A program made the position numbers and the translations under genes. Positions 1 through 64,000 of a stretch of DNA of 64,000 nucleotides are shown one piece after another (position 1 is the stretch's first letter; every line of letters starts with the position of its first letter). The DNA comes from Beijerinckiaceae bacterium (GTDB taxonomy: Bacteria > Pseudomonadota > Alphaproteobacteria > Rhizobiales > Beijerinckiaceae): NCBI GenBank assembly GCA_947452455.1, contig CANGBX010000001.1:372001-436000 (forward strand), written 5' to 3'. The notes below the pieces were generated by a model. It was given only the letters and a program-made list of their open reading frames with translations. It was not told where the DNA came from and made no database searches.

Positions 1-1
1 C

Positions 2-1687
2 TTGCGCTGGGTGCGCCCGCTGCATTCCATTATCGCGACTTTTGGTCCTGAGACGGAAGAGCCGGAGATTGTGCCTTTCACGCTGGATGGCGTGAGCGTG
101 GGCGACATCACCTATGGCCATCGCTTTCTGGCACCCGGCCCGATCAAAGTGCGCCGCTTTGATGATTATGTGAGCGCGTTGGAGAAGGCGAAAGTCGTTC
201 TCGATCCCGCACGCCGCAAAGAAATCATTCTGGCAGATGCGAAAGATCTGGCTTTCGCGCAAGGCATGGAACTTGTCGAAGACGAAGGCCTGCTCAATGA
301 AGTGGCCGGTCTTGTTGAATGGCCTGTCGTGTTGATGGGCGAATTTGACGAGGCTTTCCTCGATATTCCCGCCGAAGTCATCCGTGCCACCATTCGTGCC
401 AATCAAAAATGTTTCGTGCTGAAAAAGCGCGATGCCAAAGATGGCACGCTCGCCAATAAGTTTTTGCTCGTCTCCAACATTGTCGCCACCGACAATGGTA
501 AGGCGATTGCGGCCGGCAATGGCCGCGTCGTGCGCGCCCGCCTGTCGGATGCGCTCTACTTCTGGGAAACGGACCGCAAGCCTTTGCCCGATTATGCGGA
601 TAAGGCTGCCAAGCCGCTCGATCAGCGTCTGGAAAAACTGAAGGCGATGAATGTCGTCTTCCACGAAAAGCTCGGCACGCAGGGTGCGCGCGTAGAGCGT
701 ATTGTCGCGCTGGCGCAACATCTGGCGAAACTTGTGGGCGCTGATGCGGCGAAGGTCGCACGCGCTGCGACTCTCGCTAAAGCGGATTTGATGACGGAAG
801 TCGTCGGCGAGTTTCCTGAGACGCAAGGCCTGATGGGCCGCCGCTATGCGCTGTTGCAGGGCGAGGATGCGTCAGTCGCCGCCGCGATTGAAGAACATTA
901 CAAGCCGCAAGGCCCAAGCGATTATGTGCCGTCTGACCCCGTGTCATTGTCTGTCGCGCTGGCTGACAAGCTTGATACGCTGGCAGGTTTCTGGGCGATT
1001 GATGAAAAGCCCACGGGTTCGAAAGATCCTTATGCTTTGCGCCGTGCGGCGTTGGGTGTGATCCGCATTGTTTTGGAAAACAATCTGCGTTTGCGACTTG
1101 ATGCTGTGGTTGCTGGCGCGCAAGGCGCGCTGCCGGGTGGCGCCAATGCGGATGCGCGCGTTGATCTTCTCGCTTTCTTCGCCGATCGCCTGAAAGTCTA
1201 TCTGCGCGACAAGGGTGCGCGGCATGATCTCATTGACGCGGTTTTCGCGCTTGATGGTCAGGATGATCTGTTGATGATCGTCAAACGCGTCGAAGCACTC
1301 GCTGCTTTCCTCGACAGCGAAGACGGCAAGAATTTGCTCGCGGGCTACAAGCGTGCGGCGAATATTCTCAAAGCCGAAGAGAAGAAAGATAAGGACGCGG
1401 ATTATACCGCGGCCTATCAAGGTGGCACCGATGCGCCCGATGCTGAAAAGGTGCTGGCGGGTGCTGTAGCCTCTGCCACATCAGCGGCTGCGGCTTGTGT
1501 CGCGAAGGAAGATTTTGCGGGCGCGATGAAAGCGCTGGCGGCTCTGCGCGCACCGGTCGATAAATTCTTCGAAGATGTCACGGTGAATGATGCGGATGCG
1601 GGCAAACGTCTCAACCGCCTGCGCCTGCTTTCAGCCTTGCGCGGCGCGGTTCACACAGTGGCGGATTTTTCCAAGATCGGCGGGTGA
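2..1687 (+). CDS. glyS: Glycine--tRNA ligase beta subunit (5' end outside window)
   Basis: Beta subunit of the heterotetrameric bacterial glycyl-tRNA synthetase, which with GlyQ charges tRNA-Gly in the cytoplasm. The 561 visible residues are the middle and C-terminal parts of a protein usually near 700 residues; the frame is open at the window edge, so about 150 N-terminal residues are missing. Family-specific stretches are visible: RWVRPLHSI at the start, GHRF near residue 39, [10 protein letters not shown] near 280 and [15 protein letters not shown] near 343. The last 120 residues form the helical DALR-type anticodon-binding region. The stop at 1685-1687 is followed directly by a tandem array of palindromic repeats rather than another gene. 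glyQ should lie upstream, outside the window. Confidence 0.96.
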
Positions 1688-1706
1688 TTGACGGCGCGCC
1701 CCGCGC

Positions 1707-1793
1707 CGTCATTGCGAGGAGCCGCAGGCGACGCGGCAACCCAGAGTCGCATGTGGGGCCTTCTGGCTTGCTTCGCTAACGCTCGCAATGACG
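1707..1793. repeat. Palindromic intergenic repeat, tandem copy 1
   Basis: Begins cgtcattgcgagg and ends gctcgcaatgacg, so the termini are inverted and the whole unit can fold into a long hairpin. First of three copies spaced exactly 112 bp start to start. Confidence 0.9.
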
Positions 1794-1818
1794 GGCCGAG
1801 AGGCGTCACCTTTACAAC

Positions 1819-1904
1819 CGTCATTGCGAGGAGCCGTAGGCGACGCGGCAACCCAGAGCCGCATGTGGGGCCTTCTGGTTTGCTTCGCTAACGCTCGCAA
1901 TGAC
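1819..1904. repeat. Palindromic intergenic repeat, tandem copy 2
   Basis: Second unit of the array behind glyS. It is nearly identical to copy 1, and the spacer between units (starting ggccgagaggcgt) is also duplicated, which shows that the whole 112-bp period was amplified. Confidence 0.9.
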
Positions 1905-1930
1905 GGGCCGAGAGGCGTTACCTTTACAAC

Positions 1931-2016
1931 CGTCATTGCGAGGAGCCGCAGGCGACGTGGCAAACCAGAGTTGCACGTGAGGCCTTCTGGTTTGCTTCGC
2001 TTCGCTCGCAATGACG
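1931..2016. repeat. Palindromic intergenic repeat, tandem copy 3
   Basis: Third unit of the 112-bp tandem. It differs from the others near its 3' arm (ttcgcttcgctcgc instead of ttcgctaacgctcgc) and ends 14 bp before the xseB stop codon. The array fills the convergent gap between glyS and xseB. Confidence 0.9.
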
Positions 2017-2029
2017 GTGCGGGACGCTG

Positions 2030-2278
2030 TTACTCAACGTCCAGCGGCTCAGCGCCCTTTGCCTGACCATTGGGCGCAAGCGTGATCTTCTCGATCCGTG
2101 CTTCGGCATTTTTCAGCAGTGCTTCGCAATGCGTGCGCAGGTGATTTCCTGTCTCGTAAATCTCGATGCTCTTCTCAAGCGGCACTTGGCCGCCCTCGAG
2201 CTGCGAGACGATTTCTTCCAAGCGGCGCAGAGCCTCTTCGAAGGGCAGTTTGGCAATGTCTTTGGGGATCTCGCTCAC
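2030..2278 (-). CDS. xseB: Exodeoxyribonuclease VII small subunit
   Basis: Small subunit of exonuclease VII, which binds several-fold to XseA and degrades single-stranded DNA into oligonucleotides in the cytoplasm. The protein is 82 residues, typical for the family, and residues 13-65 form the two-helix XseB core (FEEALRRLEEIV, then LEGGQVPLEKSIEIYE). It is the last gene of a minus-strand run and follows the NAD regulator by 37 bp. xseA is not in the window. Confidence is high because the core motif and length both match. Confidence 0.95.
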   Translation of the reverse strand: MSEIPKDIAKLPFEEALRRLEEIVSQLEGGQVPLEKSIEIYETGNHLRTHCEALLKNAEARIEKITLAPNGQAKGAEPLDVE

Positions 2279-2315
2279 AGGTGCAATCCTTGTTTCAAAT
2301 CATCTCTAGCATGTT

Positions 2316-3305
2316 TCACGTGCGCGCGCCGACCCTCAAGCCCGCCGCCGGGCGCTCCTGCAAAATCTCGCGGCGGAAGCGGAAGAGCGCGGCAGGTCGC
2401 CCGCCTGTGGCATGGCTCACTTCGCCGGTGGCTTCCACCACGGCCGAGCTCTCCACCAGCCTGCGGAAATTCTGCTTGTGTAAGTGACGGCCCGAAATGG
2501 CCTCCACCGTGCGCTGCAAAGCGGTCAGCGTAAATGTCTCGGGCATCAATTCGAAAATCACCGGACGATATTTCATCTTCGCGCGCAAGCGGCCCATGGC
2601 GGTCGCGAGAATCCGGCGATGATCATGGCGCATCGTCTGGCCCAATTGCGCAACCGCCGCCATGGCCTGCGCGGCATGGCCGTCACGATGGGCTTCTTCC
2701 ACAAGGCCCGCCTCGTAAATCAGCTCATAACGTTCGAGCACATTTTCATCATCAAACGGCGCGCCATCCGTGCCGAACAAAAGTTTCACACGCTCGCGTC
2801 GCGACAGGCGCCCAATAGACGGCGCGCTTTCTTGCGCGGCCCATGTTTCGAGTTTGGGTATCAGCAATTGGTCAAGCAATTCAGGCCGACCATTGCGCCA
2901 ATCTTCCCACGGAAAAAATGTGTACCAAGAGCGGAAAGTCGCATCAGGCGCTTCTTGCGCAATCTCGCCGGTGCGTGTGAGGGCGAGATAGCCGACCGAC
3001 ACAACATGGGGTTCACGATCGCCCACTTCCGCATGGCGTCCGCGATCACCGAATGTGTAGAGCTGTTCGACATAACCGAGCGGCACGCCTGTTTGTTCCG
3101 ACACCCAGGCGCGCAGGCCGATCTCAAACGTGCGATGCACGACCGGATCAAACGGGCCGGAGGGCAATGCTGTCGCGCTTTTGGGCGCCGTCTCGCGCGC
3201 CACAAGAATGGTGGGCTCGGGCTTGTCGCCCGAGACATTATTCACCGCGACAATCGCCGCGGTGAGGCCGATTTCAATCGGCAAAGTTTGCGGCGCGCTG
3301 CTCAT
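2316..3305 (-). CDS. NrtR-type NAD metabolism regulator (Nudix-like plus winged helix)
   Basis: Predicted transcriptional repressor of NAD biosynthesis or salvage genes. Residues 1-190 form a Nudix-like domain without a complete catalytic Nudix box, which fits ligand sensing rather than hydrolysis. Residues 254-312 form the NrtR winged helix, seen in FTLTALQRTVEAISGR followed by HKQNFRRLV and the wing segment TGGRPAALFRF. NrtR proteins sense ADP-ribose or related NAD metabolites (family knowledge). The gene overlaps the upstream phosphatase gene by 4 bp (ATGA), so the two are translationally coupled. Its target genes are not evident nearby. Similar alphaproteobacterial proteins are usually just called NAD regulator. 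Confidence 0.85.
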   Translation of the reverse strand: MSSAPQTLPIEIGLTAAIVAVNNVSGDKPEPTILVARETAPKSATALPSGPFDPVVHRTFEIGLRAWVSEQTGVPLGYVEQLYTFGDRGRHAEVGDREPHVVSVGYLALTRTGEIAQEAPDATFRSWYTFFPWEDWRNGRPELLDQLLIPKLETWAAQESAPSIGRLSRRERVKLLFGTDGAPFDDENVLERYELIYEAGLVEEAHRDGHAAQAMAAVAQLGQTMRHDHRRILATAMGRLRAKMKYRPVIFELMPETFTLTALQRTVEAISGRHLHKQNFRRLVESSAVVEATGEVSHATGGRPAALFRFRREILQERPAAGLRVGART

Positions 3306-3817
3306 GCGGCCACCTCGAAGGCAAAGGGCACACCTTCAAAACAATCTTCGCCCCGACCGATTTCGGCAATGGCGGCGATCATGCGGCCGTCGCGCTGGAG
3401 ATGCGCATCGGCAAGTTCGATGAGCCGCGCATTGGGTGTGGCTGTTGGCGAGAGCTGTCGCAAGCGTTGCGCGGTTTCGCGCTCGCAGGCATGAGGGTGC
3501 AAAGCGCAATAAGAAATATAAGCCGCAGCCGTCGAGCGCGAGACGCCCGCATAGCAATGGATGAGCAAGGGTTCGTGTCTGTTCCAGGCCTGCACAAAGT
3601 CGAGCAATTGCGCCACATGTGCAGTCTCGGGCAGCACATGGCCGTCGAGCGCCTGCGTAATATCGGAGAGGCCGACAAAGAGATGGCGCTCGCGTGCGAT
3701 GGTTTTGGGTGTCTCAACACTCGTATTCACATTGATCAGCGTGACAAGGCTCGTCGCGCCCGTGGTGCGGGCGGTCTCTTCGAGCTTTGACAGGGAGCAA
3801 ACGTGAATCTTCGGCAT
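3302..3817 (-). CDS. Tyrosine/dual-specificity protein phosphatase
   Basis: A 171-residue cysteine-dependent phosphatase of the dual-specificity type. The P-loop HCYAGVSRS at residues 87-95 has the HCx5R signature, with nucleophile Cys88 and phosphate-binding Arg94. The general acid is probably an Asp in the preceding loop near residues 52-59 (SDITQALD). The substrate is unknown; small stand-alone members in Alphaproteobacteria are annotated only as tyrosine phosphatase family. It lies between an HD hydrolase and the NAD regulator in a tightly packed operon and overlaps the latter by 4 bp, which suggests a role in nucleotide or NAD housekeeping rather than a classical signalling cascade. That role is inference. 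Confidence 0.85.
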   Translation of the reverse strand: MPKIHVCSLSKLEETARTTGATSLVTLINVNTSVETPKTIARERHLFVGLSDITQALDGHVLPETAHVAQLLDFVQAWNRHEPLLIHCYAGVSRSTAAAYISYCALHPHACERETAQRLRQLSPTATPNARLIELADAHLQRDGRMIAAIAEIGRGEDCFEGVPFAFEVAA

Positions 3818-3823
3818 GACGGT

Positions 3824-4441
3824 TTAAGCCTCATCCGCAAATTCGGCTTCGAGCGCGCGAAAGCGCGTCAGAAAAATCTCTTCCGCCTGTTGCGAGGAGA
3901 TGGGCGCCAGCCAATGGTCGATGTCGCGCAGCGACATATCGGGTCGGCCGAAAAACTTGTCTGCCTCTTCAAACGTAAAGCCCGCCAGATGCGTGGCCTC
4001 GATAAAGGCGGCCGCGCGGTCAGCGGCCTTCGTCACTTTATGAACGAGCGACGCTGGCTTGGCGGGCAGTGCAAAGCGCAGATGAATGGCCGCCATCAAA
4101 CGCGCTTCGACATCTTTGTACGTCTCGCCAATCACCGTTTTGAACGGCGAGATAATATCGCCGATCACATATTCAGGCGCATCATGCAAAAGCACCATGG
4201 CGCGCGTCTTGGCCGAAATATTCGTATCAAGATGGCCCGCAATATGTTCGACCAGCACGGAATGTTGCGCGACGGAGAAGATGTGGGGCCCGCGTGTCTG
4301 CCCGTTCCAGCGCGCCACGCGCGCCAGACCATGGGCAATATCTTCAATCTCGACATCGAGCGGCGAGGGGTCGAGCAGATCAAGCCTGCGACCCGAGAGC
4401 ATGCGTTGCCAAGCGCGGGGTGGTTCCTTGCGGGGCGGCAT
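3824..4441 (-). CDS. HD-domain phosphohydrolase (YfbR-like)
   Basis: A 205-residue HD-superfamily metal-dependent phosphohydrolase, likely acting on nucleotides as YfbR does on deoxynucleoside 5'-monophosphates. Metal ligands are visible: His60 in SVAQHSVLVEH, the His86-Asp87 pair in LLHDAPEYVIGDI, and a downstream Asp near 145. The start is placed at 4441, because there its ATG shares one base with the TAA stop of the upstream tag gene; a longer frame from 4483 would run 42 bases further into tag and looks unlikely. It sits with a DNA glycosylase upstream and a phosphatase downstream, a context consistent with nucleotide-pool sanitation. The exact substrate is not shown by the sequence. Confidence 0.85.
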   Translation of the reverse strand: MPPRKEPPRAWQRMLSGRRLDLLDPSPLDVEIEDIAHGLARVARWNGQTRGPHIFSVAQHSVLVEHIAGHLDTNISAKTRAMVLLHDAPEYVIGDIISPFKTVIGETYKDVEARLMAAIHLRFALPAKPASLVHKVTKAADRAAAFIEATHLAGFTFEEADKFFGRPDMSLRDIDHWLAPISSQQAEEIFLTRFRALEAEFADEA

Positions 4442-5064
4442 TATTTTTTCCTCTTTGCCAATTTCAGGCATTTGGCGTGGCAATGGCAGCCAACGAGATG
4501 ATCATTGAACATGCCGACGGCTTGCGCGAAAGCATAGATGATCGTCGGCCCACAAAAATTGAAGCCGCGCTTTTTGAGATCTTTGCTCATTGCGACGGTG
4601 AGCGGCGATTGCGTCTGCATATCACCCATTTTACGCAGATTGTTCTGGATCGGCGCGCCATCAAAGAAATTCCAGAGGTAGTTGGAAAAGCCCTCTTGTT
4701 CCTGAATGGCAAGCCAAGCGCGGGCCGATGTCACGCTGCTCTCGATTTTGGCGCGGTTGCGCACAATGCCGGCGTCCCCCATCAGCTTGTCGATTTTGCG
4801 CGGTGTGTAGCGTGCTATTTTTTCCGGCTGAAAACCATCAAAAGCTGCACGGAAATTCTCGCGCTTGCGCAAAATGGTGATCCACGAGAGGCCCGCCTGA
4901 AAACCATCGAGGATGAGTTTTTCAAACAAAGCGCGGTCATCCCATTCGGGCACGCCCCAATCGGTGTCGTGATATTTGAGGTATAACGGGTCATCCCCCG
5001 GCCACGGGCAGCGGGCGCGCCCATCGGGATAAATCACATGTGTGCGGGCGGCGCGCTCATTCAT
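4441..5064 (-). CDS. tag: DNA-3-methyladenine glycosylase I
   Basis: Base-excision repair enzyme that removes 3-methyladenine from alkylated DNA. The 207 residues contain the Tag signature RCPWPGDDPLYLKYHDTDWG near the N-terminus. The zinc site can be read as Cys19, His32, His189 and Cys193 (HLVGC), matching the Cys-His-His-Cys set of E. coli Tag. The core GFQAGLSWITILRKR and GIVRNRAKI segments are also typical. The stop overlaps the start of the HD hydrolase by one base (TAATG). Gene order ygfZ, tag, HD, phosphatase, NAD regulator, xseB suggests one transcript. Confidence 0.95.
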   Translation of the reverse strand: MNERAARTHVIYPDGRARCPWPGDDPLYLKYHDTDWGVPEWDDRALFEKLILDGFQAGLSWITILRKRENFRAAFDGFQPEKIARYTPRKIDKLMGDAGIVRNRAKIESSVTSARAWLAIQEQEGFSNYLWNFFDGAPIQNNLRKMGDMQTQSPLTVAMSKDLKKRGFNFCGPTIIYAFAQAVGMFNDHLVGCHCHAKCLKLAKRKK

Positions 5065-5106
5065 GTGCGGATTTTATCGATCGGCCTGCCTGAGCGAAAG
5101 GGCAGA

Positions 5107-5922
5107 TCAGGATTTGACCATATGGTCGGGGGTCAATTCCACAATGGCTGTGCCCGCCACCAGCGCCTGTCCGGCGGAAATGGCTTCTTCGGCGCGGTCG
5201 GTGCGCACCAAGGCCAGCGCGTGGCCTGAGGGGGCAATGCTACCCAAAGTGCCGATGGCGATCTCGCCTGCCAGAATAGGCGTGCCGGGTGCGGGCGCCT
5301 CTCCGCGCAGCATGACGGGCAGGATGCGTTTGCGCACACCGCCACGATGCTCCATGCGCGAGACAACTTCCTGGCCGACATAGCAGCCTTTCTTGAAATC
5401 GAGCCCGTGGATCAGATCCATGTCAGCGTCATGGGGAAAAATCTCGCCGAAGGGGAAGTCGCGTCCCGCTTCCGGCACGCCGGCAATGATGCGATGCGCG
5501 TGATAGGCGTCACTGGTCGCATCACCCTTGGCCTCGTCGCGGCTCACAAAGGCGCGTCGGCCGAGACTGATGTGGCGCGGATCATCATACACAAAGCCCG
5601 GCAGAGGCGCGCCGTCCCATGCGGCCATGACCGCCAAGGGTGAGGGCGTGATGGTGATGGGTGCGCGCAGGCGATACATGGTCAGGCGTTTGGCGAGGCT
5701 CTCGGCTTGGTTCGCAGCCGTGTCGAGCCAAAAGCCGTCGCCTTCTTCGACGATCAGAAAATCAAAGAGGATTTTGCCCTGTGGCGAGAGCAGCGCGCCA
5801 AAGCCCGCTTGGGTCGGGCTTACGCGGTCCATATTGCAGGTGAGGATGCCTTGCAGGAAGTTGCGCGCCTCGCTTCCGGCGATGCGCAGCACGGCGCGAT
5901 CGTCGAGACAAGCTGATGGCAT
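5107..5922 (-). CDS. ygfZ: Folate-binding YgfZ/CAF17 family protein
   Basis: A tetrahydrofolate-dependent helper for assembly or repair of iron-sulfur clusters in a subset of enzymes, including the radical-SAM protein MiaB (family knowledge). The 271-residue sequence is GcvT-like, and the diagnostic motif KGCYVGQE lies at residues 178-185 with the conserved Cys at 180. The N-terminal part carries FLQGILTCN and SPQGKILFDF, also typical. It is 42 bp upstream of tag on the same strand. SufE, another Fe-S assembly factor, is encoded far away at 53.2 kb. Confidence 0.92.
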   Translation of the reverse strand: MPSACLDDRAVLRIAGSEARNFLQGILTCNMDRVSPTQAGFGALLSPQGKILFDFLIVEEGDGFWLDTAANQAESLAKRLTMYRLRAPITITPSPLAVMAAWDGAPLPGFVYDDPRHISLGRRAFVSRDEAKGDATSDAYHAHRIIAGVPEAGRDFPFGEIFPHDADMDLIHGLDFKKGCYVGQEVVSRMEHRGGVRKRILPVMLRGEAPAPGTPILAGEIAIGTLGSIAPSGHALALVRTDRAEEAISAGQALVAGTAIVELTPDHMVKS

Positions 5923-6000
5923 GGCAAAGGGCTCCCCGAAAAAATCAGCGACCCTTATTACTTAAGGCTGCTGCCGCGGGGCGCAAGGCTTTGCGGGCGG

Positions 6001-6303
6001 TTAGTGGCGATGGGTCAGGGAAAACTCGCCCGACAGAATGCGCTCGGGCAGATTTTTGGCAAAAAGCGCTGCCAATTCTTCGCCATGCAGCACCACAAGC
6101 TCCTGCATAGCGGCAAAGAGCGCGGCATGGGCGAAATCCTCGCTTTCGACGCCCGCCATAATGGCTTCGGCAAAAGCATCGGTCACAAAGCCGAGCGCCT
6201 CGCGGCGGTTGTCAGCTGTGTCCGGATCTTCGATCAGTGCGGAGAGAAAAGCATTGTTCATCACGGAGGGGACAATAGCCTGTGATGTCTTCCGCTGCGA
6301 CAC
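6001..6303 (-). CDS. Conserved hypothetical protein, about 100 residues
   Basis: I do not recognise a named family. The frame encodes a small acidic, largely helical protein without signal peptide or membrane segment (core MNNAFLSALIEDPDTADNRR, then FAEAIMAGVESEDFAHAALFAAMQELVVLHG). The start is uncertain: GTG at 6303 gives 100 residues and ATG at 6261 gives 86, and neither has a convincing Shine-Dalgarno sequence. It lies between the NUDIX gene and ygfZ on the same strand, so it is probably part of the same run. The coding call rests on position and composition rather than a motif. Confidence 0.6.
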   Translation of the reverse strand: MSQRKTSQAIVPSVMNNAFLSALIEDPDTADNRREALGFVTDAFAEAIMAGVESEDFAHAALFAAMQELVVLHGEELAALFAKNLPERILSGEFSLTHRH

Positions 6304-6319
6304 ATGTCTTATGGAAAGG

Positions 6320-6760
6320 TTAACGCGCGGGGTCGCCCATCAGTTTGGCCGCATTGGACAGAATATTTTGTAGATTTGGCGTCACTGGCAGATCGCCGAG
6401 ATTGGCCGGATCCACCCAGAGAAGCTGCGGCGCTTCAGTTGATGGTGTGCCCTCGCCGCTGATCCAATGGGCTGCAAAGCTCGTGACAACAAAATGGCGA
6501 CGCACTTTGCCGGCCTCATCTTTTTCGATGACTTGCGTATGCCCCGCAAAGCCGATGATGCGCGCACGCACGCCCGTTTCTTCAAACAGCTCGCGCAATG
6601 CGCCGTCTTCAAGACGCTCGCCAATCTCCACTACGCCGCCGGGCAGAGAAAAGACATGTGCAGCTGGCGGGTTGGCGCGTGCGCCCAGCAATAGTTTGCC
6701 GTCACGAAAGACCGCGACACTGGCCGCCAGAATGGGGCGATCGGGATAAAGGCGGCTCAC
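6320..6760 (-). CDS. NUDIX hydrolase
   Basis: A 146-residue NUDIX pyrophosphohydrolase, probably an ADP-ribose- or nucleotide-type enzyme. The complete Nudix box runs from residue 41 ([17 protein letters not shown]) to LFEETGV ending at 64, with the metal-binding REx2EE intact. I place the start at GTG 6760, which overlaps the pdxH stop as GTGA; a longer version from 6784 would cover more of pdxH. With PdxH and the NAD regulator in the same minus-strand run, cofactor or NAD-derivative turnover is a reasonable guess, but the substrate cannot be read from the sequence. Confidence 0.88.
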
Positions 6761-7359
6761 GGATAGAGCCGCTCCTTGCGCCAAGCACCATCGGGTTCAT
6801 CGCGGAAGAATGTCACGCGATCATGCAGACGGAACGGGCGGTCGTGCCAGAATTCAATCTGCACGGGGCGAATGCGATAGCCGTTCCAATGGGGCGGGCG
6901 GGGCACTTCGCCCAAGCCGAAGCGCGCGGCTTCGCGCGCCACGGCTTTTTCCAGAGCAAAGCGTGTTTCCAGCGGGCGTGATTGCTTGCTCGCCCATGCA
7001 CCAATGCGGCTGTCGCGCGGACGCGAGGCGAAATAATCATCGGCTTCTTGCGTGCTCACCAGTTCCACGGGGCCGCGCACGCGCACCTGACGGCGCAGCG
7101 ACTTCCAATGGAAGATCAGCGCGGCTTTCATAGTGTGCGAGAGTTCGGTGCCTTTGGCGCTTTCGCTATTGGTGTAGAAAACGAAACCGCGCGGCTCCAA
7201 GCCCTTCAACAAAACCATGCGGGCATCCGGCATGCCCTCCTTGTCGACGGTGGACAGACACATGGCATTCGGATCGTTGATTTCTTTTTCGTTCGCCTCG
7301 GCAAACCAATGTTCGAAAAGGGCGAAGGGTTCATGCGCATCGGTGAAATCTTGGGTCAT
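6757..7359 (-). CDS. pdxH: Pyridoxamine 5'-phosphate oxidase
   Basis: FMN-dependent enzyme that oxidises pyridoxine or pyridoxamine 5'-phosphate to pyridoxal 5'-phosphate, the last step of vitamin B6 synthesis and salvage. The 200-residue protein from ATG 7359 has the FMN- and substrate-binding segments [31 protein letters not shown] and the C-terminal [11 protein letters not shown]...ERLYP. A longer frame from 7431 adds 24 low-complexity residues and is probably not used. It heads the minus-strand run and is divergent from the DnaJ-like gene across a 236-bp gap. Confidence 0.95.
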
Positions 7360-7509
7360 TCTTGGTCGGCGTCCTGATCGGGGTGCGGTATGGGGCCAGC
7401 GGGCCCTTGAGCTCTGGCTTCTCTCTAGCATGAGAGGCGCAAGGACGGCGATTCCGGGCGCGTTTTGGCCCCTTTAACGCCGTTTTTTAAGACCATTTTT
7501 GCTCCGGCC

Positions 7510-7539
7510 TTGCACAGAGCCCCGTCCCACCCACATAAA
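7510..7539 (+). promoter_or_regulatory. Possible sigma-70-type promoter for the DnaJ-like gene
   Basis: A TTGCAC box at 7510-7515 and CATAAA at 7534-7539 are separated by 18 bp and lie 57 bp upstream of the start at 7596. The spacing is acceptable and the boxes are partial matches, so this is only a candidate. Confidence 0.35.
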
Positions 7540-7595
7540 GGTCGAGACGAATACCCCTGTGCCGCCATGGGCGGGGGGATAGATTGGGCTCATTC

Positions 7596-8561
7596 ATGCG
7601 TGATCCATATTCAGTGCTTGGGGTGACCAAGTCGGCCTCGGCCGACGAGGTGAAAAAGGCTTTCCGCAAGCTCGCCAAAAAATATCATCCCGACCAGAAC
7701 ACGGGCGACCCCAAGGCGCAGGAGAAATTTTCGGAAGTCTCCTTGGCCTATGAGATCTTGGGCGACGATAAAAAGCGCGCGCAATTTGATCGCGGCGAGA
7801 TTGATGCCGATGGCAAGCCGCGTGGCTTTGAAGGTTTTGGCGCTGGCGGCCCGTTTCGTCGCGGCGGTAGCGCGGGCGGCGGCAATCCGTTTGAAAATTT
7901 CGAATTCAATATGGGCGGCTCGCCTTTCGGTCAGGCGGGCGCTGGTCGCGGCGGTTTTGATGCGAGCGAATTTTTCGATCTGTTTGGCGGGCGCGGTCGT
8001 GGTCGCCAGCAAAATGCGCAGCCCCAACGCGGCAAGGATGTCGAGCATACAGTGAGCATTTCACTGGGTGATGCCGTCAATGGAACAAGCGCGCGTGTGT
8101 CATTGCCCACGGGCAAGACGCTGGATGTGGCAGTTCCTGCCGGCATTGAAGATGGCAAGCAGATCCGTCTCAAAGGTCAGGGGCATCCGGGGCCGGGCAA
8201 TGGGCCTGCGGGCGATGCGATGATCACGGTGAAGATTGCGCGTCACCCTTTCTTCCGTGTCGAGGGACATGATCTGCGTCTTGATTTGCCGATCACGCTT
8301 TATGAAGCGGTGCTGGGCGGCAAAGTGCAGGTGCCGACTTTATCGGGCAAAGTTGAAATGTCGCTGCCACCAGGCGCGACCGGCGGTAAGACAATGCGCC
8401 TGCGCGGCAAGGGTCTTCCGGCAGGGGAAGGCAAAGCAGCGGGTGATCTTCTGGTCACGCCGCGCATCATCATGCCCGAGCAACCATCAGCCGAATTGGA
8501 AGATTTGATGCGCCATTGGCAAGTGACGCGGCCTTATGATCCGCGCAAAGATCTCGGCTGA
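7596..8561 (+). CDS. DnaJ-type co-chaperone without zinc finger (CbpA-like)
   Basis: Hsp40 co-chaperone that would stimulate DnaK ATPase activity and deliver substrates. Residues 1-65 are a J domain with HPD at 31-33; residues 75-135 are a Gly/Phe-rich linker; from 145 to about 310 lie the two C-terminal substrate-binding beta domains ([19 protein letters not shown], then [13 protein letters not shown]). There are no CxxCxGxG repeats, which separates it from canonical DnaJ and makes it type II, like CbpA. ATG 7596 is chosen rather than 7584 because [10 protein letters not shown] is the normal J-domain beginning. Confidence 0.92.
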
Positions 8562-8974
8562 TCCATCTTTTTATCAATGGTGATGGTTTGTCTGTGCGCG
8601 GTGCCAGGAATAACGCCGCTCGCATAAAGCACGGTTGCAAAAAGCAAGACGCCAAGCGTCAGCGAAATCATTTTCCACTTCAGCGTTTCATCGCGCCCGT
8701 TCGCAAGTGCGGGCAGGCTTTCCACACGATGGGGAAAGGGCGGCGCGCGATGCGTGGGGAGCGCTTGCATCAACAGATCAGGCACAGGTTCATGCGCCAG
8801 CGGCGCGAAAGTCGCACGCAGCCATTGGTCTTGCGCGCGCCAGATTTTCAATTTGCTTTGCATCTCTCCATTGCATTGGACAATGGCAGCCACTTCGGCT
8901 GCGCGCGCGGGTGGTAATTCCTCATCCAGAAAGGCGCAGAGTTCTGCATCCGAGATTTTACGCGGCACGGTCAC
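8534..8974 (-). CDS. Membrane-bound anti-sigma factor
   Basis: A 146-residue protein whose N-terminus ([20 protein letters not shown]) matches the cytosolic anti-sigma domain of the RseA/COG5662 kind, followed by one membrane helix at residues 101-121 and a short periplasmic tail of about 25 residues. There is no HxxxCxxC zinc motif. The GTG start at 8974 overlaps the sigma factor stop (GTGA), so the two are translationally coupled, as expected for a sigma/anti-sigma pair. Its 3' end overlaps the end of the convergent DnaJ-like gene by 28 bp. The signal it senses is unknown. Confidence 0.82.
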
Positions 8975-9429
8975 TTCACGAGCCTCAGATGTGGTGCATG
9001 GATGGCGCTTGATGTGGCGTCCTGCAGACTGTTGGTGAGCATATGGCGCGCGGCCGTCAGGCGACCCATCAGCACGGCGCGGCTGATGCCCAGCGTCTGC
9101 GCGGCTTCATCATAAGAGCAGCCTTCAACCGAAACGAGGATCAGCGCGGCGCGATGGACCACCGGCAAGTCCAGCAAAGCCGCCTCCCATGGATGCGCCT
9201 TGGCGCCGGGGGTTGGGCGGGGCAGGGCGCGGATCTGTGTCAGGCTCGTCAGTTGCGCGCGCAATTTGCGGCACAAGATCGCCTCGCTCTCGGCCGGAGG
9301 CTCGCGCAAAACGGAGTGGATGGCCCTCAGTACAAGCTCGTCTGCCCGCCCCCTAGGCGCGCCACTCAGGGCAGCGGCAAAGCGGCGAAGGCTTGGCAGA
9401 AGCACGGAAAGGCTGGGTGGGGGCGACAA
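8971..9429 (-). CDS. ECF-type RNA polymerase sigma factor
   Basis: A compact 152-residue extracytoplasmic-function sigma factor. Residues 8-45 hold a recognisable but reduced region 2 (LLPSLRRFAAALSG, then RADELVLRAIHSVL). Residues 85-135 hold a clear region 4 helix-turn-helix (DLPVVHRAALILVSVEGCSY, then ISRAVLMGRLTAARHML). The TTG start at 9429 follows an AAAGGG ribosome-binding site. It is coupled to the anti-sigma gene downstream. The shortness of the linker and region 2 makes it one of the smaller ECF factors. Confidence 0.82.
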   Translation of the reverse strand: MSPPPSLSVLLPSLRRFAAALSGAPRGRADELVLRAIHSVLREPPAESEAILCRKLRAQLTSLTQIRALPRPTPGAKAHPWEAALLDLPVVHRAALILVSVEGCSYDEAAQTLGISRAVLMGRLTAARHMLTNSLQDATSSAIHAPHLRLVK

Positions 9430-9661
9430 GAAATAACCCTTTCAAACTAAATTCCTGATCAATAGAAGCACTTTAGCAAACACTTAGCCTATTGACTAGG
9501 GGCCTGTTTGTGATTCGTTCCCGAGCGTTTTTGCCCGTTCCGGGAGGCGCAGGAGCGCTTGCCTTCGCAGCACAGCTCCCTTAAACGCGGGGTGAGTTCG
9601 AAATTGCGTCGTGCCGCTCGCGCTTGAAGCGCTTTTGGCACCCGTTTCTGTCAGGATCCGT

Positions 9662-10489
9662 ATGACCCAAGCTCCCCAAACCCCCGGCATTCTGGCCGGC
9701 AAGCGTGGCCTCGTGATGGGCGTCGCCAACAACCGATCGATTGCTTGGGGCATTGCCAAGTCCGCGCGCGATGCTGGCGCGGAACTGGCCTTCACCTTTC
9801 AGGGCGATGCGTTGGAAAAGCGCGTACGTCCACTGGCCGCGGAACTGGGCGCGCATGTCGTTGGCCATTGCGATGTCACCGATGGTGCCACGATTGATGC
9901 CGTCTTTGCCGAAGTGCAGCGCCTGTGGGGCAAGATCGACTTCGTGGTTCATTGCATCGCCTTCTCTGACAAGGACGAGCTGACGGGCCGCTATGTCGAC
10001 ACGTCGGAAGCCAATTTCAACAAGTCGCTGAACATCTCGTGCTTCTCTTTCACAGCTGTCGCGCAGCGCGCTGAAAAGCTGATGACCGATGGCGGCTCGC
10101 TGCTCACGCTGTCTTATTACGGCGCTGAAAAATGGATGCCCCATTACAATGTGATGGGTGTGGCCAAAGCGGCTCTCGAAGCCTCTGTGCGCTATCTGGC
10201 AGCAGATCTTGGCGAAAAGAACATCCGCGTGAATGCGATTTCCGCTGGCCCGATCAAGACGCTGGCGGCCTCGGGCATTGGCGACTTCCGCTATATTCTC
10301 AAGTGGAATGAATATAACGCACCGCTGCGCAGGACCGTCACGATTGAAGAAGTGGGCGATACTGCGGCCTTCTTGCTGTCCGATATGTCCAAGGGTATGA
10401 CAGGTGAAATCCTGCATGTGGATGCGGGCTATCATGTTGTTGGCATGAAAAACCCCTCCGCACCCGATATCACCGTCGGCAAGGACTGA
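9662..10489 (+). CDS. fabI: Enoyl-[acyl-carrier-protein] reductase (NADH)
   Basis: Catalyses the last reductive step of each fatty-acid elongation cycle. The 275-residue SDR-type protein has the FabI nucleotide loop GVANNRSIAWGIA at residues 20-32 and the catalytic Tyr-x6-Lys motif YNVMGVAK at 162-169, with the additional tyrosines at 152-153. ATG 9662 is preceded by AGGA and gives a normal FabI length; an upstream ATG at 9611 would add 17 unlikely residues. The next gene, a histidine phosphatase, starts 41 bp downstream and may be co-transcribed. Confidence 0.95.
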   Translation: MTQAPQTPGILAGKRGLVMGVANNRSIAWGIAKSARDAGAELAFTFQGDALEKRVRPLAAELGAHVVGHCDVTDGATIDAVFAEVQRLWGKIDFVVHCIAFSDKDELTGRYVDTSEANFNKSLNISCFSFTAVAQRAEKLMTDGGSLLTLSYYGAEKWMPHYNVMGVAKAALEASVRYLAADLGEKNIRVNAISAGPIKTLAASGIGDFRYILKWNEYNAPLRRTVTIEEVGDTAAFLLSDMSKGMTGEILHVDAGYHVVGMKNPSAPDITVGKD

Positions 10490-10530
10490 CGCGACAGGGC
10501 GCGGCTTACGAAACGGTCTGACGCGCGCCC

Positions 10531-11136
10531 ATGCTCTTCGAACTGCCCCATCGCCTGATCTTTCTGCGCCACGGTGAAACCGACTGGAATGCGGAGGGTC
10601 GTTTGCAGGGCCGCCACGACATTCCGCTTAATCCCAAAGGTCTCGCGCAATCTGAACAGGCGGGACGAACTGTCGGGCGTATCCTCGGGCGCACGCCCGA
10701 AGCGCTCGCGGCTTATGATTTCGTCTCCTCGCCCATGTCACGTGCGCGCCGCACGATGGAGCTGGCGCGTGGCGCTTTGATGCTCGATCCCTTCGCCTAT
10801 CGCCTCGATGAGGCTCTGGTCGAAATCACCTTCGGCCAATGGGAAGGCCTGACTTGGCCCGAGGTGCAGCAGCGTGACCCCGAGGGCGCGAAGGCGCGCG
10901 AAGCAGACAAATGGCACATGCAGCCGCCCGACGGCGAAAGCTATGCCATGTGCGCCGAGCGTCTGCAGCCGTGGCTCGCCTCAATCACACGCGATACGAT
11001 TACTGTCGCCCATGGCGGTGTGGCGCGCTGCCTTTTGCATGTGCTGAGCAATGTGCCTACAGAACGAGCGCCTGTTTGCGATATTTGGCAGGGGCGGGTG
11101 CTTGTTTTTGAGGCGGGCGCCTATCGCTGGATTTGA
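10531..11136 (+). CDS. Histidine phosphatase family protein (phosphoglycerate-mutase-like)
   Basis: A 201-residue member of the histidine phosphatase superfamily. The catalytic RHGE lies at residues 13-16 (FLRHGETDWN), followed by GRLQGRHDIPLN, the acidic residue in LVEITFGQWEG, and the second catalytic histidine in VAHGGVARC near residue 160. The sequence fits the GpmB/CobC-type phosphatases rather than a true cofactor-dependent glycolytic mutase, but the substrate is not evident. It lies just downstream of fabI on the same strand and is followed by a terminator-like hairpin. Confidence 0.88.
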   Translation: MLFELPHRLIFLRHGETDWNAEGRLQGRHDIPLNPKGLAQSEQAGRTVGRILGRTPEALAAYDFVSSPMSRARRTMELARGALMLDPFAYRLDEALVEITFGQWEGLTWPEVQQRDPEGAKAREADKWHMQPPDGESYAMCAERLQPWLASITRDTITVAHGGVARCLLHVLSNVPTERAPVCDIWQGRVLVFEAGAYRWI

Positions 11137-11212
11137 GGGGTAAACCCCTCTGACATCGTGCTATTCAGCTGCCATTCAGTCGCTTTCTGTTTTATCTTTC
11201 TGTGGGCTTACC

Positions 11213-11237
11213 CCAAGCCAGATTCGGGGTGGCTTGG
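11213..11237 (+). terminator. Hairpin between the phosphatase gene and the NRPS-like gene
   Basis: The arms ccaagcca (11213-11220) and tggcttgg (11230-11237) are an exact 8-bp inverted repeat with a 9-base loop, followed by ctttgcgtttt. It may be a weak terminator for the upstream phosphatase gene or part of the leader of the synthetase. Confidence 0.45.
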
Positions 11238-11250
11238 CTTTGCGTTTTCA

Positions 11251-11322
11251 AAAGGAGGGATTGCGACTGACCTGATGACGGGCGGAAACCGCCCGCGAAC
11301 TGCTGCGTCAGCCCTTCTTTGA
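11251..11322 (+). promoter_or_regulatory. Leader of the NRPS-like gene: strong SD, 15-codon ORF and GC hairpin
   Basis: A near-perfect Shine-Dalgarno sequence (aaaggaggga, 11251-11260) precedes an ATG at 11275 that opens a 15-codon ORF ending with TGA at 11320-11322, one base before the synthetase ATG at 11324. Inside it, cgggcgg (11279-11285) and ccgcccg (11289-11295) form a 7-bp stem with an aaa loop. The synthetase ATG has no clear SD of its own, so coupling to this mini-ORF is plausible. Its expression is not demonstrated. Confidence 0.5.
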
Positions 11323-11323
11323 C

Positions 11324-14300
11324 ATGACCCACGACCGCCCCGACGCGCCCATTGATGAACCGGCTCTTGCGCTTGCTGTGATGCATGGCGCGCAGCGCGA
11401 TGATTTTCTGCGCGACGAATTGCTGGCCGAGATTTTTGTCGCCTCCGCAAAACGCACGCCCGATGCGGAGTGCCATATCGTTGAAGGGCATCAGTTCACT
11501 TATGCGGAAGTGGATCGCGCCGCGACGTCTGTCGCTCGTGGTCTGTTGCGTCGTGGCATTCGCCCTGGCGATGTGGTGGGCCTATGGATGCCGCGCGGCA
11601 CAGATCTGCTCGTCTCACAAATTGCCATCACCAAGACGGGCGCTGCTTGGTTGCCCTTTGATGCCGATGCGCCGCCTGAGCGCATTGCGGTGTGTCTTGC
11701 CGATGCAGGCGCGAAGCTTCTTCTCGCGGATGAGTTTCATGCGGGCGATCTGACGCTCAACATGCCGTGCCCGATTGTCGGCGCGCAAGATCTCGATGAT
11801 ACGGAAGATGCATCCGAGGTTGATGCGCGCGCATTGGGTGCGCGGCCTGATATGCCGGCCTATCTGATTTACACATCAGGCTCGACGGGCACGCCCAAAG
11901 GCATTGTGATTTCCCATCACAACATTTGCCATTATCTGCGCTCGGCCAACGAGCTGTATGGCATTCGCGCCGATGATGTGGTTTTTCAAGGCGCGTCCGT
12001 TGCCTTCGATCTGTCGATGGAAGAAATCTGGATTCCCTATCTCGTCGGCGCCTCGCTCTTTGTCGCCACGCCCAAGATCATGGGCGAGACAGATGCGCTC
12101 CCTGCTTTGATGGATGAAGTCGGCATTACCGTGCTCGACACAGTGCCGACATTGCTCGCCATGTTGGCGCGCGATGTGGCATCCATCCGTCTCATTCTTC
12201 TGGGCGGCGAAGCCTGCCCGCCGTCTGTGCCACAACGCTGGGCGCGGCCGGGCCGCAAAATCTTCAACACTTATGGCCCCACCGAAGCCACTGTGGTGGC
12301 AACCGCGACGCAAGTGCGCCCCGGTGAGCCGATTACCATCGGCAAGCCGATTGCCAATTACTCCTGCTATATCGTCGATGATGCGCTCAATCTGGTGGGG
12401 CGCGGTGTGGAAGGTGAATTGCTGATCGGCGGACCGGGCGTCGCCAAGGGCTATCTCAATCGTGCGCCGCTGACGGCTGAAAAATTCATCGTCAATCCAT
12501 TTGCCAGCGATGGCCGCGACCCCGTGCTCTATCGCTCAGGCGATGCGGTGGTGATGGAAGCCAATGGCGACATTTCTTTCCGTGGTCGCATCGATGATCA
12601 GGTAAAAATCCGCGGCTTCCGTGTCGAGCTCGGCGAGATTGAAGCCAAGCTCACCGATATTCCGGGCATTGTGCACGCAGCTGTTGTTGTGCGCCGCGAG
12701 TACGAGGTCGATGAACTCGTCGCCTTCCTTGTTGCCGATAAAGCCGCGCAGGTGACAATTGATCCGCGCAATCTGCGCACGATCTTGCGTGAGCGTCTTC
12801 CCGCTTACATGGTGCCGGCGCGTTTTGAAGAACTTGATGAGCTGCCGCGCCTGTCATCGGGCAAGATCAACCGCAATCATCTGAAGCAGATCGATTTGCA
12901 AAGCGTTGCGAACACGGAAGAGCAGGAAGACCCGCGCACGCCCACCGAAGCCAAATTGCTGGACGCAGCCAAAGCCGTGCTGCCGCCACAGGCCATTCCT
13001 TTTGACGCAGATTTCTTCACCGATCTCGGTGGCCATTCGCTGTTGGCCGCGCGTTTTGTCTCGCTCGTGCGCCAAAATGCCGGAATTGAAGGTATTACGC
13101 TGCAAGATATTTACGACACGCGCAATCTGCGTGCCTTGGGCGAATTGCTCGATACAAAATTTGCCCATGTTGCCAAGGCGCGCGATTTGTCTTTCGAGCC
13201 GCCGCCCTTCATGCGCCGTTTTCTCTGCGGCTTGGCGCAGGCGATTGTCTTGCCCTTCATCATTGCCTTGATGACGGCGCAATGGCTTGGCGTGTTTATC
13301 TCTTACATGCTGCTCACAAGCCCCGATGCGAGCATTTTCTCAGAAATCATCTCGCTCTTTGGCGTTTATGTCTGCATCACCATTTTCACCATTGCATTTG
13401 CCATTGTCGGCAAATGGCTGATTTTGGGCCGCACGAAACCGGGGCGCTATCCGCTCTGGGGTGTCTATTATTTCCGCTGGTGGCTGGCGCAGCGTCTGAT
13501 TGGCCTAACCCATCTCAAATGGTTCCAAGCCTCACCCTTGATGCGCATCTATCTGCGCGCCATCGGTGCGCAAGTCGGCGAAGATGCGATCATCAGCGAT
13601 TTTGATTCCGGTGCGATTGATCTCATCACCTTTGGCGAAGGCTCTTGTGTTGGTGGCAAGACCGAGATCACCAATGCGCGCGTGGTCGGTAATGAATTGA
13701 TCATCGAGACGGTTTTTATCGGCAAAGATGCTTATGTCGGTTCGTCTTGCGTGATTGAAGGCGGTGTGCGGCTGGGCCATGGCGCGGAGATCAAAGATCT
13801 GACCGCGGTGCCGGCGGGTACGCATATTCCCGACTTTGAAGTGTGGGATGGTAGCCCCGCGCGCAAAGTCGGCATGAATGATCCCTCCGTCATGGATGAG
13901 TTTCCGCAGACGACGGTGTTGCGCCGCGCCTTGCAGACCTTCTGCTATACGGTTGCCATGCTGGCGATCCCGCCGATCGGCATGCTGCCGATTTTTCCGG
14001 CTTTCTGGGTGTTCAACACACTCGACGAATTTGTCGGCATCGCCTCTTTTGATCGCGTTCTCTATATGGCGATGATCCCGATCCTGGCTTGGCCGACGGC
14101 CTTTGCCATGGTGCTGGTGACGGTGGCTTTCATTGCCTGTGTGCGCTGGATTGTTTTGCCGCGTGTGAAAGAAGGCCGCTATTCGGTTCACAGCTGGTTT
14201 TATTTCCGCATGTGGGTCGTGGCGCTGGCAACCGAGATCACGCTGGAAACACTGACCTCGCTCTTTGCCACCATTTACATGCGCGCTTGGTATCGCCTGA

Positions 14301-15361
14301 TGGGCGCCAAGATCGGCAAGGGCGCAGAGATCTCGACCAATCTGGCGGGGCGCTTCGATCTCATCGAGATCGGCGAGAAGAATTTTATCGCTGATGAAGT
14401 CATGCTGGGTGATGAAGATATTCGCCGCGGCTGGATGGTGCTCAAAAAGGTGAAGACCGGCGCCAATGTTTTTGTCGGCAATGATGCGGTTGTGCCGCCG
14501 GGCTCCATCATTCCCAAAGGCGCGCTGATCGGCATCAAATCCAAGCCGCCGGAAAATCATCTGATTGCGCCCAATGACACATGGTTTGGATCCCCGCCAA
14601 TCAAATTGCCTGTGCGCCAGAAGTTCGATGCTCTGTCGGAAAACTGGACCTACGAGCCGCCGCTCTGGAAGAAATTTGCGCGCGCTGTCTTCGAAGCCGT
14701 GCATGTGTCGCTGTCGACCATGCTGTTCATCACCTTCGGCACTTGGGCGGTGGAATGGTTTGGCGCTGATTTGCTGGCGGGCGAATGGGGTTCGCTCGCG
14801 CTTAATTTCATGATTGCCTCGACCTTCATTTCTGTCGCGGTGACTTTGGTGGTCGTGGCTTTCAAATGGTTGACCATGGGCCGCTATGAACCTGTCGTCA
14901 TGCCCATGTGGTCATGGTGGGCCATGCGCACAGAAGCGGTGGCGGTTCTTTATTGGGGCCTTGCCGGCAAAGTGCTGATCGAACATTTGCGCGGCACGCC
15001 CTTCTTGCCGATGGTCTTGCGCCTCTTTGGCACGAAGATGGGCAAGGGCGTTTACATGAACATGACCGACATCACAGAATTTGATTGCGTGACGGTTGGC
15101 GATTTCGTGGCGCTCAATGGCAGCTGCGCTCTGCAGACGCATCTCTATGAAGACCGCGTGATGAAGGTCGGGCGCATTCAGGTCGGCAATGGCGTGACGG
15201 TGGGTGCCAATGCCACGGTGCTTTATGATACGCACATCGGCGATTTCGCCCGTCTGGGCCCGCTGACCATTGTGATGAAGGGCGAGCACATCCCGCCCCA
15301 CACGGAATGGATTGGTTCTCCGGCTGTGCCGGCGGTGGCTGTGGAATTGTCCGGAAGATAA
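11324..15361 (+). CDS. Pls/PosA-type membrane non-ribosomal peptide synthetase
   Basis: A 1345-residue single-module synthetase. Residues 35-540 are an adenylation domain: A3 (YTSGSTGTPKG) near 182, A4 FDLSMEE with Asp229, A5 YGPTE, A8 DDQVKIRGFRVELGEIE near 425, and the catalytic Lys514 in SSGKINR. Residues 545-620 are a carrier domain with the phosphopantetheine Ser572 (LGGHSLL). There is no condensation or thioesterase domain. Instead, three repeated units follow, each a pair of membrane helices and a left-handed beta-helix domain (roughly 630-830, 866-1083 and 1123-1339). This is the layout of epsilon-poly-L-lysine synthetase and the related poly-ornithine and poly-diaminobutyrate enzymes, in which the C-terminal membrane region joins aminoacyl units into a homopolymer (family knowledge). 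By hand alignment the specificity code is D-L-E-D-I-L-T-V-V-K, whose two extra acidic residues suggest a basic amino acid. No export, hydrolase or immunity gene is adjacent. Confidence 0.87.
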   Translation: MTHDRPDAPIDEPALALAVMHGAQRDDFLRDELLAEIFVASAKRTPDAECHIVEGHQFTYAEVDRAATSVARGLLRRGIRPGDVVGLWMPRGTDLLVSQIAITKTGAAWLPFDADAPPERIAVCLADAGAKLLLADEFHAGDLTLNMPCPIVGAQDLDDTEDASEVDARALGARPDMPAYLIYTSGSTGTPKGIVISHHNICHYLRSANELYGIRADDVVFQGASVAFDLSMEEIWIPYLVGASLFVATPKIMGETDALPALMDEVGITVLDTVPTLLAMLARDVASIRLILLGGEACPPSVPQRWARPGRKIFNTYGPTEATVVATATQVRPGEPITIGKPIANYSCYIVDDALNLVGRGVEGELLIGGPGVAKGYLNRAPLTAEKFIVNPFASDGRDPVLYRSGDAVVMEANGDISFRGRIDDQVKIRGFRVELGEIEAKLTDIPGIVHAAVVVRREYEVDELVAFLVADKAAQVTIDPRNLRTILRERLPAYMVPARFEELDELPRLSSGKINRNHLKQIDLQSVANTEEQEDPRTPTEAKLLDAAKAVLPPQAIPFDADFFTDLGGHSLLAARFVSLVRQNAGIEGITLQDIYDTRNLRALGELLDTKFAHVAKARDLSFEPPPFMRRFLCGLAQAIVLPFIIALMTAQWLGVFISYMLLTSPDASIFSEIISLFGVYVCITIFTIAFAIVGKWLILGRTKPGRYPLWGVYYFRWWLAQRLIGLTHLKWFQASPLMRIYLRAIGAQVGEDAIISDFDSGAIDLITFGEGSCVGGKTEITNARVVGNELIIETVFIGKDAYVGSSCVIEGGVRLGHGAEIKDLTAVPAGTHIPDFEVWDGSPARKVGMNDPSVMDEFPQTTVLRRALQTFCYTVAMLAIPPIGMLPIFPAFWVFNTLDEFVGIASFDRVLYMAMIPILAWPTAFAMVLVTVAFIACVRWIVLPRVKEGRYSVHSWFYFRMWVVALATEITLETLTSLFATIYMRAWYRLMGAKIGKGAEISTNLAGRFDLIEIGEKNFIADEVMLGDEDIRRGWMVLKKVKTGANVFVGNDAVVPPGSIIPKGALIGIKSKPPENHLIAPNDTWFGSPPIKLPVRQKFDALSENWTYEPPLWKKFARAVFEAVHVSLSTMLFITFGTWAVEWFGADLLAGEWGSLALNFMIASTFISVAVTLVVVAFKWLTMGRYEPVVMPMWSWWAMRTEAVAVLYWGLAGKVLIEHLRGTPFLPMVLRLFGTKMGKGVYMNMTDITEFDCVTVGDFVALNGSCALQTHLYEDRVMKVGRIQVGNGVTVGANATVLYDTHIGDFARLGPLTIVMKGEHIPPHTEWIGSPAVPAVAVELSGR

Positions 15362-15363
15362 TC

Positions 15364-15449
15364 CGTCATTGCGAGGAGCCGCAGGTGACGAAGCAATCCA
15401 GAGGCTGCACGTAGGGCCTCTGGATTGCTTCGCTTCGCTCGCAATGACG
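15364..15449. repeat. Palindromic intergenic repeat
   Basis: Full-length copy with termini cgtcattgcgagg and ctcgcaatgacg, placed between the NRPS-like gene and aroC. The inner arms aatccagagg and cctctggatt are perfectly complementary. Confidence 0.9.
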
Positions 15450-15503
15450 GTGAAAATACGGGGCGGCATTGCCAAGAGCCGTCATTGCTTTTAGAAAAGC
15501 CCC

Positions 15504-16616
15504 ATGTCGCACAACACCTTTGGCCACCTTTTCCGCGTTACCACTTATGGCGAGAGCCATGGGCCTGCGATCGGCTGCATTGTCGATGGCGTGCCCCCGC
15601 GCGTGCCGTTGACGCCGGAAGATATGCAGGTCTGGCTCGACAAGCGCCGTCCCGGACAGTCGCGTTTCACCACGCAGCGTCAGGAGCCTGATCAGGTGAA
15701 AATTCTCTCCGGTGTCATGGATGATGGCACGGGGCAGATGGTGACAACCGGCACATCGATTGGCTTGCAGATCGACAATGTCGATCAGCGCTCGAAAGAT
15801 TATGGCGAGATCTCCAAGTCTTATCGTCCCGGTCATGCCGATTACACGTATGATGCGAAATACGGCATCCGCGATTATCGCGGAGGAGGTCGCTCATCGG
15901 CGCGCGAAACCGCGATGCGTGTCGCGGCAGGTGGTATTGCGCGCAAAATTCTTTCCGGTGTGACGATCCGTGGCGCGCTCGTGCAAATGGGCCCGCACAA
16001 GATTGATCGTTCGCGCTTCGACTGGAACGAAGTGAACAATAATCCTTTCTTCTGTCCGGATGCGAAAGCGGCCAGCGATTGGGAAGCCTATCTCGATGGC
16101 GTGCGCAAAGCAGGCTCATCTTGTGGTGCTGTGATTGAACTTGTTGCCGAAGGCGTGCCGGCCGGATGGGGCGCGCCCATTTACGGCAAGCTCGATGCAG
16201 AGCTCGCCTCCGCGCTGATGTCGATCAATGCCGTGAAGGGCGTCGAGATTGGCGATGGCATGGCATCGGCTGCATTGAGTGGCGAAGACAATGCGGATGA
16301 AATGCGCATGGGTGCCGATGGCAGACCTGTGTTTTTGTCCAATCATTCCGGCGGCATACTGGGTGGCATTTCGACAGGTCAGCCGATTGTCGCGCGCTTT
16401 GCTGTGAAGCCGACGTCGTCCATTCTGACGCCGCGTCTGTCGGTTGACCGCACGGGCCAAGAAGTGGAATTGCGCACCAAGGGTCGGCATGATCCATGTG
16501 TGGGAATTCGCGGCGTGCCGGTCGGCGAAGCGATGTTGGCGATTGTTCTGGCCGATGCCATGCTGCGTCATCACGGCCAAGTGCTCGCACCGCGCGCTTG
16601 GCCTTTTGATCAATAA
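15504..16616 (+). CDS. aroC: Chorismate synthase
   Basis: Converts 5-enolpyruvylshikimate-3-phosphate to chorismate, the last common step toward aromatic amino acids; requires reduced FMN. The 370-residue protein has the family signatures GESHGPAIG at residues 12-20, [14 protein letters not shown] and [13 protein letters not shown] around 109-135, and the C-terminal [15 protein letters not shown]. Length and start are normal. It is flanked on both sides by palindromic repeats, so it looks like a single-gene unit. Confidence 0.97.
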
Positions 16617-16620
16617 CAGC

Positions 16621-16707
16621 CGTTATTGCGGGCGTAAGCAAAGCAAACCAGAATTTACGCGTGAGGCCACTGGTTTGCCGCGTCGCCTACGGCTCCTCGC
16701 AATGACG
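16621..16707. repeat. Palindromic intergenic repeat behind aroC
   Basis: A somewhat diverged copy (cgttattgcgggcg at the left end, ctcctcgcaatgacg at the right) starting 4 bp after the aroC stop codon. Confidence 0.8.
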
Positions 16708-16731
16708 GGTTGAAAGACGTCGCCTTTCCGC

Positions 16732-16820
16732 CGTCATTGCGAGCGCAAGCGAAGCAAACCAGAAGGCCTCATGCGATGCTTGTCGTTCGCTGCGTTACGT
16801 CTGCGGCTCCGCGCAATGAT
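16732..16820. repeat. Palindromic intergenic repeat, second copy behind aroC
   Basis: Starts cgtcattgcgagcgc and ends gcgcaatgatgg. The right half is degraded, with an extra segment (cgttcgctgcgttacgt) inside. Together with the previous copy it fills the gap between convergent genes. Confidence 0.75.
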
Positions 16821-16830
16821 GGATGAAAAT

Positions 16831-17796
16831 CTACCGCCCCGCCATCCCCGACAGCATCATGACATGTGCCGCGACCGAGCGTGACAGGCCTTCGAGGTCA
16901 TAGCCACCTTCGAGCAGCGAGAGAATCCGCCCGCTGCTTTTCTTTTCTGCAATGTCCATCAGCTTGCCGGTTGCCCAGGCGAAATCGCTTTCGACCAGAT
17001 TGATATTGGCGAGCGGGTCGCGCGCATGGGCATCAAAGCCTGCCGAGATGATGATGAGATCGGGCGAGAAAGCTTCAATCGCTGGCAGGATGCGCGTGTT
17101 CATTGCCTGTTTGAAATGCACGCCATCATCGCCCGCCGATAAAGGCGCATTGCAGATATTGTTATGTTCGCCTGTTTCATTCAGCGCACCCGTGCCCGGA
17201 TAAAGCGGCATTTCATGGGTGGACGCATAGAGCACATGCGGATCATTCCAGAAAATATCTTGTGTGCCATTGCCGTGGTGCACATCGAAATCCATGATCG
17301 CAACACGCTCGACACCATGGACTGCGCGCGCGTGACGCGCGGCAATGGCTGCATTGTTGAAAAAGCAAAAGCCCATGGCGGTGGCTGTTTCCGCATGGTG
17401 GCCGGGTGGGCGGGTCGCGACAAAGGCATTGTCGACCTTGCGCGCCATGACTTCATCGACCGCCAGACAGGCACCACCCACAGAGCGTAGTGCCGCGTCC
17501 ATCGTACCGGGCGAGAGGCATGTGTCGCCATCCAGATGGGTGAGGCCCTGATGGGGCACGGCTTCTTCAAGTCGACGCAGATGCGACTCGGGATGAACGC
17601 GCAAAATCTGCTCGCTGGTGCCGCGCGGGGCGGCTTCGCGGGCGAGTGTTTGAAAGCGCTCATGCTCCAGAATGCGCTCGATCACCCGCACGCGGTCGGG
17701 GCGCTCCGGGTGGCCGGGGCCCATATCATGGTCCAGACAATCGCGGTGGGAGAGGATGAGCGTATTCAAGTCGATGCCCTGCCTTGGTTTTTGCAA
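16831..17796 (-). CDS. Histone deacetylase family amidohydrolase (class II-like)
   Basis: A 321-residue zinc-dependent deacetylase of the arginase/deacetylase fold, probably acting on acetylated polyamines or acetyl-lysine. Signatures are intact: GPGHPERPDRV at 27-37, RPPGHHAE at about 129-136 with the catalytic His pair, DFDVHHGNGTQ with zinc ligands Asp and His near 170, the third ligand in SAGFDAHARDPL, and LLEGGYDL near the end. The genomic neighbours (aroC, a L,D-transpeptidase) do not indicate the substrate. The first 10 residues are poorly conserved, so the true start could be slightly downstream. Confidence 0.9.
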   Translation of the reverse strand: MQKPRQGIDLNTLILSHRDCLDHDMGPGHPERPDRVRVIERILEHERFQTLAREAAPRGTSEQILRVHPESHLRRLEEAVPHQGLTHLDGDTCLSPGTMDAALRSVGGACLAVDEVMARKVDNAFVATRPPGHHAETATAMGFCFFNNAAIAARHARAVHGVERVAIMDFDVHHGNGTQDIFWNDPHVLYASTHEMPLYPGTGALNETGEHNNICNAPLSAGDDGVHFKQAMNTRILPAIEAFSPDLIIISAGFDAHARDPLANINLVESDFAWATGKLMDIAEKKSSGRILSLLEGGYDLEGLSRSVAAHVMMLSGMAGR

Positions 17797-17975
17797 GTTC
17801 CGCCCTGAGCGGCCGTGATGTCGTTGATAGTCCAGCCGTTCAAAGGCGGCTTTGCGCTGTGTCAGCTTTACCGCAGCCTCTCATTTTCGTGAAAAGCAGC
17901 AGGGCTTGTGACCTTCTTTATGCTATCAGGAGCTCGAATCATTGAGAAATGTGAATCGGGAGCCCGCTGCCTGCG

Positions 17976-18584
17976 ATGAAACTTATGTCTGTTCTGGCTG
18001 GTTTGACAGCCGCCCTTCTTGTCGCTGGCTGCAATTTCAAAAGCGTGCCCGATCCCTCGATGAGTGCGCGAGACCGCGATTTTATCGCCAAGGTCCCGAA
18101 CTTCGAACTCGAAATGGATTTCCAACGCTACGAAGTCGATGATCCGACGGGCGAGAAGCCGGGCACGATCATTGTCGATACGTCGACGAAACATCTTTAT
18201 TACGTGCTGCCCAACAAGCGCGCGATGCGCTACGGCGTGGCGACGGGCGCGGAAGCTTATGGCTGGAAAGGCACGGCCACGATCCGCAATAAGGCCGAAT
18301 GGCCGCATTGGACGCCGCCAGCTGATATGGTGCAACGCTGGCCGCATCTGCGCCCCACAGCCGCTGCGGGTGGTTTGAGTGGTGGCCCGGATAATCCGCT
18401 GGGTGCGCGTGCGCTTTATCTTTATGACGCGAGCGGCCGTGACACGCTTTACCGGATTCACGGCACGAATGAGCCGGAAACGATTGGTCGCGAAGCCTCG
18501 TCAGGCTGCATTCGCATGCGCAATGTCGATGTGATCGACCTTTATGCGCGCGTCGCTTTGAACACCAAAGTGATCGTCAAGTAA
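17976..18584 (+). CDS. L,D-transpeptidase (YkuD) lipoprotein
   Basis: Periplasmic enzyme of the ErfK/YbiS/YkuD family that forms 3-3 peptidoglycan cross-links or attaches proteins to peptidoglycan. The N-terminus is a lipoprotein signal with lipobox LVAGC (Cys19). The catalytic segment HGTNEPETIGREASSGCIRM occupies residues 162-181, with His162 and the nucleophile Cys178 in the SxGCIRM motif. The 202-residue length fits a single catalytic domain without LysM or peptidoglycan-binding repeats. Starts at codon 1 or codon 4 (ATGTCTGTT) are both possible. Confidence 0.92.
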   Translation: MKLMSVLAGLTAALLVAGCNFKSVPDPSMSARDRDFIAKVPNFELEMDFQRYEVDDPTGEKPGTIIVDTSTKHLYYVLPNKRAMRYGVATGAEAYGWKGTATIRNKAEWPHWTPPADMVQRWPHLRPTAAAGGLSGGPDNPLGARALYLYDASGRDTLYRIHGTNEPETIGREASSGCIRMRNVDVIDLYARVALNTKVIVK

Positions 18585-18586
18585 GT

Positions 18587-18793
18587 TCAGGCTGCGAGAA
18601 TGTCGCCGGGCACGATGGCCGGCGCATTGCGCTCTGCTGCGGCAGGTTTGCGCTGCTCCGGCTCCGGCTGATTGCTCAGTTGGAGCGCAGCCGCAACCGC
18701 GGAAACACCGATTTCGCGATAGAGGCGGGCGAGCAGGGCACGCGCGTCCTCTTTGGCCGCGGGCATTGGCTTGGGCAATTCAAATTCGGACAT
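18587..18793 (-). CDS. Small hypothetical protein, 68 residues
   Basis: I do not recognise the family. The frame starts at ATG 18793 and encodes a short protein with a helical middle segment (KEDARALLARLYREIGVSAV) and an Ala/Pro-rich tail. It has no signal peptide, membrane helix or metal motif. The ribosome-binding site is weak (only GAG). It is convergent with the L,D-transpeptidase gene, ending 2 bp from its stop. A coding role is plausible because no other frame competes, but support is modest. Confidence 0.55.
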   Translation of the reverse strand: MSEFELPKPMPAAKEDARALLARLYREIGVSAVAAALQLSNQPEPEQRKPAAAERNAPAIVPGDILAA

Positions 18794-18874
18794 GGCAAAT
18801 ACTCAACGCGCGGAACCGATGACCTATCGTCGCGCATTGGGGTTAAGGCCGGCTTAATCGCATCAAGTTTTCCC

Positions 18875-18964
18875 CGACATTGCGGGGAGGCAGCAAGGCC
18901 GACGCAGCAATCCGGAGGCCGCGTGTGGGGCCCTCTGGTTTGCTTCGCTTGGCTCGCAATGACG
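18875..18964. repeat. Degenerate palindromic intergenic repeat
   Basis: Recognisable by cgacattgcggggagg at the left and ggctcgcaatgacg at the right, but with several substitutions relative to other copies. It lies between the small hypothetical gene and the HAD gene. Confidence 0.7.
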
Positions 18965-19083
18965 ACCTTGAGCCTTGCCACCCTTTCCGGCATGAGCTTA
19001 GCCTTCTTTTCATGTCTCATCGGTCATAAGGTGTCATGCCGCGCAAAATGCCTTTGCGACTGAACTCCGGGATGCATTCGACC

Positions 19084-19812
19084 ATGCCTTTTGAGGCCAT
19101 TCTCTTTGATAAAGACGGCACTCTGGTCGATTTCGATCGCACCTGGGGTGCTGCTGCGCATGAAGTGATGCAGACTTTGGCAGCGGGCGACACGGCCGCC
19201 TTTCACCGTCTGATCGATGTCAGCGGCTTCAATGCGCATGACAAAAGCTTTCGTCCCCATTCGCCCTGCCTGTCGGGGTCGCTGGCCGATTACGGCCCGC
19301 TCTGGGCAGATGCGCTCGGGCGGCGTGATCTGGATCGGCTTTATGAGGAGATTGGTGGGCTCTTTCGTACCATCGCGCTCGAAACCCTCACGCCGATTGG
19401 CGATCTCCCCGCGCTGTTTGCTGAATTGGGCGGCATGGGTTTGAAGCTCGGCATTGTTTCCAATGATTCCGAAAAGTCGGTGCGCCTGCAGGCAGGTCTT
19501 CTGGGTATTGCCGAAGATCTTGATTTTCTGGCGGGGCAAGATTCAGGCTTTGGTGCCAAGCCGGCGCCCGGCATGATTACCGCCTTTGCAGCCAGCTTCA
19601 ACATTGCGCCCGAGCGCATTGCGGTTGTGGGCGACACGCTGGCTGATATTCGCGCGGCACGTGCAGCAGGGGCTGTGGCTGTTGCCGTTCTCACAGGTCC
19701 TGCTTTGTTACAGGATCTGGCGGTTGAAGCGGATCATGTTCTCGATTGCGCACATGATGTGCCCGCATTCATTCGCGGGCAGCGGGCGCAGCGCCGCTCA
19801 GATTTGCTTTAG
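19084..19812 (+). CDS. HAD-family hydrolase (phosphoglycolate phosphatase-like)
   Basis: A 242-residue haloacid-dehalogenase-superfamily phosphatase. Motif I DKDGTLVDFD lies at residues 9-18 with nucleophile Asp9 and Asp11, motif II is in GIVSNDS, the motif III lysine is in GAKPAPGM, and motif IV is GDTLADIRAARAAGA. The insertion between motifs I and II resembles Gph. ATG 19084 is preferred because it places the DxD motif at the usual distance from the N-terminus; ATG 19036 would add a 16-residue tail. The end overlaps the convergent MarR gene by 15 bp. Confidence 0.88.
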   Translation: MPFEAILFDKDGTLVDFDRTWGAAAHEVMQTLAAGDTAAFHRLIDVSGFNAHDKSFRPHSPCLSGSLADYGPLWADALGRRDLDRLYEEIGGLFRTIALETLTPIGDLPALFAELGGMGLKLGIVSNDSEKSVRLQAGLLGIAEDLDFLAGQDSGFGAKPAPGMITAFAASFNIAPERIAVVGDTLADIRAARAAGAVAVAVLTGPALLQDLAVEADHVLDCAHDVPAFIRGQRAQRRSDLL

Positions 19813-20250
19813 GTTCATACTCTCGCGGATCAAATCGCGCGTGTTCACAATCAGGCTTTCAAACTTTTTCAAATCATCTGCCGACATGCGGCCCAATGTA
19901 TCGATGACAAATTGGCGCTGCACTTCGATGCCTTGCTCGGCCAAAGCGCGGCCTTGCGCGGTCAGATAAATCGCATGTGAGCGACGATCCCCCTCGATCG
20001 AGCGGCGTTCCACCAGCTTGGCGTCTTCCAGCCGATCAATCAGACCAGAAATATTGCCTTTGGTGACATAGAGGCGCGCGGCCAAATCTTGCTGGCTGAG
20101 GCCTTCACGCTCTGTCAGCGTGGTCAGCACATCGCATTGGGGCACGGAGAGGCCGATCTCGCGCACGCGAGCCGTAATGCTGAGATTGATCCGCGACTGC
20201 AAACGCAGGAGACGGAACCAAACCCGTACCGCATCGGCCTCATGCGTCAT
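19798..20250 (-). CDS. MarR-family transcriptional regulator
   Basis: A 150-residue MarR protein with the usual helical dimer arms and a winged helix at about residues 40-105 (QCDVLTTLTEREGLSQQDLA, then LYVTKGNISGLIDRLEDAKL and the wing RRSIEGDRRSHAIYL). The ATG at 20250 has a good GAGGGG ribosome-binding site. An inverted repeat lies 14 bp upstream of the start and is a candidate self-operator. Possible regulated neighbours are the MBL-fold hydrolase gene directly upstream on the same strand, or the convergent HAD phosphatase. The ligand is unknown. Confidence 0.9.
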   Translation of the reverse strand: MTHEADAVRVWFRLLRLQSRINLSITARVREIGLSVPQCDVLTTLTEREGLSQQDLAARLYVTKGNISGLIDRLEDAKLVERRSIEGDRRSHAIYLTAQGRALAEQGIEVQRQFVIDTLGRMSADDLKKFESLIVNTRDLIRESMNLKQI

Positions 20251-20263
20251 GATTGCCCCTCAC

Positions 20264-20277
20264 CTGAATCTGTTCAG
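20264..20277. promoter_or_regulatory. Inverted repeat upstream of the MarR gene
   Basis: The sequence ctgaatctgttcag is a perfect 5-bp inverted repeat (ctgaa/ttcag) with a 4-base centre, 14 bp upstream of the MarR start codon. MarR proteins commonly bind such elements to repress themselves; binding here is inference. Confidence 0.4.
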
Positions 20278-20349
20278 ACCTAAACTAGTCCCGTGCTGGC
20301 AGGTCTGGCAAGCGAAAGGCACATGTCGGGCAGATCTATTCTTGATTGG

Positions 20350-21261
20350 TCATCGGGCCAACGTGTACGCGGCGGTCTCGGTGGCGCTGCCTTGGTCTGA
20401 CACAACGAGATCGCGCGCGACCAGATCTTCCAGATGGGCCAGCACGGACAGGCCTGCTGCGCGATGCAGCCGTTCATCGACACCTTTGTAAATCACGCGC
20501 ACAATCTCGGTGATGCTGCGACCACCTTCGCCCAAGCGCTCAAGGATAGCGGTTTCGCGTTGCCGCCGATGCATGGCAAGCAGGCGCACGAAACGTTGGG
20601 GCTCTTGCAGCACATTGCCGTGGCCGGGCCAATAGACGCTCTCACTGCGCGCGGCGATCTTTTCGAGCGAGGCCATATAATCGCGCATATTGCCATCAGG
20701 CGGGGCGACAATGCTGGTTGACCACGCCATCACATGATCGCCGGAAAAAATCCCGTTTGCTTCATGCAAAGCAAAGGCGAGATGATTGGATGCATGACCC
20801 GGCGTCGCGATGGCCTCAAGAGTAAAGCCGTCACCTTTGAACAAGGCACCATCGGCCAAAACTGCATCGGGCGCATGGTCAAGATCATGGCTTGCATCCA
20901 ATCGTCCTGATGGTGGCTCAGCGAGCGGAATATGCGTGGCGCAGCCGATAATCGGTGCGCGGGTCCGCGCCTGCAAAAGCCTTGCGCCGGGTGAATGATC
21001 GCGATGTGTATGCGTGACGAGAATGGCAGAAATCGTCTCGCCATGGGTTGCAGCAAGCAAAGCTTCGATATGAGCGCCATCATCAGGGCCCGGATCAATC
21101 ACCGCGACTTTGCCTTCGCCAACCAGATAGCTGCAGGTGCCGGTGAAAGTGAACGGGCCTTTGTTGGGCGCAAGCACGCGCCGCACGAGCGGCGACAGCC
21201 GTGTGGCCTGCCCGACTTGTCCGGGTGGCTCGCGATTGAAGGGAATGTCGGGCGTGCTCAT
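20350..21261 (-). CDS. Metallo-beta-lactamase-fold hydrolase (LACTB2-like)
   Basis: A 303-residue MBL-fold hydrolase. The metal-binding signature THTHRDHSPG (HxHxDH) lies near residue 80, with the further ligands in TPGHASNHLAF and FSGDHVMAW. A C-terminal region of about 70 residues forms a winged-helix-like extension (RLGEGGRSITEIVRVIYKGV), as in LACTB2-type enzymes. ATG 21261 has GGAGG seven bases upstream, so the longer frame from 21324 is rejected. It is divergent from an SDR gene and precedes the MarR gene on the same strand. The substrate, whether a thioester, lactone or RNA, cannot be told from sequence. Confidence 0.88.
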   Translation of the reverse strand: MSTPDIPFNREPPGQVGQATRLSPLVRRVLAPNKGPFTFTGTCSYLVGEGKVAVIDPGPDDGAHIEALLAATHGETISAILVTHTHRDHSPGARLLQARTRAPIIGCATHIPLAEPPSGRLDASHDLDHAPDAVLADGALFKGDGFTLEAIATPGHASNHLAFALHEANGIFSGDHVMAWSTSIVAPPDGNMRDYMASLEKIAARSESVYWPGHGNVLQEPQRFVRLLAMHRRQRETAILERLGEGGRSITEIVRVIYKGVDERLHRAAGLSVLAHLEDLVARDLVVSDQGSATETAAYTLAR

Positions 21262-21361
21262 GCCTCCATGATAAGCGCGAATGAGGATGAATGGAAATCG
21301 GCGCCTGTGTTTGCATTGCGTCATCGGGCAGGGCTATCTTGTTAAAAAAAGGGAGGGAAGA

Positions 21362-22213
21362 GTGCTCACCAGCGATCTGCGACTTGAAGGGCGCGTGGCT
21401 ATTGTCACGGGGGCGGCGCGCGGCATTGGCAAGGCCATCGCCCATGCGCTGACACGCGCGGGAGCGCATGTTCTCTATGCCGATATGGATGGTGGTGCGA
21501 CGGGCGGAGCGACGCGTGATGTGGCGGGCCAGCCGGGCTGCGGTCGCGTGCTGGGTGTGCCGTGTGACATTACCAATCCGGCTGATTGCGAGCGCACGGT
21601 CAACGAGGCTGTGCGACTGTTTGGTTCGCTCGATATTCTTGTCAACAATGCGGGCAAGGGGCCGGTGCATCTGGAGCGTTCCCCGCGCACCAAATCGCTG
21701 AAGTTTTATGAGGCCGATCCGTTGGTCTGGCGCGAGATTCTCATGACCAATGTGGTGGGCACATTTTTCATGTCGCATTATGCTGCGCCCCATCTCATCA
21801 AGGCGGGTGCGAAAGGGCGCATCATCAATGTTACGACTTCGCTGAACACAATGCAGCGGCGCAACAACTCGCCCTATGGTGTGAGCAAGGTAGCGATTGA
21901 AGCGGAAACTTTGATCTGGTCGAAAGATCTCGAAGGTACAGGCGTAACTGTGAACACCGTTTTGCCCGGTGGTGCGACCAATACGGATTTCCTCTCCGAC
22001 ATGGGTCGACAGGCCGCGCAGAAGACGGGGCGCGTTGTGTTGGAGCCGGAGATTATCGTGCCGCCTGTTTTATGGCTGGCCTCTGATGAGGCGGCGTATA
22101 TCACGGGCCAGCGTTTTGTCGGCAAGGAATGGGATGAGACTTTGCCCTTCGCTGAAGCCGCCGCCAAAGCGCGCGAGCCGCAAGTGATCCGCGAAGCCGA
22201 TGATGGGCGGTAG
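21362..22213 (+). CDS. Short-chain dehydrogenase/reductase
   Basis: A 283-residue classical SDR oxidoreductase. The cofactor loop TGAARGIGKA is near residue 18, NNAGKGP near 97, and the catalytic Tyr and Lys are in SPYGVSKVAIEAE. The GTG start at 21362 directly follows a strong GGGAGGGAAGA ribosome-binding site; the longer frame from 21281 lacks one. A rather long insertion between NNAG and the catalytic Tyr (LERSPRTKSLKFYEADPLVW) distinguishes it from FabG. Substrate unknown; it may belong to the catabolic block that follows. Confidence 0.88.
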   Translation: MLTSDLRLEGRVAIVTGAARGIGKAIAHALTRAGAHVLYADMDGGATGGATRDVAGQPGCGRVLGVPCDITNPADCERTVNEAVRLFGSLDILVNNAGKGPVHLERSPRTKSLKFYEADPLVWREILMTNVVGTFFMSHYAAPHLIKAGAKGRIINVTTSLNTMQRRNNSPYGVSKVAIEAETLIWSKDLEGTGVTVNTVLPGGATNTDFLSDMGRQAAQKTGRVVLEPEIIVPPVLWLASDEAAYITGQRFVGKEWDETLPFAEAAAKAREPQVIREADDGR

Positions 22214-22214
22214 C

Positions 22215-22302
22215 CGTCATTGCGAGCGTAGCGAAGCAACCCAGAAGCCTCACGCGTGGCCTCTGGGTTGCCGCGTCGCGCTCGCGCTCCTCGCAATGAC
22301 GG
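22215..22302. repeat. Palindromic intergenic repeat
   Basis: Copy with cgtcattgcgagcg and ctcctcgcaatgacg ends, directly after the SDR stop codon and just before the end of the convergent IclR gene. Confidence 0.88.
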
Positions 22303-22305
22303 CCT

Positions 22306-23103
22306 TTAAATCAAAGCTGGCGCTACGCTCTCGGCGCCTGCGCGCAATACGGGCAGAATATCCTTGATCAGCCCTTCGCGCGAAATGCGGCCTGCCTGCA
22401 CGCCGATATTCATCGCCGCCACAATCTGCCCTCCTGCATTGCGCACGGGAACAGCAATCGAGCGCAGGCCGATTTCGAGTTCTTCATCGACAAGGGCGTA
22501 ATCTTGCGCGCGCACTTGCGCGAGCACTTTCATCAAAGCATCGACATCATTGATTGTCTGCGGCGTGAGCTTTTCGCGATTCATCGCATGCAACAAACGC
22601 CGCGCTTCTGCCTCGGGCAAAGCCGCCAGCAGCACGCGCCCCAATGACGAGCAATAGGCTGGCAGACGCGAGCCCGTTGCAAGCCCCACCGACATAATGC
22701 GCCGCGTCGCTGCACGCGCGACATAGACAATCTCGGCCCCATCCAGAATGGCGCAAGACGAGCTTTCATTCGTCTTTTCGCTTACCGCTTCCAATGTCGG
22801 CTGAATGGCACGCGGCAAAGGTGTGGCGGAGAGATAGGCATAGCCCAGCGACAGCACACCGGGTGTGAGCATGAAATGCTTGCCGTCACTCGCCACATAG
22901 CCAAGCGCCTGCAAGGTCAGCAGCGAGCGGCGCACGGTGGCGCGCGGCAAATCGGTTGTCTTGGCAATATCGGCCAAAGTCAGCTTTTCGCGGCCCGCCC
23001 CAAAGGCGCGGATGACCGCCAGCCCACGGGCAAGCGCCGCAATGTAGGAGGGATCATCCGGCGTGATCGGGGCAGGGGCTTGGGCAGGCGCTTGGATATT
23101 CAT
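22306..23103 (-). CDS. IclR-family regulator, PcaR/PobR type
   Basis: A 265-residue IclR regulator. Residues 20-85 are the winged helix-turn-helix (SYIAALARGLAVIRAFG, then LTLADIAKTTDLPRATVRRS) and residues 95-262 the effector-binding domain (SSSCAILDGAEIVYVARAA, ending in IAVPVRNAGGQIVAAMNIG). The N-terminal signature DPSYIAALARGLAVI is characteristic of the PcaR/PcaU/PobR group that controls aromatic-acid catabolism, usually as an activator responding to an aromatic or beta-ketoadipate-type effector. It is divergent from the ABC transporter operon, and a candidate operator lies 82 bp upstream of its start. Confidence 0.9.
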   Translation of the reverse strand: MNIQAPAQAPAPITPDDPSYIAALARGLAVIRAFGAGREKLTLADIAKTTDLPRATVRRSLLTLQALGYVASDGKHFMLTPGVLSLGYAYLSATPLPRAIQPTLEAVSEKTNESSSCAILDGAEIVYVARAATRRIMSVGLATGSRLPAYCSSLGRVLLAALPEAEARRLLHAMNREKLTPQTINDVDALMKVLAQVRAQDYALVDEELEIGLRSIAVPVRNAGGQIVAAMNIGVQAGRISREGLIKDILPVLRAGAESVAPALI

Positions 23104-23184
23104 GGATCAACCGGTTGTTGCGACCGCTATTTCCCCGAGGAGATTCGGGCAGCCATAGATCAATGGTCGCATAAACGAAGATTT

Positions 23185-23199
23185 GTTCGCAATACGCAC
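23185..23199. promoter_or_regulatory. Candidate IclR/PcaR operator in the divergent gap
   Basis: The 15-bp sequence gttcgcaatacgcac matches both half-sites of the PcaR/PobR operator as I recall it (gttcg-N5-cgcac). It lies between the IclR gene and the ABC transporter gene, so it could serve both. A related site lies at 30090-30104 before the CoA-transferase genes. Confidence 0.5.
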
Positions 23200-23424
23200 A
23201 ATTCTCAGCAAGGGCGGGCTTGCTCCCGCCCGCGGGGCGCGCTTAGCTCTCTCCGGCGCCCGGAAGCGCGTAATGAACGGCCTGCATCAATTCTTGCGAA
23301 ATGATCGCTTGAATTGGGGGCCTCATTGTCGCGTGGTGAGGGCAGCCCTACATCAGGCTTGGCCGTTGCGGTCATAAAGTCAGGAAGCCCGCCACAAGGC
23401 GTGAGCTTTTTCGGGAGGATTGGA

Positions 23425-24591
23425 ATGTTTCGCAGACAAATTCTGAAGAGCATCGGCGTGGCCGGTCTTGCTCTCGCCACAGGCATTTCGGCTGCTTCCG
23501 CGCAGGAAGTGGTCAAGGTTGGCCTCATTCTCCCGATGACCGGCCCCTCGGCCTCAACGGGTCGCCAGATCGAAGCAGGCGCGCGCCTGTGGATGGCACA
23601 GAACGGCACCATTGTTGCTGGCAAGAAGATCGAACTCATCATCAAGGATGACACCGGCGCGGCCGACCAGTCCAAGCGCCTCGCCACCGAACTCGTCGTC
23701 AATGACAAGGTCGCGTTTCTCGCGGGCTTCGGTCTGACGCCGCTGGCGCTCGCTGTCGGCCCCGTCGCCTCGCAGGCGAAAGTTCCTGCCGTGATCATGG
23801 CCGCTGGCACCTCGACGATTGTGGCGTCCTCGCCTTACTTCGTGCGCACCAGCTTCACGCTGCCGCAAAACACTGCGCCGATGGCGCAATGGTCGGCTGC
23901 CAATAACATCAAGACTGTCGTGACACTCGTGTCCGATTACGGTCCGGGTCTGGATTCGGAAAAGGCTTTCAAGGCTGAATTCGAAGCCAAGGGTGGCAAG
24001 GTGCTCGACACATTGCGCGCACCGCTGATGAATCCCGAATTCGCCGCCTTCTTGCAGAAGGCGAAAGATTTGAAGCCGGATGCTCTCTTCCTCTTCGTGC
24101 CCTCAGGGCAGGGCGCCAGCCTGATGAAGCAGGTTGGTGAGCGCGAGCTCGCCAAGGCTGGCATCAAGATCATTGGCACGGGTGACGTGACCGATGACGA
24201 CCAGCTCAACGGCATGGGCGATGCGCTGATCGGCATGATCACCTCGCACAATTATTCGGCCGCACATGACAGCCCCGAGAACAAGGCTTATGTGGCCGCG
24301 TTCTTGAAGGCCAATAACAACATGCGTCCGAACTTCATGTCGGTCGGTGGTTTCGACGGCATGGCTGCGATCTACAAGGCTCTGGAAAAGACCAAGGGCG
24401 ATACAGATGGCACCAAGCTCGTGGAAGCGATGAAGGGTCTCGCCTGGGTGTCTCCGCGCGGTCCGATGTCGATTGATGCTACGACGCGCGACATCACGCA
24501 GAATGTCTATGTTCGCGAAGTGAAGAAGGTCGACGGCCAGCTCTACAACGTCGAATTCGCGACCATCGCGAATGTGAAGGGCTCGAACTGA
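23425..24591 (+). CDS. Branched-chain-amino-acid-type ABC transporter, substrate-binding protein
   Basis: A 388-residue periplasmic binding protein of the LivJ/Leu-Ile-Val family (type I periplasmic fold). The N-terminus is a signal peptide (RRQILKSIGVAGLALATG, cleavage after ISAASA) and the mature protein begins QEVVKVGLILPMTGPSA, typical of the family. The start at 23425 follows GGGAGGAT; a longer frame from 23314 is rejected. Proteins of this family also carry aromatic acids and other carboxylates, so the true ligand is open. The permease and ATPase genes follow after a palindromic repeat. Confidence 0.92.
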   Translation: MFRRQILKSIGVAGLALATGISAASAQEVVKVGLILPMTGPSASTGRQIEAGARLWMAQNGTIVAGKKIELIIKDDTGAADQSKRLATELVVNDKVAFLAGFGLTPLALAVGPVASQAKVPAVIMAAGTSTIVASSPYFVRTSFTLPQNTAPMAQWSAANNIKTVVTLVSDYGPGLDSEKAFKAEFEAKGGKVLDTLRAPLMNPEFAAFLQKAKDLKPDALFLFVPSGQGASLMKQVGERELAKAGIKIIGTGDVTDDDQLNGMGDALIGMITSHNYSAAHDSPENKAYVAAFLKANNNMRPNFMSVGGFDGMAAIYKALEKTKGDTDGTKLVEAMKGLAWVSPRGPMSIDATTRDITQNVYVREVKKVDGQLYNVEFATIANVKGSN

Positions 24592-24626
24592 GACTGATTT
24601 TGGCGGCGGGGTACTCTGTGCCCCGC

Positions 24627-24706
24627 CGTCATTGCAAGCGAAGCGAAGCAATCCAGACGCAGCCCGCTGACTGGATTGCTTCGTCGCTTTGCTCCTCGCA
24701 ATGACG
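24627..24706. repeat. Palindromic intergenic repeat inside the transporter operon
   Basis: Copy with cgtcattgcaagcg and ctcctcgcaatgacg ends, sitting between the binding-protein gene and the first permease gene. A stable hairpin here could stabilise the upstream mRNA and so raise binding-protein levels relative to the membrane subunits (inference). Confidence 0.88.
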
Positions 24707-24728
24707 GACCTATTCAAGGACCAGACCC

Positions 24729-25589
24729 TTGCTGACCATTCTTCTCGACGGGATTGCCTATGGCATGCTGCTGTTCATTCTGGCAGTGGGCCTGTGCGTC
24801 ACTCTCGGCCTTATGAATTTTATCAATCTCGCGCATGGCACTTTCGCGATGGCGGGCGGTTATCTGACCATCACTTTGATGCAGAAAGCAGGCGTGCCCT
24901 TTCTCTGGTGCCTGCCTGCGGCTTTCATTTTTGCGGCTGTGCTCGGCCTCGTCCTTGAGCGCACGCTCTATCGCCATCTCTATGACAAGACGCATCTCGA
25001 TCAGGTGCTCTTCTCTATCGGCCTCGTCTTCATCTCGATTGCCATGGTCGATTACGCCTATGGCGCCAACCAGCAGATTGTGAATCTGCCAGACTATCTC
25101 ACCGGTCGTTTCTCCTTTCTGGGCGCCTCCATCGGCGTCTATCGTGTCTTCGTCATCGCCATTTGCGGTTTGCTGGTGGTCTCGCTGCAACTCGTGCTGA
25201 CTATGACGCGCTTTGGTTCACGCCTGCGCGCGGCTGTCGATGATGGTCGCGTCGCGCGCGGCATGGGCATTGATGTGACGCGCATCTTTGCGGTGACGTT
25301 TGCGGTGGGCTCGGGCCTTGCGGGGCTTGGCGGCGCACTTGGCACAGGCATCATCTCTTTCGATCCGACATTCCCCCTGAAATATATGATCTACTTTCTG
25401 ATCGTGATTTCGGTGGGTGGCACAACTACAATTACGGGTCCATTCCTTGCTGCCATTCTGCTCGGCGTGGCCGATGTTGCTGGCAAATATTATGTGCCAG
25501 CGGTTGGTGGTTTCATCATCTACACGATCATGGTTGTTGTCTTGATCGTGCGACCGCAAGGGCTCTTTGCCCGCGCGGCAGCCAAGTGA
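24729..25589 (+). CDS. ABC transporter permease, LivH type
   Basis: Inner-membrane permease of the branched-chain amino acid transporter family, 286 residues with about eight hydrophobic segments. The beginning LLDGIAYGMLLFILAVG and the motif GLMNFINLAHGTFAMAGGY are typical of LivH, as is RAAVDDGRVARGMGIDV in the cytoplasmic coupling loop. The start is TTG at 24729, preceded by CAAGGA. The gene is followed 4 bp later by the LivM-type permease gene, so the two permeases are co-translated. Confidence 0.9.
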   Translation: MLTILLDGIAYGMLLFILAVGLCVTLGLMNFINLAHGTFAMAGGYLTITLMQKAGVPFLWCLPAAFIFAAVLGLVLERTLYRHLYDKTHLDQVLFSIGLVFISIAMVDYAYGANQQIVNLPDYLTGRFSFLGASIGVYRVFVIAICGLLVVSLQLVLTMTRFGSRLRAAVDDGRVARGMGIDVTRIFAVTFAVGSGLAGLGGALGTGIISFDPTFPLKYMIYFLIVISVGGTTTITGPFLAAILLGVADVAGKYYVPAVGGFIIYTIMVVVLIVRPQGLFARAAAK

Positions 25590-25593
25590 GGGA

Positions 25594-26622
25594 ATGATGA
25601 GCGCCATCACACCTTCAACCGAAGCAATCCGCGCGCGTGCCGTTCTGCTCGGTCGTTCGCGCTGGGGTGTGGCTGAAATCATCTTCTGGGTTTTGGCCTT
25701 CGCCTGTTACTGGCTGTTTCCCACCAAGCTCTCGCTGCTCAGCGAAATTGCCATTCTCGGCCTCGTCGCACTCTCTGTTGATCTTGTGCTGGGCTATGCT
25801 GGCATTGTGACATTGGGGCAGGGCGCCTTCTTTGGCATTGGCGCTTATGCGGCGGGCCTCGCCGCCAAACACGGCATGGGCACAAGCTTGTGGAGCGATC
25901 CCGTCATCGGGCTGTTCATTGGTGGTGGTGTCGCAGCTGTGATCGGCTTTGCCACAAGCTTTTTGGTGTTGCGTGGCTCCGACATGACGCGCCTCATGGT
26001 GACGCTCGGTGTCGCGCTGATTGTCGATGAAGTCGTCAACCAGATGAAATGGCTGACCGGCGGCTCGGATGGTTTGCAAGGTGTTCTGCCGTCCGCTGTG
26101 CTTGGCATCTGGGAGTTTGATCTGTTTGGCCGTGTCGCTTTTGTCTATTCAATGGTCGTGCTCTTTGTGCTCTTTGTCATTGCGCGCGCTTTGGTGAAAT
26201 CGCCTTTCGGTCTTTCGCTGCAAGCGATCAAAGGCAATATGTTGCGCACGCGCGCCATCGGCATGCCGGTCAATGCGCGCCTTGTGGCTGTCTATACGGT
26301 CGCGGCTTTCTACGCAGGCGTCGCAGGAGCACTCGCAGCGCAGACCACGCAATTTGCCTCACCCGATTACGTCGCCTTCCATCGCTCCGCTGATGCTATG
26401 CTGATGCTGGTCTTTGGCGGTGCGGGCCATCTTTATGGCGGATTGCTGGGCTCCATCATCTTCCGCACCATGCAAGATGTGCTGGGCAATATTACGCCGC
26501 AATATTGGCAGTTCTGGTTGGGCGTGACGCTGGTCGCCCTCGTGCTCTTCGTGCGCGGCGGCATTTTGGGTCTGCTTGGCAATATGCTCGCGGCCTGGCG
26601 TCGCAAGGGAGGCGCATCATGA
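25594..26622 (+). CDS. ABC transporter permease, LivM type
   Basis: Second permease subunit, 342 residues with eight to nine membrane segments. The LivM signature LGYAGIVTLGQGAFFGIGAY is near residue 70 and the coupling loop SPFGLSLQAIKGNMLRTRAI near 205. Start is at ATG 25594 or the adjacent ATG 25597, both after GAGGGA. Its stop overlaps the ATP-binding subunit start (ATGA). The charged N-terminal 20 residues precede the first membrane helix. Confidence 0.9.
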   Translation: MMSAITPSTEAIRARAVLLGRSRWGVAEIIFWVLAFACYWLFPTKLSLLSEIAILGLVALSVDLVLGYAGIVTLGQGAFFGIGAYAAGLAAKHGMGTSLWSDPVIGLFIGGGVAAVIGFATSFLVLRGSDMTRLMVTLGVALIVDEVVNQMKWLTGGSDGLQGVLPSAVLGIWEFDLFGRVAFVYSMVVLFVLFVIARALVKSPFGLSLQAIKGNMLRTRAIGMPVNARLVAVYTVAAFYAGVAGALAAQTTQFASPDYVAFHRSADAMLMLVFGGAGHLYGGLLGSIIFRTMQDVLGNITPQYWQFWLGVTLVALVLFVRGGILGLLGNMLAAWRRKGGAS

Positions 26623-27380
26623 GCCCGCGCATCCTGCTTGAATCACGCGATCTGGTGCGGCGTTTTGGCGGCATTGTTGCCACAGATCATGTCACCTTCA
26701 GCCTGCCTGAAGGCGCGCGTCATGCTTTGATCGGCCCCAATGGCGCAGGCAAGACGACCTTCATCAATCTTCTCTCGGGTGTGCTGACACCAACATCGGG
26801 CGAGATTTTTCTCGATGGCGCCAATGTCACCAACTGGTCGGCCCGCAAGCGCGCTCATGCGGGACTCGCGCGCACGTTTCAGATCAACCAGCTCTTTGCT
26901 GATTTGACGCCGATTGAAACGCTGATGCTCACCATTGCCGAGCGTGAAAATGCCGGTGCTGCATGGTGGCGCCCCGTTGGCGCGCGTACCGATTTTGTCG
27001 ATGAAGCCGTGGCGCTTCTGGCCCAGCTCGGCATTTCTGACATTGCCCATCACCGCGTGGGTGAACTCGCCTATGGCAAGCAGCGCTTGTTGGAGATCGC
27101 GGTGGCGCTCGCGCAAAAGCCCAAAGTGCTTCTGCTCGACGAACCTGCCGCTGGTGTGCCCGAACATGAGCGCGAGCAAATTCTCGATGTGGTGGCAGCG
27201 CTCCCCAAAGACGTCGCGCTGATCCTGATCGAGCATGACATGCATCTGGTCTTCCGCTTTGCGAAATCCATTTCGGTGTTGGTGAACGGCGGTCTCTTCG
27301 TCGAAGGAACGCCGGAGCAAATCGCCAATGATCCGCGCGTGCGCCAAGTTTATCTCGGCGAGGAGGAAGTCAATGTCTGA
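26619..27380 (+). CDS. ABC transporter ATP-binding protein, LivG type
   Basis: ATPase subunit of the transporter, 253 residues. Walker A GPNGAGKTT is near residue 38, the signature region reads VGELAYGKQRLLEIA (a variant of LSxGxQ common in LivG) and Walker B is VLLLDEPAAGV. The stretch LARTFQINQLF is the LivG Q-loop. ATG 26619 overlaps the LivM stop. The ORF frame extends further upstream but that part lies within livM. Confidence 0.92.
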   Translation: MSPRILLESRDLVRRFGGIVATDHVTFSLPEGARHALIGPNGAGKTTFINLLSGVLTPTSGEIFLDGANVTNWSARKRAHAGLARTFQINQLFADLTPIETLMLTIAERENAGAAWWRPVGARTDFVDEAVALLAQLGISDIAHHRVGELAYGKQRLLEIAVALAQKPKVLLLDEPAAGVPEHEREQILDVVAALPKDVALILIEHDMHLVFRFAKSISVLVNGGLFVEGTPEQIANDPRVRQVYLGEEEVNV

Positions 27381-28092
27381 TCTTCTCCAGCTCGACAACA
27401 TCGCCGCCGGTTATGGCGAAGCGCAGGTGTTGCAGAATATTTCCTTCTCGCTGAAGGAAGGCGAGGCGCTCGCATTGCTCGGCCGCAATGGCACAGGCAA
27501 AACGACGCTCATCAATACAATCATCGGCCTCATGCGCCGCCGCTCTGGCACCATTCATCTGGCAGGCGCTGATGTCACCAAGCTGCGCCCTGATCAGCGC
27601 GCCATGGCTGGCATTGGCTGGGTGCCACAAGAGCGCAATATTTTCCGCTCGCTGACGGTGGAAGAAAACATCACGGCGGTGGCCACCAAAGGCCCGTGGA
27701 CGCTCGCGCGTATTTATCAAATGTTTCCGCGCTTGGCTGAGCGCAAGCGCAACCTTGGCACGCAATTGTCAGGTGGCGAACAGCAGATGCTCGCGGTTGG
27801 TCGTGCGCTCGCGCTTAATCCGCGTGTGCTTTTGCTGGATGAGCCGCTGGAGGGTCTGGCGCCCATCATCGTCGACGAATTGCTGACGGCTATTCATCGT
27901 ATTGTCATTGAAGAGCGTATGGCTGCGATTATTGTCGAGCAGAGTGCACGCAAGATTTTGCCGCTTACCGAGCGGGCGATCATTTTGGATCGCGGCACAA
28001 TTGTGCACCAAGGCCCGTCTGCAGAATTGGCTGAGGATGCGGTCCGATTGGCCAATATCATGGGGATTGCCGGAACGCCCGGCGCACATTAA
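27373..28092 (+). CDS. ABC transporter ATP-binding protein, LivF type
   Basis: Second ATPase subunit, 239 residues. Walker A LGRNGTGKTT is near residue 37, the signature is QLSGGEQQMLAVGRAL, and Walker B is VLLLDEPLEGLAP. The family-typical GIGWVPQERNIFRSLTVEEN is present. The ATG at 27373 lies within the last codons of the LivG-type gene (8-bp overlap) and follows GAGGAGG. It completes the five-component transporter that starts at 23425. Confidence 0.93.
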   Translation: MSDLLQLDNIAAGYGEAQVLQNISFSLKEGEALALLGRNGTGKTTLINTIIGLMRRRSGTIHLAGADVTKLRPDQRAMAGIGWVPQERNIFRSLTVEENITAVATKGPWTLARIYQMFPRLAERKRNLGTQLSGGEQQMLAVGRALALNPRVLLLDEPLEGLAPIIVDELLTAIHRIVIEERMAAIIVEQSARKILPLTERAIILDRGTIVHQGPSAELAEDAVRLANIMGIAGTPGAH

Positions 28093-28125
28093 GCATTGGC
28101 GACTTTCAAGCCAGAGGACAAACAC

Positions 28126-29229
28126 ATGCAACGCACCAAGCCGCCCTTCCGCGCCGATCATGTTGGTTCACTCCTGCGCTCGGCCGCGTTGAAAGATGCG
28201 CGCATCAAACATGCGCGGGGTGATATTTCCGGCTCTGATCTGAAGGCGACAGAAGATGTCGAGATCAAGAAAGTCATCGCCAAGCAGGAAGAGATCGGCC
28301 TGCATTCCGTGACGGATGGCGAATATCGCCGCGCCTGGTGGCACTTCGATTTTCTGGGCGCGCTGGAAGGCGTCGATCTGATCGATGTTGATCAGGGCAT
28401 CCAATTTGCGGGCGTGCAGACGAAAGCTCAGGCACCGCGCGTCACCGCACGCGTGGATTTTGCCGATCATCCGATGCTGGCGCATTTCCGCTTTTTGAAA
28501 GAGCACACCAAGCAAACGCCGAAAATGACCATTCCCTCGCCGTCCATGCTGCATTATCGCGGCGGTCGCAAGATGATCAATATGGGCGTCTATCCGCAGA
28601 TGGATTCATTCTATCATGATTTGGGTCAGGCCTATCGCAAGGCGGTGCATGCTTTCTATAAGGAAGGCTGCCGCTATCTGCAGTTGGATGATTGTTCCTT
28701 TGCATATTTGTGCGATCCCGAGCAGCGCAAAATGTTGGCCGCGCGTGGTGATGACCCGACCAAGCAGGGCGAGATTTATGCGGGCATGATCAATGCAGCG
28801 ATTGATGCTCGCCCGGATGATCTGGCGATCACCATGCATTTGTGCCGCGGCAATTTCCGCTCGACTTTTGTGGCGTCGGGTGGCTATGAGCCGATTGCGG
28901 ATCTGTTGTTCAATCAGGTTCATGCAGACGGCTATTTCATGGAATGGGACAATGACCGCTCGGGCGGTTTCGAGCCGCTGCGTTTCCTGCCTAAGGGCAA
29001 GCATGTGGTGTTGGGTCTGGTGACTTCGAAGACGGGCGTGCTCGAGACGCGCGATGATCTGCTGCGCCGGATTGAAGAGGCATCCAAATATGCGCCGCTC
29101 GATCAGCTCTGCCTGTCGCCGCAATGCGGCTTTGCTTCGACCGAAGAGGGCAATACGCTCGCCGAGGAAGAACAATGGGCGAAACTGCGCCTGGTGGCGC
29201 AAGTGGCGCAGGAAGTTTGGGGGAAGTAA
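28126..29229 (+). CDS. Cobalamin-independent methionine synthase-like (MetE C-terminal domain family)
   Basis: A 367-residue protein corresponding to the catalytic C-terminal barrel of MetE, without the N-terminal half. Such short forms (YxjG/YxjH type) are zinc-dependent methyltransferases that act on thiols. The candidate zinc ligands are visible: His and Cys in TMHLCRGNF and the Cys in LSPQCGFAS. The N-terminus ADHVGSLLRSAALK is the substrate-binding PGSxPR-like segment. The start at ATG 28126 lies 33 bp behind the transporter operon, and a strong terminator follows, so it is probably the last gene of that operon. The methyl donor and acceptor are not evident; a role in demethylating an imported methylated compound is speculation. 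Confidence 0.85.
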   Translation: MQRTKPPFRADHVGSLLRSAALKDARIKHARGDISGSDLKATEDVEIKKVIAKQEEIGLHSVTDGEYRRAWWHFDFLGALEGVDLIDVDQGIQFAGVQTKAQAPRVTARVDFADHPMLAHFRFLKEHTKQTPKMTIPSPSMLHYRGGRKMINMGVYPQMDSFYHDLGQAYRKAVHAFYKEGCRYLQLDDCSFAYLCDPEQRKMLAARGDDPTKQGEIYAGMINAAIDARPDDLAITMHLCRGNFRSTFVASGGYEPIADLLFNQVHADGYFMEWDNDRSGGFEPLRFLPKGKHVVLGLVTSKTGVLETRDDLLRRIEEASKYAPLDQLCLSPQCGFASTEEGNTLAEEEQWAKLRLVAQVAQEVWGK

Positions 29230-29250
29230 GCCTCTCTCACTGATGCAAGA

Positions 29251-29275
29251 AGGCGGGCTCAAGCCCGCCTTTTTT
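29251..29275 (+). terminator. Rho-independent terminator after the transporter/MetE-like operon
   Basis: A GC-rich stem ggcgggc/gcccgcc with a four-base loop is followed by a run of six T. It lies 21 bp behind the MetE-like stop codon and ends the 23.4-29.2 kb operon. Confidence 0.9.
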
Positions 29276-29280
29276 GTGCT

Positions 29281-29383
29281 CGTCATTGCGAGGAGCGCAG
29301 CGACGCGGCAATCCATGTCGCTCATGCTCTGAGATTGGTGCTATGGATTGCCACGTCGGCCTACGGGCCTCCTCGCAATGACG
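29281..29383. repeat. Palindromic intergenic repeat, long variant, copy A
   Basis: About 103 bp with cgtcattgcgaggagcgcag and cctcctcgcaatgacg ends and inner arms aatccat/atggatt. It forms a direct tandem with the next copy, start-to-start distance 128 bp. Confidence 0.9.
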
Positions 29384-29408
29384 AGGAGGGTGATGTCCTC
29401 TTTGAGCT

Positions 29409-29512
29409 CGTCATTGCGAGGAGCGCAGCGACGCGGCAATCCATATCGCTCACGCTCAGGGATTGGCGCAATGGATTGCCACGTCGGCCCTATGGGCCTC
29501 CTCGCAATGACG
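29409..29512. repeat. Palindromic intergenic repeat, long variant, copy B
   Basis: Second copy of the long variant, highly similar to copy A in arms and centre, separated from it by about 25 bp that are also partly similar (a duplication of the whole unit). Confidence 0.9.
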
Positions 29513-29525
29513 GGTGGAGAGATGT

Positions 29526-29813
29526 TTATGCGAGCTCGGGATAGAGATCGTGCCAATCTGGGTTCATCGCTTCGATCAGTTTGATCTTGTCACCACGTGA
29601 GCCGGCCTTGATTTGTTTCTCGCGTGCAATGGCATCGAGCATGGTGGATTGTGGCTCATACCAGACCAGAAGCTTGCAGCCATATTGTTTGGTAAAGCCC
29701 GCCATCAGACTCTCACGATGCTCATAAGCGCGGCGTGAGAGATCTGATGTCACGCCCGTGTAGATTGTCCCGCGGTAGCGACTGGCCATGATGTAGACGA
29801 CAGGTGCGCGCAA
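29526..29813 (-). CDS. GIY-YIG nuclease domain protein (UPF0213-like)
   Basis: A 95-residue stand-alone GIY-YIG endonuclease-fold protein. The two signature tyrosines are in VVYIMASRYRGTIYTGVTSD, the conserved Arg in LSRRAYEHR, and the glutamate in AIAREKQIK near residue 66. Such small proteins (YhbQ-like) are common and of unclear cellular role; DNA-end or repair-related nuclease activity has been proposed. The gene is surrounded by palindromic repeats on both sides and has no operon partners. Confidence 0.88.
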   Translation of the reverse strand: MRAPVVYIMASRYRGTIYTGVTSDLSRRAYEHRESLMAGFTKQYGCKLLVWYEPQSTMLDAIAREKQIKAGSRGDKIKLIEAMNPDWHDLYPELA

Positions 29814-29925
29814 TCATGCCCCCGAAGTTGAATGAAATGAAAAAATGAAAAAGCTGATCGCTATTCGATTGGCTCGTGTGTGTTCAGTCAAGTTTTGTTG
29901 GAAAGGCTCCGGCTATGGATTGCCG

Positions 29926-30004
29926 CGTCGCTTCGCTCCTCGCAATGACTGGGGGGAGGATTGCAATCTCTCCTCCGTCATTGCGAGCGACGCGGCAATC
30001 CAGT
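29926..30004. repeat. Two half-copies of the palindromic repeat, arranged back to back
   Basis: A right half (ggattgccgcgtcgcttcgc, then ctcctcgcaatgac) ends near 29949, and a left half (cgtcattgcgagcgacgcgg, then caatccag) begins at 29977. The halves are in reversed order compared with complete copies, as if the middle of two adjacent copies had been lost. Confidence 0.75.
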
Positions 30005-30041
30005 GCGCCCATCTCTCCAGACCACGCACGTCTCTTCCCCA

Positions 30042-30070
30042 TTGCCCCGCCAAATGCCGCCCCCTATAAT
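30042..30070 (+). promoter_or_regulatory. Candidate sigma-70 promoter of the CoA-transferase operon
   Basis: A perfect TATAAT at 30065-30070 is preceded by TTGCCC at 30042-30047 with 17 bp between. It lies about 50 bp upstream of the first gene and just upstream of an operator-like palindrome. Confidence 0.55.
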
Positions 30071-30088
30071 GTTCACCATCCGAATGAT

Positions 30089-30105
30089 TGTTCGTATAGT
30101 GAACA
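30089..30105. promoter_or_regulatory. Operator-like palindrome before the CoA-transferase genes
   Basis: tgttcgtatagtgaaca has perfect outer arms tgttc/gaaca. Its 15-bp core gttcgtatagtgaac shares the gttcg...ac frame with the site upstream of the IclR gene. An additional half-site gttcac lies at 30071-30076. The AAGGAAGG ribosome-binding site follows at 30110-30117. Confidence 0.5.
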
Positions 30106-30122
30106 TATAAAGGAAGGCTGAC

Positions 30123-30974
30123 ATGGCCAAATTCATGGGTCTTGCCGAGGCGATTGCGCAGAATGTGCGTGATGGCGATACGGTCGCGATGGAGGGGTTT
30201 ACCCACCTCATTCCTTTTGCCGCAGGGCATGAAATCATCCGTCAGGGGCGTAAGCACCTCACCCTCATCCGCATGACGCCCGATCTCATCTATGACCAGA
30301 TGATCGGCATGGGCTGCGCGGACAAACTGGTCTTTTCCTGGGGCGGCAATCCGGGTGTGGGCTCGACGCATCGCATGCGTGATGCGGTGGAAAATGGCTG
30401 GCCCAATGCGCTCGCGCTCGAAGAACATTCGCATGCCGCTATGGCCAACGCTTATGAAGCCGGTGCGGCCAATCTGCCGTTCGCAGTTTTGCGCGGCTAT
30501 CTCGGCGTTGATCTGCCGAAAGTAAATCCGAAAATCAAAAGCGTCACATGCCCCTATACGGGTGAAGTGCTGGCCACTGTGCCAGCCCACCGCCCCGATG
30601 TCGGCATCATCCACGCGCAGCGCGCGGACCGCGAAGGCAATGTTCTGATTGAGGGCATTACCGGCTGCCAGAAGGAAGTCGTGCTTGCCTCCAAGCGCAC
30701 CATTGTCACGGTGGAAGAGATTGTCGACAAGCTCAATCCGCCGTCGTTCAATTCTGTTGTCTTGCCGCATTGGACGGTGGGTGCCATTTCCCATGTCGTG
30801 GGTGGTGCGCATCCCTCTTACGCGCAGGGCTATTACAAGCGCGACAATTCTTTCTATATCGCCTGGGACAAGATCTCGCGTGATCGCGACACGTTTTTGG
30901 CGTGGATGAAGGACAATGTTCTCGACAAAACGCCAGAGGCTTTTGCCGCGCATGCGAAGAAGGGGAGTGTCTGA
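30123..30974 (+). CDS. CoA-transferase subunit A (GctA/PcaI-like)
   Basis: Alpha subunit of a family I CoA-transferase, which moves CoA between a donor such as succinyl-CoA or acetyl-CoA and a carboxylic acid. The 283-residue protein starts with LAEAIAQNVRDGDTVAMEGF, and the glycine-rich segment FSWGGNPGVGS near residue 73 and ITGCQKEVVLASKRTIVTVE near 180 match the glutaconate/3-oxoadipate group. It has a strong AAGGAAGG ribosome-binding site. The B subunit gene follows after 2 bp. The substrate is probably a dicarboxylic or keto acid from an aromatic or related pathway, suggested by the shared operator motif with the PcaR-type regulator; this is inference. Confidence 0.88.
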   Translation: MAKFMGLAEAIAQNVRDGDTVAMEGFTHLIPFAAGHEIIRQGRKHLTLIRMTPDLIYDQMIGMGCADKLVFSWGGNPGVGSTHRMRDAVENGWPNALALEEHSHAAMANAYEAGAANLPFAVLRGYLGVDLPKVNPKIKSVTCPYTGEVLATVPAHRPDVGIIHAQRADREGNVLIEGITGCQKEVVLASKRTIVTVEEIVDKLNPPSFNSVVLPHWTVGAISHVVGGAHPSYAQGYYKRDNSFYIAWDKISRDRDTFLAWMKDNVLDKTPEAFAAHAKKGSV

Positions 30975-30976
30975 TC

Positions 30977-31741
30977 ATGGATTTCACCCGCAATGAAATG
31001 ATGACCATTGTCGCCGCACGCGCATTGAAAAATGATGACGTGTGTTTTGTGGGCATTGGCGCACCGTCTGCCGCCTGCAATCTGGCGCGTCTCACACACG
31101 CGCCGCAGATCACTTTGATTTATGAATCAGGCACAATCGGCACGCGCCCGAATGTCTTGCCGCTTTCGATCGGCGATGGCGAGCTCTGCGAGACAGCGCT
31201 CACCACCGTGTCAGTGCCCGAAATGTTCCGCTATTGGCTGCAGGGCGGCCGCATCACGGTCGGCTTTCTGGGCGGTGCGCAGATTGATAAGTTTGCGAAC
31301 ATCAACACCACGGTTGTGGGCGATTATGCCAAGCCTAAGGTGCGTTTGCCCGGCGGTGGCGGTGCGCCCGAAATCGCCACCAATTGCGGCGAAATTTTCA
31401 TCACCATGGCCATGGGCAAGCGCGCGTTCTTGGACAAGCTGCCCTTCATCACCTCCATGGGCCATGGGCCCACAGGTGCAGAGCGCCGCTCGATGGGCGT
31501 GAAGAGCCAAGGCCCGACGCGTCTCATCACCGATATGTGCGTGTTTGAGCCGGATGCTGAGACGAAGGAAATGACCATCGTCTCGATCCATCCGGGCGTT
31601 ACGCGCGAGGAGATTGCGGAAAATTGCGGCTGGACGCCGCGCTATGCGGCCACGTGCAGCGAGACACCAGCACCCACCGCCCAAGAGCTCGAAGTGCTGC
31701 GCGATATTCAGGCCCGCACCAAGGCGGCGCATGCTGCTTAA
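30977..31741 (+). CDS. CoA-transferase subunit B (GctB/PcaJ-like)
   Basis: Beta subunit of the same CoA-transferase, 254 residues. The catalytic glutamate that forms the enzyme-CoA thioester is visible as Glu50 in LIYESGTIG, close to Glu54 of glutaconate CoA-transferase. Further conserved parts are FVGIGAPSAACNLARL near 24 and RLPGGGGAPEIATNCG near 130. ATG 30977 is 2 bp after the subunit A stop codon. A terminator follows, so the two genes form a complete operon. Confidence 0.88.
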   Translation: MDFTRNEMMTIVAARALKNDDVCFVGIGAPSAACNLARLTHAPQITLIYESGTIGTRPNVLPLSIGDGELCETALTTVSVPEMFRYWLQGGRITVGFLGGAQIDKFANINTTVVGDYAKPKVRLPGGGGAPEIATNCGEIFITMAMGKRAFLDKLPFITSMGHGPTGAERRSMGVKSQGPTRLITDMCVFEPDAETKEMTIVSIHPGVTREEIAENCGWTPRYAATCSETPAPTAQELEVLRDIQARTKAAHAA

Positions 31742-31760
31742 AGCGCACTGACATGATTTT

Positions 31761-31793
31761 AGGCGGCAAAGCGCGAGTTTTGCCGCCTTTTTT
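31761..31793 (+). terminator. Rho-independent terminator after the CoA-transferase operon
   Basis: ggcggcaaa (from 31762) pairs with tttgccgcc across a short loop and is followed by six T. Confidence 0.9.
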
Positions 31794-31864
31794 GCGACTT
31801 TTGACGGCTTGCCCGCCGTGAAAAGCTGCGCCACACTGAAACATCACTTGGGGCATGCAAACCA

Positions 31865-32113
31865 ATGCCGAGCCAGCAAGATCTGACTTATTCTGCCAAA
31901 CAGCCGCGCCAAAAGCCGGATGAGGTGGATTATGCCCAGCGTGATTTCATCAATCTTGTCGCCACGATTTTCTTGCTCGTACTTGCCCTTTGCATTTCTT
32001 GGACAGTGCGTGCGGTGACAGATCATGAGCGCCAATTGCGCTGCGTGGAATCGGGCCGTCGCGATTGCGTGCAGATTGCAACGCCCCCTCAGGGTATGCG
32101 CGCTTTGCGTTAA
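31865..32113 (+). CDS. Small single-pass membrane protein, 82 residues
   Basis: I do not recognise a named family. The charged, soluble N-terminus (about 28 residues, PDEVDYAQRDF) is followed by one clear membrane helix at residues 29-51 (INLVATIFLLVLALCISWTV) and a short tail with two cysteines (QLRCVESGRRDCVQIA) that would lie in the periplasm if the N-terminus is cytoplasmic. The cysteine pair could form a disulfide. The gene is isolated between the CoA-transferase terminator and the convergent pcp gene, which it overlaps by 4 bp. Confidence 0.65.
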   Translation: MPSQQDLTYSAKQPRQKPDEVDYAQRDFINLVATIFLLVLALCISWTVRAVTDHERQLRCVESGRRDCVQIATPPQGMRALR

Positions 32114-32682
32114 GCGCCTTGCGCCAGTGCGCACAGAATATTTTCAATGCCTGATTGCATCGCTGCCAAACTCATCTGCTCATCGGGATAGGGCAGGTGA
32201 ATGAAACCGACGCGCGGCACCGCGCTGCCAAGCGAGAGATAGAGCGTGTGATTGCAAATATAATCACCCGCATCATCGGAGAGCTCGGCCTCAAGCCCTG
32301 AGGCGCGCAAGATGTCGACAAGACGGGCTGTATCCATACGCGCGTGACGCAGGCCCGGACCATGCGGATCAATCGTGCCGGATGCGCGACACATGTTTTC
32401 TGCATCTGGAAGCAATCGCGTGCATTCATTGCGGGCGCGTGTTTCAACACAAATCATGCTGCGCTTGGTGGCTAGTCCCAGATGCAAAATCACATCGGGC
32501 TTCACCTCGTTGATGAGTGCAGCGATCCGCGCATCAGCCTCATGCCAAATGACGGGCAGAACACGCGTGGTGAGCTCCGCGCCATCCAGCGGGAGAGCCG
32601 CGAGAGATTGCACCATTTGGGCGGTTGGGTTTTCAGGCGCACCCGGAAAGGGGCCAAATCCGGTGAGAAGAAGTCGTTTCAT
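32110..32682 (-). CDS. pcp: Pyroglutamyl-peptidase I (family C15)
   Basis: Cysteine peptidase that removes N-terminal pyroglutamate from peptides. The 190-residue protein starts LLLTGFGPFPGAPENPTA, the family signature. The catalytic triad can be read as Glu in ETRARNE, Cys in GDYICNHTLY and His in VGFIHLPYP. ATG 32682 gives the normal length; an upstream in-frame start at 32730 would add 16 unusual residues. No operon partner is evident. Confidence 0.9.
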   Translation of the reverse strand: MKRLLLTGFGPFPGAPENPTAQMVQSLAALPLDGAELTTRVLPVIWHEADARIAALINEVKPDVILHLGLATKRSMICVETRARNECTRLLPDAENMCRASGTIDPHGPGLRHARMDTARLVDILRASGLEAELSDDAGDYICNHTLYLSLGSAVPRVGFIHLPYPDEQMSLAAMQSGIENILCALAQGA

Positions 32683-32822
32683 CTGCCTATGATAGGGCCT
32701 CGCCGCATTCTCGTCACCTTTAGCCGTCATGGCCTGTGACCAATGGTCCGGTTTTGGCGCGGTTAACTTTTGGGAAGGTTTTGCACGCTTTGAACAGGGC
32801 TGAAGAATTTGGGATTGTTCTT

Positions 32823-33980
32823 GTGACTTCGTCTGACCGCATCATATCGAGCAAAAGCCTCATGCTGGTTTGCGCCCTTGCGCTGCCGGTGATGCTGGGC
32901 GGCTGCTTTGGCGGATCCGATGTGCGTATGAGTGCATCGGCGGGCTCGATGGCAGCCCAGGCCGCTGGTGCGCGCGTCACGCCTATCTTTATCGCTTCGA
33001 CGCGGCGTGAAAATATCAATTTGCAAACCGAAAGCGCGGCGGATGGCAGCGCGCATTATGCGATCTCCATGGTCTCAGTCCCGAAAGGGCATAAGGCTGG
33101 CGAGATTGAAGAGCCCTCTTTTGGCAAACCCAACCCAGAAAAGCATTTTGCAGTGCTCGGCGGTCATGGGCTTGATCCGGAAGATTTCCGCTTGCAGGTC
33201 TCGACCTATCTGTCGGGCCGCATCGGCTCGAACCGCGATATCCTGCTTTACGTGCATGGTTTCAACACATCGCAGGATGAAGCGCGTTTCCGTCTGGCGC
33301 AGCTTGCCCATGATGGCGGCTTTGGCGGCGTGGCGGTGCTGTTCACTTGGCCGTCGAAGTCTGATCTTTTTTCCTATGTCTCCGACAAAGAGAGCGCGAC
33401 GGCCTCACGCGATGCTTTGCAAAAGCTGATGCGTGATCTCTCACAAGTGGAAGGTGTTGGCCGCGTCCATGTGCTTGCCCATTCCATGGGTTCGTGGCTG
33501 GCGATGGAATCTTTGCGCGAAAATGCCATTGCGGGATCCAAAAATCTCGGCAATCGGTTGGGCGATGTGATGTTGGCATCACCTGATATTGATCTGTCGG
33601 TTTTCAAGACGCAGATGGCCCGCATTCAAGGCGCCAATGTCTCGATCTTTGTTTCAGCCAATGACCGTGCGCTCAATCTGTCGAGCAAGATTGCAGGCGA
33701 ACGCCCGCGTTTGGGTGCGATGGATCCGCGCAATGCCAAACAGCGCGCCGAACTCGCCCAGCTTGGTGTGAAAGTTTATGATCTTTCGGGCACATCATCG
33801 GGCATTATAGGTCATTCGCTCTATGGCGATGTGCCCGCCGTCGTGCGCACCATCGGCGCGCAACTGGGCATGGCGCGCGAAGATGCTGGCGTCACCGCGA
33901 TGATCGATGCCAGTTCGCGCATGCCTGCGGAAATCAATGTGCCGCCTGCACAAACGCCGCCGCTCCTGCCGATGAACTAA
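32823..33980 (+). CDS. Alpha/beta hydrolase lipoprotein (DUF900)
   Basis: A 385-residue envelope hydrolase of the DUF900/COG4782 type. The N-terminus is a lipoprotein signal with lipobox LGGC, after which the mature part continues. The hydrolase core shows YVHGFNTSQDEARFR (oxyanion region), VLFTWPSKSDLFSYV and the nucleophile elbow AHSMGSWLAMES. The start is uncertain: GTG 32823 gives a compact signal peptide, while GTG 32736 would add 29 residues in front of it. Substrate unknown. It stands alone between pcp and the methylmalonyl-CoA mutase genes. Confidence 0.85.
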   Translation: MTSSDRIISSKSLMLVCALALPVMLGGCFGGSDVRMSASAGSMAAQAAGARVTPIFIASTRRENINLQTESAADGSAHYAISMVSVPKGHKAGEIEEPSFGKPNPEKHFAVLGGHGLDPEDFRLQVSTYLSGRIGSNRDILLYVHGFNTSQDEARFRLAQLAHDGGFGGVAVLFTWPSKSDLFSYVSDKESATASRDALQKLMRDLSQVEGVGRVHVLAHSMGSWLAMESLRENAIAGSKNLGNRLGDVMLASPDIDLSVFKTQMARIQGANVSIFVSANDRALNLSSKIAGERPRLGAMDPRNAKQRAELAQLGVKVYDLSGTSSGIIGHSLYGDVPAVVRTIGAQLGMAREDAGVTAMIDASSRMPAEINVPPAQTPPLLPMN

Positions 33981-33987
33981 TCCTACG

Positions 33988-34003
33988 TCCTCCTCGCAAT
34001 GAC
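33988..34003. repeat. Fragment of the palindromic repeat
   Basis: Only the right end (cctcctcgcaatgacag) remains, between the hydrolase stop and the end of the mutase gene. Confidence 0.55.
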
Positions 34004-34014
34004 AGCGTTTTTGA

Positions 34015-36162
34015 TTATCGGGTCTTCTGTGCGTAACCCAAACGCGCATTGAGCTCTTCGATCAACTGCTCTGCGGCATCCGCAATCACGGTGCCCGGCG
34101 GGAAGATGGCGGAAGCGCCTGCTTCGCGCACGGCTTCAAAATCTTGCGGCGGGATGACGCCACCGACCACGATCATAATGTCGTCGCGGCCTTGGTTTTT
34201 CAAAGCTTCGCGCAATTCCGGCACCAGTGTCAGATGGCCTGCCGCCAGTGATGAAATGCCGACAATATGCACGTCCGCACCAATCGCTTGCTTGGCGGCT
34301 TCTTCGGGCGTGGCAAAGAGCGGCCCGATTTCGACATCGAAACCGAGATCGGCAAAAGCGGAAGACACAACTTTCTGGCCGCGATCATGCCCGTCTTGGC
34401 CGACCTTGGCGACGAGAATGCGCGGCTTGCGGCCTTCATTCTCGTAAAAAGCTTGGGTCACGTTTTTCACGCGCTCCACCGCAGACGGGTTGGCTTCTTG
34501 CGTATAGATGCCCGAGATGGTGCGGATTTCTGCGGCGTGGCGACCAAACACTTTTTCGAGTGCGAGCGAGATTTCACCCACTGTTGCTTTGGCGCGCGCC
34601 GCTTCAATCGAAAGCGCCAGAAGATTGCCATTGCTGGCCGCACCCTGCGTCAAAGCTTCGAGCTTGGCTTGCACATCAGCTTCATTGCGCTCGGCGCGCA
34701 GGCGCTTCAGTTTTTCAATCTGGCTCGCACGCACCGCAGAATTATCGACCTTCAACACATCGATCTGCTGCTCATCGTCCGGCTTGAACTTGTTCACGCC
34801 GATGACTGATTGCTTGCCGGAATCAATGCGTGCCTGTGTGCGGGCGGCGGCTTCTTCAATGCGCAATTTCGGAATGCCCGCTTCAATGGCTTTGGCCATA
34901 CCGCCGAGCTTTTCGATTTCCTCAATATGGCTCATCGCGCGTTTGGCAAGATCAGCCGTGAGACGCTCGACATAGAAAGAGCCGCCCCATGGATCGATGA
35001 TGCGCGTGGTGCCGCTTTCCTGTTGCAGGAAGAGCTGCGTGTTGCGCGCAATGCGGGCCGAGAAATCAGTCGGCAGAGCCAGTGCCTCATCCAGCGCATT
35101 GGTGTGGAGTGATTGTGTGTGGCCCTGTGTGGCGGCCATGGCTTCGATCTGCGTACGCATGACATTGTTGAACACATCTTGCGCGGTGAGCGACCAGCCT
35201 GATGTTTGCGAATGTGTGCGCAAGGGCAGCGACTTGTCTGACTTCGGGTTGAAGCCCTTTACCAGATTGGCCCAGATGAGACGCGCGGCGCGCAGCTTGG
35301 CGACTTCCATGAAGAAATTCATGCCGATCGCCCAGAAGAAGGACAGACGCGGCGCGAATTTATCGACATCAAGTCCGGCGGCAATGCCAGCGCGGATATA
35401 TTCGACGCCGTCAGCCAAAGTGTAGGCGAGTTCGAGATCTTGCGTCGCGCCGGCTTCTTGCATGTGATAGCCGGAAATCGAAATCGAATTGAACTTCGGC
35501 ATATGCTGCGACGTGTAAGAAAAAATATCCGAGATGATGCGCATCGAGGGCAGGGGCGGATAAATATAGGTGTTGCGCACCATGAATTCTTTGAGAATGT
35601 CGTTCTGGATCGTGCCTGATAATTTGTCTTGGGCCACGCCCTGTTCTTCCGCCGCGACAATATAAAGCGCGAGCACTGGCAGAACCGCGCCGTTCATTGT
35701 CATCGAGACGGACATCTGATCAAGCGGAATGCCTGAGAACAAAGTGCGCATGTCATAGATGGAATCAATTGCCACACCCGCCATGCCGACATCGCCCGCC
35801 ACACGCGGATGATCGGAATCATAACCGCGATGCGTTGCGAGATCGAAAGCAACCGACAGGCCCTTCTGGCCCGCAGCCAGATTGCGGCGGTAGAAAGCAT
35901 TGGAATCTTCCGCCGTCGAAAAGCCCGCATATTGGCGGACCGTCCAAGGCTGGTTCACATACATGGTCGGATAGGGGCCGCGCAGAAAAGGTGCGGCGCC
36001 GGGATAAGTGTCGAGAAAATCGAGGCCCTTGAGATCAGCGGCGCCATAGACATTTTTCACGCCGATGCTTTCAGGCGTCTGCCAAAGGTCGCTGGTCTTC
36101 TCAGGTGCGGGAACACGCACGCTGTTGAGAGCGACATCAGCAAAGTTCGGAATGCGGCTCAT
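34015..36162 (-). CDS. scpA: Methylmalonyl-CoA mutase, large (catalytic) subunit
   Basis: Adenosylcobalamin-dependent mutase that interconverts methylmalonyl-CoA and succinyl-CoA, used in propionate and odd-chain or branched-chain catabolism. The 715-residue protein has the N-terminal barrel ([20 protein letters not shown] near 75, [15 protein letters not shown] near 150, [19 protein letters not shown] near 245) and a C-terminal B12-binding domain with DGHDRGQKV, the DxHxxG motif that supplies the cobalt-binding His. ATG 36162 follows GAGGAT. The small-subunit gene lies upstream on the same strand, separated by 136 bp that contain a palindromic repeat. Confidence 0.95.
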
Positions 36163-36185
36163 GACAATCATCCTCAATTTGCGTC

Positions 36186-36276
36186 CGTCCTTGCGAGCGA
36201 AGCGAAGCAATCCAGACGGCCTCAAGTGCTGCCCCTGATTTGCCGTGTCGGCCCTGCGGGCCTCCTCGCAATGACG
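36186..36276. repeat. Palindromic repeat between the two mutase subunit genes
   Basis: Copy with a mutated left end (cgtccttgcgagcg) and an intact right end (cctcctcgcaatgacg). It sits inside what is otherwise a two-gene operon. Confidence 0.85.
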
Positions 36277-36298
36277 AGGCTGGACGCGACGCCTGATT

Positions 36299-38056
36299 TT
36301 ACACTTTGCTTAATGCCTCTGTCAGAATTTCAATCAGGTCGCAGCCCACATAAATGAAGCCGGAAACACCAGCTTCTTTCAGCGCTGTTTCAAGATCACC
36401 CGGTCGGCCTGCGAGATAGATTTTTGCAGCTTTCGGTGCCAGTGCCTTCGCGGCAGCGACCGCTTGTTCGGCATAGATGGCATCGCTCGACACAAGACAG
36501 GCGAGTGTTGCGCCCGATGCTGCAAAGGCGTCGCGCATATCACCGCTGTCATGAATGACAGCTTCAATGCCGCCCGCCTCGAATAAGTTTTTGGCAAACA
36601 TGGCGCGCGCTGTGTAATCGGCAACCGTGCCAAGTGTTGCCAAGAAAATTTTCGGGCGTGTGCTGCAAGCGTCCGCGCGATCGCGCAGGGATTCGAACTC
36701 TTGAGCGAGACGCATGGGCGGGAAAAAGGTATCGCCACCCCATGCACGCGCAGGCTTTTCAACTTCGACCGGCTTTTCATGCACATTGGGAAATTCGCTC
36801 GCGCCCGTCAGCGGGTCTTTGCGCCGTGCGATATTTTTCAGCCTTGCGCTGCGGGCTTTCGCAACCTCTTTCGATAGCGACAAGAGGAAGAGCGGCAAGC
36901 CGCTTCTCTCGGATTGCCGGAAGAGCTCCCATGCTGCGGCTGCGAGTTCATCTGTCAGTGTTTCAATGCCGCCTGCACCGGCACCCGCATCTTCGACACG
37001 GCCGAGATTGGCTTCTTCGAGCAGAACAAGTTGCGTATTGCGCGCAAGGCGGCGTGCAAAATCATCTGGCAGGCCGAGTGCCTGCGTGAAAGGCAGCACG
37101 CTGATGCGATCGGCACCGCCCACACCCGCTGCAAAAGCTGCGGTCGTTGTGCGCAAGAGATTCACATAAGGGTCGCGGCGCGTCATCATGCGCCAAGCCG
37201 TTTCGGCATGAATATGGATGGGCTTGGGCGTCAGCCCGCATGCTGTTTCAACACGTGCGAAAAGTCGTCGCAATGCGCGGAATTTGGCGAGCGTCAGAAA
37301 TTGATCGGCATCGGCTGCCATTCGGAAAGAAATGAGTTGGCGCGCATCATCAAGTGATGCGCCCGCTTTCTCCAAAGCGCGTAACGAGGAGAGAGCCGAG
37401 GCCAACGCCAGCGCCAATTCTTGCGCTTCTGTGCCGCCCGCCATGTGCACGCGGCGCGCATCGGCCACGATTATCGGCGCGCGATAGCCTGCCTTTTTCA
37501 AGTGCAGTGCTGTGCCCGCAATGGCATCGGCATTTTCATGGAGAGGGTCGAGGCCGAAATGCACATGCAGATCGGCTGCAGAAATCTTGCGGGCTTTGAC
37601 GATATGTTCAAATGCCGCAGCGATGTGTGTGCCAGCTGCGCCGACATCGAGTTCAATCGGCAGGCCTGTTTCGAGCACGACAGCATCAAGCACATGGTCG
37701 AGCGTGTCTTCGTCTGCCTTGATGCCAAAGCCATAAGCACCGGTTGAGCCCGCAAAGGTCAGCGCCAGACCATTCGCGCCATTTTCCAGATCGGTGAGGG
37801 CCTGAGCATTGGCGCTTGCCCCATCAAGGTGGTCGATGCGTGCAAGTGTCTCCCAGCCGCCGGATGTCGAGCGGGCCATCGGGCTCGCCGTTGCCGCACG
37901 CGGATAAAGCGGCTGAAGGGCAATGCCGTCATAGGTTTTGCCGACGAGCTTTTCGAAAGGCGCACCCTTCAGCACGCGTTCGACAAGTGTCTTCCAATGG
38001 GCTTCATCAGCGGTAGGAAAAGCGCTGGCAAAGGTCGGCTCAGTTGCTGCGGCCAT
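36299..38056 (-). CDS. mutA: Methylmalonyl-CoA mutase, small subunit
   Basis: Non-catalytic partner of the mutase large subunit, 585 residues. It follows the same barrel layout in degenerate form ([16 protein letters not shown] near 65, [21 protein letters not shown] near 300), and the C-terminal B12-like domain lacks the DxHxxG histidine loop, as expected for MutA. The beginning [20 protein letters not shown] and the start at 38056 fit the family. It would form a heterodimer with the product of the gene at 34015-36162. Confidence 0.92.
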
Positions 38057-38154
38057 ATCTGTGCGGGTCCCGAAGCGTGGCGAGAAAGTCCCGCCTTCTT
38101 CGCATGTTGCACCACAGCAAGCCACTCGTCAGAAGTCGTAGGGCAAGCCTGGCG

Positions 38155-38526
38155 TCAGATGAATTGGGAGAGGCCCGGAATGGCGGCAGCAATCTCGCCG
38201 ACGGCGTCTTCTCCGGCATGTTCGCGGGCAATGGCGAAAATTTCGTGCCCCACGGTCTGCATATCGCCCATGCCGAGCCCGAGCCCCGAGAGCTGGCCCG
38301 CCAGCCCCATTAGCCCGCCGCCCAACATGCCCATCAGGCCGCCGCCCCCGCCACCCGCATGGGCCTCTGCCAGCTCGGCTGCGCCGGGAATAGCGCTCAG
38401 CATGCGCGTGACCTCCTCGGCCGGGCCCTCTTTCTGCAGGAAAGCCAAAATCTTGCCGACAGCTTGTTCGGCAATGTCGGGCTCCAGACCGGAGGCTGTG
38501 GCAACGCGGGCAATGAGATCTTGCAT
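38155..38526 (-). CDS. DUF2267-like Gly-rich small protein
   Basis: A 123-residue cytoplasmic protein. The N-terminal 45 residues are helical (LIARVATASGLEPDIAEQAV, then ILAFLQKEGPAEEV), the middle is extremely rich in Gly, Leu and Met (AGGGGGGLMGMLGGGLMGLA), and the C-terminus is helical again and ends IPGLSQFI. Similar Rhizobiales proteins are annotated as DUF2267 or as hypothetical; the function is unknown. The Gly/Met-rich centre resembles a flexible or self-associating linker. It is 98 bp downstream of the mutase small-subunit start region, transcribed toward lower coordinates, and likely its own unit. Confidence 0.75.
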   Translation of the reverse strand: MQDLIARVATASGLEPDIAEQAVGKILAFLQKEGPAEEVTRMLSAIPGAAELAEAHAGGGGGGLMGMLGGGLMGLAGQLSGLGLGMGDMQTVGHEIFAIAREHAGEDAVGEIAAAIPGLSQFI

Positions 38527-38588
38527 GGGAAGTGTCCTTGTTCGAGCGCAACTCTAGCACAAGTGCACGCGCGGCATCTTCTACAATT

Positions 38589-38627
38589 TGCTGGATTGCT
38601 TCGTCACTTTGCTCCTCGCAAGGGCGG
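38589..38627. repeat. Right-half fragment of the palindromic repeat
   Basis: The stretch ctggattgcttcgtcacttt, then gctcctcgcaagggcgg is a partial, mutated copy in the leader of the M20 peptidase gene. Confidence 0.65.
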
Positions 38628-38663
38628 CTCTATGATCGAGCTGCGCTACAAAAGGATTCTTTC

Positions 38664-40040
38664 ATGACCATCGACAACGTTCTCGCCCGCATTGATCAGA
38701 ACCGCGAGGCGGCTGTGCAGCGTTTGTTTGATCTTCTCGCCATTCCCTCGGTCTCGACCGATCCTGCCTTCGCGAAAGATTGTGCGCGTGCCGGGCAATG
38801 GCTCGTTGATGAATTGAAGGGGTTGGGCTTTGACGCCTCTTTGCGCCCGACAGCGGGGCATCCGATGGTGATGGCGCATGCCAAAGCCAAACGGCGCGAT
38901 GTGCCCCATGTGCTGTTCTACGGCCATTATGATGTGCAGCCCGCCGACCCGCTGGAGCTGTGGGAGACCGATCCATTCAAGCCGCATTTGTCGGATGACA
39001 AGCAGCGCATCATTGCGCGCGGCTCGGCCGATGACAAAGGCCAGATGATGACCTTTGTCGAAGCCTGCCGCGCTTTTCGGGATGAGCAAGGCGATTTGCC
39101 GTGTGATGTGACCATTCTTTTTGAAGGCGAAGAAGAAACAGGCTCGCCTTCGCTGCCAGCCTTTTTGGCGGCGAATAAGCAAGAGCTCACCGCCGATCTC
39201 ATGCTCGTTTGCGACACGAATATGTGGAACAAGGACACGCCTGCCATCACCACCATGTTGCGCGGTCTCGTGCTCGAAGAAGTTGTTATTCAAGCCGCTT
39301 CGCGCGATTTGCATTCAGGCATGTTTGGTGGCCCTGCGACCAATCCGATCCATGTGCTCTCGCGCATGATTGCTGACATGCATGATGCGCGTGGCTGCGT
39401 ATCGCTTCCGGGCTTTTATGAAGGCGTCAGCGAATTGCCTGAAGATATCGCCGCGCAATGGCGCGAGCTTGATTTCAGCGAGAAAGATTTTTTGGGCAGC
39501 GTAGGCTTGTCGGTTCCTGCTGGCGAACAAGACCGTAGTGTGCTGGAAAAAATCTGGTCGCGCCCGACCTGTGATGTGAATGGCATTTTGGGTGGCTATA
39601 CGGGCAAGGGCTCGAAAACTGTTTTGCCCGCCCAAGCGAGTGCAAAGTTTTCATTCCGGCTTGTCGGCCAGCAAGATCCTGACAAAGTGGTGGCGAGCTT
39701 CCGCGACTTTGTCAAAGCGCGTTTGCCTTCTGATTGTCGTGTCGAGTTTTTGTCGCATGGCGCATCGCCCGCGCTGACTTTGCCGTTTTCATCCGAGGCT
39801 TTGGCGCGTGCGCGCCGTGCGCTTCATGCGGAATGGAACAAGGAGCCTGTTCTGTCAGGCTCGGGCGGGTCAATCCCGATTGTCGGGCTGTTCAAAAAAG
39901 ATCTCGGCATTGATGCTTTGATGATCGGCTTCGGTCTGGATGATGATCGCATCCATAGCCCGAATGAAAAATATGAAATGAGTTCCTTCACCAAAGGCGC
40001 ACGCTCCTGGGCACGCGTGCTGGATGCGCTCGCGGGGTAA
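38664..40040 (+). CDS. M20-family dipeptidase/metallopeptidase
   Basis: A 458-residue zinc peptidase of the M20 family (dipeptidase-like, COG0624). The metal ligands and catalytic residues are visible: His and Asp in FYGHYDVQP near residue 90, the bridging Asp in GSADDKGQ, the Glu pair in FEGEEETGSP, Asp in VCDTNMW and, in the dimerisation lid, the LHSG motif. ATG 38664 follows AAAAGGA; a longer frame from 38532 is not supported. It probably hydrolyses dipeptides or N-acyl amino acids in the cytoplasm. It is bounded by palindromic repeats. Confidence 0.9.
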   Translation: MTIDNVLARIDQNREAAVQRLFDLLAIPSVSTDPAFAKDCARAGQWLVDELKGLGFDASLRPTAGHPMVMAHAKAKRRDVPHVLFYGHYDVQPADPLELWETDPFKPHLSDDKQRIIARGSADDKGQMMTFVEACRAFRDEQGDLPCDVTILFEGEEETGSPSLPAFLAANKQELTADLMLVCDTNMWNKDTPAITTMLRGLVLEEVVIQAASRDLHSGMFGGPATNPIHVLSRMIADMHDARGCVSLPGFYEGVSELPEDIAAQWRELDFSEKDFLGSVGLSVPAGEQDRSVLEKIWSRPTCDVNGILGGYTGKGSKTVLPAQASAKFSFRLVGQQDPDKVVASFRDFVKARLPSDCRVEFLSHGASPALTLPFSSEALARARRALHAEWNKEPVLSGSGGSIPIVGLFKKDLGIDALMIGFGLDDDRIHSPNEKYEMSSFTKGARSWARVLDALAG

Positions 40041-40052
40041 CAACCTCCCCGC

Positions 40053-40136
40053 CGTCATTGCGAGCGAAGCGAAGCAAGCCAGAGGCCTCGCGCGGGGCTC
40101 TGGGTTGCTTCGTCGCTTTGCTCCTCGCAATGACGG
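40053..40136. repeat. Palindromic intergenic repeat
   Basis: Full copy (cgtcattgcgagcgaagcg, then gctcctcgcaatgacgg) between the convergent M20 peptidase and panB genes. Confidence 0.9.
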
Positions 40137-40145
40137 GCGAGATGC

Positions 40146-40976
40146 TTAGTAGCTGTGCTCTTGGCCCGGAAAGGCGCTCGCCTTCACGGCATCCACATAG
40201 GCCTTCACCGCAGCTTCGATGCTTGCGCTACCAACCATGAAATCCTTGGTGAAGCGCGGCTTCTTGCCAGGATAGACGCCGAGCATGTCGTGCAGCACGA
40301 GCACTTGGCCGTCGCAGTCCACGCCTGCGCCGATGCCGATGGTCGCCATGGTTTTCAAGGCCGATGTAATGTCGCGTGCCAAAGCTGCCGGAATCATTTC
40401 CAGCACCACCAGCGCCGCACCGGCTTCTTCCAAAGCATGTGCATCTTCGCGCAAGATGAGGGCTGCTTCTTCATTCGAGCCCTGCACCCGATAGCCGCCC
40501 AGCGCATTCACTGATTGCGGCGTGAGGCCGATATGCGCGCAAACCGGGACGCCGCGCTCCACCAAGAAGCGCACGGTGGAAGCCATATGGCGTCCACCTT
40601 CAAGCTTTACCATATGCGCACCAGCCGCCATCAGGCGCGCGGCATTGCGCATCGCTTGTTCAGGGCTTTCCTGATAGGTGCCGAAAGACATATCCGCGAT
40701 GATGAAGCAGCGCGTATCGGCGCGGGCCACACAAGCCACATGATATTCCATCTGCTCTTGCGTGACAGGCAGCGTGCTTTTGTGGCCTTGCAGCACATTG
40801 CCCATGCTGTCGCCCACCAGCAGCACATCCACGCTTGCGCGCTCCAGCAATGCGGCGAAGCTTGCGTCATAGCAGGTGAGCATGGCGATTTTTTCGCCCG
40901 CCGCGCGCATGCGGCCGAGTTCCGCCAGCGTCATCTGCTTCTTCATCGGCGCATCATTGGCATAGCTCATGGTCAT
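40146..40976 (-). CDS. panB: 3-methyl-2-oxobutanoate hydroxymethyltransferase
   Basis: First committed enzyme of pantothenate synthesis; transfers a hydroxymethyl group from methylene-tetrahydrofolate to alpha-ketoisovalerate. The 276-residue protein has the family segments MLTCYDASFAALLE, VDVLLVGDSMGNVLQGHKST (Mg-binding Asp) and VCAHIGLTPQSVNALGGYRV. The C-terminus is well conserved (HDMLGVYPGKKPRF). ATG 40976 overlaps the panC stop (ATGA); an ATG three codons later is also possible. The coupled pair panC-panB forms an operon. Confidence 0.96.
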   Translation of the reverse strand: MTMSYANDAPMKKQMTLAELGRMRAAGEKIAMLTCYDASFAALLERASVDVLLVGDSMGNVLQGHKSTLPVTQEQMEYHVACVARADTRCFIIADMSFGTYQESPEQAMRNAARLMAAGAHMVKLEGGRHMASTVRFLVERGVPVCAHIGLTPQSVNALGGYRVQGSNEEAALILREDAHALEEAGAALVVLEMIPAALARDITSALKTMATIGIGAGVDCDGQVLVLHDMLGVYPGKKPRFTKDFMVGSASIEAAVKAYVDAVKASAFPGQEHSY

Positions 40977-41827
40977 ACTCCCGCTGCAACGCCGACATTG
41001 TCGATGAGGCGCGTCTTGCCGATCCGCGCTGCAACAAGCAAGCGCGAGGCTTTGTTGCGCGAGGCCAGCCCGAGGCTCATTGCATCACGCCATTCCAGAT
41101 AATCCAATGCAAAGCCGCCCTGGGCAATGCGCTCGCAGCCATAGCCCAGCACATGTTCGGCATCTTCACCCGCTTGAATGGCGGCTGCGGCTTCGCTCAA
41201 CACACGCTGCAAGAGCGGCGCTGTCGCGCGCTCCTCTGTTGAAAGATAGACATTGCGCGAGGACATGGCGAGCCCGTCGGCCTCGCGCAAAGTCGGCCCG
41301 CCGGCAATCGTGATCGGCAGCTCGAGATCACGCGTGAGTTGGCGAATGACAGCGAGCTGCTGAAAATCCTTTTCGCCGAAAATGGCGAGGTCCGGCATGG
41401 CTTGAATGAGCAATTTGGCAACGACCGTTGCCACGCCCGCGAAATGGGTCGGGCGGAAGCGATCTTCCAAACCCGCGGTTGCGGGGCCTGTCAGCGAGAT
41501 GGTTGTCGCAAAGCCTTCCGGATACATAATGGCTTGTGTCGGCGCGAAGACGGCTTCTGCGCCGAGCTCCGCGATCTTGGCGCAATCATCGGCAAAGGTG
41601 CGCGGATAGGCAGAAAAATCTTCATTGGGCGCAAATTGCGTTGGGTTCACGAAGATCGTGTAGACCACATGATCGGCGCGCGACTTGGCAATCGTCCCAA
41701 GCGAAATATGGCCCGCATGCAGAGCGCCCATGGTCGGCACAAGCGCCACCGTCTCGCGACGTGCGCGCCAGCGCGCCAATTGGCGACGCAGATCAGCGAC
41801 CGTGTTCAAGACCATAGGCTGCGACAT
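40973..41827 (-). CDS. panC: Pantothenate synthetase
   Basis: ATP-dependent ligase that joins pantoate and beta-alanine. The 284-residue protein has the nucleotidyltransferase signature PTMGALHAGH near residue 29, FVNPTQFAPNEDF near 58, FGEKDFQQLAVIRQL near 150 and the KMSKS-like MSSRNVYLS near 184. The start at 41827 follows GGAAGAG. Its end overlaps the panB start by 4 bp. A haloacid dehalogenase gene lies 12 bp upstream on the same strand and may share the transcript. Confidence 0.96.
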   Translation of the reverse strand: MSQPMVLNTVADLRRQLARWRARRETVALVPTMGALHAGHISLGTIAKSRADHVVYTIFVNPTQFAPNEDFSAYPRTFADDCAKIAELGAEAVFAPTQAIMYPEGFATTISLTGPATAGLEDRFRPTHFAGVATVVAKLLIQAMPDLAIFGEKDFQQLAVIRQLTRDLELPITIAGGPTLREADGLAMSSRNVYLSTEERATAPLLQRVLSEAAAAIQAGEDAEHVLGYGCERIAQGGFALDYLEWRDAMSLGLASRNKASRLLVAARIGKTRLIDNVGVAAGV

Positions 41828-41839
41828 GTCTCTTCCCGT

Positions 41840-42493
41840 TTACGCCAGAAGCGCATCAAGGCTTTTCACCACCCGTTGGGGGGCGAGATCGCCATATTCT
41901 TCCGGCAGGCCGCTCCGGTTCACCCAGATGCAGCCAAAACCAAAAGCCGTTGCGCCCGCTATATCCCAGCGGTTCGAGGAGAGAAAGGTGACCTCGCTGG
42001 GCTGCGTGCCAAAGTGCCGGCCAACCAGCTCATAGGCGGCCGGGGCGGTTTTGTAGATTTTCAGCGCATCGACCGAGAGAATGGCATCAAACAGCCCCTC
42101 CATGCGCGAGCTCGCCACGGCTTTGGCGAGCATCTCGGGCGTGCCATTGGAGAGAATGGCCGTCTTGGCGCCCCGATAGCGAAGCCCCTGCAAAATGCCC
42201 CGCACCTCCGGAAAGGGCAAGAGCTCGGCATAGGCGGCCAGCAATTTGGCCCGCGTCAGGGCCTTGATGCCCCCGCAGCGCTGCGCCGCATAATCGAGGC
42301 TTTCTTCGGTCATTTCCTGAAAATCGGCATAGCGCCCCGCCAGCGAGCGCACCCACGTATATTCGAGCTGTTTGGTCCGCCAGAGCTCGGACAGGCGGGC
42401 GGCCTCGGGCCCCACATCATCGGCATGGCGGGCCACTGCCGAATGGACGTCGAACAAAGTGCCATAGGCATCGAAGACATAAAGGCCGCTCAT
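41840..42493 (-). CDS. Haloacid dehalogenase, type II
   Basis: A 217-residue L-2-haloacid dehalogenase-type HAD enzyme. The nucleophile is Asp8 in YVFDAYGTLFDV; TKQLEYTW near 40 and LSNGTPE near 115 match the substrate pocket, the Lys is in ALKIYKTAP, and the terminal motif is LSSNRWDIAGA with Ser, Asn and Asp. These features separate it from HAD phosphatases. True dehalogenase activity is plausible but many family members are untested. It precedes panC by 12 bp. Confidence 0.85.
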   Translation of the reverse strand: MSGLYVFDAYGTLFDVHSAVARHADDVGPEAARLSELWRTKQLEYTWVRSLAGRYADFQEMTEESLDYAAQRCGGIKALTRAKLLAAYAELLPFPEVRGILQGLRYRGAKTAILSNGTPEMLAKAVASSRMEGLFDAILSVDALKIYKTAPAAYELVGRHFGTQPSEVTFLSSNRWDIAGATAFGFGCIWVNRSGLPEEYGDLAPQRVVKSLDALLA

Positions 42494-42541
42494 CGGGCTC
42501 CTCGTGAGGCGTGTCGGCCTGACTGAGCCATGGGCCGCGCT

Positions 42542-42757
42542 TTAGGGCAAGGGCTGCTTTTTGATGGTCGAAATCTCGGCCACGGCATAGGCCGGGCAAT
42601 AGCCGATCAGGCCCGTCAGCAAGGGCACGAGGCCAAACCAGCCGAGCCGGTGCCATTCCGCCTGCGGAAAGGCGAGGCCCATGGCAATGGAAACAAGGGT
42701 AAGGCCGATCAAAATCCGCAAACTGCGGTCGAGCCGCCCGATATTGAGACAAAACAT
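42542..42757 (-). CDS. DUF2892-type small membrane protein
   Basis: A 71-residue protein with two membrane helices (RILIGLTLVSIAMGLAF and LGWFGLVPLLTGLIGYCPAY), matching the DUF2892/inner-membrane YgaP-tail family. The motif NIGRLDRSLRILIGL at the start and GYCPAYA near the end, with its single Cys, are typical. These proteins often accompany rhodanese or sulfur-handling genes, but none is nearby. No operon partner is seen. Confidence 0.85.
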   Translation of the reverse strand: MFCLNIGRLDRSLRILIGLTLVSIAMGLAFPQAEWHRLGWFGLVPLLTGLIGYCPAYAVAEISTIKKQPLP

Positions 42758-42870
42758 AGATCAATCCATCAGCAAGGAGCTTTCGGCCCCAAATCAGTCA
42801 GTCATTTCTGAGAGGTCTTGAGACAATTTGGGAGATTGCGAATTGACGCGCGTCAAAAGCGCGCTTGCGA

Positions 42871-44415
42871 TCAAGCTTGGGGTTGCGTGCGCGCCAAGCC
42901 TTTGAGCGGCACGCCGGCAATCCGCAATCCCGCAATCAGTGCAAGGGCATAGATAGCAGCACCCGCAAGGCCGAGCAGGCCAAGGGCCGCTTCTTTGGCA
43001 AAGGGCCAAGTAGCGGTCATTTGTACCGCTATCTCTTGGCCAAAAAGGGCCACAAGGGCGAGGAGGGCAGAGGCACCCAGCGTAGCGAGCACAGTCTTGC
43101 CGAGCTGGTCATCGAATTTCATCGCTCCCGTGCGCAGAGCAAGAATGACGAGCAGCCCGAAATTGACCCAAGCTCCCGCAGCTGTGGCGAGTGCGAGACC
43201 GGATGCACCGAGCGGCGCATATAGAGCAAGCTTGAGCACAATGTTGAAAGCTACAGCGCCCAGTGAAATGAACATCGGCGTTTTGGTGTCGCCGCGCGCT
43301 TGAAAACTCGCCACAGCTGAGCGGATCAGCACGATGGCGAAAAGCCCTGTCCCATAAGCCGCCAGCACATGCGCAGAGGCGCGCGCGGCTTCATCCGTAA
43401 AAGCGCCGCGCAGAAAAACGCCGCGCATGATGAATTCAGGCAGGATGGTGAAGGCGATGAAGAAGGGGGCTGACAAAGCAATGGTCAGTGCCATGGTGCG
43501 GTTTTGTGCATGGAAAGCCGCGCCCGCATCGCCACTCGAAAAGCGGCGGCTCATCTCGGGAAGCAACACGGTACCTGCTGCAATGCCGATGACACCAATC
43601 GGCAATTGATAGAGACGGTCCGCATAATAGATCGATGAAATGCCGCCTGCTGGCAGAAGCGAGCCGATGATCGTGTCCGCGAACATGGCAATTTGCACGC
43701 CTGCCGAGCCGATGACGGCGGGGCCGAGGCTTGTGAAAAATTGCTTGAGGTCGGCGCTCCACGCAGGCTTGCGCCATTTGGTGAAAACGCCCGCGCGCTT
43801 GGCAGCAACAATCAGCAAAGCAAGCTCGGCAAGACCGGCAGCAAAAATGCCAAAGCTCGCAGCCAATCCTGCATCTGGAAAGAGAAAGGCGAGAGCCAAA
43901 AAGCCGATCATCATCAGATTGAGCAGAACCGGCGCGAAAGCCGCAGCCGCAAAACGCCCATGCGCATTGAGCACGCCCGAGAGCAGCGTCACCAGCGTGA
44001 TGCACGTGAGATAGGGAAAGGTGATGCGCGTCATGGTGACGGCAGAGGCGAGCTGCGCGGGATTGTCGGCAAGACCCGGTGCCAGCAAGCGTACCAGTTC
44101 GTCGGTGAAAATCCACGCAGCGCCCAGCAGCACGATTTGCGAGATCAACAGCAGCGTCAGAATTTGCCCGCCAAAGACACGCGCTTTATCGGCACCTTGT
44201 GTTTCCAGCACGCGCGCATAGCTGGGCACGAAAGCGGCATTAAATGCGCCTTCGCCAAAAATGGCGCGGAAATGATTGGGCAGGCGAAAGGCAATGTAGA
44301 AAGCATCGGCCAGTGCGCCTGCGCCCAGTATTGCCCCCAGAACCACATCGCGGAAAAATCCACTCACGCGCGAGATGAGCGTGAAGCCAGCGACGGAGAG
44401 GAGGTTTTTGATCAT
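42871..44415 (-). CDS. murJ: Lipid II flippase MurJ
   Basis: MOP-superfamily integral membrane protein that flips lipid II to the periplasmic side for peptidoglycan synthesis. The 514-residue protein has about 14 membrane segments and the family motifs SRVSGFFRDVVLGAILGAG at the start, AFRLPNHFRAIFGEGAFNAA near 45 (with conserved Arg residues) and FYADRLYQLPIGVIGIAAG-like segments near 260. ATG 44415 is one base downstream of the stop of the upstream glycosyltransferase gene, so the two are probably co-translated. Both murJ and the glycosyltransferase would deal with polyprenyl-linked sugars. Confidence 0.94.
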   Translation of the reverse strand: MIKNLLSVAGFTLISRVSGFFRDVVLGAILGAGALADAFYIAFRLPNHFRAIFGEGAFNAAFVPSYARVLETQGADKARVFGGQILTLLLISQIVLLGAAWIFTDELVRLLAPGLADNPAQLASAVTMTRITFPYLTCITLVTLLSGVLNAHGRFAAAAFAPVLLNLMMIGFLALAFLFPDAGLAASFGIFAAGLAELALLIVAAKRAGVFTKWRKPAWSADLKQFFTSLGPAVIGSAGVQIAMFADTIIGSLLPAGGISSIYYADRLYQLPIGVIGIAAGTVLLPEMSRRFSSGDAGAAFHAQNRTMALTIALSAPFFIAFTILPEFIMRGVFLRGAFTDEAARASAHVLAAYGTGLFAIVLIRSAVASFQARGDTKTPMFISLGAVAFNIVLKLALYAPLGASGLALATAAGAWVNFGLLVILALRTGAMKFDDQLGKTVLATLGASALLALVALFGQEIAVQMTATWPFAKEAALGLLGLAGAAIYALALIAGLRIAGVPLKGLARTQPQA

Positions 44416-44416
44416 G

Positions 44417-45427
44417 TCAGACAGGTGCGCGCACAACAGGGCGCGTCGGATCTGTAGGAGCCACGCTGACTTCATCTTCGAGACGCTCGGCCACGAGATA
44501 GAGCGGGCGGCGTTTCACTTCCGCAAAAATGCGGCCGATATATTCGCCCAAAATGCCCAGCGACAACATTTGCACGCCGGCAAAGAAGGTGATCGACACG
44601 ATCAGCGAGGCATAGCCCGGCACGTCAATGCCGTGGAAAATCGTCTGCAAAATATAATAGACCGCCATGGCCAGCGAGAAGACCGACACACCAAGCCCGA
44701 TATAGGTCCAGATTTTCAAAGGCAGCGTCGAGAAGGACATCAGCCCGTCGAGCGCAAAGCGCGTCAGCTTGCCGTAAGAAAATTTGGTTGTGCCCGCATG
44801 ACGTTCGGCCACTTCAAAGGGCACGCCGATTGATTTGAAACCGATCCAGGCATAGAGCCCTTTGGAAAAGCGCGCGCGCTCGCCCATGCTCTTCAAAGCT
44901 TCAACGGCTTGGCGATCAAGCAAGCGGAAATCACCCGCGCCATTTGGCAGGCCAGTCTCGCCAAAAGTCTCGAAGAGAGAATAGAAGCGGCGCGTCAGCA
45001 TGCGGCGCAGGGGTGAATCCGCATTGCGGTCGATGCGCGTGCCGTAAACATTCTTGAAACCTTCGCGCCAGCGCGCAACAAAAGTTTCGATCACTTCCGG
45101 TGGATGCTGCAAATCCGCATCAATGATCACGACCGCTTGGCCGCGTGCATGATCAAGCCCTGCGGCAATGGCAATCTCTTTGCCAAAGTTGCGGCTGAAG
45201 GACACAGTGCGGCAGCGATGATCCAGCGCATGAAGCGCGCGCAATTTTGCCATGCTGTTGTCAGACGAGCCGTCATCGACAAAGACGATTTCATGCGAAG
45301 CGGCCACGCGCTCCAGCACCGGCACGAGCCGCGCAACAAGGGCCTCGAGATTATCGGCCTCGTTATAGACGGGAACAATCACCGACAGTTCCGGTGTCCC
45401 GATGGGGCTTGCGCTGGAAATGTTCAT
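44417..45427 (-). CDS. GT2 glycosyltransferase with C-terminal membrane pair (GtrB/DPM1-like)
   Basis: A 336-residue family 2 glycosyltransferase of the polyprenyl-phosphate glycosyltransferase type. Residues 15-230 form the GT-A domain (LSVIVPVYNEADNLEALV at the start, the DxD region VIIDADLQHPPE near 105 and GDFRLLDRQAVEAL near 170), followed by two membrane helices (IWTYIGLGVSVFSLAMAVYY and LIVSITFFAGVQMLSLGILG) and a short tail. It would transfer a sugar from a nucleotide donor to undecaprenyl phosphate. It overlaps no gene, is followed by murJ after one base, and is divergent from a ChbG/HpnK-type deacetylase gene. Confidence 0.9.
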   Translation of the reverse strand: MNISSASPIGTPELSVIVPVYNEADNLEALVARLVPVLERVAASHEIVFVDDGSSDNSMAKLRALHALDHRCRTVSFSRNFGKEIAIAAGLDHARGQAVVIIDADLQHPPEVIETFVARWREGFKNVYGTRIDRNADSPLRRMLTRRFYSLFETFGETGLPNGAGDFRLLDRQAVEALKSMGERARFSKGLYAWIGFKSIGVPFEVAERHAGTTKFSYGKLTRFALDGLMSFSTLPLKIWTYIGLGVSVFSLAMAVYYILQTIFHGIDVPGYASLIVSITFFAGVQMLSLGILGEYIGRIFAEVKRRPLYLVAERLEDEVSVAPTDPTRPVVRAPV

Positions 45428-45564
45428 GTTGTCCCGTTGCGGTCCTGTGCCGGGTCCGTCCGGCTCCCTTCGATGCCTATTGCGGCAGGGGCTTTTGTGC
45501 AAGGTTTTGTGCAAAATCCACCGCAGGTTTAAGGTGGCAGCCCGATCTTGAACCGGACCTGAAC

Positions 45565-46386
45565 ATGCTCACCCGCAGCCTCACCTTATGCGCCGATGAT
45601 TATGGCCTGACGCCGGCCGTGACGGGCGGCATTTTGGAGGCAATCGAGGCGGGACGGCTTCATGCCTCGGGCGCCATGACCACGCGGCCCCATTGGAAGG
45701 TGGCCGCGCGCGATCTGGCGAGCCTGGGCGATGGGGTGGAGGCGGGGCTTCATCTTGACCTCACCTTGGGCCCGGCACTGACCGGATTGAAAAGCCTCAC
45801 CCGCGATGGACGCTTGCCGACCATCATGCAGATGATCCGCATGGCCCATGCCGGCCAATTGCCGGAAGCGGAATTGCGTGCCGAGATCGGCGCGCAGATC
45901 GACGCCTTTGTCGAGCATTACGGACGCGCGCCCGCTTTCATCGACGGGCATCAGCATGTGCATATGCTGCCCGGTATTCGTGACTGGTTGATGGATGAAG
46001 CGACCAAGCGCGGACTGGCGGGCAAAATCTGGATGCGCGACAGCGCTGATCGGATGAGCCGCATTTTGACGCGTGGTGTGCAAGTGCCCAAAGCGATGAC
46101 AGTGGCGCTTGCAGGTCGCGGTTTTGGTGCATATGCGCGTGCGCAGGGTTTTGTCACCAATGAAGGCTTTGCGGGTTTCTCGGCCTTTGATCCGCGTCGC
46201 GATTACGCTGCCGATTTCGCGCGCTTTCTCACAGCACCCGGAGATCGGCATTTGATCATGTGCCATCCAGGCCGTGTGGATGCCGAATTGGAGCGGCTTG
46301 ATCCGGCGACTTATTCGCGAGAGCAGGAACTGGAATTTCTGCTGTCGGACCGGTTCAAAGATATGATGGCCACTTCTGCGTCATAG
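45565..46386 (+). CDS. ChbG/HpnK-family deacetylase (YdjC fold)
   Basis: A 273-residue member of the YdjC/ChbG/HpnK family, metal-dependent deacetylases acting on N-acetyl sugars (chitooligosaccharides, or glycosylated hopanoids for HpnK). The active-site motif CADDYGLTPAVTGGI is near residue 9 with the Asp pair, the metal histidine in AGLHLDLTLG, and FIDGHQHVHMLPGI near 133 supplies the remaining ligands. No hpn genes are present nearby, but the divergent glycosyltransferase gene suggests a sugar-lipid substrate. Confidence 0.88.
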   Translation: MLTRSLTLCADDYGLTPAVTGGILEAIEAGRLHASGAMTTRPHWKVAARDLASLGDGVEAGLHLDLTLGPALTGLKSLTRDGRLPTIMQMIRMAHAGQLPEAELRAEIGAQIDAFVEHYGRAPAFIDGHQHVHMLPGIRDWLMDEATKRGLAGKIWMRDSADRMSRILTRGVQVPKAMTVALAGRGFGAYARAQGFVTNEGFAGFSAFDPRRDYAADFARFLTAPGDRHLIMCHPGRVDAELERLDPATYSREQELEFLLSDRFKDMMATSAS

Positions 46387-46424
46387 CGAGCGTAAGCGAA
46401 ATTTCGCTTGCGCTCGCAGTGACG
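46380..46424. repeat. Short palindromic element after the deacetylase gene
   Basis: A 45-bp near-perfect inverted repeat (cgtcatagcgagcgtaagcg, then cgcttgcgctcgcagtgacg) that overlaps the last codons of the deacetylase gene. It is a short relative of the dispersed repeat and resembles a small terminator hairpin. Confidence 0.7.
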
Positions 46425-46442
46425 TTGAGAAGAAGCGACAGC

Positions 46443-46952
46443 CTAGCGGCTATAGCTCACCTGCGGCAGGGCCTTGAGTTGATCCTTTGTCATGTTGAGT
46501 ATGGCATGATCGGGATACATGTTGTTGGTCGTGCGAATGGCTGCGCCGGTTGTGCTGTTGGTTGAAACAGGCGCGGCTTGGGCGGCTGTGCTTGTGGTGA
46601 TTGCTGCAGCAGGCTTGTCACTTGCATTTGTGGAGCTGCTGGCGTTGCGCGGCAAGTCGCTGAATTTCACATCTTCGAATCTCAGCGCCACGCGATGCAT
46701 GCCCATGCCTAAAAAGCCGCCGACATCGACAACCACAGCCAGCGACTTGCCGGTATGATCAATCAGCACATCATCAATGGCGCCGATTTTGTCATTGTTG
46801 TTATTGTAGATGTTCACACCATCAAGCTTGCTGGCGCGCCATAGGCCGCCAATCTGGCTATTCGACAAAGATTGCACGGGCGCGCTTGTCTGCGCCATAG
46901 CTGGGGCTGTCAGGAGCAGGGCTGTGAGACAGCCGAGAGCAATCTTGTTCAT
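46443..46952 (-). CDS. Secreted PRC-barrel domain protein
   Basis: A 169-residue exported protein: signal peptide at residues 1-20 (IALGCLTALLLTAPAMA, cleavage before QTSAP) followed by a PRC-barrel (IGGLWRASKLDGVNIYNNNN, then KIGAIDDVLIDHTGKSLAVV and FLGMGMHRVAL). A Ser/Thr/Ala-rich low-complexity stretch and a C-terminal helix (ILNMTKDQLKALPQVSYSR) complete it. PRC-barrel proteins are common in Rhizobiales; the function is not known. The leader region upstream is the 422-bp gap described separately. Confidence 0.85.
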   Translation of the reverse strand: MNKIALGCLTALLLTAPAMAQTSAPVQSLSNSQIGGLWRASKLDGVNIYNNNNDKIGAIDDVLIDHTGKSLAVVVDVGGFLGMGMHRVALRFEDVKFSDLPRNASSSTNASDKPAAAITTSTAAQAAPVSTNSTTGAAIRTTNNMYPDHAILNMTKDQLKALPQVSYSR

Positions 46953-47374
46953 TTGAATTCTCCTTCTTCACCCATGTCGTGCGGGCACGACTGTTAAACA
47001 GTCTCGCAGCGCATTGGTTGCTTGCGTCACTGCGCTTTGTTCTTGCCTGCAAAGAGACAGACACAATCGCAAGGCCTCGCTATGGCTGTCCGGATTCCGA
47101 CGTTGGCAGGGGCGCAGATGATGACGGGCCTGAGGCCGGCTGGCCGCCAGACAAGCGTGGCGCTTCAGGTGATTCGCGCAGCGCATGCGTCCCGAAATGG
47201 AACAGATCACGTCGATTGCAGGAAAATCAGGGGTTTTCTACAAGTCTTGGCGCTTTACGCCCTAGCGCATTTGTGTAAAGTCCAGCTGGAACCTCGCAGG
47301 GCTGCGAATGCCCTCGTGAGTGGATCAAGATCAACCAAATAAGATCATCCAAATAAAAAGAGGGGCACGGGCCA
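46953..47374. other. Non-coding gap between the PRC-barrel and PuuD-like genes
   Basis: A 422-bp divergent intergenic region. I see no convincing gene: short open frames exist on both strands but none has a supported start, domain or ribosome-binding site. It holds the promoters of both flanking genes and an FNR/FixK-like box near its right end. Nothing else is recognised. Confidence 0.6.
47321..47334. promoter_or_regulatory. FNR/FixK-like box upstream of the PuuD-like gene
   Basis: tggatcaagatcaa matches the FNR/FixK consensus ttgat-N4-atcaa at nine of ten positions and ends 40 bp before the start codon at 47375. The position is suitable for activation or repression by a Crp/Fnr-type regulator. 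Confidence 0.4.
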
Positions 47375-47971
47375 ATGGCATCCATCTTTCAGTCTCTTCC
47401 GCGTACTTTGCTGGCAGGCCTTGTCCTGCTGATTGCGATTGTTGTTGTCGCTGGCGCCATCACCGGCCAGCCGGTTCAGATGAGCCATGCTTGGGGCACG
47501 TTTGCCATGCGTTGGCTGCACGTTCTCTCCGGCGTGATGTGGATCGGCCTGCTCTGGTATTTGAACTTCGTGCAGATTCCGACTGTGCCGAAGATCGAGC
47601 CCGTTGAACATCGCGCTGCCATCAGCAAGTTCATTGCGCCGAACGTTCTCTGGTGGTTCCGCTATGGCGCACTCGCAACAGTCGTCACCGGTCTGTTGCT
47701 CGCTTGGATGAGCGGCTACATTGTCGAAGCTCTGACGCTGCAGAAGAACGTGCTCGCCATCGGCATCGGCATGTGGATGGCCATCGTCATGGCTTTCAAT
47801 GTCTGGTTCATCATCTGGCCGAATCAGAAGAAGGCACTCGGCATTGTCGAAGCCACGGCTGAAGAAAAGGCCGCAGCGGCGCGCCTCGCCATGCTGACCT
47901 CGCGCTTCAACACGATGTTCTCGATCGGCATGCTCTATATGATGGTTGCCCAGCAAAACGGCGGCCTCTGA
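47375..47971 (+). CDS. Urate hydroxylase PuuD-like membrane domain protein
   Basis: A 198-residue inner-membrane protein with four to five helices. The sequence resembles the Urate_ox_N membrane domain of PuuD (WGTFAMRWLHVLSGVMWIGL near 40, with an in-membrane His, and FIAPNVLWWFRYGALATVVT near 85). Full-length PuuD is about 400 residues and ends in a cytochrome c domain; that part and its CxxCH motif are absent here, so the name says only that the membrane part is related. It is followed by a strong terminator and has no purine-catabolism neighbours, so true urate hydroxylase activity is doubtful. Confidence 0.75.
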   Translation: MASIFQSLPRTLLAGLVLLIAIVVVAGAITGQPVQMSHAWGTFAMRWLHVLSGVMWIGLLWYLNFVQIPTVPKIEPVEHRAAISKFIAPNVLWWFRYGALATVVTGLLLAWMSGYIVEALTLQKNVLAIGIGMWMAIVMAFNVWFIIWPNQKKALGIVEATAEEKAAAARLAMLTSRFNTMFSIGMLYMMVAQQNGGL

Positions 47972-47992
47972 TCAACCAGATCAGCAGCTTGG

Positions 47993-48020
47993 CGGGGCCC
48001 TTCGGGGCCCCGTTTGCTTT
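47993..48020 (+). terminator. Rho-independent terminator after the PuuD-like gene
   Basis: cggggccc (47993-48000), a ttcg tetraloop and gggccccg (48005-48012) form an 8-bp stem followed by tttgctttt. The UUCG loop is especially stable. Confidence 0.88.
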
Positions 48021-48146
48021 TGGGGGACGCAGCGCCCCTTGTGTACCTTCCCTTCAGTTACCTCGAGTTTTGCAAAAAGCCGTCTGTCTGGGCTAAAAAG
48101 ACATGGTGATGTCACATATGGCGGCTGCGCTTGGGACTGATGTGAA

Positions 48147-49370
48147 ATGAAGTGGATTGTGGCCGGGGCCGGCGTGCTCCTCAGCATAGCGGGCCTCTAT
48201 GGGCTGGTGACTGGTGCTAGCATCATTCAGGTGGAGCGTGGCTGGGCGAGTTTCATCGCTGGCGCGGTTGCGCTTTCTGCGGGTGTGATCACATTGGCCC
48301 TTGCTGCTTTGATGGGCCGCATCGAACAATTGGTTGTCGCTTGGACAGGCGCGAGCTTTGCGCGCGCGGATGCGCAGCAGCGTGATGCCGAGCCACAGCC
48401 TTTCCGCCCCATGCCGCCGATTTTTGCGCCTGTCATGTCCGAAAAGCCCGAGCCCGCGGCTGAGCGTGACGCGCCGATGTTCCCCGACCTGCCGCCATTG
48501 CGTGTGGAGAAGCCAAGCTTTGTCGAGCCGGTTGTCGAGCCCGCACCCGAGCCGGCGGCGCCCGAGCTTGTTGCGCCAGAGCCGATCATTGAATCACACA
48601 AAGAAGATCGCCCGCCTGCTTTGCGCGATTTCAAATTTGTCTTTCCGCCTATGGATGATGACAAGTCGAAAGAGACTTCATCGGCACCTGTGGTTGAGAC
48701 GCCCGCACTTGAGCCGGAAGACAAGGTTGAGCCTTTAAAGGCGATGGACGCCAAGCCCGCCGCGCGTTTCAATCTGGGTTGGCTACGCCGCAATCGTGAT
48801 GAGTCTGCAGAAGCTGCACAGACCGAACGCGTGGAGCCGGAGCCTTTCGTCGAGCCAGAACCTGCTCCGCAGGCCGAACCTGTGCTGCAAGATCCTGTCG
48901 AGCCGGAGCCCGCCGAGACGCAGACGCCTATCGAGGTCGAAAGCGTCTCCGTTGAAATAGAAACAAAGGTAGAGGAGCCGCTGGCGGTAGAGCCTGTGGC
49001 AGAGCCGGTCGAAGAGCCTGCAGCTGCGCCCGCAAAATCGCCGGATCCTTTCTCCTCCGATTGGCTTGAGCGCGCTTTGTCGGGTGCGGATGAGCCCCAG
49101 GATACGCCAGCTCCCCGTTTCGTGCCGCCATCACAGCGTCGCGCGGTGCAGGCCGAAACAGCTGAGCCTGCGCCTGCGCAAGAGCCTCTTGTTGAAGCGT
49201 CAGCAGCGCAAGAAGGCGGCGAAGCACCAGTCGAGATTGGCCGCTACAGCGCCAATGATGTCGCCTATGTCATGTTCTCTGATGGTTCGATTACCGCCGA
49301 GACGGCGAGCGGCACTTATCGTTTCAATTCGCTGATCGAATTGAAAGACTTCATCGAAACCGGCGCGTGA
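48147..49370 (+). CDS. Membrane-anchored acidic Pro/Glu-rich protein
   Basis: A 407-residue protein I cannot assign to a named family. Two membrane helices lie at the N-terminus (IVAGAGVLLSIAGLYGLVTG and ASFIAGAVALSAGVITLALA), then about 290 residues rich in Pro, Glu, Ala and Val with many PEP-like repeats, which are probably unstructured. The C-terminal 45 residues look folded and conserved (VEIGRYSANDVAYVMFSDGS, then TYRFNSLIELKDFIE). The layout resembles bacterial proteins that anchor a small C-terminal domain through a long acidic linker, for example some division or polar-organising proteins; that comparison is inference. The gene is a single unit flanked by a terminator and a minimal palindromic repeat. 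Confidence 0.7.
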   Translation: MKWIVAGAGVLLSIAGLYGLVTGASIIQVERGWASFIAGAVALSAGVITLALAALMGRIEQLVVAWTGASFARADAQQRDAEPQPFRPMPPIFAPVMSEKPEPAAERDAPMFPDLPPLRVEKPSFVEPVVEPAPEPAAPELVAPEPIIESHKEDRPPALRDFKFVFPPMDDDKSKETSSAPVVETPALEPEDKVEPLKAMDAKPAARFNLGWLRRNRDESAEAAQTERVEPEPFVEPEPAPQAEPVLQDPVEPEPAETQTPIEVESVSVEIETKVEEPLAVEPVAEPVEEPAAAPAKSPDPFSSDWLERALSGADEPQDTPAPRFVPPSQRRAVQAETAEPAPAQEPLVEASAAQEGGEAPVEIGRYSANDVAYVMFSDGSITAETASGTYRFNSLIELKDFIETGA

Positions 49371-49379
49371 GTTTTCCTC

Positions 49380-49407
49380 CGTCATTGCGGGCCTTCTCGC
49401 AATGACG
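49380..49407. repeat. Minimal copy of the palindromic repeat
   Basis: Only the two termini remain (cgtcattgcgggc directly joined to cttctcgcaatgacg), 28 bp in all. This is the shortest member of the family in the window and could act as a simple hairpin between convergent genes. Confidence 0.8.
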
Positions 49408-49421
49408 GACTAGGGGGTTGC

Positions 49422-51515
49422 TCACCCTTGATGCGCTTCCACGCAATCAATGGCGAAAGCATATTCGCGCGCGATGTCTTTGAGTGCATCGAAACGCCCC
49501 GCTGCGCCACCGTGTCCGGCTTCCATATTTGTATGAAGCAGGATCGGCCCGCCGCCGCTCATGCGTTCGCGCAAACGCGCCACCCATTTGGCAGGCTCCC
49601 AATAAGTCACGCGCGGATCAGTGAGGCCTGCTTCAACCAGCATGGCGGGATAATGTTGTGCGCGCACATTGTCGTAAGGCGAGTAAGACAGAATGGTTTT
49701 GAATGCGGCCTCATCCGCGCCGGGATTTCCCCATTCAACCCATTCGGGCGGGGTCAGCGGCAGGTCCGCATCCAGCATCGTGTTGAGCACATCCACAAAA
49801 GGCACGTCAGCAATAATGCCGGCAAAAAGATCCGGCGCTTGATTGGCGACAGCGCCCATCAACATACCGCCCGCTGATCCGCCCAGCGCCACAATGCGAC
49901 CTTCGCGCGTGAATTTTTCTGCGCAGAGGTGGCGTGCGGCCGAGATGAAATCAGCAAAAGTATTGGGTTTGTGTTCGAGCTTGCCGTTTTCATACCAGCG
50001 CCAGCCCTTGTCTGTGCCGCCGCGAATATGGGCAATGGCATAGACGAAGCCGCGATCGACCAGCGAGAAACGATGCGCGGAGAAAGATGCAGGGCTCGCA
50101 TGGCCATAAGCGCCATAACCTTGCAGCAAGAGCGGTGCGGAGCCATCCAGCACTGTGTCTTTGTGATAGAGCAGTGACACGGGCACAAGCTCACCATCAT
50201 GGGCAGGCGCGAAAATACGTCGCGTCACATAGTGGCTGGCCTCATGGCCCGAGGGGATTTCCTGCCGCTTGCGCAAAACGCGCGTGCGCTGGCTCATGTC
50301 GTAATCATAGATTTCGCGCGGCGTGGTCATCGAGGAATAAGAGAAGCGCAGCGTTTGCGTTGTAAATTCGCGCATGCCTTCGAGGCCGAGTGAATAGGCC
50401 TCTTCGTCAAAATCAATCGCATGTTCATCGCTGCTCGCCCATTCCCGCACAATGATGCGCGGCAGGCCGTTTTCGCGCTCAAGCCGCACGAGATAATCTT
50501 TGAGCGGCACGAAAGACATGATCATCGTGCCGTGACGATGGCGCAGGAAATCCTGCCAGATGTCCGGCGTTGCAAGATCTGCGGTGACGAGTTTGAAATC
50601 TTCCGCGCCATCGGCATTGGTGCGGATAATGAGTTTGTCGCCATGATGGTCGACATCATAACGCAAGCCATCTTTGCGCGCCGCGACAAGACGCGGCTCG
50701 GTGGTGACGTGATCAAGATCGATCAGGCGCGCTTCCGCGCTGGCATGGTCATGCAGTTCAATCACACAGAAGCGGCGCGACTGCGTGCGTGAAATACCCA
50801 CAAACCAGCCGGGATCTTGTTCCTGATAGATGAGCTGGTCCTCGGCCTGTGTCGTGCCGAGCCGATGCAGCATGACGCAATGCGGGCGGTGATTGTCATC
50901 CATGCGCACATAAAGAAAGCTTGTTCCATCCGCGCTCCACACGGCACCGCCCGATGTCTCGATTACTTCGTCGGTCAAATCACGCCCGCTTTTCAAATTG
51001 CGCACGCGCAGAGTGAAAAGCTCCGAGCCTTTGTCATCGGCTGACCACGCCAGCAGCTGATGATCGGGCGAAATACTCACGCCGCCAAATTGGAAGAAGG
51101 ATTTGCCTGCACCCAGCGCATCGCCATCCAGCATGATCTCTTCATCACCCGCCGTCTCGCGCGAGCGACGGCAGAAGAGCGGATGCTGCCCGCCTTGGCG
51201 GTGCTTGCGATAATAGACATAAGCGCCATCGGGGGCTGGCACATCCACATCATCTTCTTTGATGCGCGCGCGCAATTCGGTGAAGAGATGATCGCGCAAA
51301 GATTGCGTGGGCGCGAGCATGGCGGTGGCATAAATATTTTCTGCATCGAGCAGCGCACGAATATCGGCAGGCAGAACGGACGGGTCGCGCAGCACCTCTT
51401 GCCAATTGGCTGCCTTCAGCCAGGCATAATCATCCGCAATCTCGACACCATGGACGGTGAAGTGGTGCGGACGTTTTTCAGCCCGCGGTGGGGTCGGAAT
51501 TGCCGATGTCGTCAT
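49422..51515 (-). CDS. ptrB: Oligopeptidase B (prolyl-oligopeptidase family S9)
   Basis: Serine peptidase cleaving peptides after basic residues. The 697-residue protein has an N-terminal beta-propeller and a C-terminal catalytic domain; the nucleophile Ser lies in ALGGSAGGMLMG near 530, the Asp in DPRVTYWEPAKW and the His in MEAGHGGAAGRF near 670. ATG 51515 is chosen because PPRAEKRPHHFTVHGVEIAD follows it and a GAGGAAAG ribosome-binding site precedes it; the frame is open back to 51692 but the added residues look non-coding. Confidence 0.94.
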   Translation of the reverse strand: MTTSAIPTPPRAEKRPHHFTVHGVEIADDYAWLKAANWQEVLRDPSVLPADIRALLDAENIYATAMLAPTQSLRDHLFTELRARIKEDDVDVPAPDGAYVYYRKHRQGGQHPLFCRRSRETAGDEEIMLDGDALGAGKSFFQFGGVSISPDHQLLAWSADDKGSELFTLRVRNLKSGRDLTDEVIETSGGAVWSADGTSFLYVRMDDNHRPHCVMLHRLGTTQAEDQLIYQEQDPGWFVGISRTQSRRFCVIELHDHASAEARLIDLDHVTTEPRLVAARKDGLRYDVDHHGDKLIIRTNADGAEDFKLVTADLATPDIWQDFLRHRHGTMIMSFVPLKDYLVRLERENGLPRIIVREWASSDEHAIDFDEEAYSLGLEGMREFTTQTLRFSYSSMTTPREIYDYDMSQRTRVLRKRQEIPSGHEASHYVTRRIFAPAHDGELVPVSLLYHKDTVLDGSAPLLLQGYGAYGHASPASFSAHRFSLVDRGFVYAIAHIRGGTDKGWRWYENGKLEHKPNTFADFISAARHLCAEKFTREGRIVALGGSAGGMLMGAVANQAPDLFAGIIADVPFVDVLNTMLDADLPLTPPEWVEWGNPGADEAAFKTILSYSPYDNVRAQHYPAMLVEAGLTDPRVTYWEPAKWVARLRERMSGGGPILLHTNMEAGHGGAAGRFDALKDIAREYAFAIDCVEAHQG

Positions 51516-51735
51516 CTGACTTTTGCTTTCCTCTGCCAAGAGTGAGCTGCTTTTGTAGAAGATTCGGGACGAAAAACTTGTCCTTTTCATGCCAAGACTG
51601 GAAACGAGACCCTTTGTCTCACCACAAATGCTTGCGAAGTCTTGGCTCACGCCGCAGTTTACTGTTGAGAGACGCGCCGCGGCGTGATTCATTGTGCACG
51701 ACAGCTTTTATTCCTAACGCTTCGGAACCCTCAAC

Positions 51736-52158
51736 ATGACCGATCATTCGCTCCAGCCCGCCTATATTGAACTCGCTGCAGATATTGTGTCGGCCTATGT
51801 CTCGAACAATAGCGTGGCGGCTGCAGAATTGCCGGGGCTGATTGCTGATGTCCATGCCGCACTCGTGCGCGTGGCGAGCGGGACGCCCGCTGCTGCTGCG
51901 CCCGACAATCTGCGCCCGGCTGTGCCGGTCAAAAAATCCGTCGCCAATGATTATATTGTTTGCTTGGAAGACGGCAAAAAATTCAAATCGCTGAAGCGCC
52001 ATTTGCGCACGCAGTACAATATGTCGCCGGAAGATTATCGCGAGAAATGGGGCCTGCCGCCGGACTATCCGATGGTTGCCCCCAATTATGCGCAAGCCCG
52101 CTCGCAACTCGCCAAGGAAATGGGCCTAGGCTCGCAACGCCGCCTCGCGCGGCGGTGA
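51736..52158 (+). CDS. MucR/Ros-family zinc-finger transcriptional regulator
   Basis: A 140-residue Ros/MucR protein of the type that silences AT-rich and cell-surface genes in Rhizobiales. The zinc-finger region reads YIVCLEDGKKFKSLKRHLRT, then QYNMSPEDYREKWGLP; the first cysteine and two histidines of the classical CxxC-H-H set are present, while the second finger cysteine appears replaced, as in several MucR paralogues. The N-terminal 40 residues probably mediate oligomerisation. It is divergent from ptrB and has no operon partner. Its DNA targets in this genome are not defined here. Confidence 0.85.
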   Translation: MTDHSLQPAYIELAADIVSAYVSNNSVAAAELPGLIADVHAALVRVASGTPAAAAPDNLRPAVPVKKSVANDYIVCLEDGKKFKSLKRHLRTQYNMSPEDYREKWGLPPDYPMVAPNYAQARSQLAKEMGLGSQRRLARR

Positions 52159-52177
52159 AGAGAGACGTCATCTCCTC

Positions 52178-52279
52178 CGTCATTGCGAGGAGCGAAGCGA
52201 CGCGGCAATCCATAGCGCTAACCATCATAGTCTGGTGCTATGGATTGCCACGTCGGCCTTCAGCCTCCTCGCAATGACG
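52178..52279. repeat. Palindromic intergenic repeat, long variant
   Basis: About 102 bp with cgtcattgcgaggagcgaag and cctcctcgcaatgacg ends, of the same long type as the pair at 29.3-29.5 kb, between the mucR-like gene and DUF6456. Confidence 0.88.
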
Positions 52280-52315
52280 GGGCGGGGTTACATGTAGTGA
52301 TCAGTAAAATATTCC

Positions 52316-52344
52316 TTGCATAGGTAAATAATCCTGATTTACAC
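52316..52344 (+). promoter_or_regulatory. Promoter/operator region of the DUF6456 gene
   Basis: A TTGCAT box (52316-52321) is followed 17 bp later by TTACAC (52339-52344). Overlapping it, gtaaat (52324-52329) and atttac (52337-52342) form a perfect inverted repeat with a 7-bp centre in an AT-rich stretch that differs from the surrounding GC-rich DNA. It looks like an operator on a promoter. The aaggag ribosome-binding site follows at 52360-52365. Confidence 0.4.
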
Positions 52345-52373
52345 TCCTTCCGTTCTTGTAAGGAGTTTTGATC

Positions 52374-53153
52374 ATGACTTTGCCTGCGTCCGACCGCCTG
52401 ATTTTGGCGCTTTATCCTGAAAATTCATACGCTTGGGTCCCTGAAGGTGAGGCGGCTTTGCGCGCAGTTGCCCGCCGGCGGGGTGTTTCTGTCGAGGTAG
52501 GGCGCTTTGACCCTGCGGCGGGCGAGGCTTTGGTCGCGGCGGGTTTGGCGCAATGGCAGGAGCCGGGCCCTGCGCGGCGCGCGCGTTTGGTTTTGACCGC
52601 GCAGGGCCGCACGCGCGCGGCACTGACGCAAGGTGCGCAAGGGGTCGAGCCTGTGCAGGCCATGAAGGGGCGCTTGCGGCGTGAAGGCGCGCTCATCATT
52701 GATGATGGCGAGAGCCCGCTGGCTTGGCTCGCGCGGCGGCGTTTGCTCGCTGCCGAATTGTTTCAAGCGGGAGAACGTCTGCGTCGTGATTATGATCTCG
52801 CGCGCACTTTACCCAGCATCACCACACGGTGGAATGCGGTTACCGCAGATCGTCAGGCGCAGCCGCAGGCTTTGCCGATGAGTGAGCAGGCATTGGCTGC
52901 GCGCCAGCGAATTGATCGCGCCATGCAAGAGGTGGGCGCAGAATTTTCCGGCCTGCTGTTTGATATTTGCGCCTGCCTCAAAGGGCTCGAGACCATTGAA
53001 GCAGAGCGGCGCTGGCCGCGGCGCTCCGCGCGCGTGGTGCTGGAACTCGCTTTGACGAGATTGGCCTGCCATTACGGGCTTTTTGAAAAGCCCTCCGCAT
53101 CCGTGCCGATGCGCCATTGGGGTGCGGAGGATTATCGCCCGGCGCTGACTTAA
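52374..53153 (+). CDS. DUF6456 domain-containing protein
   Basis: A 259-residue alphaproteobacterial protein of unknown function. The C-terminal region (residues 165-245) carries the DUF6456 core, seen in LAARQRIDRAMQEVGAEFSG, then GLETIEAERRWPRRSARVVL and LALTRLACHYGL. The N-terminal part is basic and Arg-rich, compatible with DNA or RNA contact. ATG 52374 is chosen because a clear AGGAG lies 8 bp upstream. It ends overlapping the convergent sufE gene by 4 bp. Confidence 0.85.
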   Translation: MTLPASDRLILALYPENSYAWVPEGEAALRAVARRRGVSVEVGRFDPAAGEALVAAGLAQWQEPGPARRARLVLTAQGRTRAALTQGAQGVEPVQAMKGRLRREGALIIDDGESPLAWLARRRLLAAELFQAGERLRRDYDLARTLPSITTRWNAVTADRQAQPQALPMSEQALAARQRIDRAMQEVGAEFSGLLFDICACLKGLETIEAERRWPRRSARVVLELALTRLACHYGLFEKPSASVPMRHWGAEDYRPALT

Positions 53154-53578
53154 GCGCTCGCAAGCGCTGCGCGCGCATCCGATTTGATGCGCTCGACCAT
53201 AGAGCGCACACCATTGGAGCGTTGCGGCGTGAGATGCGCATCCAGACCCAATTTGGCAAACAGCGCCTGCGGATCTGTATCGACAATCTCGCGGGCGCTG
53301 TGGCCTGAATAAAGGGCAAGCATGAGATAGACGAGGCCGCGCACAATATGCGCGTCGCTGTCGCCTAAAAATGTCAGCACGGGCTCGCCGCCATCGCGCG
53401 CAATATGCGTCTCAAGCCAGACTTGGCTGGCGCAGCCGCGGACTTTGTTGTCTTCATTATGTGCGGCCTCTGGCAGGGGTGCCAGTTCGCGGCCGAGCTC
53501 GATCAAATAGCGGTAGCGATCGTCCCACTCATCCAGCAGTTCGAAATTCTCGATAATCTCGTTGATCGTGGCAGCCAT
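53150..53578 (-). CDS. sufE: SufE-type sulfur acceptor protein
   Basis: Accepts sulfur from the cysteine desulfurase SufS for iron-sulfur cluster assembly. The 142-residue protein has the SufE core (INEIIENFELLDEWDDRYRY at the start) and the sulfur-accepting Cys49 in DNKVRGCASQVWLE. The length is typical. SufS, SufB, SufC and SufD are not in the window, so this may be the isolated sufE found apart from the suf operon in many Rhizobiales. Confidence 0.93.
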   Translation of the reverse strand: MAATINEIIENFELLDEWDDRYRYLIELGRELAPLPEAAHNEDNKVRGCASQVWLETHIARDGGEPVLTFLGDSDAHIVRGLVYLMLALYSGHSAREIVDTDPQALFAKLGLDAHLTPQRSNGVRSMVERIKSDARAALASA

Positions 53579-53638
53579 GATTGTGCTCAGGGGTTTCTCG
53601 GCCCCTCTATATGGCGCAATGGGCCCCGAAGGCCAGCC

Positions 53639-53944
53639 TTAACCGCGCGAAGGACGGGCGGCCTCGCCATGGCCGCGCCATGTGGGCTTCATGTCACCCG
53701 GCTGCAATGTGTTTTGGGATGTGCCCTTCGGGGCAGGCAGCAGACCCAGAAGGTCAGCCGCTTCGGCCGCATTTTTGGCGCAAGTGGCGGGGTCTTTCAG
53801 GCACCAATCTTTGACGCGCTCGCCCGCCGCCTCTTGCACGGCTTGCTGCGCGCCCGACACATCGGCACGCCAATCGAGCCCGCTCAAAGGCAGAGCGAGA
53901 TAGACAAGACCGAGCCAGAACAGACAACGCAGAATGAAAAACAT
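53639..53944 (-). CDS. DUF5330 domain-containing membrane protein
   Basis: A 101-residue protein with one N-terminal membrane helix (ILRCLFWLGLVYLALPL) and a periplasmic part containing the conserved WCLKDPATCAKNAAEAADLL segment with two cysteines that may form a disulfide. The family occurs in Rhizobiales and has no known function. It is separated from sufE by 60 bp and may share its promoter direction. Confidence 0.8.
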   Translation of the reverse strand: MFFILRCLFWLGLVYLALPLSGLDWRADVSGAQQAVQEAAGERVKDWCLKDPATCAKNAAEAADLLGLLPAPKGTSQNTLQPGDMKPTWRGHGEAARPSRG

Positions 53945-54248
53945 GAGACGACGTCAACTCCGCGCGCTTTTTGCTGCGCATGAGATTGAGAATGGTGCGA
54001 TTGCCCGATGAGTCAATGCACTGCGCATGACGGTTTCTGTCGTTTAAGACATCATTCACCATAATGCGGGCGAAAGTGAAGTGCGCCCAAGCGCAACAGC
54101 GTCAAGAAAGCCTCAACCATATTGTTGAAAAGCGCGCATCACCCACAAGGAAATGCGCATGAGAGGCTCCTTTTAGCACCCCCTTAAGGTGGCCCTGCGA
54201 AGCTCTCATTCAACAAGTGCGGGCACATGGCGTGCCTTTGCGTAAAGT
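53945..54248. other. Divergent gap before the histidine kinase operon
   Basis: A 304-bp region between the DUF5330 gene and the kinase. It must hold the promoters of both directions. I see no ORF with support, no long inverted repeat and no copy of the dispersed repeat. Confidence 0.55.
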
Positions 54249-55979
54249 GTGGCGGCGTTGAGTTCTTTCATCGACCAGATTTTGCCGGATGATCTGTGCG
54301 CAGATGCGCATGATCACGCGCGCCACCGCGCTTTCCTCATGCGTGCTTTGTCTTTGCCTGTCGCTGGTGCGTTTGCTGCCCCCTTGCTTGTCTCAATGCA
54401 AGGCGCTTTGCCGGCGTGGCAGATGGCAGCGCTACTCACCAGTCTCTTGCCGATCCTCGCCATTCTTCTGATGCAGCGAGCACAAATATTTGCGGCGCAG
54501 ATCATTCTCGTGAGCGCATGGGCCATGTTGGCAAGCAGTTTGTCGACGGGCTTTGGCTTTTCGCTTGCCGTCTTTACTTGCCTGAGCGCGGCTTTTTGCG
54601 AAGCTGCCATGCTGCCGCGCGCCGGAAAATTTGTTTACGCCGTTTTGGGTGGGCTCACGCTTGCGCTGCTATTGGGCGGGCATGGCAAGACGCCATTTCT
54701 AGCCGATGTCATTCTGTCAGCAAATGCTGCCCTTTATGTGGCCCTCTTGGTGGCGCAGATGCGCGGCGAGGCAGCGCGTTTGCAAGAAGCTTTTGGCCTG
54801 GCGCGACATCATCACGCTTCTCTTGAGCAGGTTCTTGGTGATGTGCGTTTGCAGTTCAATCGCGCAGGCGCTGTGAGTTTGGTCGATCCCGCCTTGCATG
54901 GAAAAATGTCTCTGACGCGGCGTGATTTGTCGGGCCGCGGTTTTTTCGAGCGCGTCATGCTGGCTGATCGTCCGGCCCTGATAAAAGCACTGGGTGATGC
55001 GGCACGGAGCGGCACTGTCAAAACATTGCGGGTGCATTTTCATCTGCGCGATGAAGAAAGCCCGCGCGCGCGTTTTGTAACGCCGATCTATGTGCCAGTG
55101 GACATGCGATTGCAGGCTCTGGCTGGCGATGAGATTTTGGCACTGGTGCGGATTGTGGAGCCTGTCACAGCTCAGATCAGCGCAGAACAGGCCTGGACAG
55201 AACGACTGATTGCCAATGTCAGCCATGAATTGCGTACACCGCTCAATGCGATCATCGGATTCTCAGATCTGCTGGCAAGCAACCCGTCTGCGGCCAACGA
55301 GATGCAGCGCCGCGAACATGCGCAGATCATACAAACATCCGGCCAGCATTTGCTCGATCTCGTGAATGCTTTGCTGGATATGTCGCAGATGCAGTCGAGT
55401 GCTTTTCCGGTCGTGCCGGAATCTTTTGCTTTCGGCACGCTGGTCGATGAATGTTGCGACATGCTGAAATTGAAAGCTGATGAGGCAAGCCTGTCTCTGC
55501 GTCGCCAAGTGCAGCGCGATGCTTGTGAGATTTTGGCTGATCGTCGTGCCTGCAAACAAATCCTGATCAATCTTCTTGCCAATGCGATCAAATTCACGCC
55601 GCATGGCGGCACAGTGACTGTTCATGCGCAGCAATCGGGACAAGATGTCTTGCTGGCTGTGCGCGACACGGGTGTTGGCATTGCGCCGGAAGATTTGCCG
55701 CGTCTGGGAGACCCTTTCTTTCAGGTGCAATCAGATGAGGCGCGTGCCAGCGAAGGTTCAGGTCTCGGCCTGTCGCTGGTGAAGGGTCTTGTTGGCCTGC
55801 ACGGCGGCGCGATTGCGATTGAAAGTGCGCCGGGGCAGGGCACATGTGTGACCATTCGTTTGCCGATGGATTGTCGGCCCTATTCTGCAGGCGATGCCAA
55901 GCCTGCAATCATCCACTCCGCGCCGCATGTTGCGACCGGTCCTCTTCCTGACATGATGATGGTGAAGAAAATTGCGTGA
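54249..55979 (+). CDS. Membrane-bound sensor histidine kinase (DivJ/PleC class)
   Basis: A 576-residue hybrid-free histidine kinase. The N-terminal 200 residues contain about six hydrophobic segments (for example AQIILVSAWAMLASSLST and FVYAVLGGLTLALLLGG), followed by a PAS-like region, then the HisKA domain with the phosphorylated His326 in NVSHELRTPLNAIIGFSD and a HATPase_c domain with N-box LINLLANAIKFTPHGG, G1 RDTGVGI and G2 GSGLGLSLVKG. The start is GTG 54249. Its end overlaps the peptidoglycan-binding gene, and the arrangement suggests a kinase that watches the envelope or the cell pole. Resemblance to DivJ/PleC is by layout and H-box and is not proof of that role. Confidence 0.82.
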   Translation: MAALSSFIDQILPDDLCADAHDHARHRAFLMRALSLPVAGAFAAPLLVSMQGALPAWQMAALLTSLLPILAILLMQRAQIFAAQIILVSAWAMLASSLSTGFGFSLAVFTCLSAAFCEAAMLPRAGKFVYAVLGGLTLALLLGGHGKTPFLADVILSANAALYVALLVAQMRGEAARLQEAFGLARHHHASLEQVLGDVRLQFNRAGAVSLVDPALHGKMSLTRRDLSGRGFFERVMLADRPALIKALGDAARSGTVKTLRVHFHLRDEESPRARFVTPIYVPVDMRLQALAGDEILALVRIVEPVTAQISAEQAWTERLIANVSHELRTPLNAIIGFSDLLASNPSAANEMQRREHAQIIQTSGQHLLDLVNALLDMSQMQSSAFPVVPESFAFGTLVDECCDMLKLKADEASLSLRRQVQRDACEILADRRACKQILINLLANAIKFTPHGGTVTVHAQQSGQDVLLAVRDTGVGIAPEDLPRLGDPFFQVQSDEARASEGSGLGLSLVKGLVGLHGGAIAIESAPGQGTCVTIRLPMDCRPYSAGDAKPAIIHSAPHVATGPLPDMMMVKKIA

Positions 55980-56631
55980 AGCTCTCGCCCGTTCCGATCA
56001 TGATTTCGTCTTGAGCGCGCCGCGCCGCCCCAAAAAGGCCGAGCAGCGTGAGCCTGGCGCTTTCTCCAAATTGATGAGCGCGGTCGCGCGCCATCCCAAA
56101 CGCACATTCATGAGCGTTGTCTTTACAGGCGTGTTTTGCGGCATTGCCGCCAATGCGCTGTTCTTTCAGACAACGCATCACCCAGCACCGATTTTTGCCG
56201 GTCCCGTTATTGCGCGGCCCATGGTGCAGCCTGCGCCTGTGCCCACGCCCGTGCCGCGTCAGGCCGAAGCAGCACCCGCATCAAATGCGATTGCCAAATT
56301 GATTGACGCGCCTGTCGCTGCGCCGCCGGTTGCGGCTGTTGCACCAGTCGCGCCGCCCGTGCAAACGCGCACGAATGCTGCACCCAAAGATCAGATCGGC
56401 GCTTTGATCGGCGGCTTGACTGATGATGCGGTTGATCCTTCGCGCGTCATGGCTGTGCAAAAAGCCCTTGTTAAATTGGGCTATGTGGTCAAGCCGGATG
56501 GCGTCATGGGATCTGGCACGCGCCAAGCACTGCAAATGTTTGAACAATCGCGCAAGCTGACAGTGACGGGTGAACTGACCCCGCGCACTCTGCGTGAACT
56601 CGGCACGCAGAGCGGGCTTGCGATTCCCTGA
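55972..56631 (+). CDS. Membrane-anchored peptidoglycan-binding domain protein
   Basis: A 219-residue protein: a charged cytoplasmic N-terminus, one membrane helix (TFMSVVFTGVFCGIAANALF), a Pro/Ala-rich periplasmic linker, and a C-terminal peptidoglycan-binding domain (VMAVQKALVKLGYVVKPDGV, then LTPRTLRELGTQ). It overlaps the kinase gene upstream (8 bp) and shares one base with the DUF1491 start downstream (TGATG), so all three are co-translated. A plausible role is to tether or report on the cell wall for the kinase. The exact start (TTG 55972 or a nearby codon) is uncertain. Confidence 0.8.
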   Translation: MREALARSDHDFVLSAPRRPKKAEQREPGAFSKLMSAVARHPKRTFMSVVFTGVFCGIAANALFFQTTHHPAPIFAGPVIARPMVQPAPVPTPVPRQAEAAPASNAIAKLIDAPVAAPPVAAVAPVAPPVQTRTNAAPKDQIGALIGGLTDDAVDPSRVMAVQKALVKLGYVVKPDGVMGSGTRQALQMFEQSRKLTVTGELTPRTLRELGTQSGLAIP

Positions 56632-56975
56632 TGCATCTTCGCGCTGATATTTTTGTGGCTGCCTATCTGCGCCGTTGCGGCGTGGAGGGCGCCTTTGCAG
56701 CTTTGCGTCGGCGCGGTTCTCCCGAAGCGGGGGCGATTTTTGTGAAGGTCGATTGTCTCGATGGGCGCGCAGCGCTGTACGGGCCGGCACCGCAAACAGA
56801 ATTGGCTGATCGCGAAGGCATTGATCGCCTCTGGATGCGCTTGCACAAGGATGATTGGATTGAGCCTGCTGATGCGGAAGCGCGCATCAAAAAGGAAATT
56901 TCTTTCGACCCTGATCTCTGGCTGGTTGAAGTGGAAGATCCGAAAGGGCGTTCGTTTCTCGATCTCGCCGATTAA
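56631..56975 (+). CDS. DUF1491 family protein
   Basis: A 114-residue cytoplasmic protein of the DUF1491 family found in Alphaproteobacteria; function unknown. Conserved parts are YLRRCGVEGAFAALRRRGSP near the N-terminus, FVKVDCLDGRAALYGPAP near 40 and DPDLWLVEVEDPKGRSFLDL at the C-terminus. It is the third gene of the kinase/peptidoglycan-binding operon (start overlaps the previous stop by one base) and ends next to the convergent DUF2336 gene. Confidence 0.85.
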   Translation: MHLRADIFVAAYLRRCGVEGAFAALRRRGSPEAGAIFVKVDCLDGRAALYGPAPQTELADREGIDRLWMRLHKDDWIEPADAEARIKKEISFDPDLWLVEVEDPKGRSFLDLAD

Positions 56976-58039
56976 GCCGAGAGACTTTGCGGCAACTTTT
57001 GCTCTTCGTCAGTCGTGAGTTGCGGGTGAGCGCCTGTTTGCAGATTCATGCGCATCATGGCTTGCAGTAAGGTCTGCGCAAGCGGCTGAGACAAAGCCAG
57101 ACAAAGCGCGCGCCACCATGTGATCTGACCTTCGGTCAGATTGTCACGCAGAAGTTTTAACAGTCGCGCAATCACATCCGCATCCAAGCCAAGCGCGCGC
57201 AAAGCGACAATGAGCGCTTCACCGCCCCGATCTTCAACCATAGACCGCGCCAGCTCTTGCGAAAGTTCGAGGCTTTTCGCAAGGTGAAGGGCAAAGGCTT
57301 CGGCACCTGTTTGGGCCGCAGCTTCTAAGTCTGCCGGATGGACGGGCACGAGCAACATTGCGTCTTGTCTCGTATTCTCCATGCGGCTGCGGGCAGCTGC
57401 GATCATCAACAAGCGATCTGTGCGTGCAGCATGGAGAAAGAGGCCGAGCACTTCGGCGCGGTGGGGAAGACGCTGACACAGAGCATGAGCGATTTCTGCA
57501 TCTGTCTCAGCCCGCGCGATCACTTGCGGCAGGATATTGGCGCTCAGTGGTGCAAATTCATTCTCTACCAGAGCGAGGAGAATCTCGCGCTCGGGGCGCG
57601 CCGCAAGAAGAGCGATTGTACCGGGGTCAAGATCATCGCGCGTGGCTATCGCGCGAGCGGCTGCGAGCGGGCCTGACAAAGCGGCATTTTGCAACACAGC
57701 GGTCGAGAGGCGGCGGCATTTTTCAAAGAGCAGGATAGCGCCTTCATTCGCGCGGACCGCCAAGAGATCAAGCAATTCACCGGGCGCGGCGGGATGGGTG
57801 CAGAGCCGCATAGCAGCATGGTCAATTTCAGCGCGGGTGGCGCTTGGCAGAATGGTATGGGCGATTTCAGCGAAATGCTGGATTTCATCTTCGCTATGCG
57901 AAGGGCGGCGCACGAACAGGTCCACCAGCACGCGTAGGAGCAGCGGTTTGGGGCCACCAGCCTCGCTCAAGCCACGGGCGGCGATATGCTGCAACGTATC
58001 TGTGGTGAGATCTTGGGCGAAGAGACGCATCGCGGACAC
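56972..58039 (-). CDS. DUF2336 domain-containing protein
   Basis: A 355-residue protein of the DUF2336 family, common in Alphaproteobacteria, some members of which are linked to polar or cell-cycle functions. The sequence is almost entirely helical and resembles HEAT/ARM-like repeats (DLFVRRPSHSEDEIQHFAEI, then ILPSATRAEIDHAAMRLC and LVENEFAPLSANILPQVIAR). There is no membrane segment. It is divergent from the small ORF and YcgN operon at 58.1 kb. Its placement next to the histidine kinase operon may reflect a shared cell-organisation function, but this is inference. Confidence 0.82.
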   Translation of the reverse strand: MSAMRLFAQDLTTDTLQHIAARGLSEAGGPKPLLLRVLVDLFVRRPSHSEDEIQHFAEIAHTILPSATRAEIDHAAMRLCTHPAAPGELLDLLAVRANEGAILLFEKCRRLSTAVLQNAALSGPLAAARAIATRDDLDPGTIALLAARPEREILLALVENEFAPLSANILPQVIARAETDAEIAHALCQRLPHRAEVLGLFLHAARTDRLLMIAAARSRMENTRQDAMLLVPVHPADLEAAAQTGAEAFALHLAKSLELSQELARSMVEDRGGEALIVALRALGLDADVIARLLKLLRDNLTEGQITWWRALCLALSQPLAQTLLQAMMRMNLQTGAHPQLTTDEEQKLPQSLSA

Positions 58040-58073
58040 ACTCGAAAACTGACCTCAGTTTAGAGCGACTTCG

Positions 58074-58106
58074 TTGACACGGTGTTAACCTTCCAAATTC
58101 CCTAAT
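58074..58106 (+). promoter_or_regulatory. Possible promoter of the small-ORF/YcgN operon
   Basis: A perfect TTGACA at 58074-58079 lies 61 bp upstream of the 55-residue ORF. No -10 box at ideal spacing is clear; cctaat at 58101-58106 is 21 bp downstream, so this is only a candidate. Confidence 0.35.
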
Positions 58107-58139
58107 GCCTGTGTTGTCTCTCAAGGGGAGATCGGTGAG

Positions 58140-58307
58140 ATGACGAATGTGATTGCGTTCAAGCTTCGACGAAAACGGGCCAGTCAGCCGATGACAGGTC
58201 CCTGCCAGCTTTTGTTTTTCACCGGCGTGCGCTATATGCGGCAGGATGAAGCGGTCAAGGTCAAGCGGCGCAAGTCGCGGGTGATGAGCCGCAAAAACCG
58301 AGCCTGA
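58140..58307 (+). CDS. Small basic protein, 55 residues, upstream of ycgN-like gene
   Basis: A short ORF from ATG 58140 to TGA 58307. A strong aaggggagatcggtgag ribosome-binding region precedes it, and its stop is one base before the next start at 58309, a typical co-translation arrangement. The product is rich in Arg and Lys ([10 protein letters not shown] at the start, [17 protein letters not shown] at the end) with a central [11 protein letters not shown] segment that I associate with short conserved alphaproteobacterial proteins of unknown function. It has no signal peptide or metal motif. An RNA- or DNA-contacting role is possible from its charge. It is easily missed because of its length. 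Confidence 0.65.
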
Positions 58308-58308
58308 C

Positions 58309-58794
58309 ATGACACGACGCCCCACCGCTCAACCGCAGCCCTTCTGGAAGGGTCGCGCGTTAGAAGATTTTTCAAATGCGGAATGGGAAAGCCTCTGCGA
58401 TGGATGCGGGCGCTGCTGCCTCGTCAAGCTCGAGGATGAAGACACAGGCGACATCCACTTCACCAGCATCGGCTGCAAATTGCTCGACGGCAAAACATGC
58501 CGCTGCACCGATTACAAACAGCGCCGTCGCCGCGTGCGCGATTGCGTCAGGCTAACGCCGCATGAAGTGCGCACGCTGCCGTGGTTGCCCCCGACTTGCG
58601 CTTACAAGCTGGTTGCCGATGGCAAGGATTTGAAATGGTGGCACCCACTGGTGTCTGGCACGCAGAAGACCGTGCATGAAGCGGGCATTTCCGTGCAGGG
58701 CAAAGTGCTGGCGAGTGAAACCGACGTACCGCTCGAGAACTATCCCGATTTCATTGTGGGCTGGCCGGGGAAGTTTCCCAAGGGCGCGAAGTGA
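58309..58794 (+). CDS. YcgN-type cysteine cluster protein (UPF0260)
   Basis: A 161-residue protein of the YcgN/UPF0260 family. The cysteine cluster is clear: CDGCGRCC at about residues 29-36 and further Cys in [19 protein letters not shown] (57-75) and RDCVRLTP, a set expected to bind a metal or Fe-S cluster. It is co-translated with the 55-residue ORF upstream. Function in the cell is unknown. It is flanked downstream by a palindromic repeat. Confidence 0.9.
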
Positions 58795-58808
58795 TGGGTC
58801 TTTAGGCC

Positions 58809-58896
58809 CGTCATTGCGAGGAGGCCGAAGGCCGACGCGGCAATCCAGATGGCCACACGCGCGTCTCTGGTTTGCTTCGCTTCGCTCGCAATGACG
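58809..58896. repeat. Palindromic intergenic repeat
   Basis: Full copy (cgtcattgcgaggaggccg at the left, ttcgctcgcaatgacgg at the right) between the YcgN-type gene and the convergent TIM-barrel gene. Confidence 0.88.
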
Positions 58897-58899
58897 GCG

Positions 58900-59700
58900 C
58901 TAAAGTGACGAAAACGTCGCCTCAAATACTTTTCTCGCCCGTTCTTCTGCTGATAATCCGACAAGCGATTTCGATGGCGATTCCACGCTTACGGGCGTGC
59001 CTTTTGGAAATGCGCTCAACAAATCTTTCAAGGGCAAAACACCTTCACCCGGCAGGCGCCGCGCGGTGCGTGATTCTGCGCGCAATTCTTCTTGTGTGCG
59101 CTCGCCATCGGGCATGGGTGCAGCATCGCAATAATGCACAAGCTGCAAAAGATGCGGCTCGACTTTGCGCAGATCATCTGCCGTGCCGCCCGAACGTGAC
59201 AGATGTAAAAGATCAATCACCAGCGCTGCATTGTCGCGCGCGGCTGCCAGAGCCATGGCGCGTGCTTCACCAAGCGAGCGGCAGGCGGAATAGGGATTGA
59301 ACTCGACCAAAGCGGCCAGCCCATAAGCGGCGCACAGATCGCAAAGCGTGCGGTATGTTTGCAGGCGGCGCGTCACATCTGCATCTTCCACAGGGCAGAC
59401 GATGAAGCGCCCGCCGATGCGCGCGGTGAGTGCGATCACAGGGCGCAGTGATTCCACCTCGAGATCAGGCTTGATCGGAAAAACGCCCGCCTCCAGCATC
59501 TGCAAACCCGTCTCGCGCATCAGCGCCTCGACCTCGGCTTCCAGCGGTGTGCCCGTGACCTGCGGATCGCTGGCCAAAAGCGGATTGAGTCGCAGGCCCA
59601 CGGATTTGAAACCCGCAGCCGCCGCCGCCCGAATCTGGCCTGCGGGGCCGGCATCAAGAATGGTCAAAGCAGCGAGAGAAACGAGGGGCAAATCGGCCAT
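58900..59700 (-). CDS. TIM-barrel sugar-phosphate isomerase/epimerase-like protein
   Basis: A 266-residue protein of the xylose-isomerase-like TIM-barrel superfamily (AP endonuclease family 2 fold). Metal-binding positions are suggested by Glu in ALVEFNPYSACR, Asp in LVIDLLHLSRSGG, His in LVHYCDAAPMPDG and Glu in VSVESPSKSL. The start at 59700 (ADLPLVSLAALT) fits the fold; a start at 59730 would add 10 residues. It is divergent from the UbiD gene with 123 bp between the starts, so both may take part in one catabolic route; substrate unknown. Confidence 0.82.
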   Translation of the reverse strand: MADLPLVSLAALTILDAGPAGQIRAAAAAGFKSVGLRLNPLLASDPQVTGTPLEAEVEALMRETGLQMLEAGVFPIKPDLEVESLRPVIALTARIGGRFIVCPVEDADVTRRLQTYRTLCDLCAAYGLAALVEFNPYSACRSLGEARAMALAAARDNAALVIDLLHLSRSGGTADDLRKVEPHLLQLVHYCDAAPMPDGERTQEELRAESRTARRLPGEGVLPLKDLLSAFPKGTPVSVESPSKSLVGLSAEERARKVFEATFSSL

Positions 59701-59823
59701 TTGGAGCTTCCTTTTGACGCATTTTTCCACGACTTGCGATTTTGAGCAAAATCGCGCATTTGCTTGGGGGAAAGCCGCCTCCTCGCTCGCAATGTCGGCG
59801 CGGGAGAGGCCAGGGAGAAGAAG

Positions 59824-61365
59824 ATGACAGACTCAAAGCGCGCCCCCATCAATGATCTACGCGATTGGCTGAAACAGGTCGCTGACATCGGCGAATTGTG
59901 CGAGGTCAAGGAGCCCGTCGAGCGCGACGAAGAGATGAGCGCGATTGGCTATCTTGTTGCCAAGCAGAAACCCTCGCCCGCGATCCTCTACAACAACATC
60001 AAGGGTTTTGAGAATTCACCCATCGGTGCGCGCTCGTTGTGGAACGTGCTCGGGCCATCTGTGCGCCGCATTGCGCTGACGCTGGGCGAAGACCCCAACA
60101 CACCGACGGTGGAACTCATTCGCCGCACCAAGGACAAGCTGCGCTCGCGCATTCCCCCGAAGGAAATCGCGGCTGCTGAAGCCAGCATTTACGAAAATTC
60201 TGTATTCGGCGATGACGTCAATCTTGATCTCTTGCCGATCCCCAAACATTGGCCGCGCGATGGTGGCCGCTATGCGGGCACGGCGGATGCGGTGATCACG
60301 CGCGATCCCGACACGAATTATCTGAATGTCGGCACCTATCGCATGATGTTGCAGGGCAAGAATACGACAGGCCTTTATCTGTCGCCGGGCAAGGATGCGC
60401 GTCTGCACATTGCGCGCGCGTGGGAGCAGGGCAAGTCACTGCAAGTGGCGGCGGCTTGGGGCATTGATCCGCTTTACATGCTGGTCGGTTCGCAAAGTTT
60501 TCCGAAGAACGTTTCGGAATATGAATATGCCGGCGGCATCAAGGGTGGCCCCGTGCCGGTGGTGAAGGGCAAGACGACGGATCTGTTGATCCCCGCGCAT
60601 GCGGAGCTTGTTGTCGAAGGCGAGATCCGCCCCGGCGGCATGGCGCCTGAAGGTCCGTTTGGTGAATTCACCGGCTATTACGGCAAACCGGAAGCCGCGT
60701 GCCCGCTGGTGCACATCACGGCCGTGCATTATCGCAACAAGCCGATCCTGACGAATGCGCTGATGGCCGATTATCCGTCTTGCGAACAATCGGGTTTCTT
60801 CTCGATCATCCGGTCTGCAAAAATCTGGGATGATCTCGACAAGCTTGGCATTCCAGGTATTCACGGCGTCTATTCGCATCCCGCAGCCGCGGGCGGTTTC
60901 GGCATGGTGGTGGTTGCCATGGAACAGAAATATGCGGGCCATGCCGCGCAAGTGCTGGCTTTGACCGCGCAGGTGCCGGGTGGTGCTTATTACACCAAGT
61001 GGATTGTCGCCGTGGATCATGATGTCGATCCGACCGACATGGATCAGGTGATCTGGGCGATGGCATCGCGTTGTAATCCGATCGATGACATCGACATCAT
61101 GCGCAACACTTGGTCCACGCCGCTTGATCCCTCGCAAAACCCGCCTGACAAGCGCCCCTATGGTTCGAAGGCGCTGATCAATGCGTGTAAGGATCACCGC
61201 TATATTCCGGTGTTCTCGACGCGCACGACTTTGCGTCAATCGACCTATGAGAAAGTGGCGGCTGAATGGACCAAGCTCGGCCTGCCGGGCGTTGCCCCGC
61301 AAGTGCGCGCCTTTGAAAGCGAAGAGACATTCGTCTATCGCGAAGAAGGCCAGATGAATTTGTAA
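59824..61365 (+). CDS. UbiD-family decarboxylase
   Basis: Prenylated-FMN-dependent reversible (de)carboxylase of the UbiD family, acting on aromatic or alpha,beta-unsaturated acids. The 513-residue protein has the N-terminal DLRDWLKQVADIGELCEVKE and the prFMN-binding region containing TGLYLSPGKDARLHIARAWE near 180, with the catalytic Arg/Glu pair likely in the segment PEGPFGEFTGYYG near 290. ATG 59824 follows AGAAGAAG. No ubiX-type flavin prenyltransferase is in the window, so the cofactor must be made elsewhere. The substrate is unknown; the TIM-barrel and aminotransferase genes nearby are possible partners. Confidence 0.92.
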   Translation: MTDSKRAPINDLRDWLKQVADIGELCEVKEPVERDEEMSAIGYLVAKQKPSPAILYNNIKGFENSPIGARSLWNVLGPSVRRIALTLGEDPNTPTVELIRRTKDKLRSRIPPKEIAAAEASIYENSVFGDDVNLDLLPIPKHWPRDGGRYAGTADAVITRDPDTNYLNVGTYRMMLQGKNTTGLYLSPGKDARLHIARAWEQGKSLQVAAAWGIDPLYMLVGSQSFPKNVSEYEYAGGIKGGPVPVVKGKTTDLLIPAHAELVVEGEIRPGGMAPEGPFGEFTGYYGKPEAACPLVHITAVHYRNKPILTNALMADYPSCEQSGFFSIIRSAKIWDDLDKLGIPGIHGVYSHPAAAGGFGMVVVAMEQKYAGHAAQVLALTAQVPGGAYYTKWIVAVDHDVDPTDMDQVIWAMASRCNPIDDIDIMRNTWSTPLDPSQNPPDKRPYGSKALINACKDHRYIPVFSTRTTLRQSTYEKVAAEWTKLGLPGVAPQVRAFESEETFVYREEGQMNL

Positions 61366-61370
61366 AAGAA

Positions 61371-61398
61371 AAGGCCCGGAGAGATCCGGGCCTTTTTT
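61371..61398 (+). terminator. Rho-independent terminator after the UbiD gene
   Basis: aaggcccgga and tccgggcctt form a 10-bp stem with a gaga loop, followed by a T run (cttttttat). Confidence 0.93.
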
Positions 61399-61413
61399 AT
61401 TGCGCACTCTCTA

Positions 61414-61490
61414 CGTCATTGCGAGCGCAAGCGAAGCAAACCAGAGGCCTCACGTGGTGCCTCTGGTTTGCTTCGCTCCGCTCGCATGAC
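61414..61490. repeat. Palindromic intergenic repeat
   Basis: Copy (cgtcattgcgagcgcaagcg, then ttcgctccgctcgcatgac) directly behind the terminator of the UbiD gene. The right end has lost one base. Confidence 0.85.
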
Positions 61491-61509
61491 AGTTTGGAAA
61501 GATCGTGCG

Positions 61510-61636
61510 ACCCCCACCCCTAGCCCCTCCCCTCAAGGGGGAGGGGGATTTGATGCAGCGTGCAACGCAGATTGTTCATCGACATCAACATGCAAGAAAC
61601 TCCCTCCCCCTTGAGGGGAGGGTTGGGGTGGGGGTC
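61510..61636. repeat. C-rich inverted repeat element (second repeat family)
   Basis: The left arm (acccccacccctagcccctc, then ccctcaagggggaggggg) and the right arm (ccctcccccttgaggggagg, then gttggggtgggggt) are inverted copies of each other around a 54-bp centre, so the element can fold into a long hairpin. It differs in sequence from the cgtcattgcgag family and occurs once in the window. Confidence 0.75.
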
Positions 61637-61653
61637 TACGAGTCTTTGTTGAT

Positions 61654-61854
61654 TTACTCTCCCGATACCCCATGGGGGACGGGATGGAGCTGTGTTTCTT
61701 TGATCGGCGCCAAGCGATCATCGCCTTCGATCTCGCAGCAGGATTGAATCCCGTCGCAGCAATGGGCGACGCCGCAGCCGCCGCATTCCACACAAGGCGC
61801 GAGCTCTTGGCCGATCCGGCGCATGCCGGTTCCATCGCAGAAATGACAACGCAT
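61654..61854 (-). CDS. Cys-rich small zinc-ribbon-like protein, 66 residues
   Basis: A 66-residue protein with eight cysteines in the first 40 residues: CHFCDGTG (a CxxCxGxG, DnaJ-like zinc motif), then CVECGGCGVAHCCDG and SCCEIEGDD. The pattern suggests one or two zinc or metal sites. I do not recognise a named family, although similar short proteins seem to occur in Rhizobiales. The gene ends near the C-rich inverted repeat and is not in an operon with its neighbours. It could be a metallochaperone-like or RNA-binding small protein; this is inference. Confidence 0.65.
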   Translation of the reverse strand: MRCHFCDGTGMRRIGQELAPCVECGGCGVAHCCDGIQSCCEIEGDDRLAPIKETQLHPVPHGVSGE

Positions 61855-61903
61855 TGAACAGGCCTCCCCGATTCGTGTGAGACCAAGTTAGAATAAGTCC
61901 TCC

Positions 61904-61920
61904 GTCATTGCGAGCGGAGG
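61904..61920. repeat. Left-half fragment of the palindromic repeat
   Basis: cgtcattgcgagcggag remains as a truncated copy immediately downstream of the aminotransferase stop codon. Confidence 0.65.
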
Positions 61921-61921
61921 C

Positions 61922-63232
61922 CTAACCCTTGGCCTCGCGCATGGCGCGGGTGGCGATATCTTCGAGCCAGCCCAGATCAACATCGCCATGGGCTTCGCAG
62001 ATGAACCATGGTTCGCGCGAGTCGGGCTCCAGCATGATGCCGTAGTCGATCAGCTTCCAGGCGAATTTCGCATAGAGCTCGGAATCGGTGATGCGCCAAT
62101 CGCGGTAATTGGTCGGCACTTTATTCAAGAAATGAATACCAAACATGGCCGGCGGTCCGGCAAAGCAATGCTCGATACCAGCGGCCGTAAAGACGCGGCC
62201 TAAGCAATCGCGGATATTGGCGCCAGCACGGTTGATCGTGTCATAGGCGTTTGTGTTGGCGAGAATGTCGAGTGTTGCGGATGCACCCGACAAGGCGATC
62301 AGATTGGCGGTGTAAGTGCCGCCATGCACAACACCGCCTTTGAAAGCGCCCACGCAATCCATGACCTCGGCGCGCCCGCCAAAGGCCGCGACCGGATAGC
62401 CATTGCCCATGGCTTTGGCATAGGACGTCAGATCGGCGTGAATACCATAGAGCTGCTGCGCGCCACCGGGTGCGACACGAAAGCCGGTCTTCACTTCATC
62501 GAGAATGAGCATGGTGCCATTTTGCGTGCAGCGATCACGCAGGAATTGTAGCCAGTCTTGTGTGGCCGCAATCGAGCCTGCATTGCCGATGATGGGCTCC
62601 AGCAGAATGGCGGCGAGATCATCGCCATGGTCACGCAACAGCGCTTCCACCATGTCATAATCATTGAGGCGGATGAGCGAAACGAGATCGCGCGTCTTGT
62701 CGGGAATGCCAGCACCGAACGGAATGATGCGCGGCTCGGCTTTGCCTTTCGGATCCCAGTTTTCGAGATCGGACTTCCACATCATCTCGTCATAGAGACC
62801 GTGGAAGGAGCCTTCGACAATGGCGACATGTTTGCGCTTGGTGAAACCGCGCGCTGTGCGCACCGCGCCCATCACCGCTTCTGTGCCGGAATTGGCGAAG
62901 CGCATTTTTTCGATATTGGGGCAAAGCGCTTTGACTTGCTGCACGACTTGAATGTCGAGCGGGGTGGAAAAGCCCGACAGCGTTCCACCCTCGGTGATTT
63001 GACGGATGACGGCGCCATCAACGCGCTTGTCGCGATAGCCCAGAATGATCGGGCCATAGCCAAGGCGGAAATCGACAAAGCTTTTGCCATCGCAATCGGT
63101 GAGGCGGCAGCCTTCAGCACTTTCAATGAAGAGCGTGCGGTCTTCGCCCCAATAGCGGTAATTTTCCGCCACACCTTGGGGCATGTGGCGATGGGCTTCG
63201 GCCAAGAGACGGGATTGTTTTTCGCGGCTCAT
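61922..63232 (-). CDS. Class III aminotransferase (glutamate-1-semialdehyde aminomutase-like)
   Basis: A 436-residue PLP-dependent aminotransferase of class III, closest in layout to the HemL/acetylornithine group but not clearly HemL. The cofactor-binding lysine is in SYAKAMGNGYPVAAFGG near residue 270, FANSGTEAVMGAVRTARGFT near 115 supplies the phosphate-binding loop and LILDEVKTGFR near 235 the Asp that contacts PLP. It starts at ATG 63232, which overlaps the stop of the upstream dehydrogenase gene (ATGA). The pair suggests an aldehyde or beta-hydroxy-acid/amino-acid interconversion. The physiological substrate is unknown. Confidence 0.88.
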   Translation of the reverse strand: MSREKQSRLLAEAHRHMPQGVAENYRYWGEDRTLFIESAEGCRLTDCDGKSFVDFRLGYGPIILGYRDKRVDGAVIRQITEGGTLSGFSTPLDIQVVQQVKALCPNIEKMRFANSGTEAVMGAVRTARGFTKRKHVAIVEGSFHGLYDEMMWKSDLENWDPKGKAEPRIIPFGAGIPDKTRDLVSLIRLNDYDMVEALLRDHGDDLAAILLEPIIGNAGSIAATQDWLQFLRDRCTQNGTMLILDEVKTGFRVAPGGAQQLYGIHADLTSYAKAMGNGYPVAAFGGRAEVMDCVGAFKGGVVHGGTYTANLIALSGASATLDILANTNAYDTINRAGANIRDCLGRVFTAAGIEHCFAGPPAMFGIHFLNKVPTNYRDWRITDSELYAKFAWKLIDYGIMLEPDSREPWFICEAHGDVDLGWLEDIATRAMREAKG

Positions 63233-64000
63233 AGTTTTTCACCATGGGGTGGGCGCAAAAGTAGGCCCGCTTGTTCTTCGACAAGGCGTGCAACATGCAA
63301 TTCGGCTGCATCGCCGCCATAGGTTTTGCGCGCCGTCTCGAAGAGTTCGCGGGCGAGTTTGCCCATTTTCAATTCTACGCCTTGCTCGTCGGCAATCTCA
63401 TGGGCGAGACGCAAATCTTTGCAGCAGAGATCAAGCGAGAAGCTCGGATCATAATGGCCTGCAAAAATCGACGGGATGTCATGGTCGGCCACCCATGAGG
63501 CACCCGCACTGGATTGAATGGCAGCGGCGACCACATCGAGCGGCACACCGGCTTTGGCACCCAGCATCAGGCCTTCGCCAATGGCGGCGGCATGCACGAA
63601 CCAGAGCAGATTGGTGATGAGTTTCACCGTCGCGCCATTGCCATGCTGGCCGACATGGAAAATCTTTTCACCGATCACTTGGAAGAGTGGCAGATATTTT
63701 TCGTAAGCCTCTTTCGAGCCTGCCGCGAAAATACCAAGCTTGCCTGCGCGCGCACCATCAATCGCATTGGTGACTGGGGATTCGAGATAGTGCAGCCCGT
63801 GCGTTTGCGCTTCTTGGCCGATGCGGCGTGCGAGTTCGACGGAGCTGGTTGTCGTGTCGATGAGGCCTGCGCCTTGCTTCATCGCGGCCAAGACGCCTTG
63901 ACCGAAGAGGAGGGCTTCTACTTGAGCGGGGCCGGGGAGCGAGAGAAAGACGAGATCGGCTTTGGCGGCTTCATCACGCAGATCGCCTGCGGCGCGTGCG
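63229..64000 (-). CDS. NAD(P)-dependent oxidoreductase, 3-hydroxyisobutyrate dehydrogenase family (N-terminus outside window)
   Basis: Beta-hydroxyacid dehydrogenase-family protein whose first about 40 residues lie beyond the window. The visible 256 residues begin in the Rossmann domain (ADLVFLSLPGPAQVEALLFG) and include DTTTSSVELARRI, the substrate loop ESPVTNAIDGARAGKLGIFA and the catalytic Lys in GNGATVKLITNLL. The C-terminal helical domain (SFSLDLCCKDLRLAHEIADE) is complete. The stop overlaps the start of the aminotransferase gene by 4 bp, so both are made from one mRNA. An internal ATG at 63891 is not the start, because the frame stays open and conserved up to the edge. Confidence 0.88.
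   Translation of the reverse strand, partial: ARAAGDLRDEAAKADLVFLSLPGPAQVEALLFGQGVLAAMKQGAGLIDTTTSSVELARRIGQEAQTHGLHYLESPVTNAIDGARAGKLGIFAAGSKEAYEKYLPLFQVIGEKIFHVGQHGNGATVKLITNLLWFVHAAAIGEGLMLGAKAGVPLDVVAAAIQSSAGASWVADHDIPSIFAGHYDPSFSLDLCCKDLRLAHEIADEQGVELKMGKLARELFETARKTYGGDAAELHVARLVEEQAGLLLRPPHGEKL

Follow-up and report, generated by a model that had tools for sequence, protein, structure and literature searches.

The question raised by this locus, in a 64,000-nucleotide stretch of Beijerinckiaceae DNA (the window), is what a peptide synthetase with a single adenylation domain would make and whether its product would be an antibiotic or an ordinary part of the cell. A sequence-only reading had assigned the gene to the Pls/PosA poly-amino-acid synthetases, proposed an undescribed polycationic product and suggested a structural or surface role.

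Enzyme family and predicted membrane domain

The open reading frame was intact, with an ATG start and no internal stop codon (Table 1). Six Pfam families were matched at E ≤ 0.001, namely AMP-binding (residues 40-378), AMP-binding_C (438-514), PP-binding (552-609), Hexapep (1285-1315) and two weak beta-helix families under their own cut-offs; no condensation or thioesterase family was among the six. One adenylation domain and one carrier domain with its serine, and neither of those two families, make up the NAPAA-type layout. Ser572 was kept throughout the alignment of the window with 80 relatives (81 of 81 sequences), and the NCBIfam model TIGR02353 ("Pls/PosA family") scored 607.8 bits against a cut-off of 423.1. 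The window gene is a Pls/PosA-type membrane synthetase, a known enzyme type. Linear gramicidin synthase, the top match of the PDB list, was set aside, since its score was the sum of two domains and per domain PosA scored 381 versus 271 bits.

Table 1. Position of the synthetase, its domains and its flanking genes in the window.
Feature	Position	Strand	Basis
Enoyl-ACP reductase (fabI-like), part of conserved block	9611..10489	+	Pfam PF13561
Histidine phosphatase ("PGM-like"), directly upstream, gap 187 bases	10531..11136	+	Pfam PF00300
Pls/PosA-type (NAPAA) poly-amino-acid synthetase, 1345 aa	11324..15361	+	ORF, TIGR02353, tree
Adenylation domain, about residues 30-521	11411..12886	+	Pfam, pocket alignment
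Carrier (PCP) domain, residues 552-609	12977..13150	+	Pfam, alignment
Phosphopantetheine Ser572 of carrier domain	13037-13039	+	Alignment
C-terminal polymerising domain (TIGR02353), residues 638-1334	13235..15325	+	NCBIfam
TM helix pair, unit 1, residues 629-700	13208..13423	+	AlphaFold2 model, hydropathy
Beta-helix, unit 1, about residues 748-851	13565..13876	+	AlphaFold2 model
TM helix pair, unit 2, residues 865-944, first helix kinked	13916..14155	+	AlphaFold2 model, hydropathy
Beta-helix, unit 2, about residues 995-1094	14306..14605	+	AlphaFold2 model
TM helix pair, unit 3, residues 1114-1184	14663..14875	+	AlphaFold2; hydropathy passes second helix only
Beta-helix, unit 3, about residues 1235-1334	15026..15325	+	AlphaFold2 model
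QxH motif Q1271-T1272-H1273	15134..15142	+	Alignment of 35 family members
aroC (chorismate synthase), directly downstream, gap 142 bases	15504..16616	+	Pfam PF01264

Most of the 80 named relatives that were kept were labelled Hyphomicrobiales/Rhizobiales or as a genus within it, a few being Rhodospirillales, and the closest was a MAG labelled Beijerinckiaceae (L028, 97% identity); these labels agree with the earlier description of the chromosome as Rhizobiales-like. A tree of 35 rows was built from the window, 18 of the 80 relatives, 15 of the 60 listed plasmid matches as references, and locus L008; the distant row L007 was left out because its adenylation region was unalignable. The alphaproteobacterial clade of the window adjoined PosA with a support of 100/99 (as its sister under a midpoint root), followed by Sphingomonas (97/97) and then the Pls clade at only 88/86, several rows, PosA included, deviating in composition. 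The PosA row is L108, with 100% identity to PDB 8g95 across the 143 printed aa. Together with the TIGR02353 score, this placement upheld the proposed Pls/PosA membership, which a position outside that clade would have contradicted.

The C-terminal domain (residues 620-1334) was modelled with AlphaFold2 from the window sequence together with 32 of the 80 relatives, with a mean pLDDT of 87.2 and a pTM of 0.87. The model comprised three repeats, each of two long helices and a series of short strands, and six transmembrane helices are predicted as three pairs round three beta-helix units. A plain hydropathy scan gave five clear transmembrane regions, so that the pairs were only partly visible in it. 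Foldseek matched the model to beta-helix proteins, among them maltose and galactoside O-acetyltransferases and gamma carbonic anhydrases, at modest E-values (8.7e-05 for the best). Pfam, alignment and model agree on the layout first described: one adenylation domain, one carrier with Ser572, neither condensation nor thioesterase domain, and three membrane/beta-helix units. Within residues 610-1345, H1273 was the sole invariant histidine (35/35 family members), from which we infer that it is a catalytic residue.

Gene neighbourhood and inheritance

The fabI-PGM-[synthetase]-aroC block was found at many relatives' loci; neither flank lay within 1.5 kb at 25 of the 80 named loci, and the block was rearranged at four Bosea loci. 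A gene for a phosphopantetheinyl transferase (PPTase) was present at 9 of 95 loci, eight times directly beside the synthetase and once a single gene away. Among 20 proteins hand-chosen for Pfam from a GC3-weighted pick in 18 loci, four were PPTases, and no other kind was seen more than once next to the synthetase; clustering of all flanking ORFs was uninformative, being swamped by shadow ORFs from GC-rich genes. The window genome encodes one PF01648 protein, which is HetI/Sfp-like.

The sequence-only reading had found the lack of adjacent transport, hydrolase and immunity genes unusual for an antimicrobial product. No exporter gene adjoins the window synthetase. In the PosA record, however, no transport or immunity genes were annotated within 6 kb (in a gene table that is incomplete), one hypothetical protein following directly and a metal-dependent hydrolase further on. 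Therefore, their lack is not peculiar to the window. The evidence is mixed, however, since peptidase or transporter genes do stand near the synthetase in some relatives: an M1 peptidase at L111 and L121, an S41 peptidase at L122, and an S8 peptidase with an MFS transporter at L112.

A match to the synthetase (E ≤ 1e-150) was present in 180 of 248 near-complete family genomes and in 33 of 41 genera, own genome included, mostly as one match per genome, and 68 genomes had none. Among the 180, at least G064, G148, G193 and G203 gave much weaker matches, which may represent another subclade. One candidate for a loss within the same genus, G248, was rejected, as the gene there is cut by the contig end. 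Synthetase distances tracked those of FabI and AroC (Spearman 0.88, a value reached in none of 999 permutations; 36 loci and the window) in a test that took only loci holding all three genes and was biased towards syntenic ones. Descent of the synthetase in the family is apparently vertical.

These data bear on the strongest alternative, a secreted antimicrobial polycation like the epsilon-poly-lysine of Streptomyces or the delta-poly-ornithine that has been proposed as an antifungal of Acinetobacter. PosA is the nearest characterised enzyme; antimicrobial activity is described for poly-lysine and poly-diaminobutyrate, and an inhibitory effect on fungi for synthetic delta-poly-ornithine. The peptidase and transporter genes near some relatives' synthetases point the same way, and the window's context is compatible with such a product, given the PosA record. 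By contrast, a near-core gene that mostly gives one match per genome, frequently lies within a housekeeping block and tracks its flanks is unlike a sporadic cluster, and its retention would argue against a sporadic antibiotic, so that we regard this alternative as rather doubtful. Retention in most of the family, apparently through vertical inheritance, makes a constitutive role in the envelope or under stress appear more likely than an occasional antibiotic. This putative envelope role, drawn solely from inheritance, comes close to the structural or surface role that the first reading had leaned towards, and near-core inheritance independently supports the hint of a non-antibiotic role.

Substrate pocket and candidate monomers

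The adenylation pocket consists of D229, L230, E233, D272, L292, G294, T316, V324, V325 and K514, that is, the code DLEDLGTVVK. Its first three positions were D, L and E in 80/80 named relatives, and the fourth was D in 79/80, with S in L099. D229 and E233 correspond to Asp217 and Glu221 of PosA, which hold a diamino acid there and whose mutation abolished activity (PMC10522769); their retention makes a cationic substrate, as first proposed, likely. None of the reference codes compared was identical to DLEDLGTVVK, which Patel & Gulick 2023 already flag as uncharacterised. The pocket is not that of PosA proper (DMEHNGTVSK, 6/10 identical), a mismatch that does not exclude ornithine as the putative substrate. 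It is not that of Pls proper (DAESIGTVVK, 7/10) either, since Leu230 replaces Ala at the chain-length position and the gene lies outside the Pls clade. As DFEYLGTVTK of L116, with Phe at position 2, also shared 7/10 positions, the monomer assignment is tentative.

Asp272 is a second pocket acid, as in arginine codes, and an arginine or arginine-like monomer would give a guanidinium oligomer or another product that is not a diamino-acid isopeptide. Glu239 and Asp278 with Ile/Val/Leu299 and Gly301 are the reported clustering pattern of arginine-activating domains, and a Bdellovibrionales relative activated L-arginine modestly. However, Thr322 and Val331 depart from this arginine pattern (Ala322, Thr/Asp331), the lysine code DGEDHGTVVK is 8/10 identical to that of the window, and the tree sets the clade beside an ornithine enzyme. 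Guanidinium is, moreover, a weak nucleophile in amide formation. Arginine is judged improbable as the monomer.

Still less probable is that the protein has another task, such as single aminoacylation of a lipid or protein instead of polymerisation, or is degenerate. The predicted beta-helix fold resembles acyltransferases, and no polymer from the window's clade appeared in the literature found, but the pocket Asp/Glu and Ser572 are kept across the clade, H1273 across the family, and the window copy has no premature stop. Finally, a 2,4-diaminobutyrate or 2,3-diaminopropionate monomer, which has been proposed where pocket position 2 is Phe, is very improbable: despite the shared enzyme family, the L116 code and a diaminobutyrate aminotransferase gene adjoining the synthetase in L117 (Streptomyces) and L122 (Skermanella), the window has Leu at that position, its code shares only 5/10 letters with the DFECLS[AV]VTK pockets, which lie outside its clade, and, as regards diaminobutyrate, no TIGR00709 match over the cut-off was found in its genome (95.6% complete).

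Proposed function and known systems

The window synthetase is likely to be a single-module membrane-bound enzyme that joins copies of one basic amino acid through isopeptide bonds into a short homopolymer. The adenylation domain would activate a diamino acid, ornithine being the first choice and lysine the second, although the substrate may also be arginine or some non-standard basic amino acid, and would load it on Ser572 of a carrier converted to its holo form by the HetI/Sfp-like PPTase of the genome. The pseudo-trimeric beta-helix membrane domain would polymerise, His1273 of the third unit acting as general base, as the side-chain amine of one unit repeatedly attacks the next carrier-bound aminoacyl thioester. 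The polycation would be released without a thioesterase and then probably reach the envelope. The conserved single-histidine motif opens this mechanism to test.

Products known from synthetases of this type are treated mainly as antimicrobial polycations, a picture that presence in ~70% of the sampled near-complete family genomes fits poorly. As a speculative extension, Beijerinckiaceae and relatives might have an unrecognised constitutive cationic homopolymer, of a monomer new to the enzyme type and made by a single-histidine pseudo-trimeric beta-helix polymerase, as an ordinary envelope part that balances the charge of LPS, exopolysaccharide or polyphosphate as a counter-ion, rather than as an antibiotic; we consider this full version unlikely. 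The family is large, with methanotrophs, phototrophs and plant-associated bacteria, and the purpose of the polymer becomes testable in hosts that are tractable and non-pathogenic.

The nearest characterised neighbour in the tree is PosA, the delta-poly-L-ornithine synthetase of Acinetobacter baumannii (PMC10522769; PDB 8G95-8G98), with 41% identity over nearly the full length, the same order of adenylation, carrier and membrane domains, the same pocket Asp and Glu, and likewise no obvious dedicated cluster annotated round the gene; the housekeeping block and near-core presence distinguish the window's relatives from it. Pls, the epsilon-poly-L-lysine synthetase of Streptomyces (PDB 7WEW), shares layout and family model, but forms a separate clade (100/100) with about 31-32% identity to the window, and an M1 peptidase gene, which the window lacks next to its synthetase, adjoins that of both Pls-clade loci for which genes were tabulated, out of 5 fetched. 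The synthetases of Skermanella L122 and Streptomyces L117 have the same family and layout but differ in a DFEC-type pocket and an adjoining ectB/dat, neither of which the window has. In Bosea, a NAPAA cluster was reported by antiSMASH in all complete genomes (PMC10508160). The Bosea loci L060, L061, L063, L066 and L067 share DLEDLGTVVK where it is listed, and the named Bosea loci usually carry the same gene block; Bosea sp. NBC_00550 is of another genus, and its cluster is an antiSMASH prediction only. The product may still be called undescribed in that the literature found assigns none, but the synthetase is not new as a kind, its code and its Bosea-wide presence being already in print.

Domain organization and phylogenetic placement

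The synthetase gene is an open reading frame of 1345 codons with no internal stops. Six Pfam families were found in its product: AMP-binding, AMP-binding_C, PP-binding, Hexapep and two weak beta-helix families that stayed under their cut-offs. No condensation or thioesterase family was among the six. The NCBIfam model TIGR02353 ("Pls/PosA family non-ribosomal peptide synthetase") matched residues 638–1334 with 607.8 bits, against a cut-off of 423.1. The structure described in the sequence-only reading, with one adenylation domain, one carrier domain and three membrane/beta-helix units, was correct. The synthetase was the sole full match to itself in the 3.05-Mb assembly (95.6% complete), and five further hits were partial (27–31% identity, adenylation region).

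Coordinates of the features discussed
Feature	Location	Strand	Description
Synthetase	window 11324–15361	+	Pls/PosA-type synthetase
Small sigma-70 region 4 protein	window 8971–9429	-	PF08281; between dnaJ and fabI
ORF	window 8534–8974	-	no Pfam match; between dnaJ and fabI
Phosphopantetheinyl transferase (PPTase)	L107 (window-genome region) 1456–2175	-	HetI/Sfp-like, 239 aa
Phd-type antitoxin and PIN-domain pair	L060 (Bosea sp. CRIB-10) 12040–12755		between synthetase and aroC

A maximum-likelihood tree with 35 rows, midpoint-rooted for drawing, placed the window enzyme in a clade (support 100/100) made up of 21 alphaproteobacterial rows. The neighbour of this clade was PosA, the delta-poly-L-ornithine synthetase of Acinetobacter baumannii (100/99), followed by a Sphingomonas enzyme (97/97) and the Pls clade (88/86), in a tree where composition deviates in ten rows, PosA included. 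The PosA row was identified by 100% identity to the printed stretch of PDB 8g95 (143 residues). This placement upholds the assignment to the Pls/PosA type made earlier. Many plasmid-borne relatives among the matches listed also bear the annotation "Pls/PosA family".

An AlphaFold2 model of residues 620–1334, built with 33 aligned sequences (mean pLDDT 87.2, pTM 0.87), contained three repeats, in each of which a pair of long helices is accompanied by shorter helices and by consecutive short strands. The same arrangement is described for PosA, also from a model, by Patel and Gulick (PMC10522769). In the PDB, Foldseek matched the model to proteins with a beta-helix, including maltose O-acetyltransferase, galactoside O-acetyltransferase and gamma carbonic anhydrases; the modest scores (best E 8.7e-05; query TM-scores 0.08–0.18 among the matches listed) support the fold of single units and not of the whole domain. 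Among the 26 positions from residue 610 onward that were invariant in 35 aligned family members, the only histidine was H1273, a putative catalytic residue. It belongs to a QxH motif within the third unit, where the window synthetase reads QTHLYEDR. Judged by sequence and predicted structure, the synthetase is an ordinary representative of a known enzyme type; the part worth following is its near-core retention within one bacterial family.

Retention and inheritance in Beijerinckiaceae

A match to the window protein at E<=1e-150 was detected in 180 of 248 family genomes with a completeness of 90% or more (window genome included), covering 33 of 41 genera, and TIGR02353 exceeded its cut-off in 179. 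All 22 same-genus genomes among those listed matched, the window genome included, and none of that genus was found among the 20 listed of the 68 non-matching genomes (48 others lie outside that list). A few genomes held two matches and the others one. At least four matches (G064, G148, G193 and G203) were much weaker and may represent another subclade. Six matches (G142, G273, G211, G191, G188 and G189) were listed with one internal TGA, yet had a full-length open frame, possibly through alignment beyond the true stop. In the Rhizobiales sample, 51 of 297 genomes exceeded the TIGR02353 cut-off, 14 of them in the family, so the distribution is patchy outside it; hits there need not be of the window's clade.

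Predicted NAPAA clusters have been reported for Bosea sp. NBC_00550 and the seven other complete Bosea genomes (PMC10508160). Two further papers place such clusters in almost all genomes of a Methylobacterium set (PMC8561711) and among the cluster types differing between methanotroph families (PMC11964084). No report of a product or mutant of the window clade was found in the open-licence literature searched.

The names of the genes flanking the window synthetase were borne out by Pfam. Within 1.5 kb, fabI or the PGM-like histidine phosphatase gene lay upstream in 48 of 78 named loci and aroC downstream in 40 of 76 (those with more than 0.7 kb of sequence on that side). Both flanks were present in 33 of the 80 loci and neither in 25, five of which (L034, L039, L040, L042 and L045) carried fabI and PGM a few kb further upstream. 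The order pdxH-dnaJ-fabI-PGM-synthetase-aroC-HDAC-LDT was complete in the majority of Bosea loci, in Alsobacter and in MAGs including L031 and L089, kept from fabI through LDT in Lichenibacterium, partial in Methylobacterium and one Microvirga MAG, and rearranged in Bosea loci L069, L083, L087 and L098. The pair of genes between dnaJ and fabI was matched in only two of the 80 related loci (L027 and L028).

Additionally, 20 family genomes in which TIGR02353 found nothing at E<=1e-100 were checked; aroC was matched in 19 and 17 of these aroC regions were taken. One (G248) contained the synthetase, interrupted by a contig end. The PGM-like gene adjoined aroC directly in four (G086, G076, G095 and G103; 63–113 bases between matched stretches), fabI adjoined aroC without a PGM match in three (G092, G117 and G079), and in the other nine the block was less compact or was not detected inside the region. 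Across 36 loci plus the window, all with the three proteins present (a selection favouring syntenic loci), pairwise synthetase distances correlated with FabI+AroC distances. The Spearman coefficient was 0.88, a value reached in 0 of 999 permutations; FabI against AroC alone gave 0.72. The simplest reading of these comparisons would be vertical descent, with losses.

Carrier activation and neighbouring genes

In the window genome, PF01648 matched the PPTase alone; the best NCBIfam match of this protein was HetI (137 bits, below the cut-off of 370). No separate AcpS was found by this search (E<=0.001; assembly 95.6% complete): AcpS could be encoded in the missing part, it could have escaped detection, or the HetI/Sfp-like enzyme could serve all carriers. 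A profile of eight PPTases (the window genome's and seven from loci) gave a match in 9 of the 95 loci, which comprised 80 relatives and 15 references; two of the nine (L093 and L102) were not used in building it. The gene lay directly beside the synthetase in eight and one gene away in L115. Six of the nine belonged to the 25 neither-flank relatives and three to the references; the profile found none in the other 55 relatives.

No other protein kind recurred beside the synthetase among 20 hand-picked flanking proteins analyzed with Pfam; peptidase, transporter or GNAT genes were close by in some reference loci. In the alphaproteobacterial plasmid loci L112, L115 and L120, a GNAT acetyltransferase gene directly follows the synthetase, or synthetase plus PPTase, with polymer modification or self-protection as possible roles.

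Adenylation pocket and comparison with known synthetases

The pocket consists of D229, L230, E233, D272, L292, G294, T316, V324, V325 and K514. The window synthetase and its 80 named relatives showed five codes: DLEDIGSVVK (37), DLEDLGTVVK (36), DLEDIGTVVK (4), DLEDVGSVVK (3) and DLESIGSVVK (1). In PosA, the residues corresponding to D229 and E233 bind the substrate's two amino groups, and their mutants lacked activity (PMC10522769). According to PMC12283262, DGEDHGTVVK is a lysine code similar to an ornithine one, DMEDVGSVDK is an ornithine code also accepting lysine, and Glu239 with Asp278 is part of an arginine pattern. From its code, the substrate is likely a basic amino acid, with ornithine or lysine as first candidates.

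The window code shares 6 of 10 letters with PosA (DMEHNGTVSK), 7 with Pls of Streptomyces (DAESIGTVVK), 5 with DFECLS(A/V)VTK (L117 and L122) and 6–7 with DFE(Y/A)LGTVTK (L115, L116 and L120). The DFEC-type synthetases adjoin ectB or diaminobutyrate aminotransferase and aspartate kinase genes (L122, Skermanella; L117, Streptomyces), a context that gives a lead to diaminobutyrate as their substrate. At the position linked with chain length, Patel and Gulick (PMC10522769) assign Phe to DAP/DAB, Met to Orn and Ala to Lys synthetases, whereas the window synthetase has Leu.
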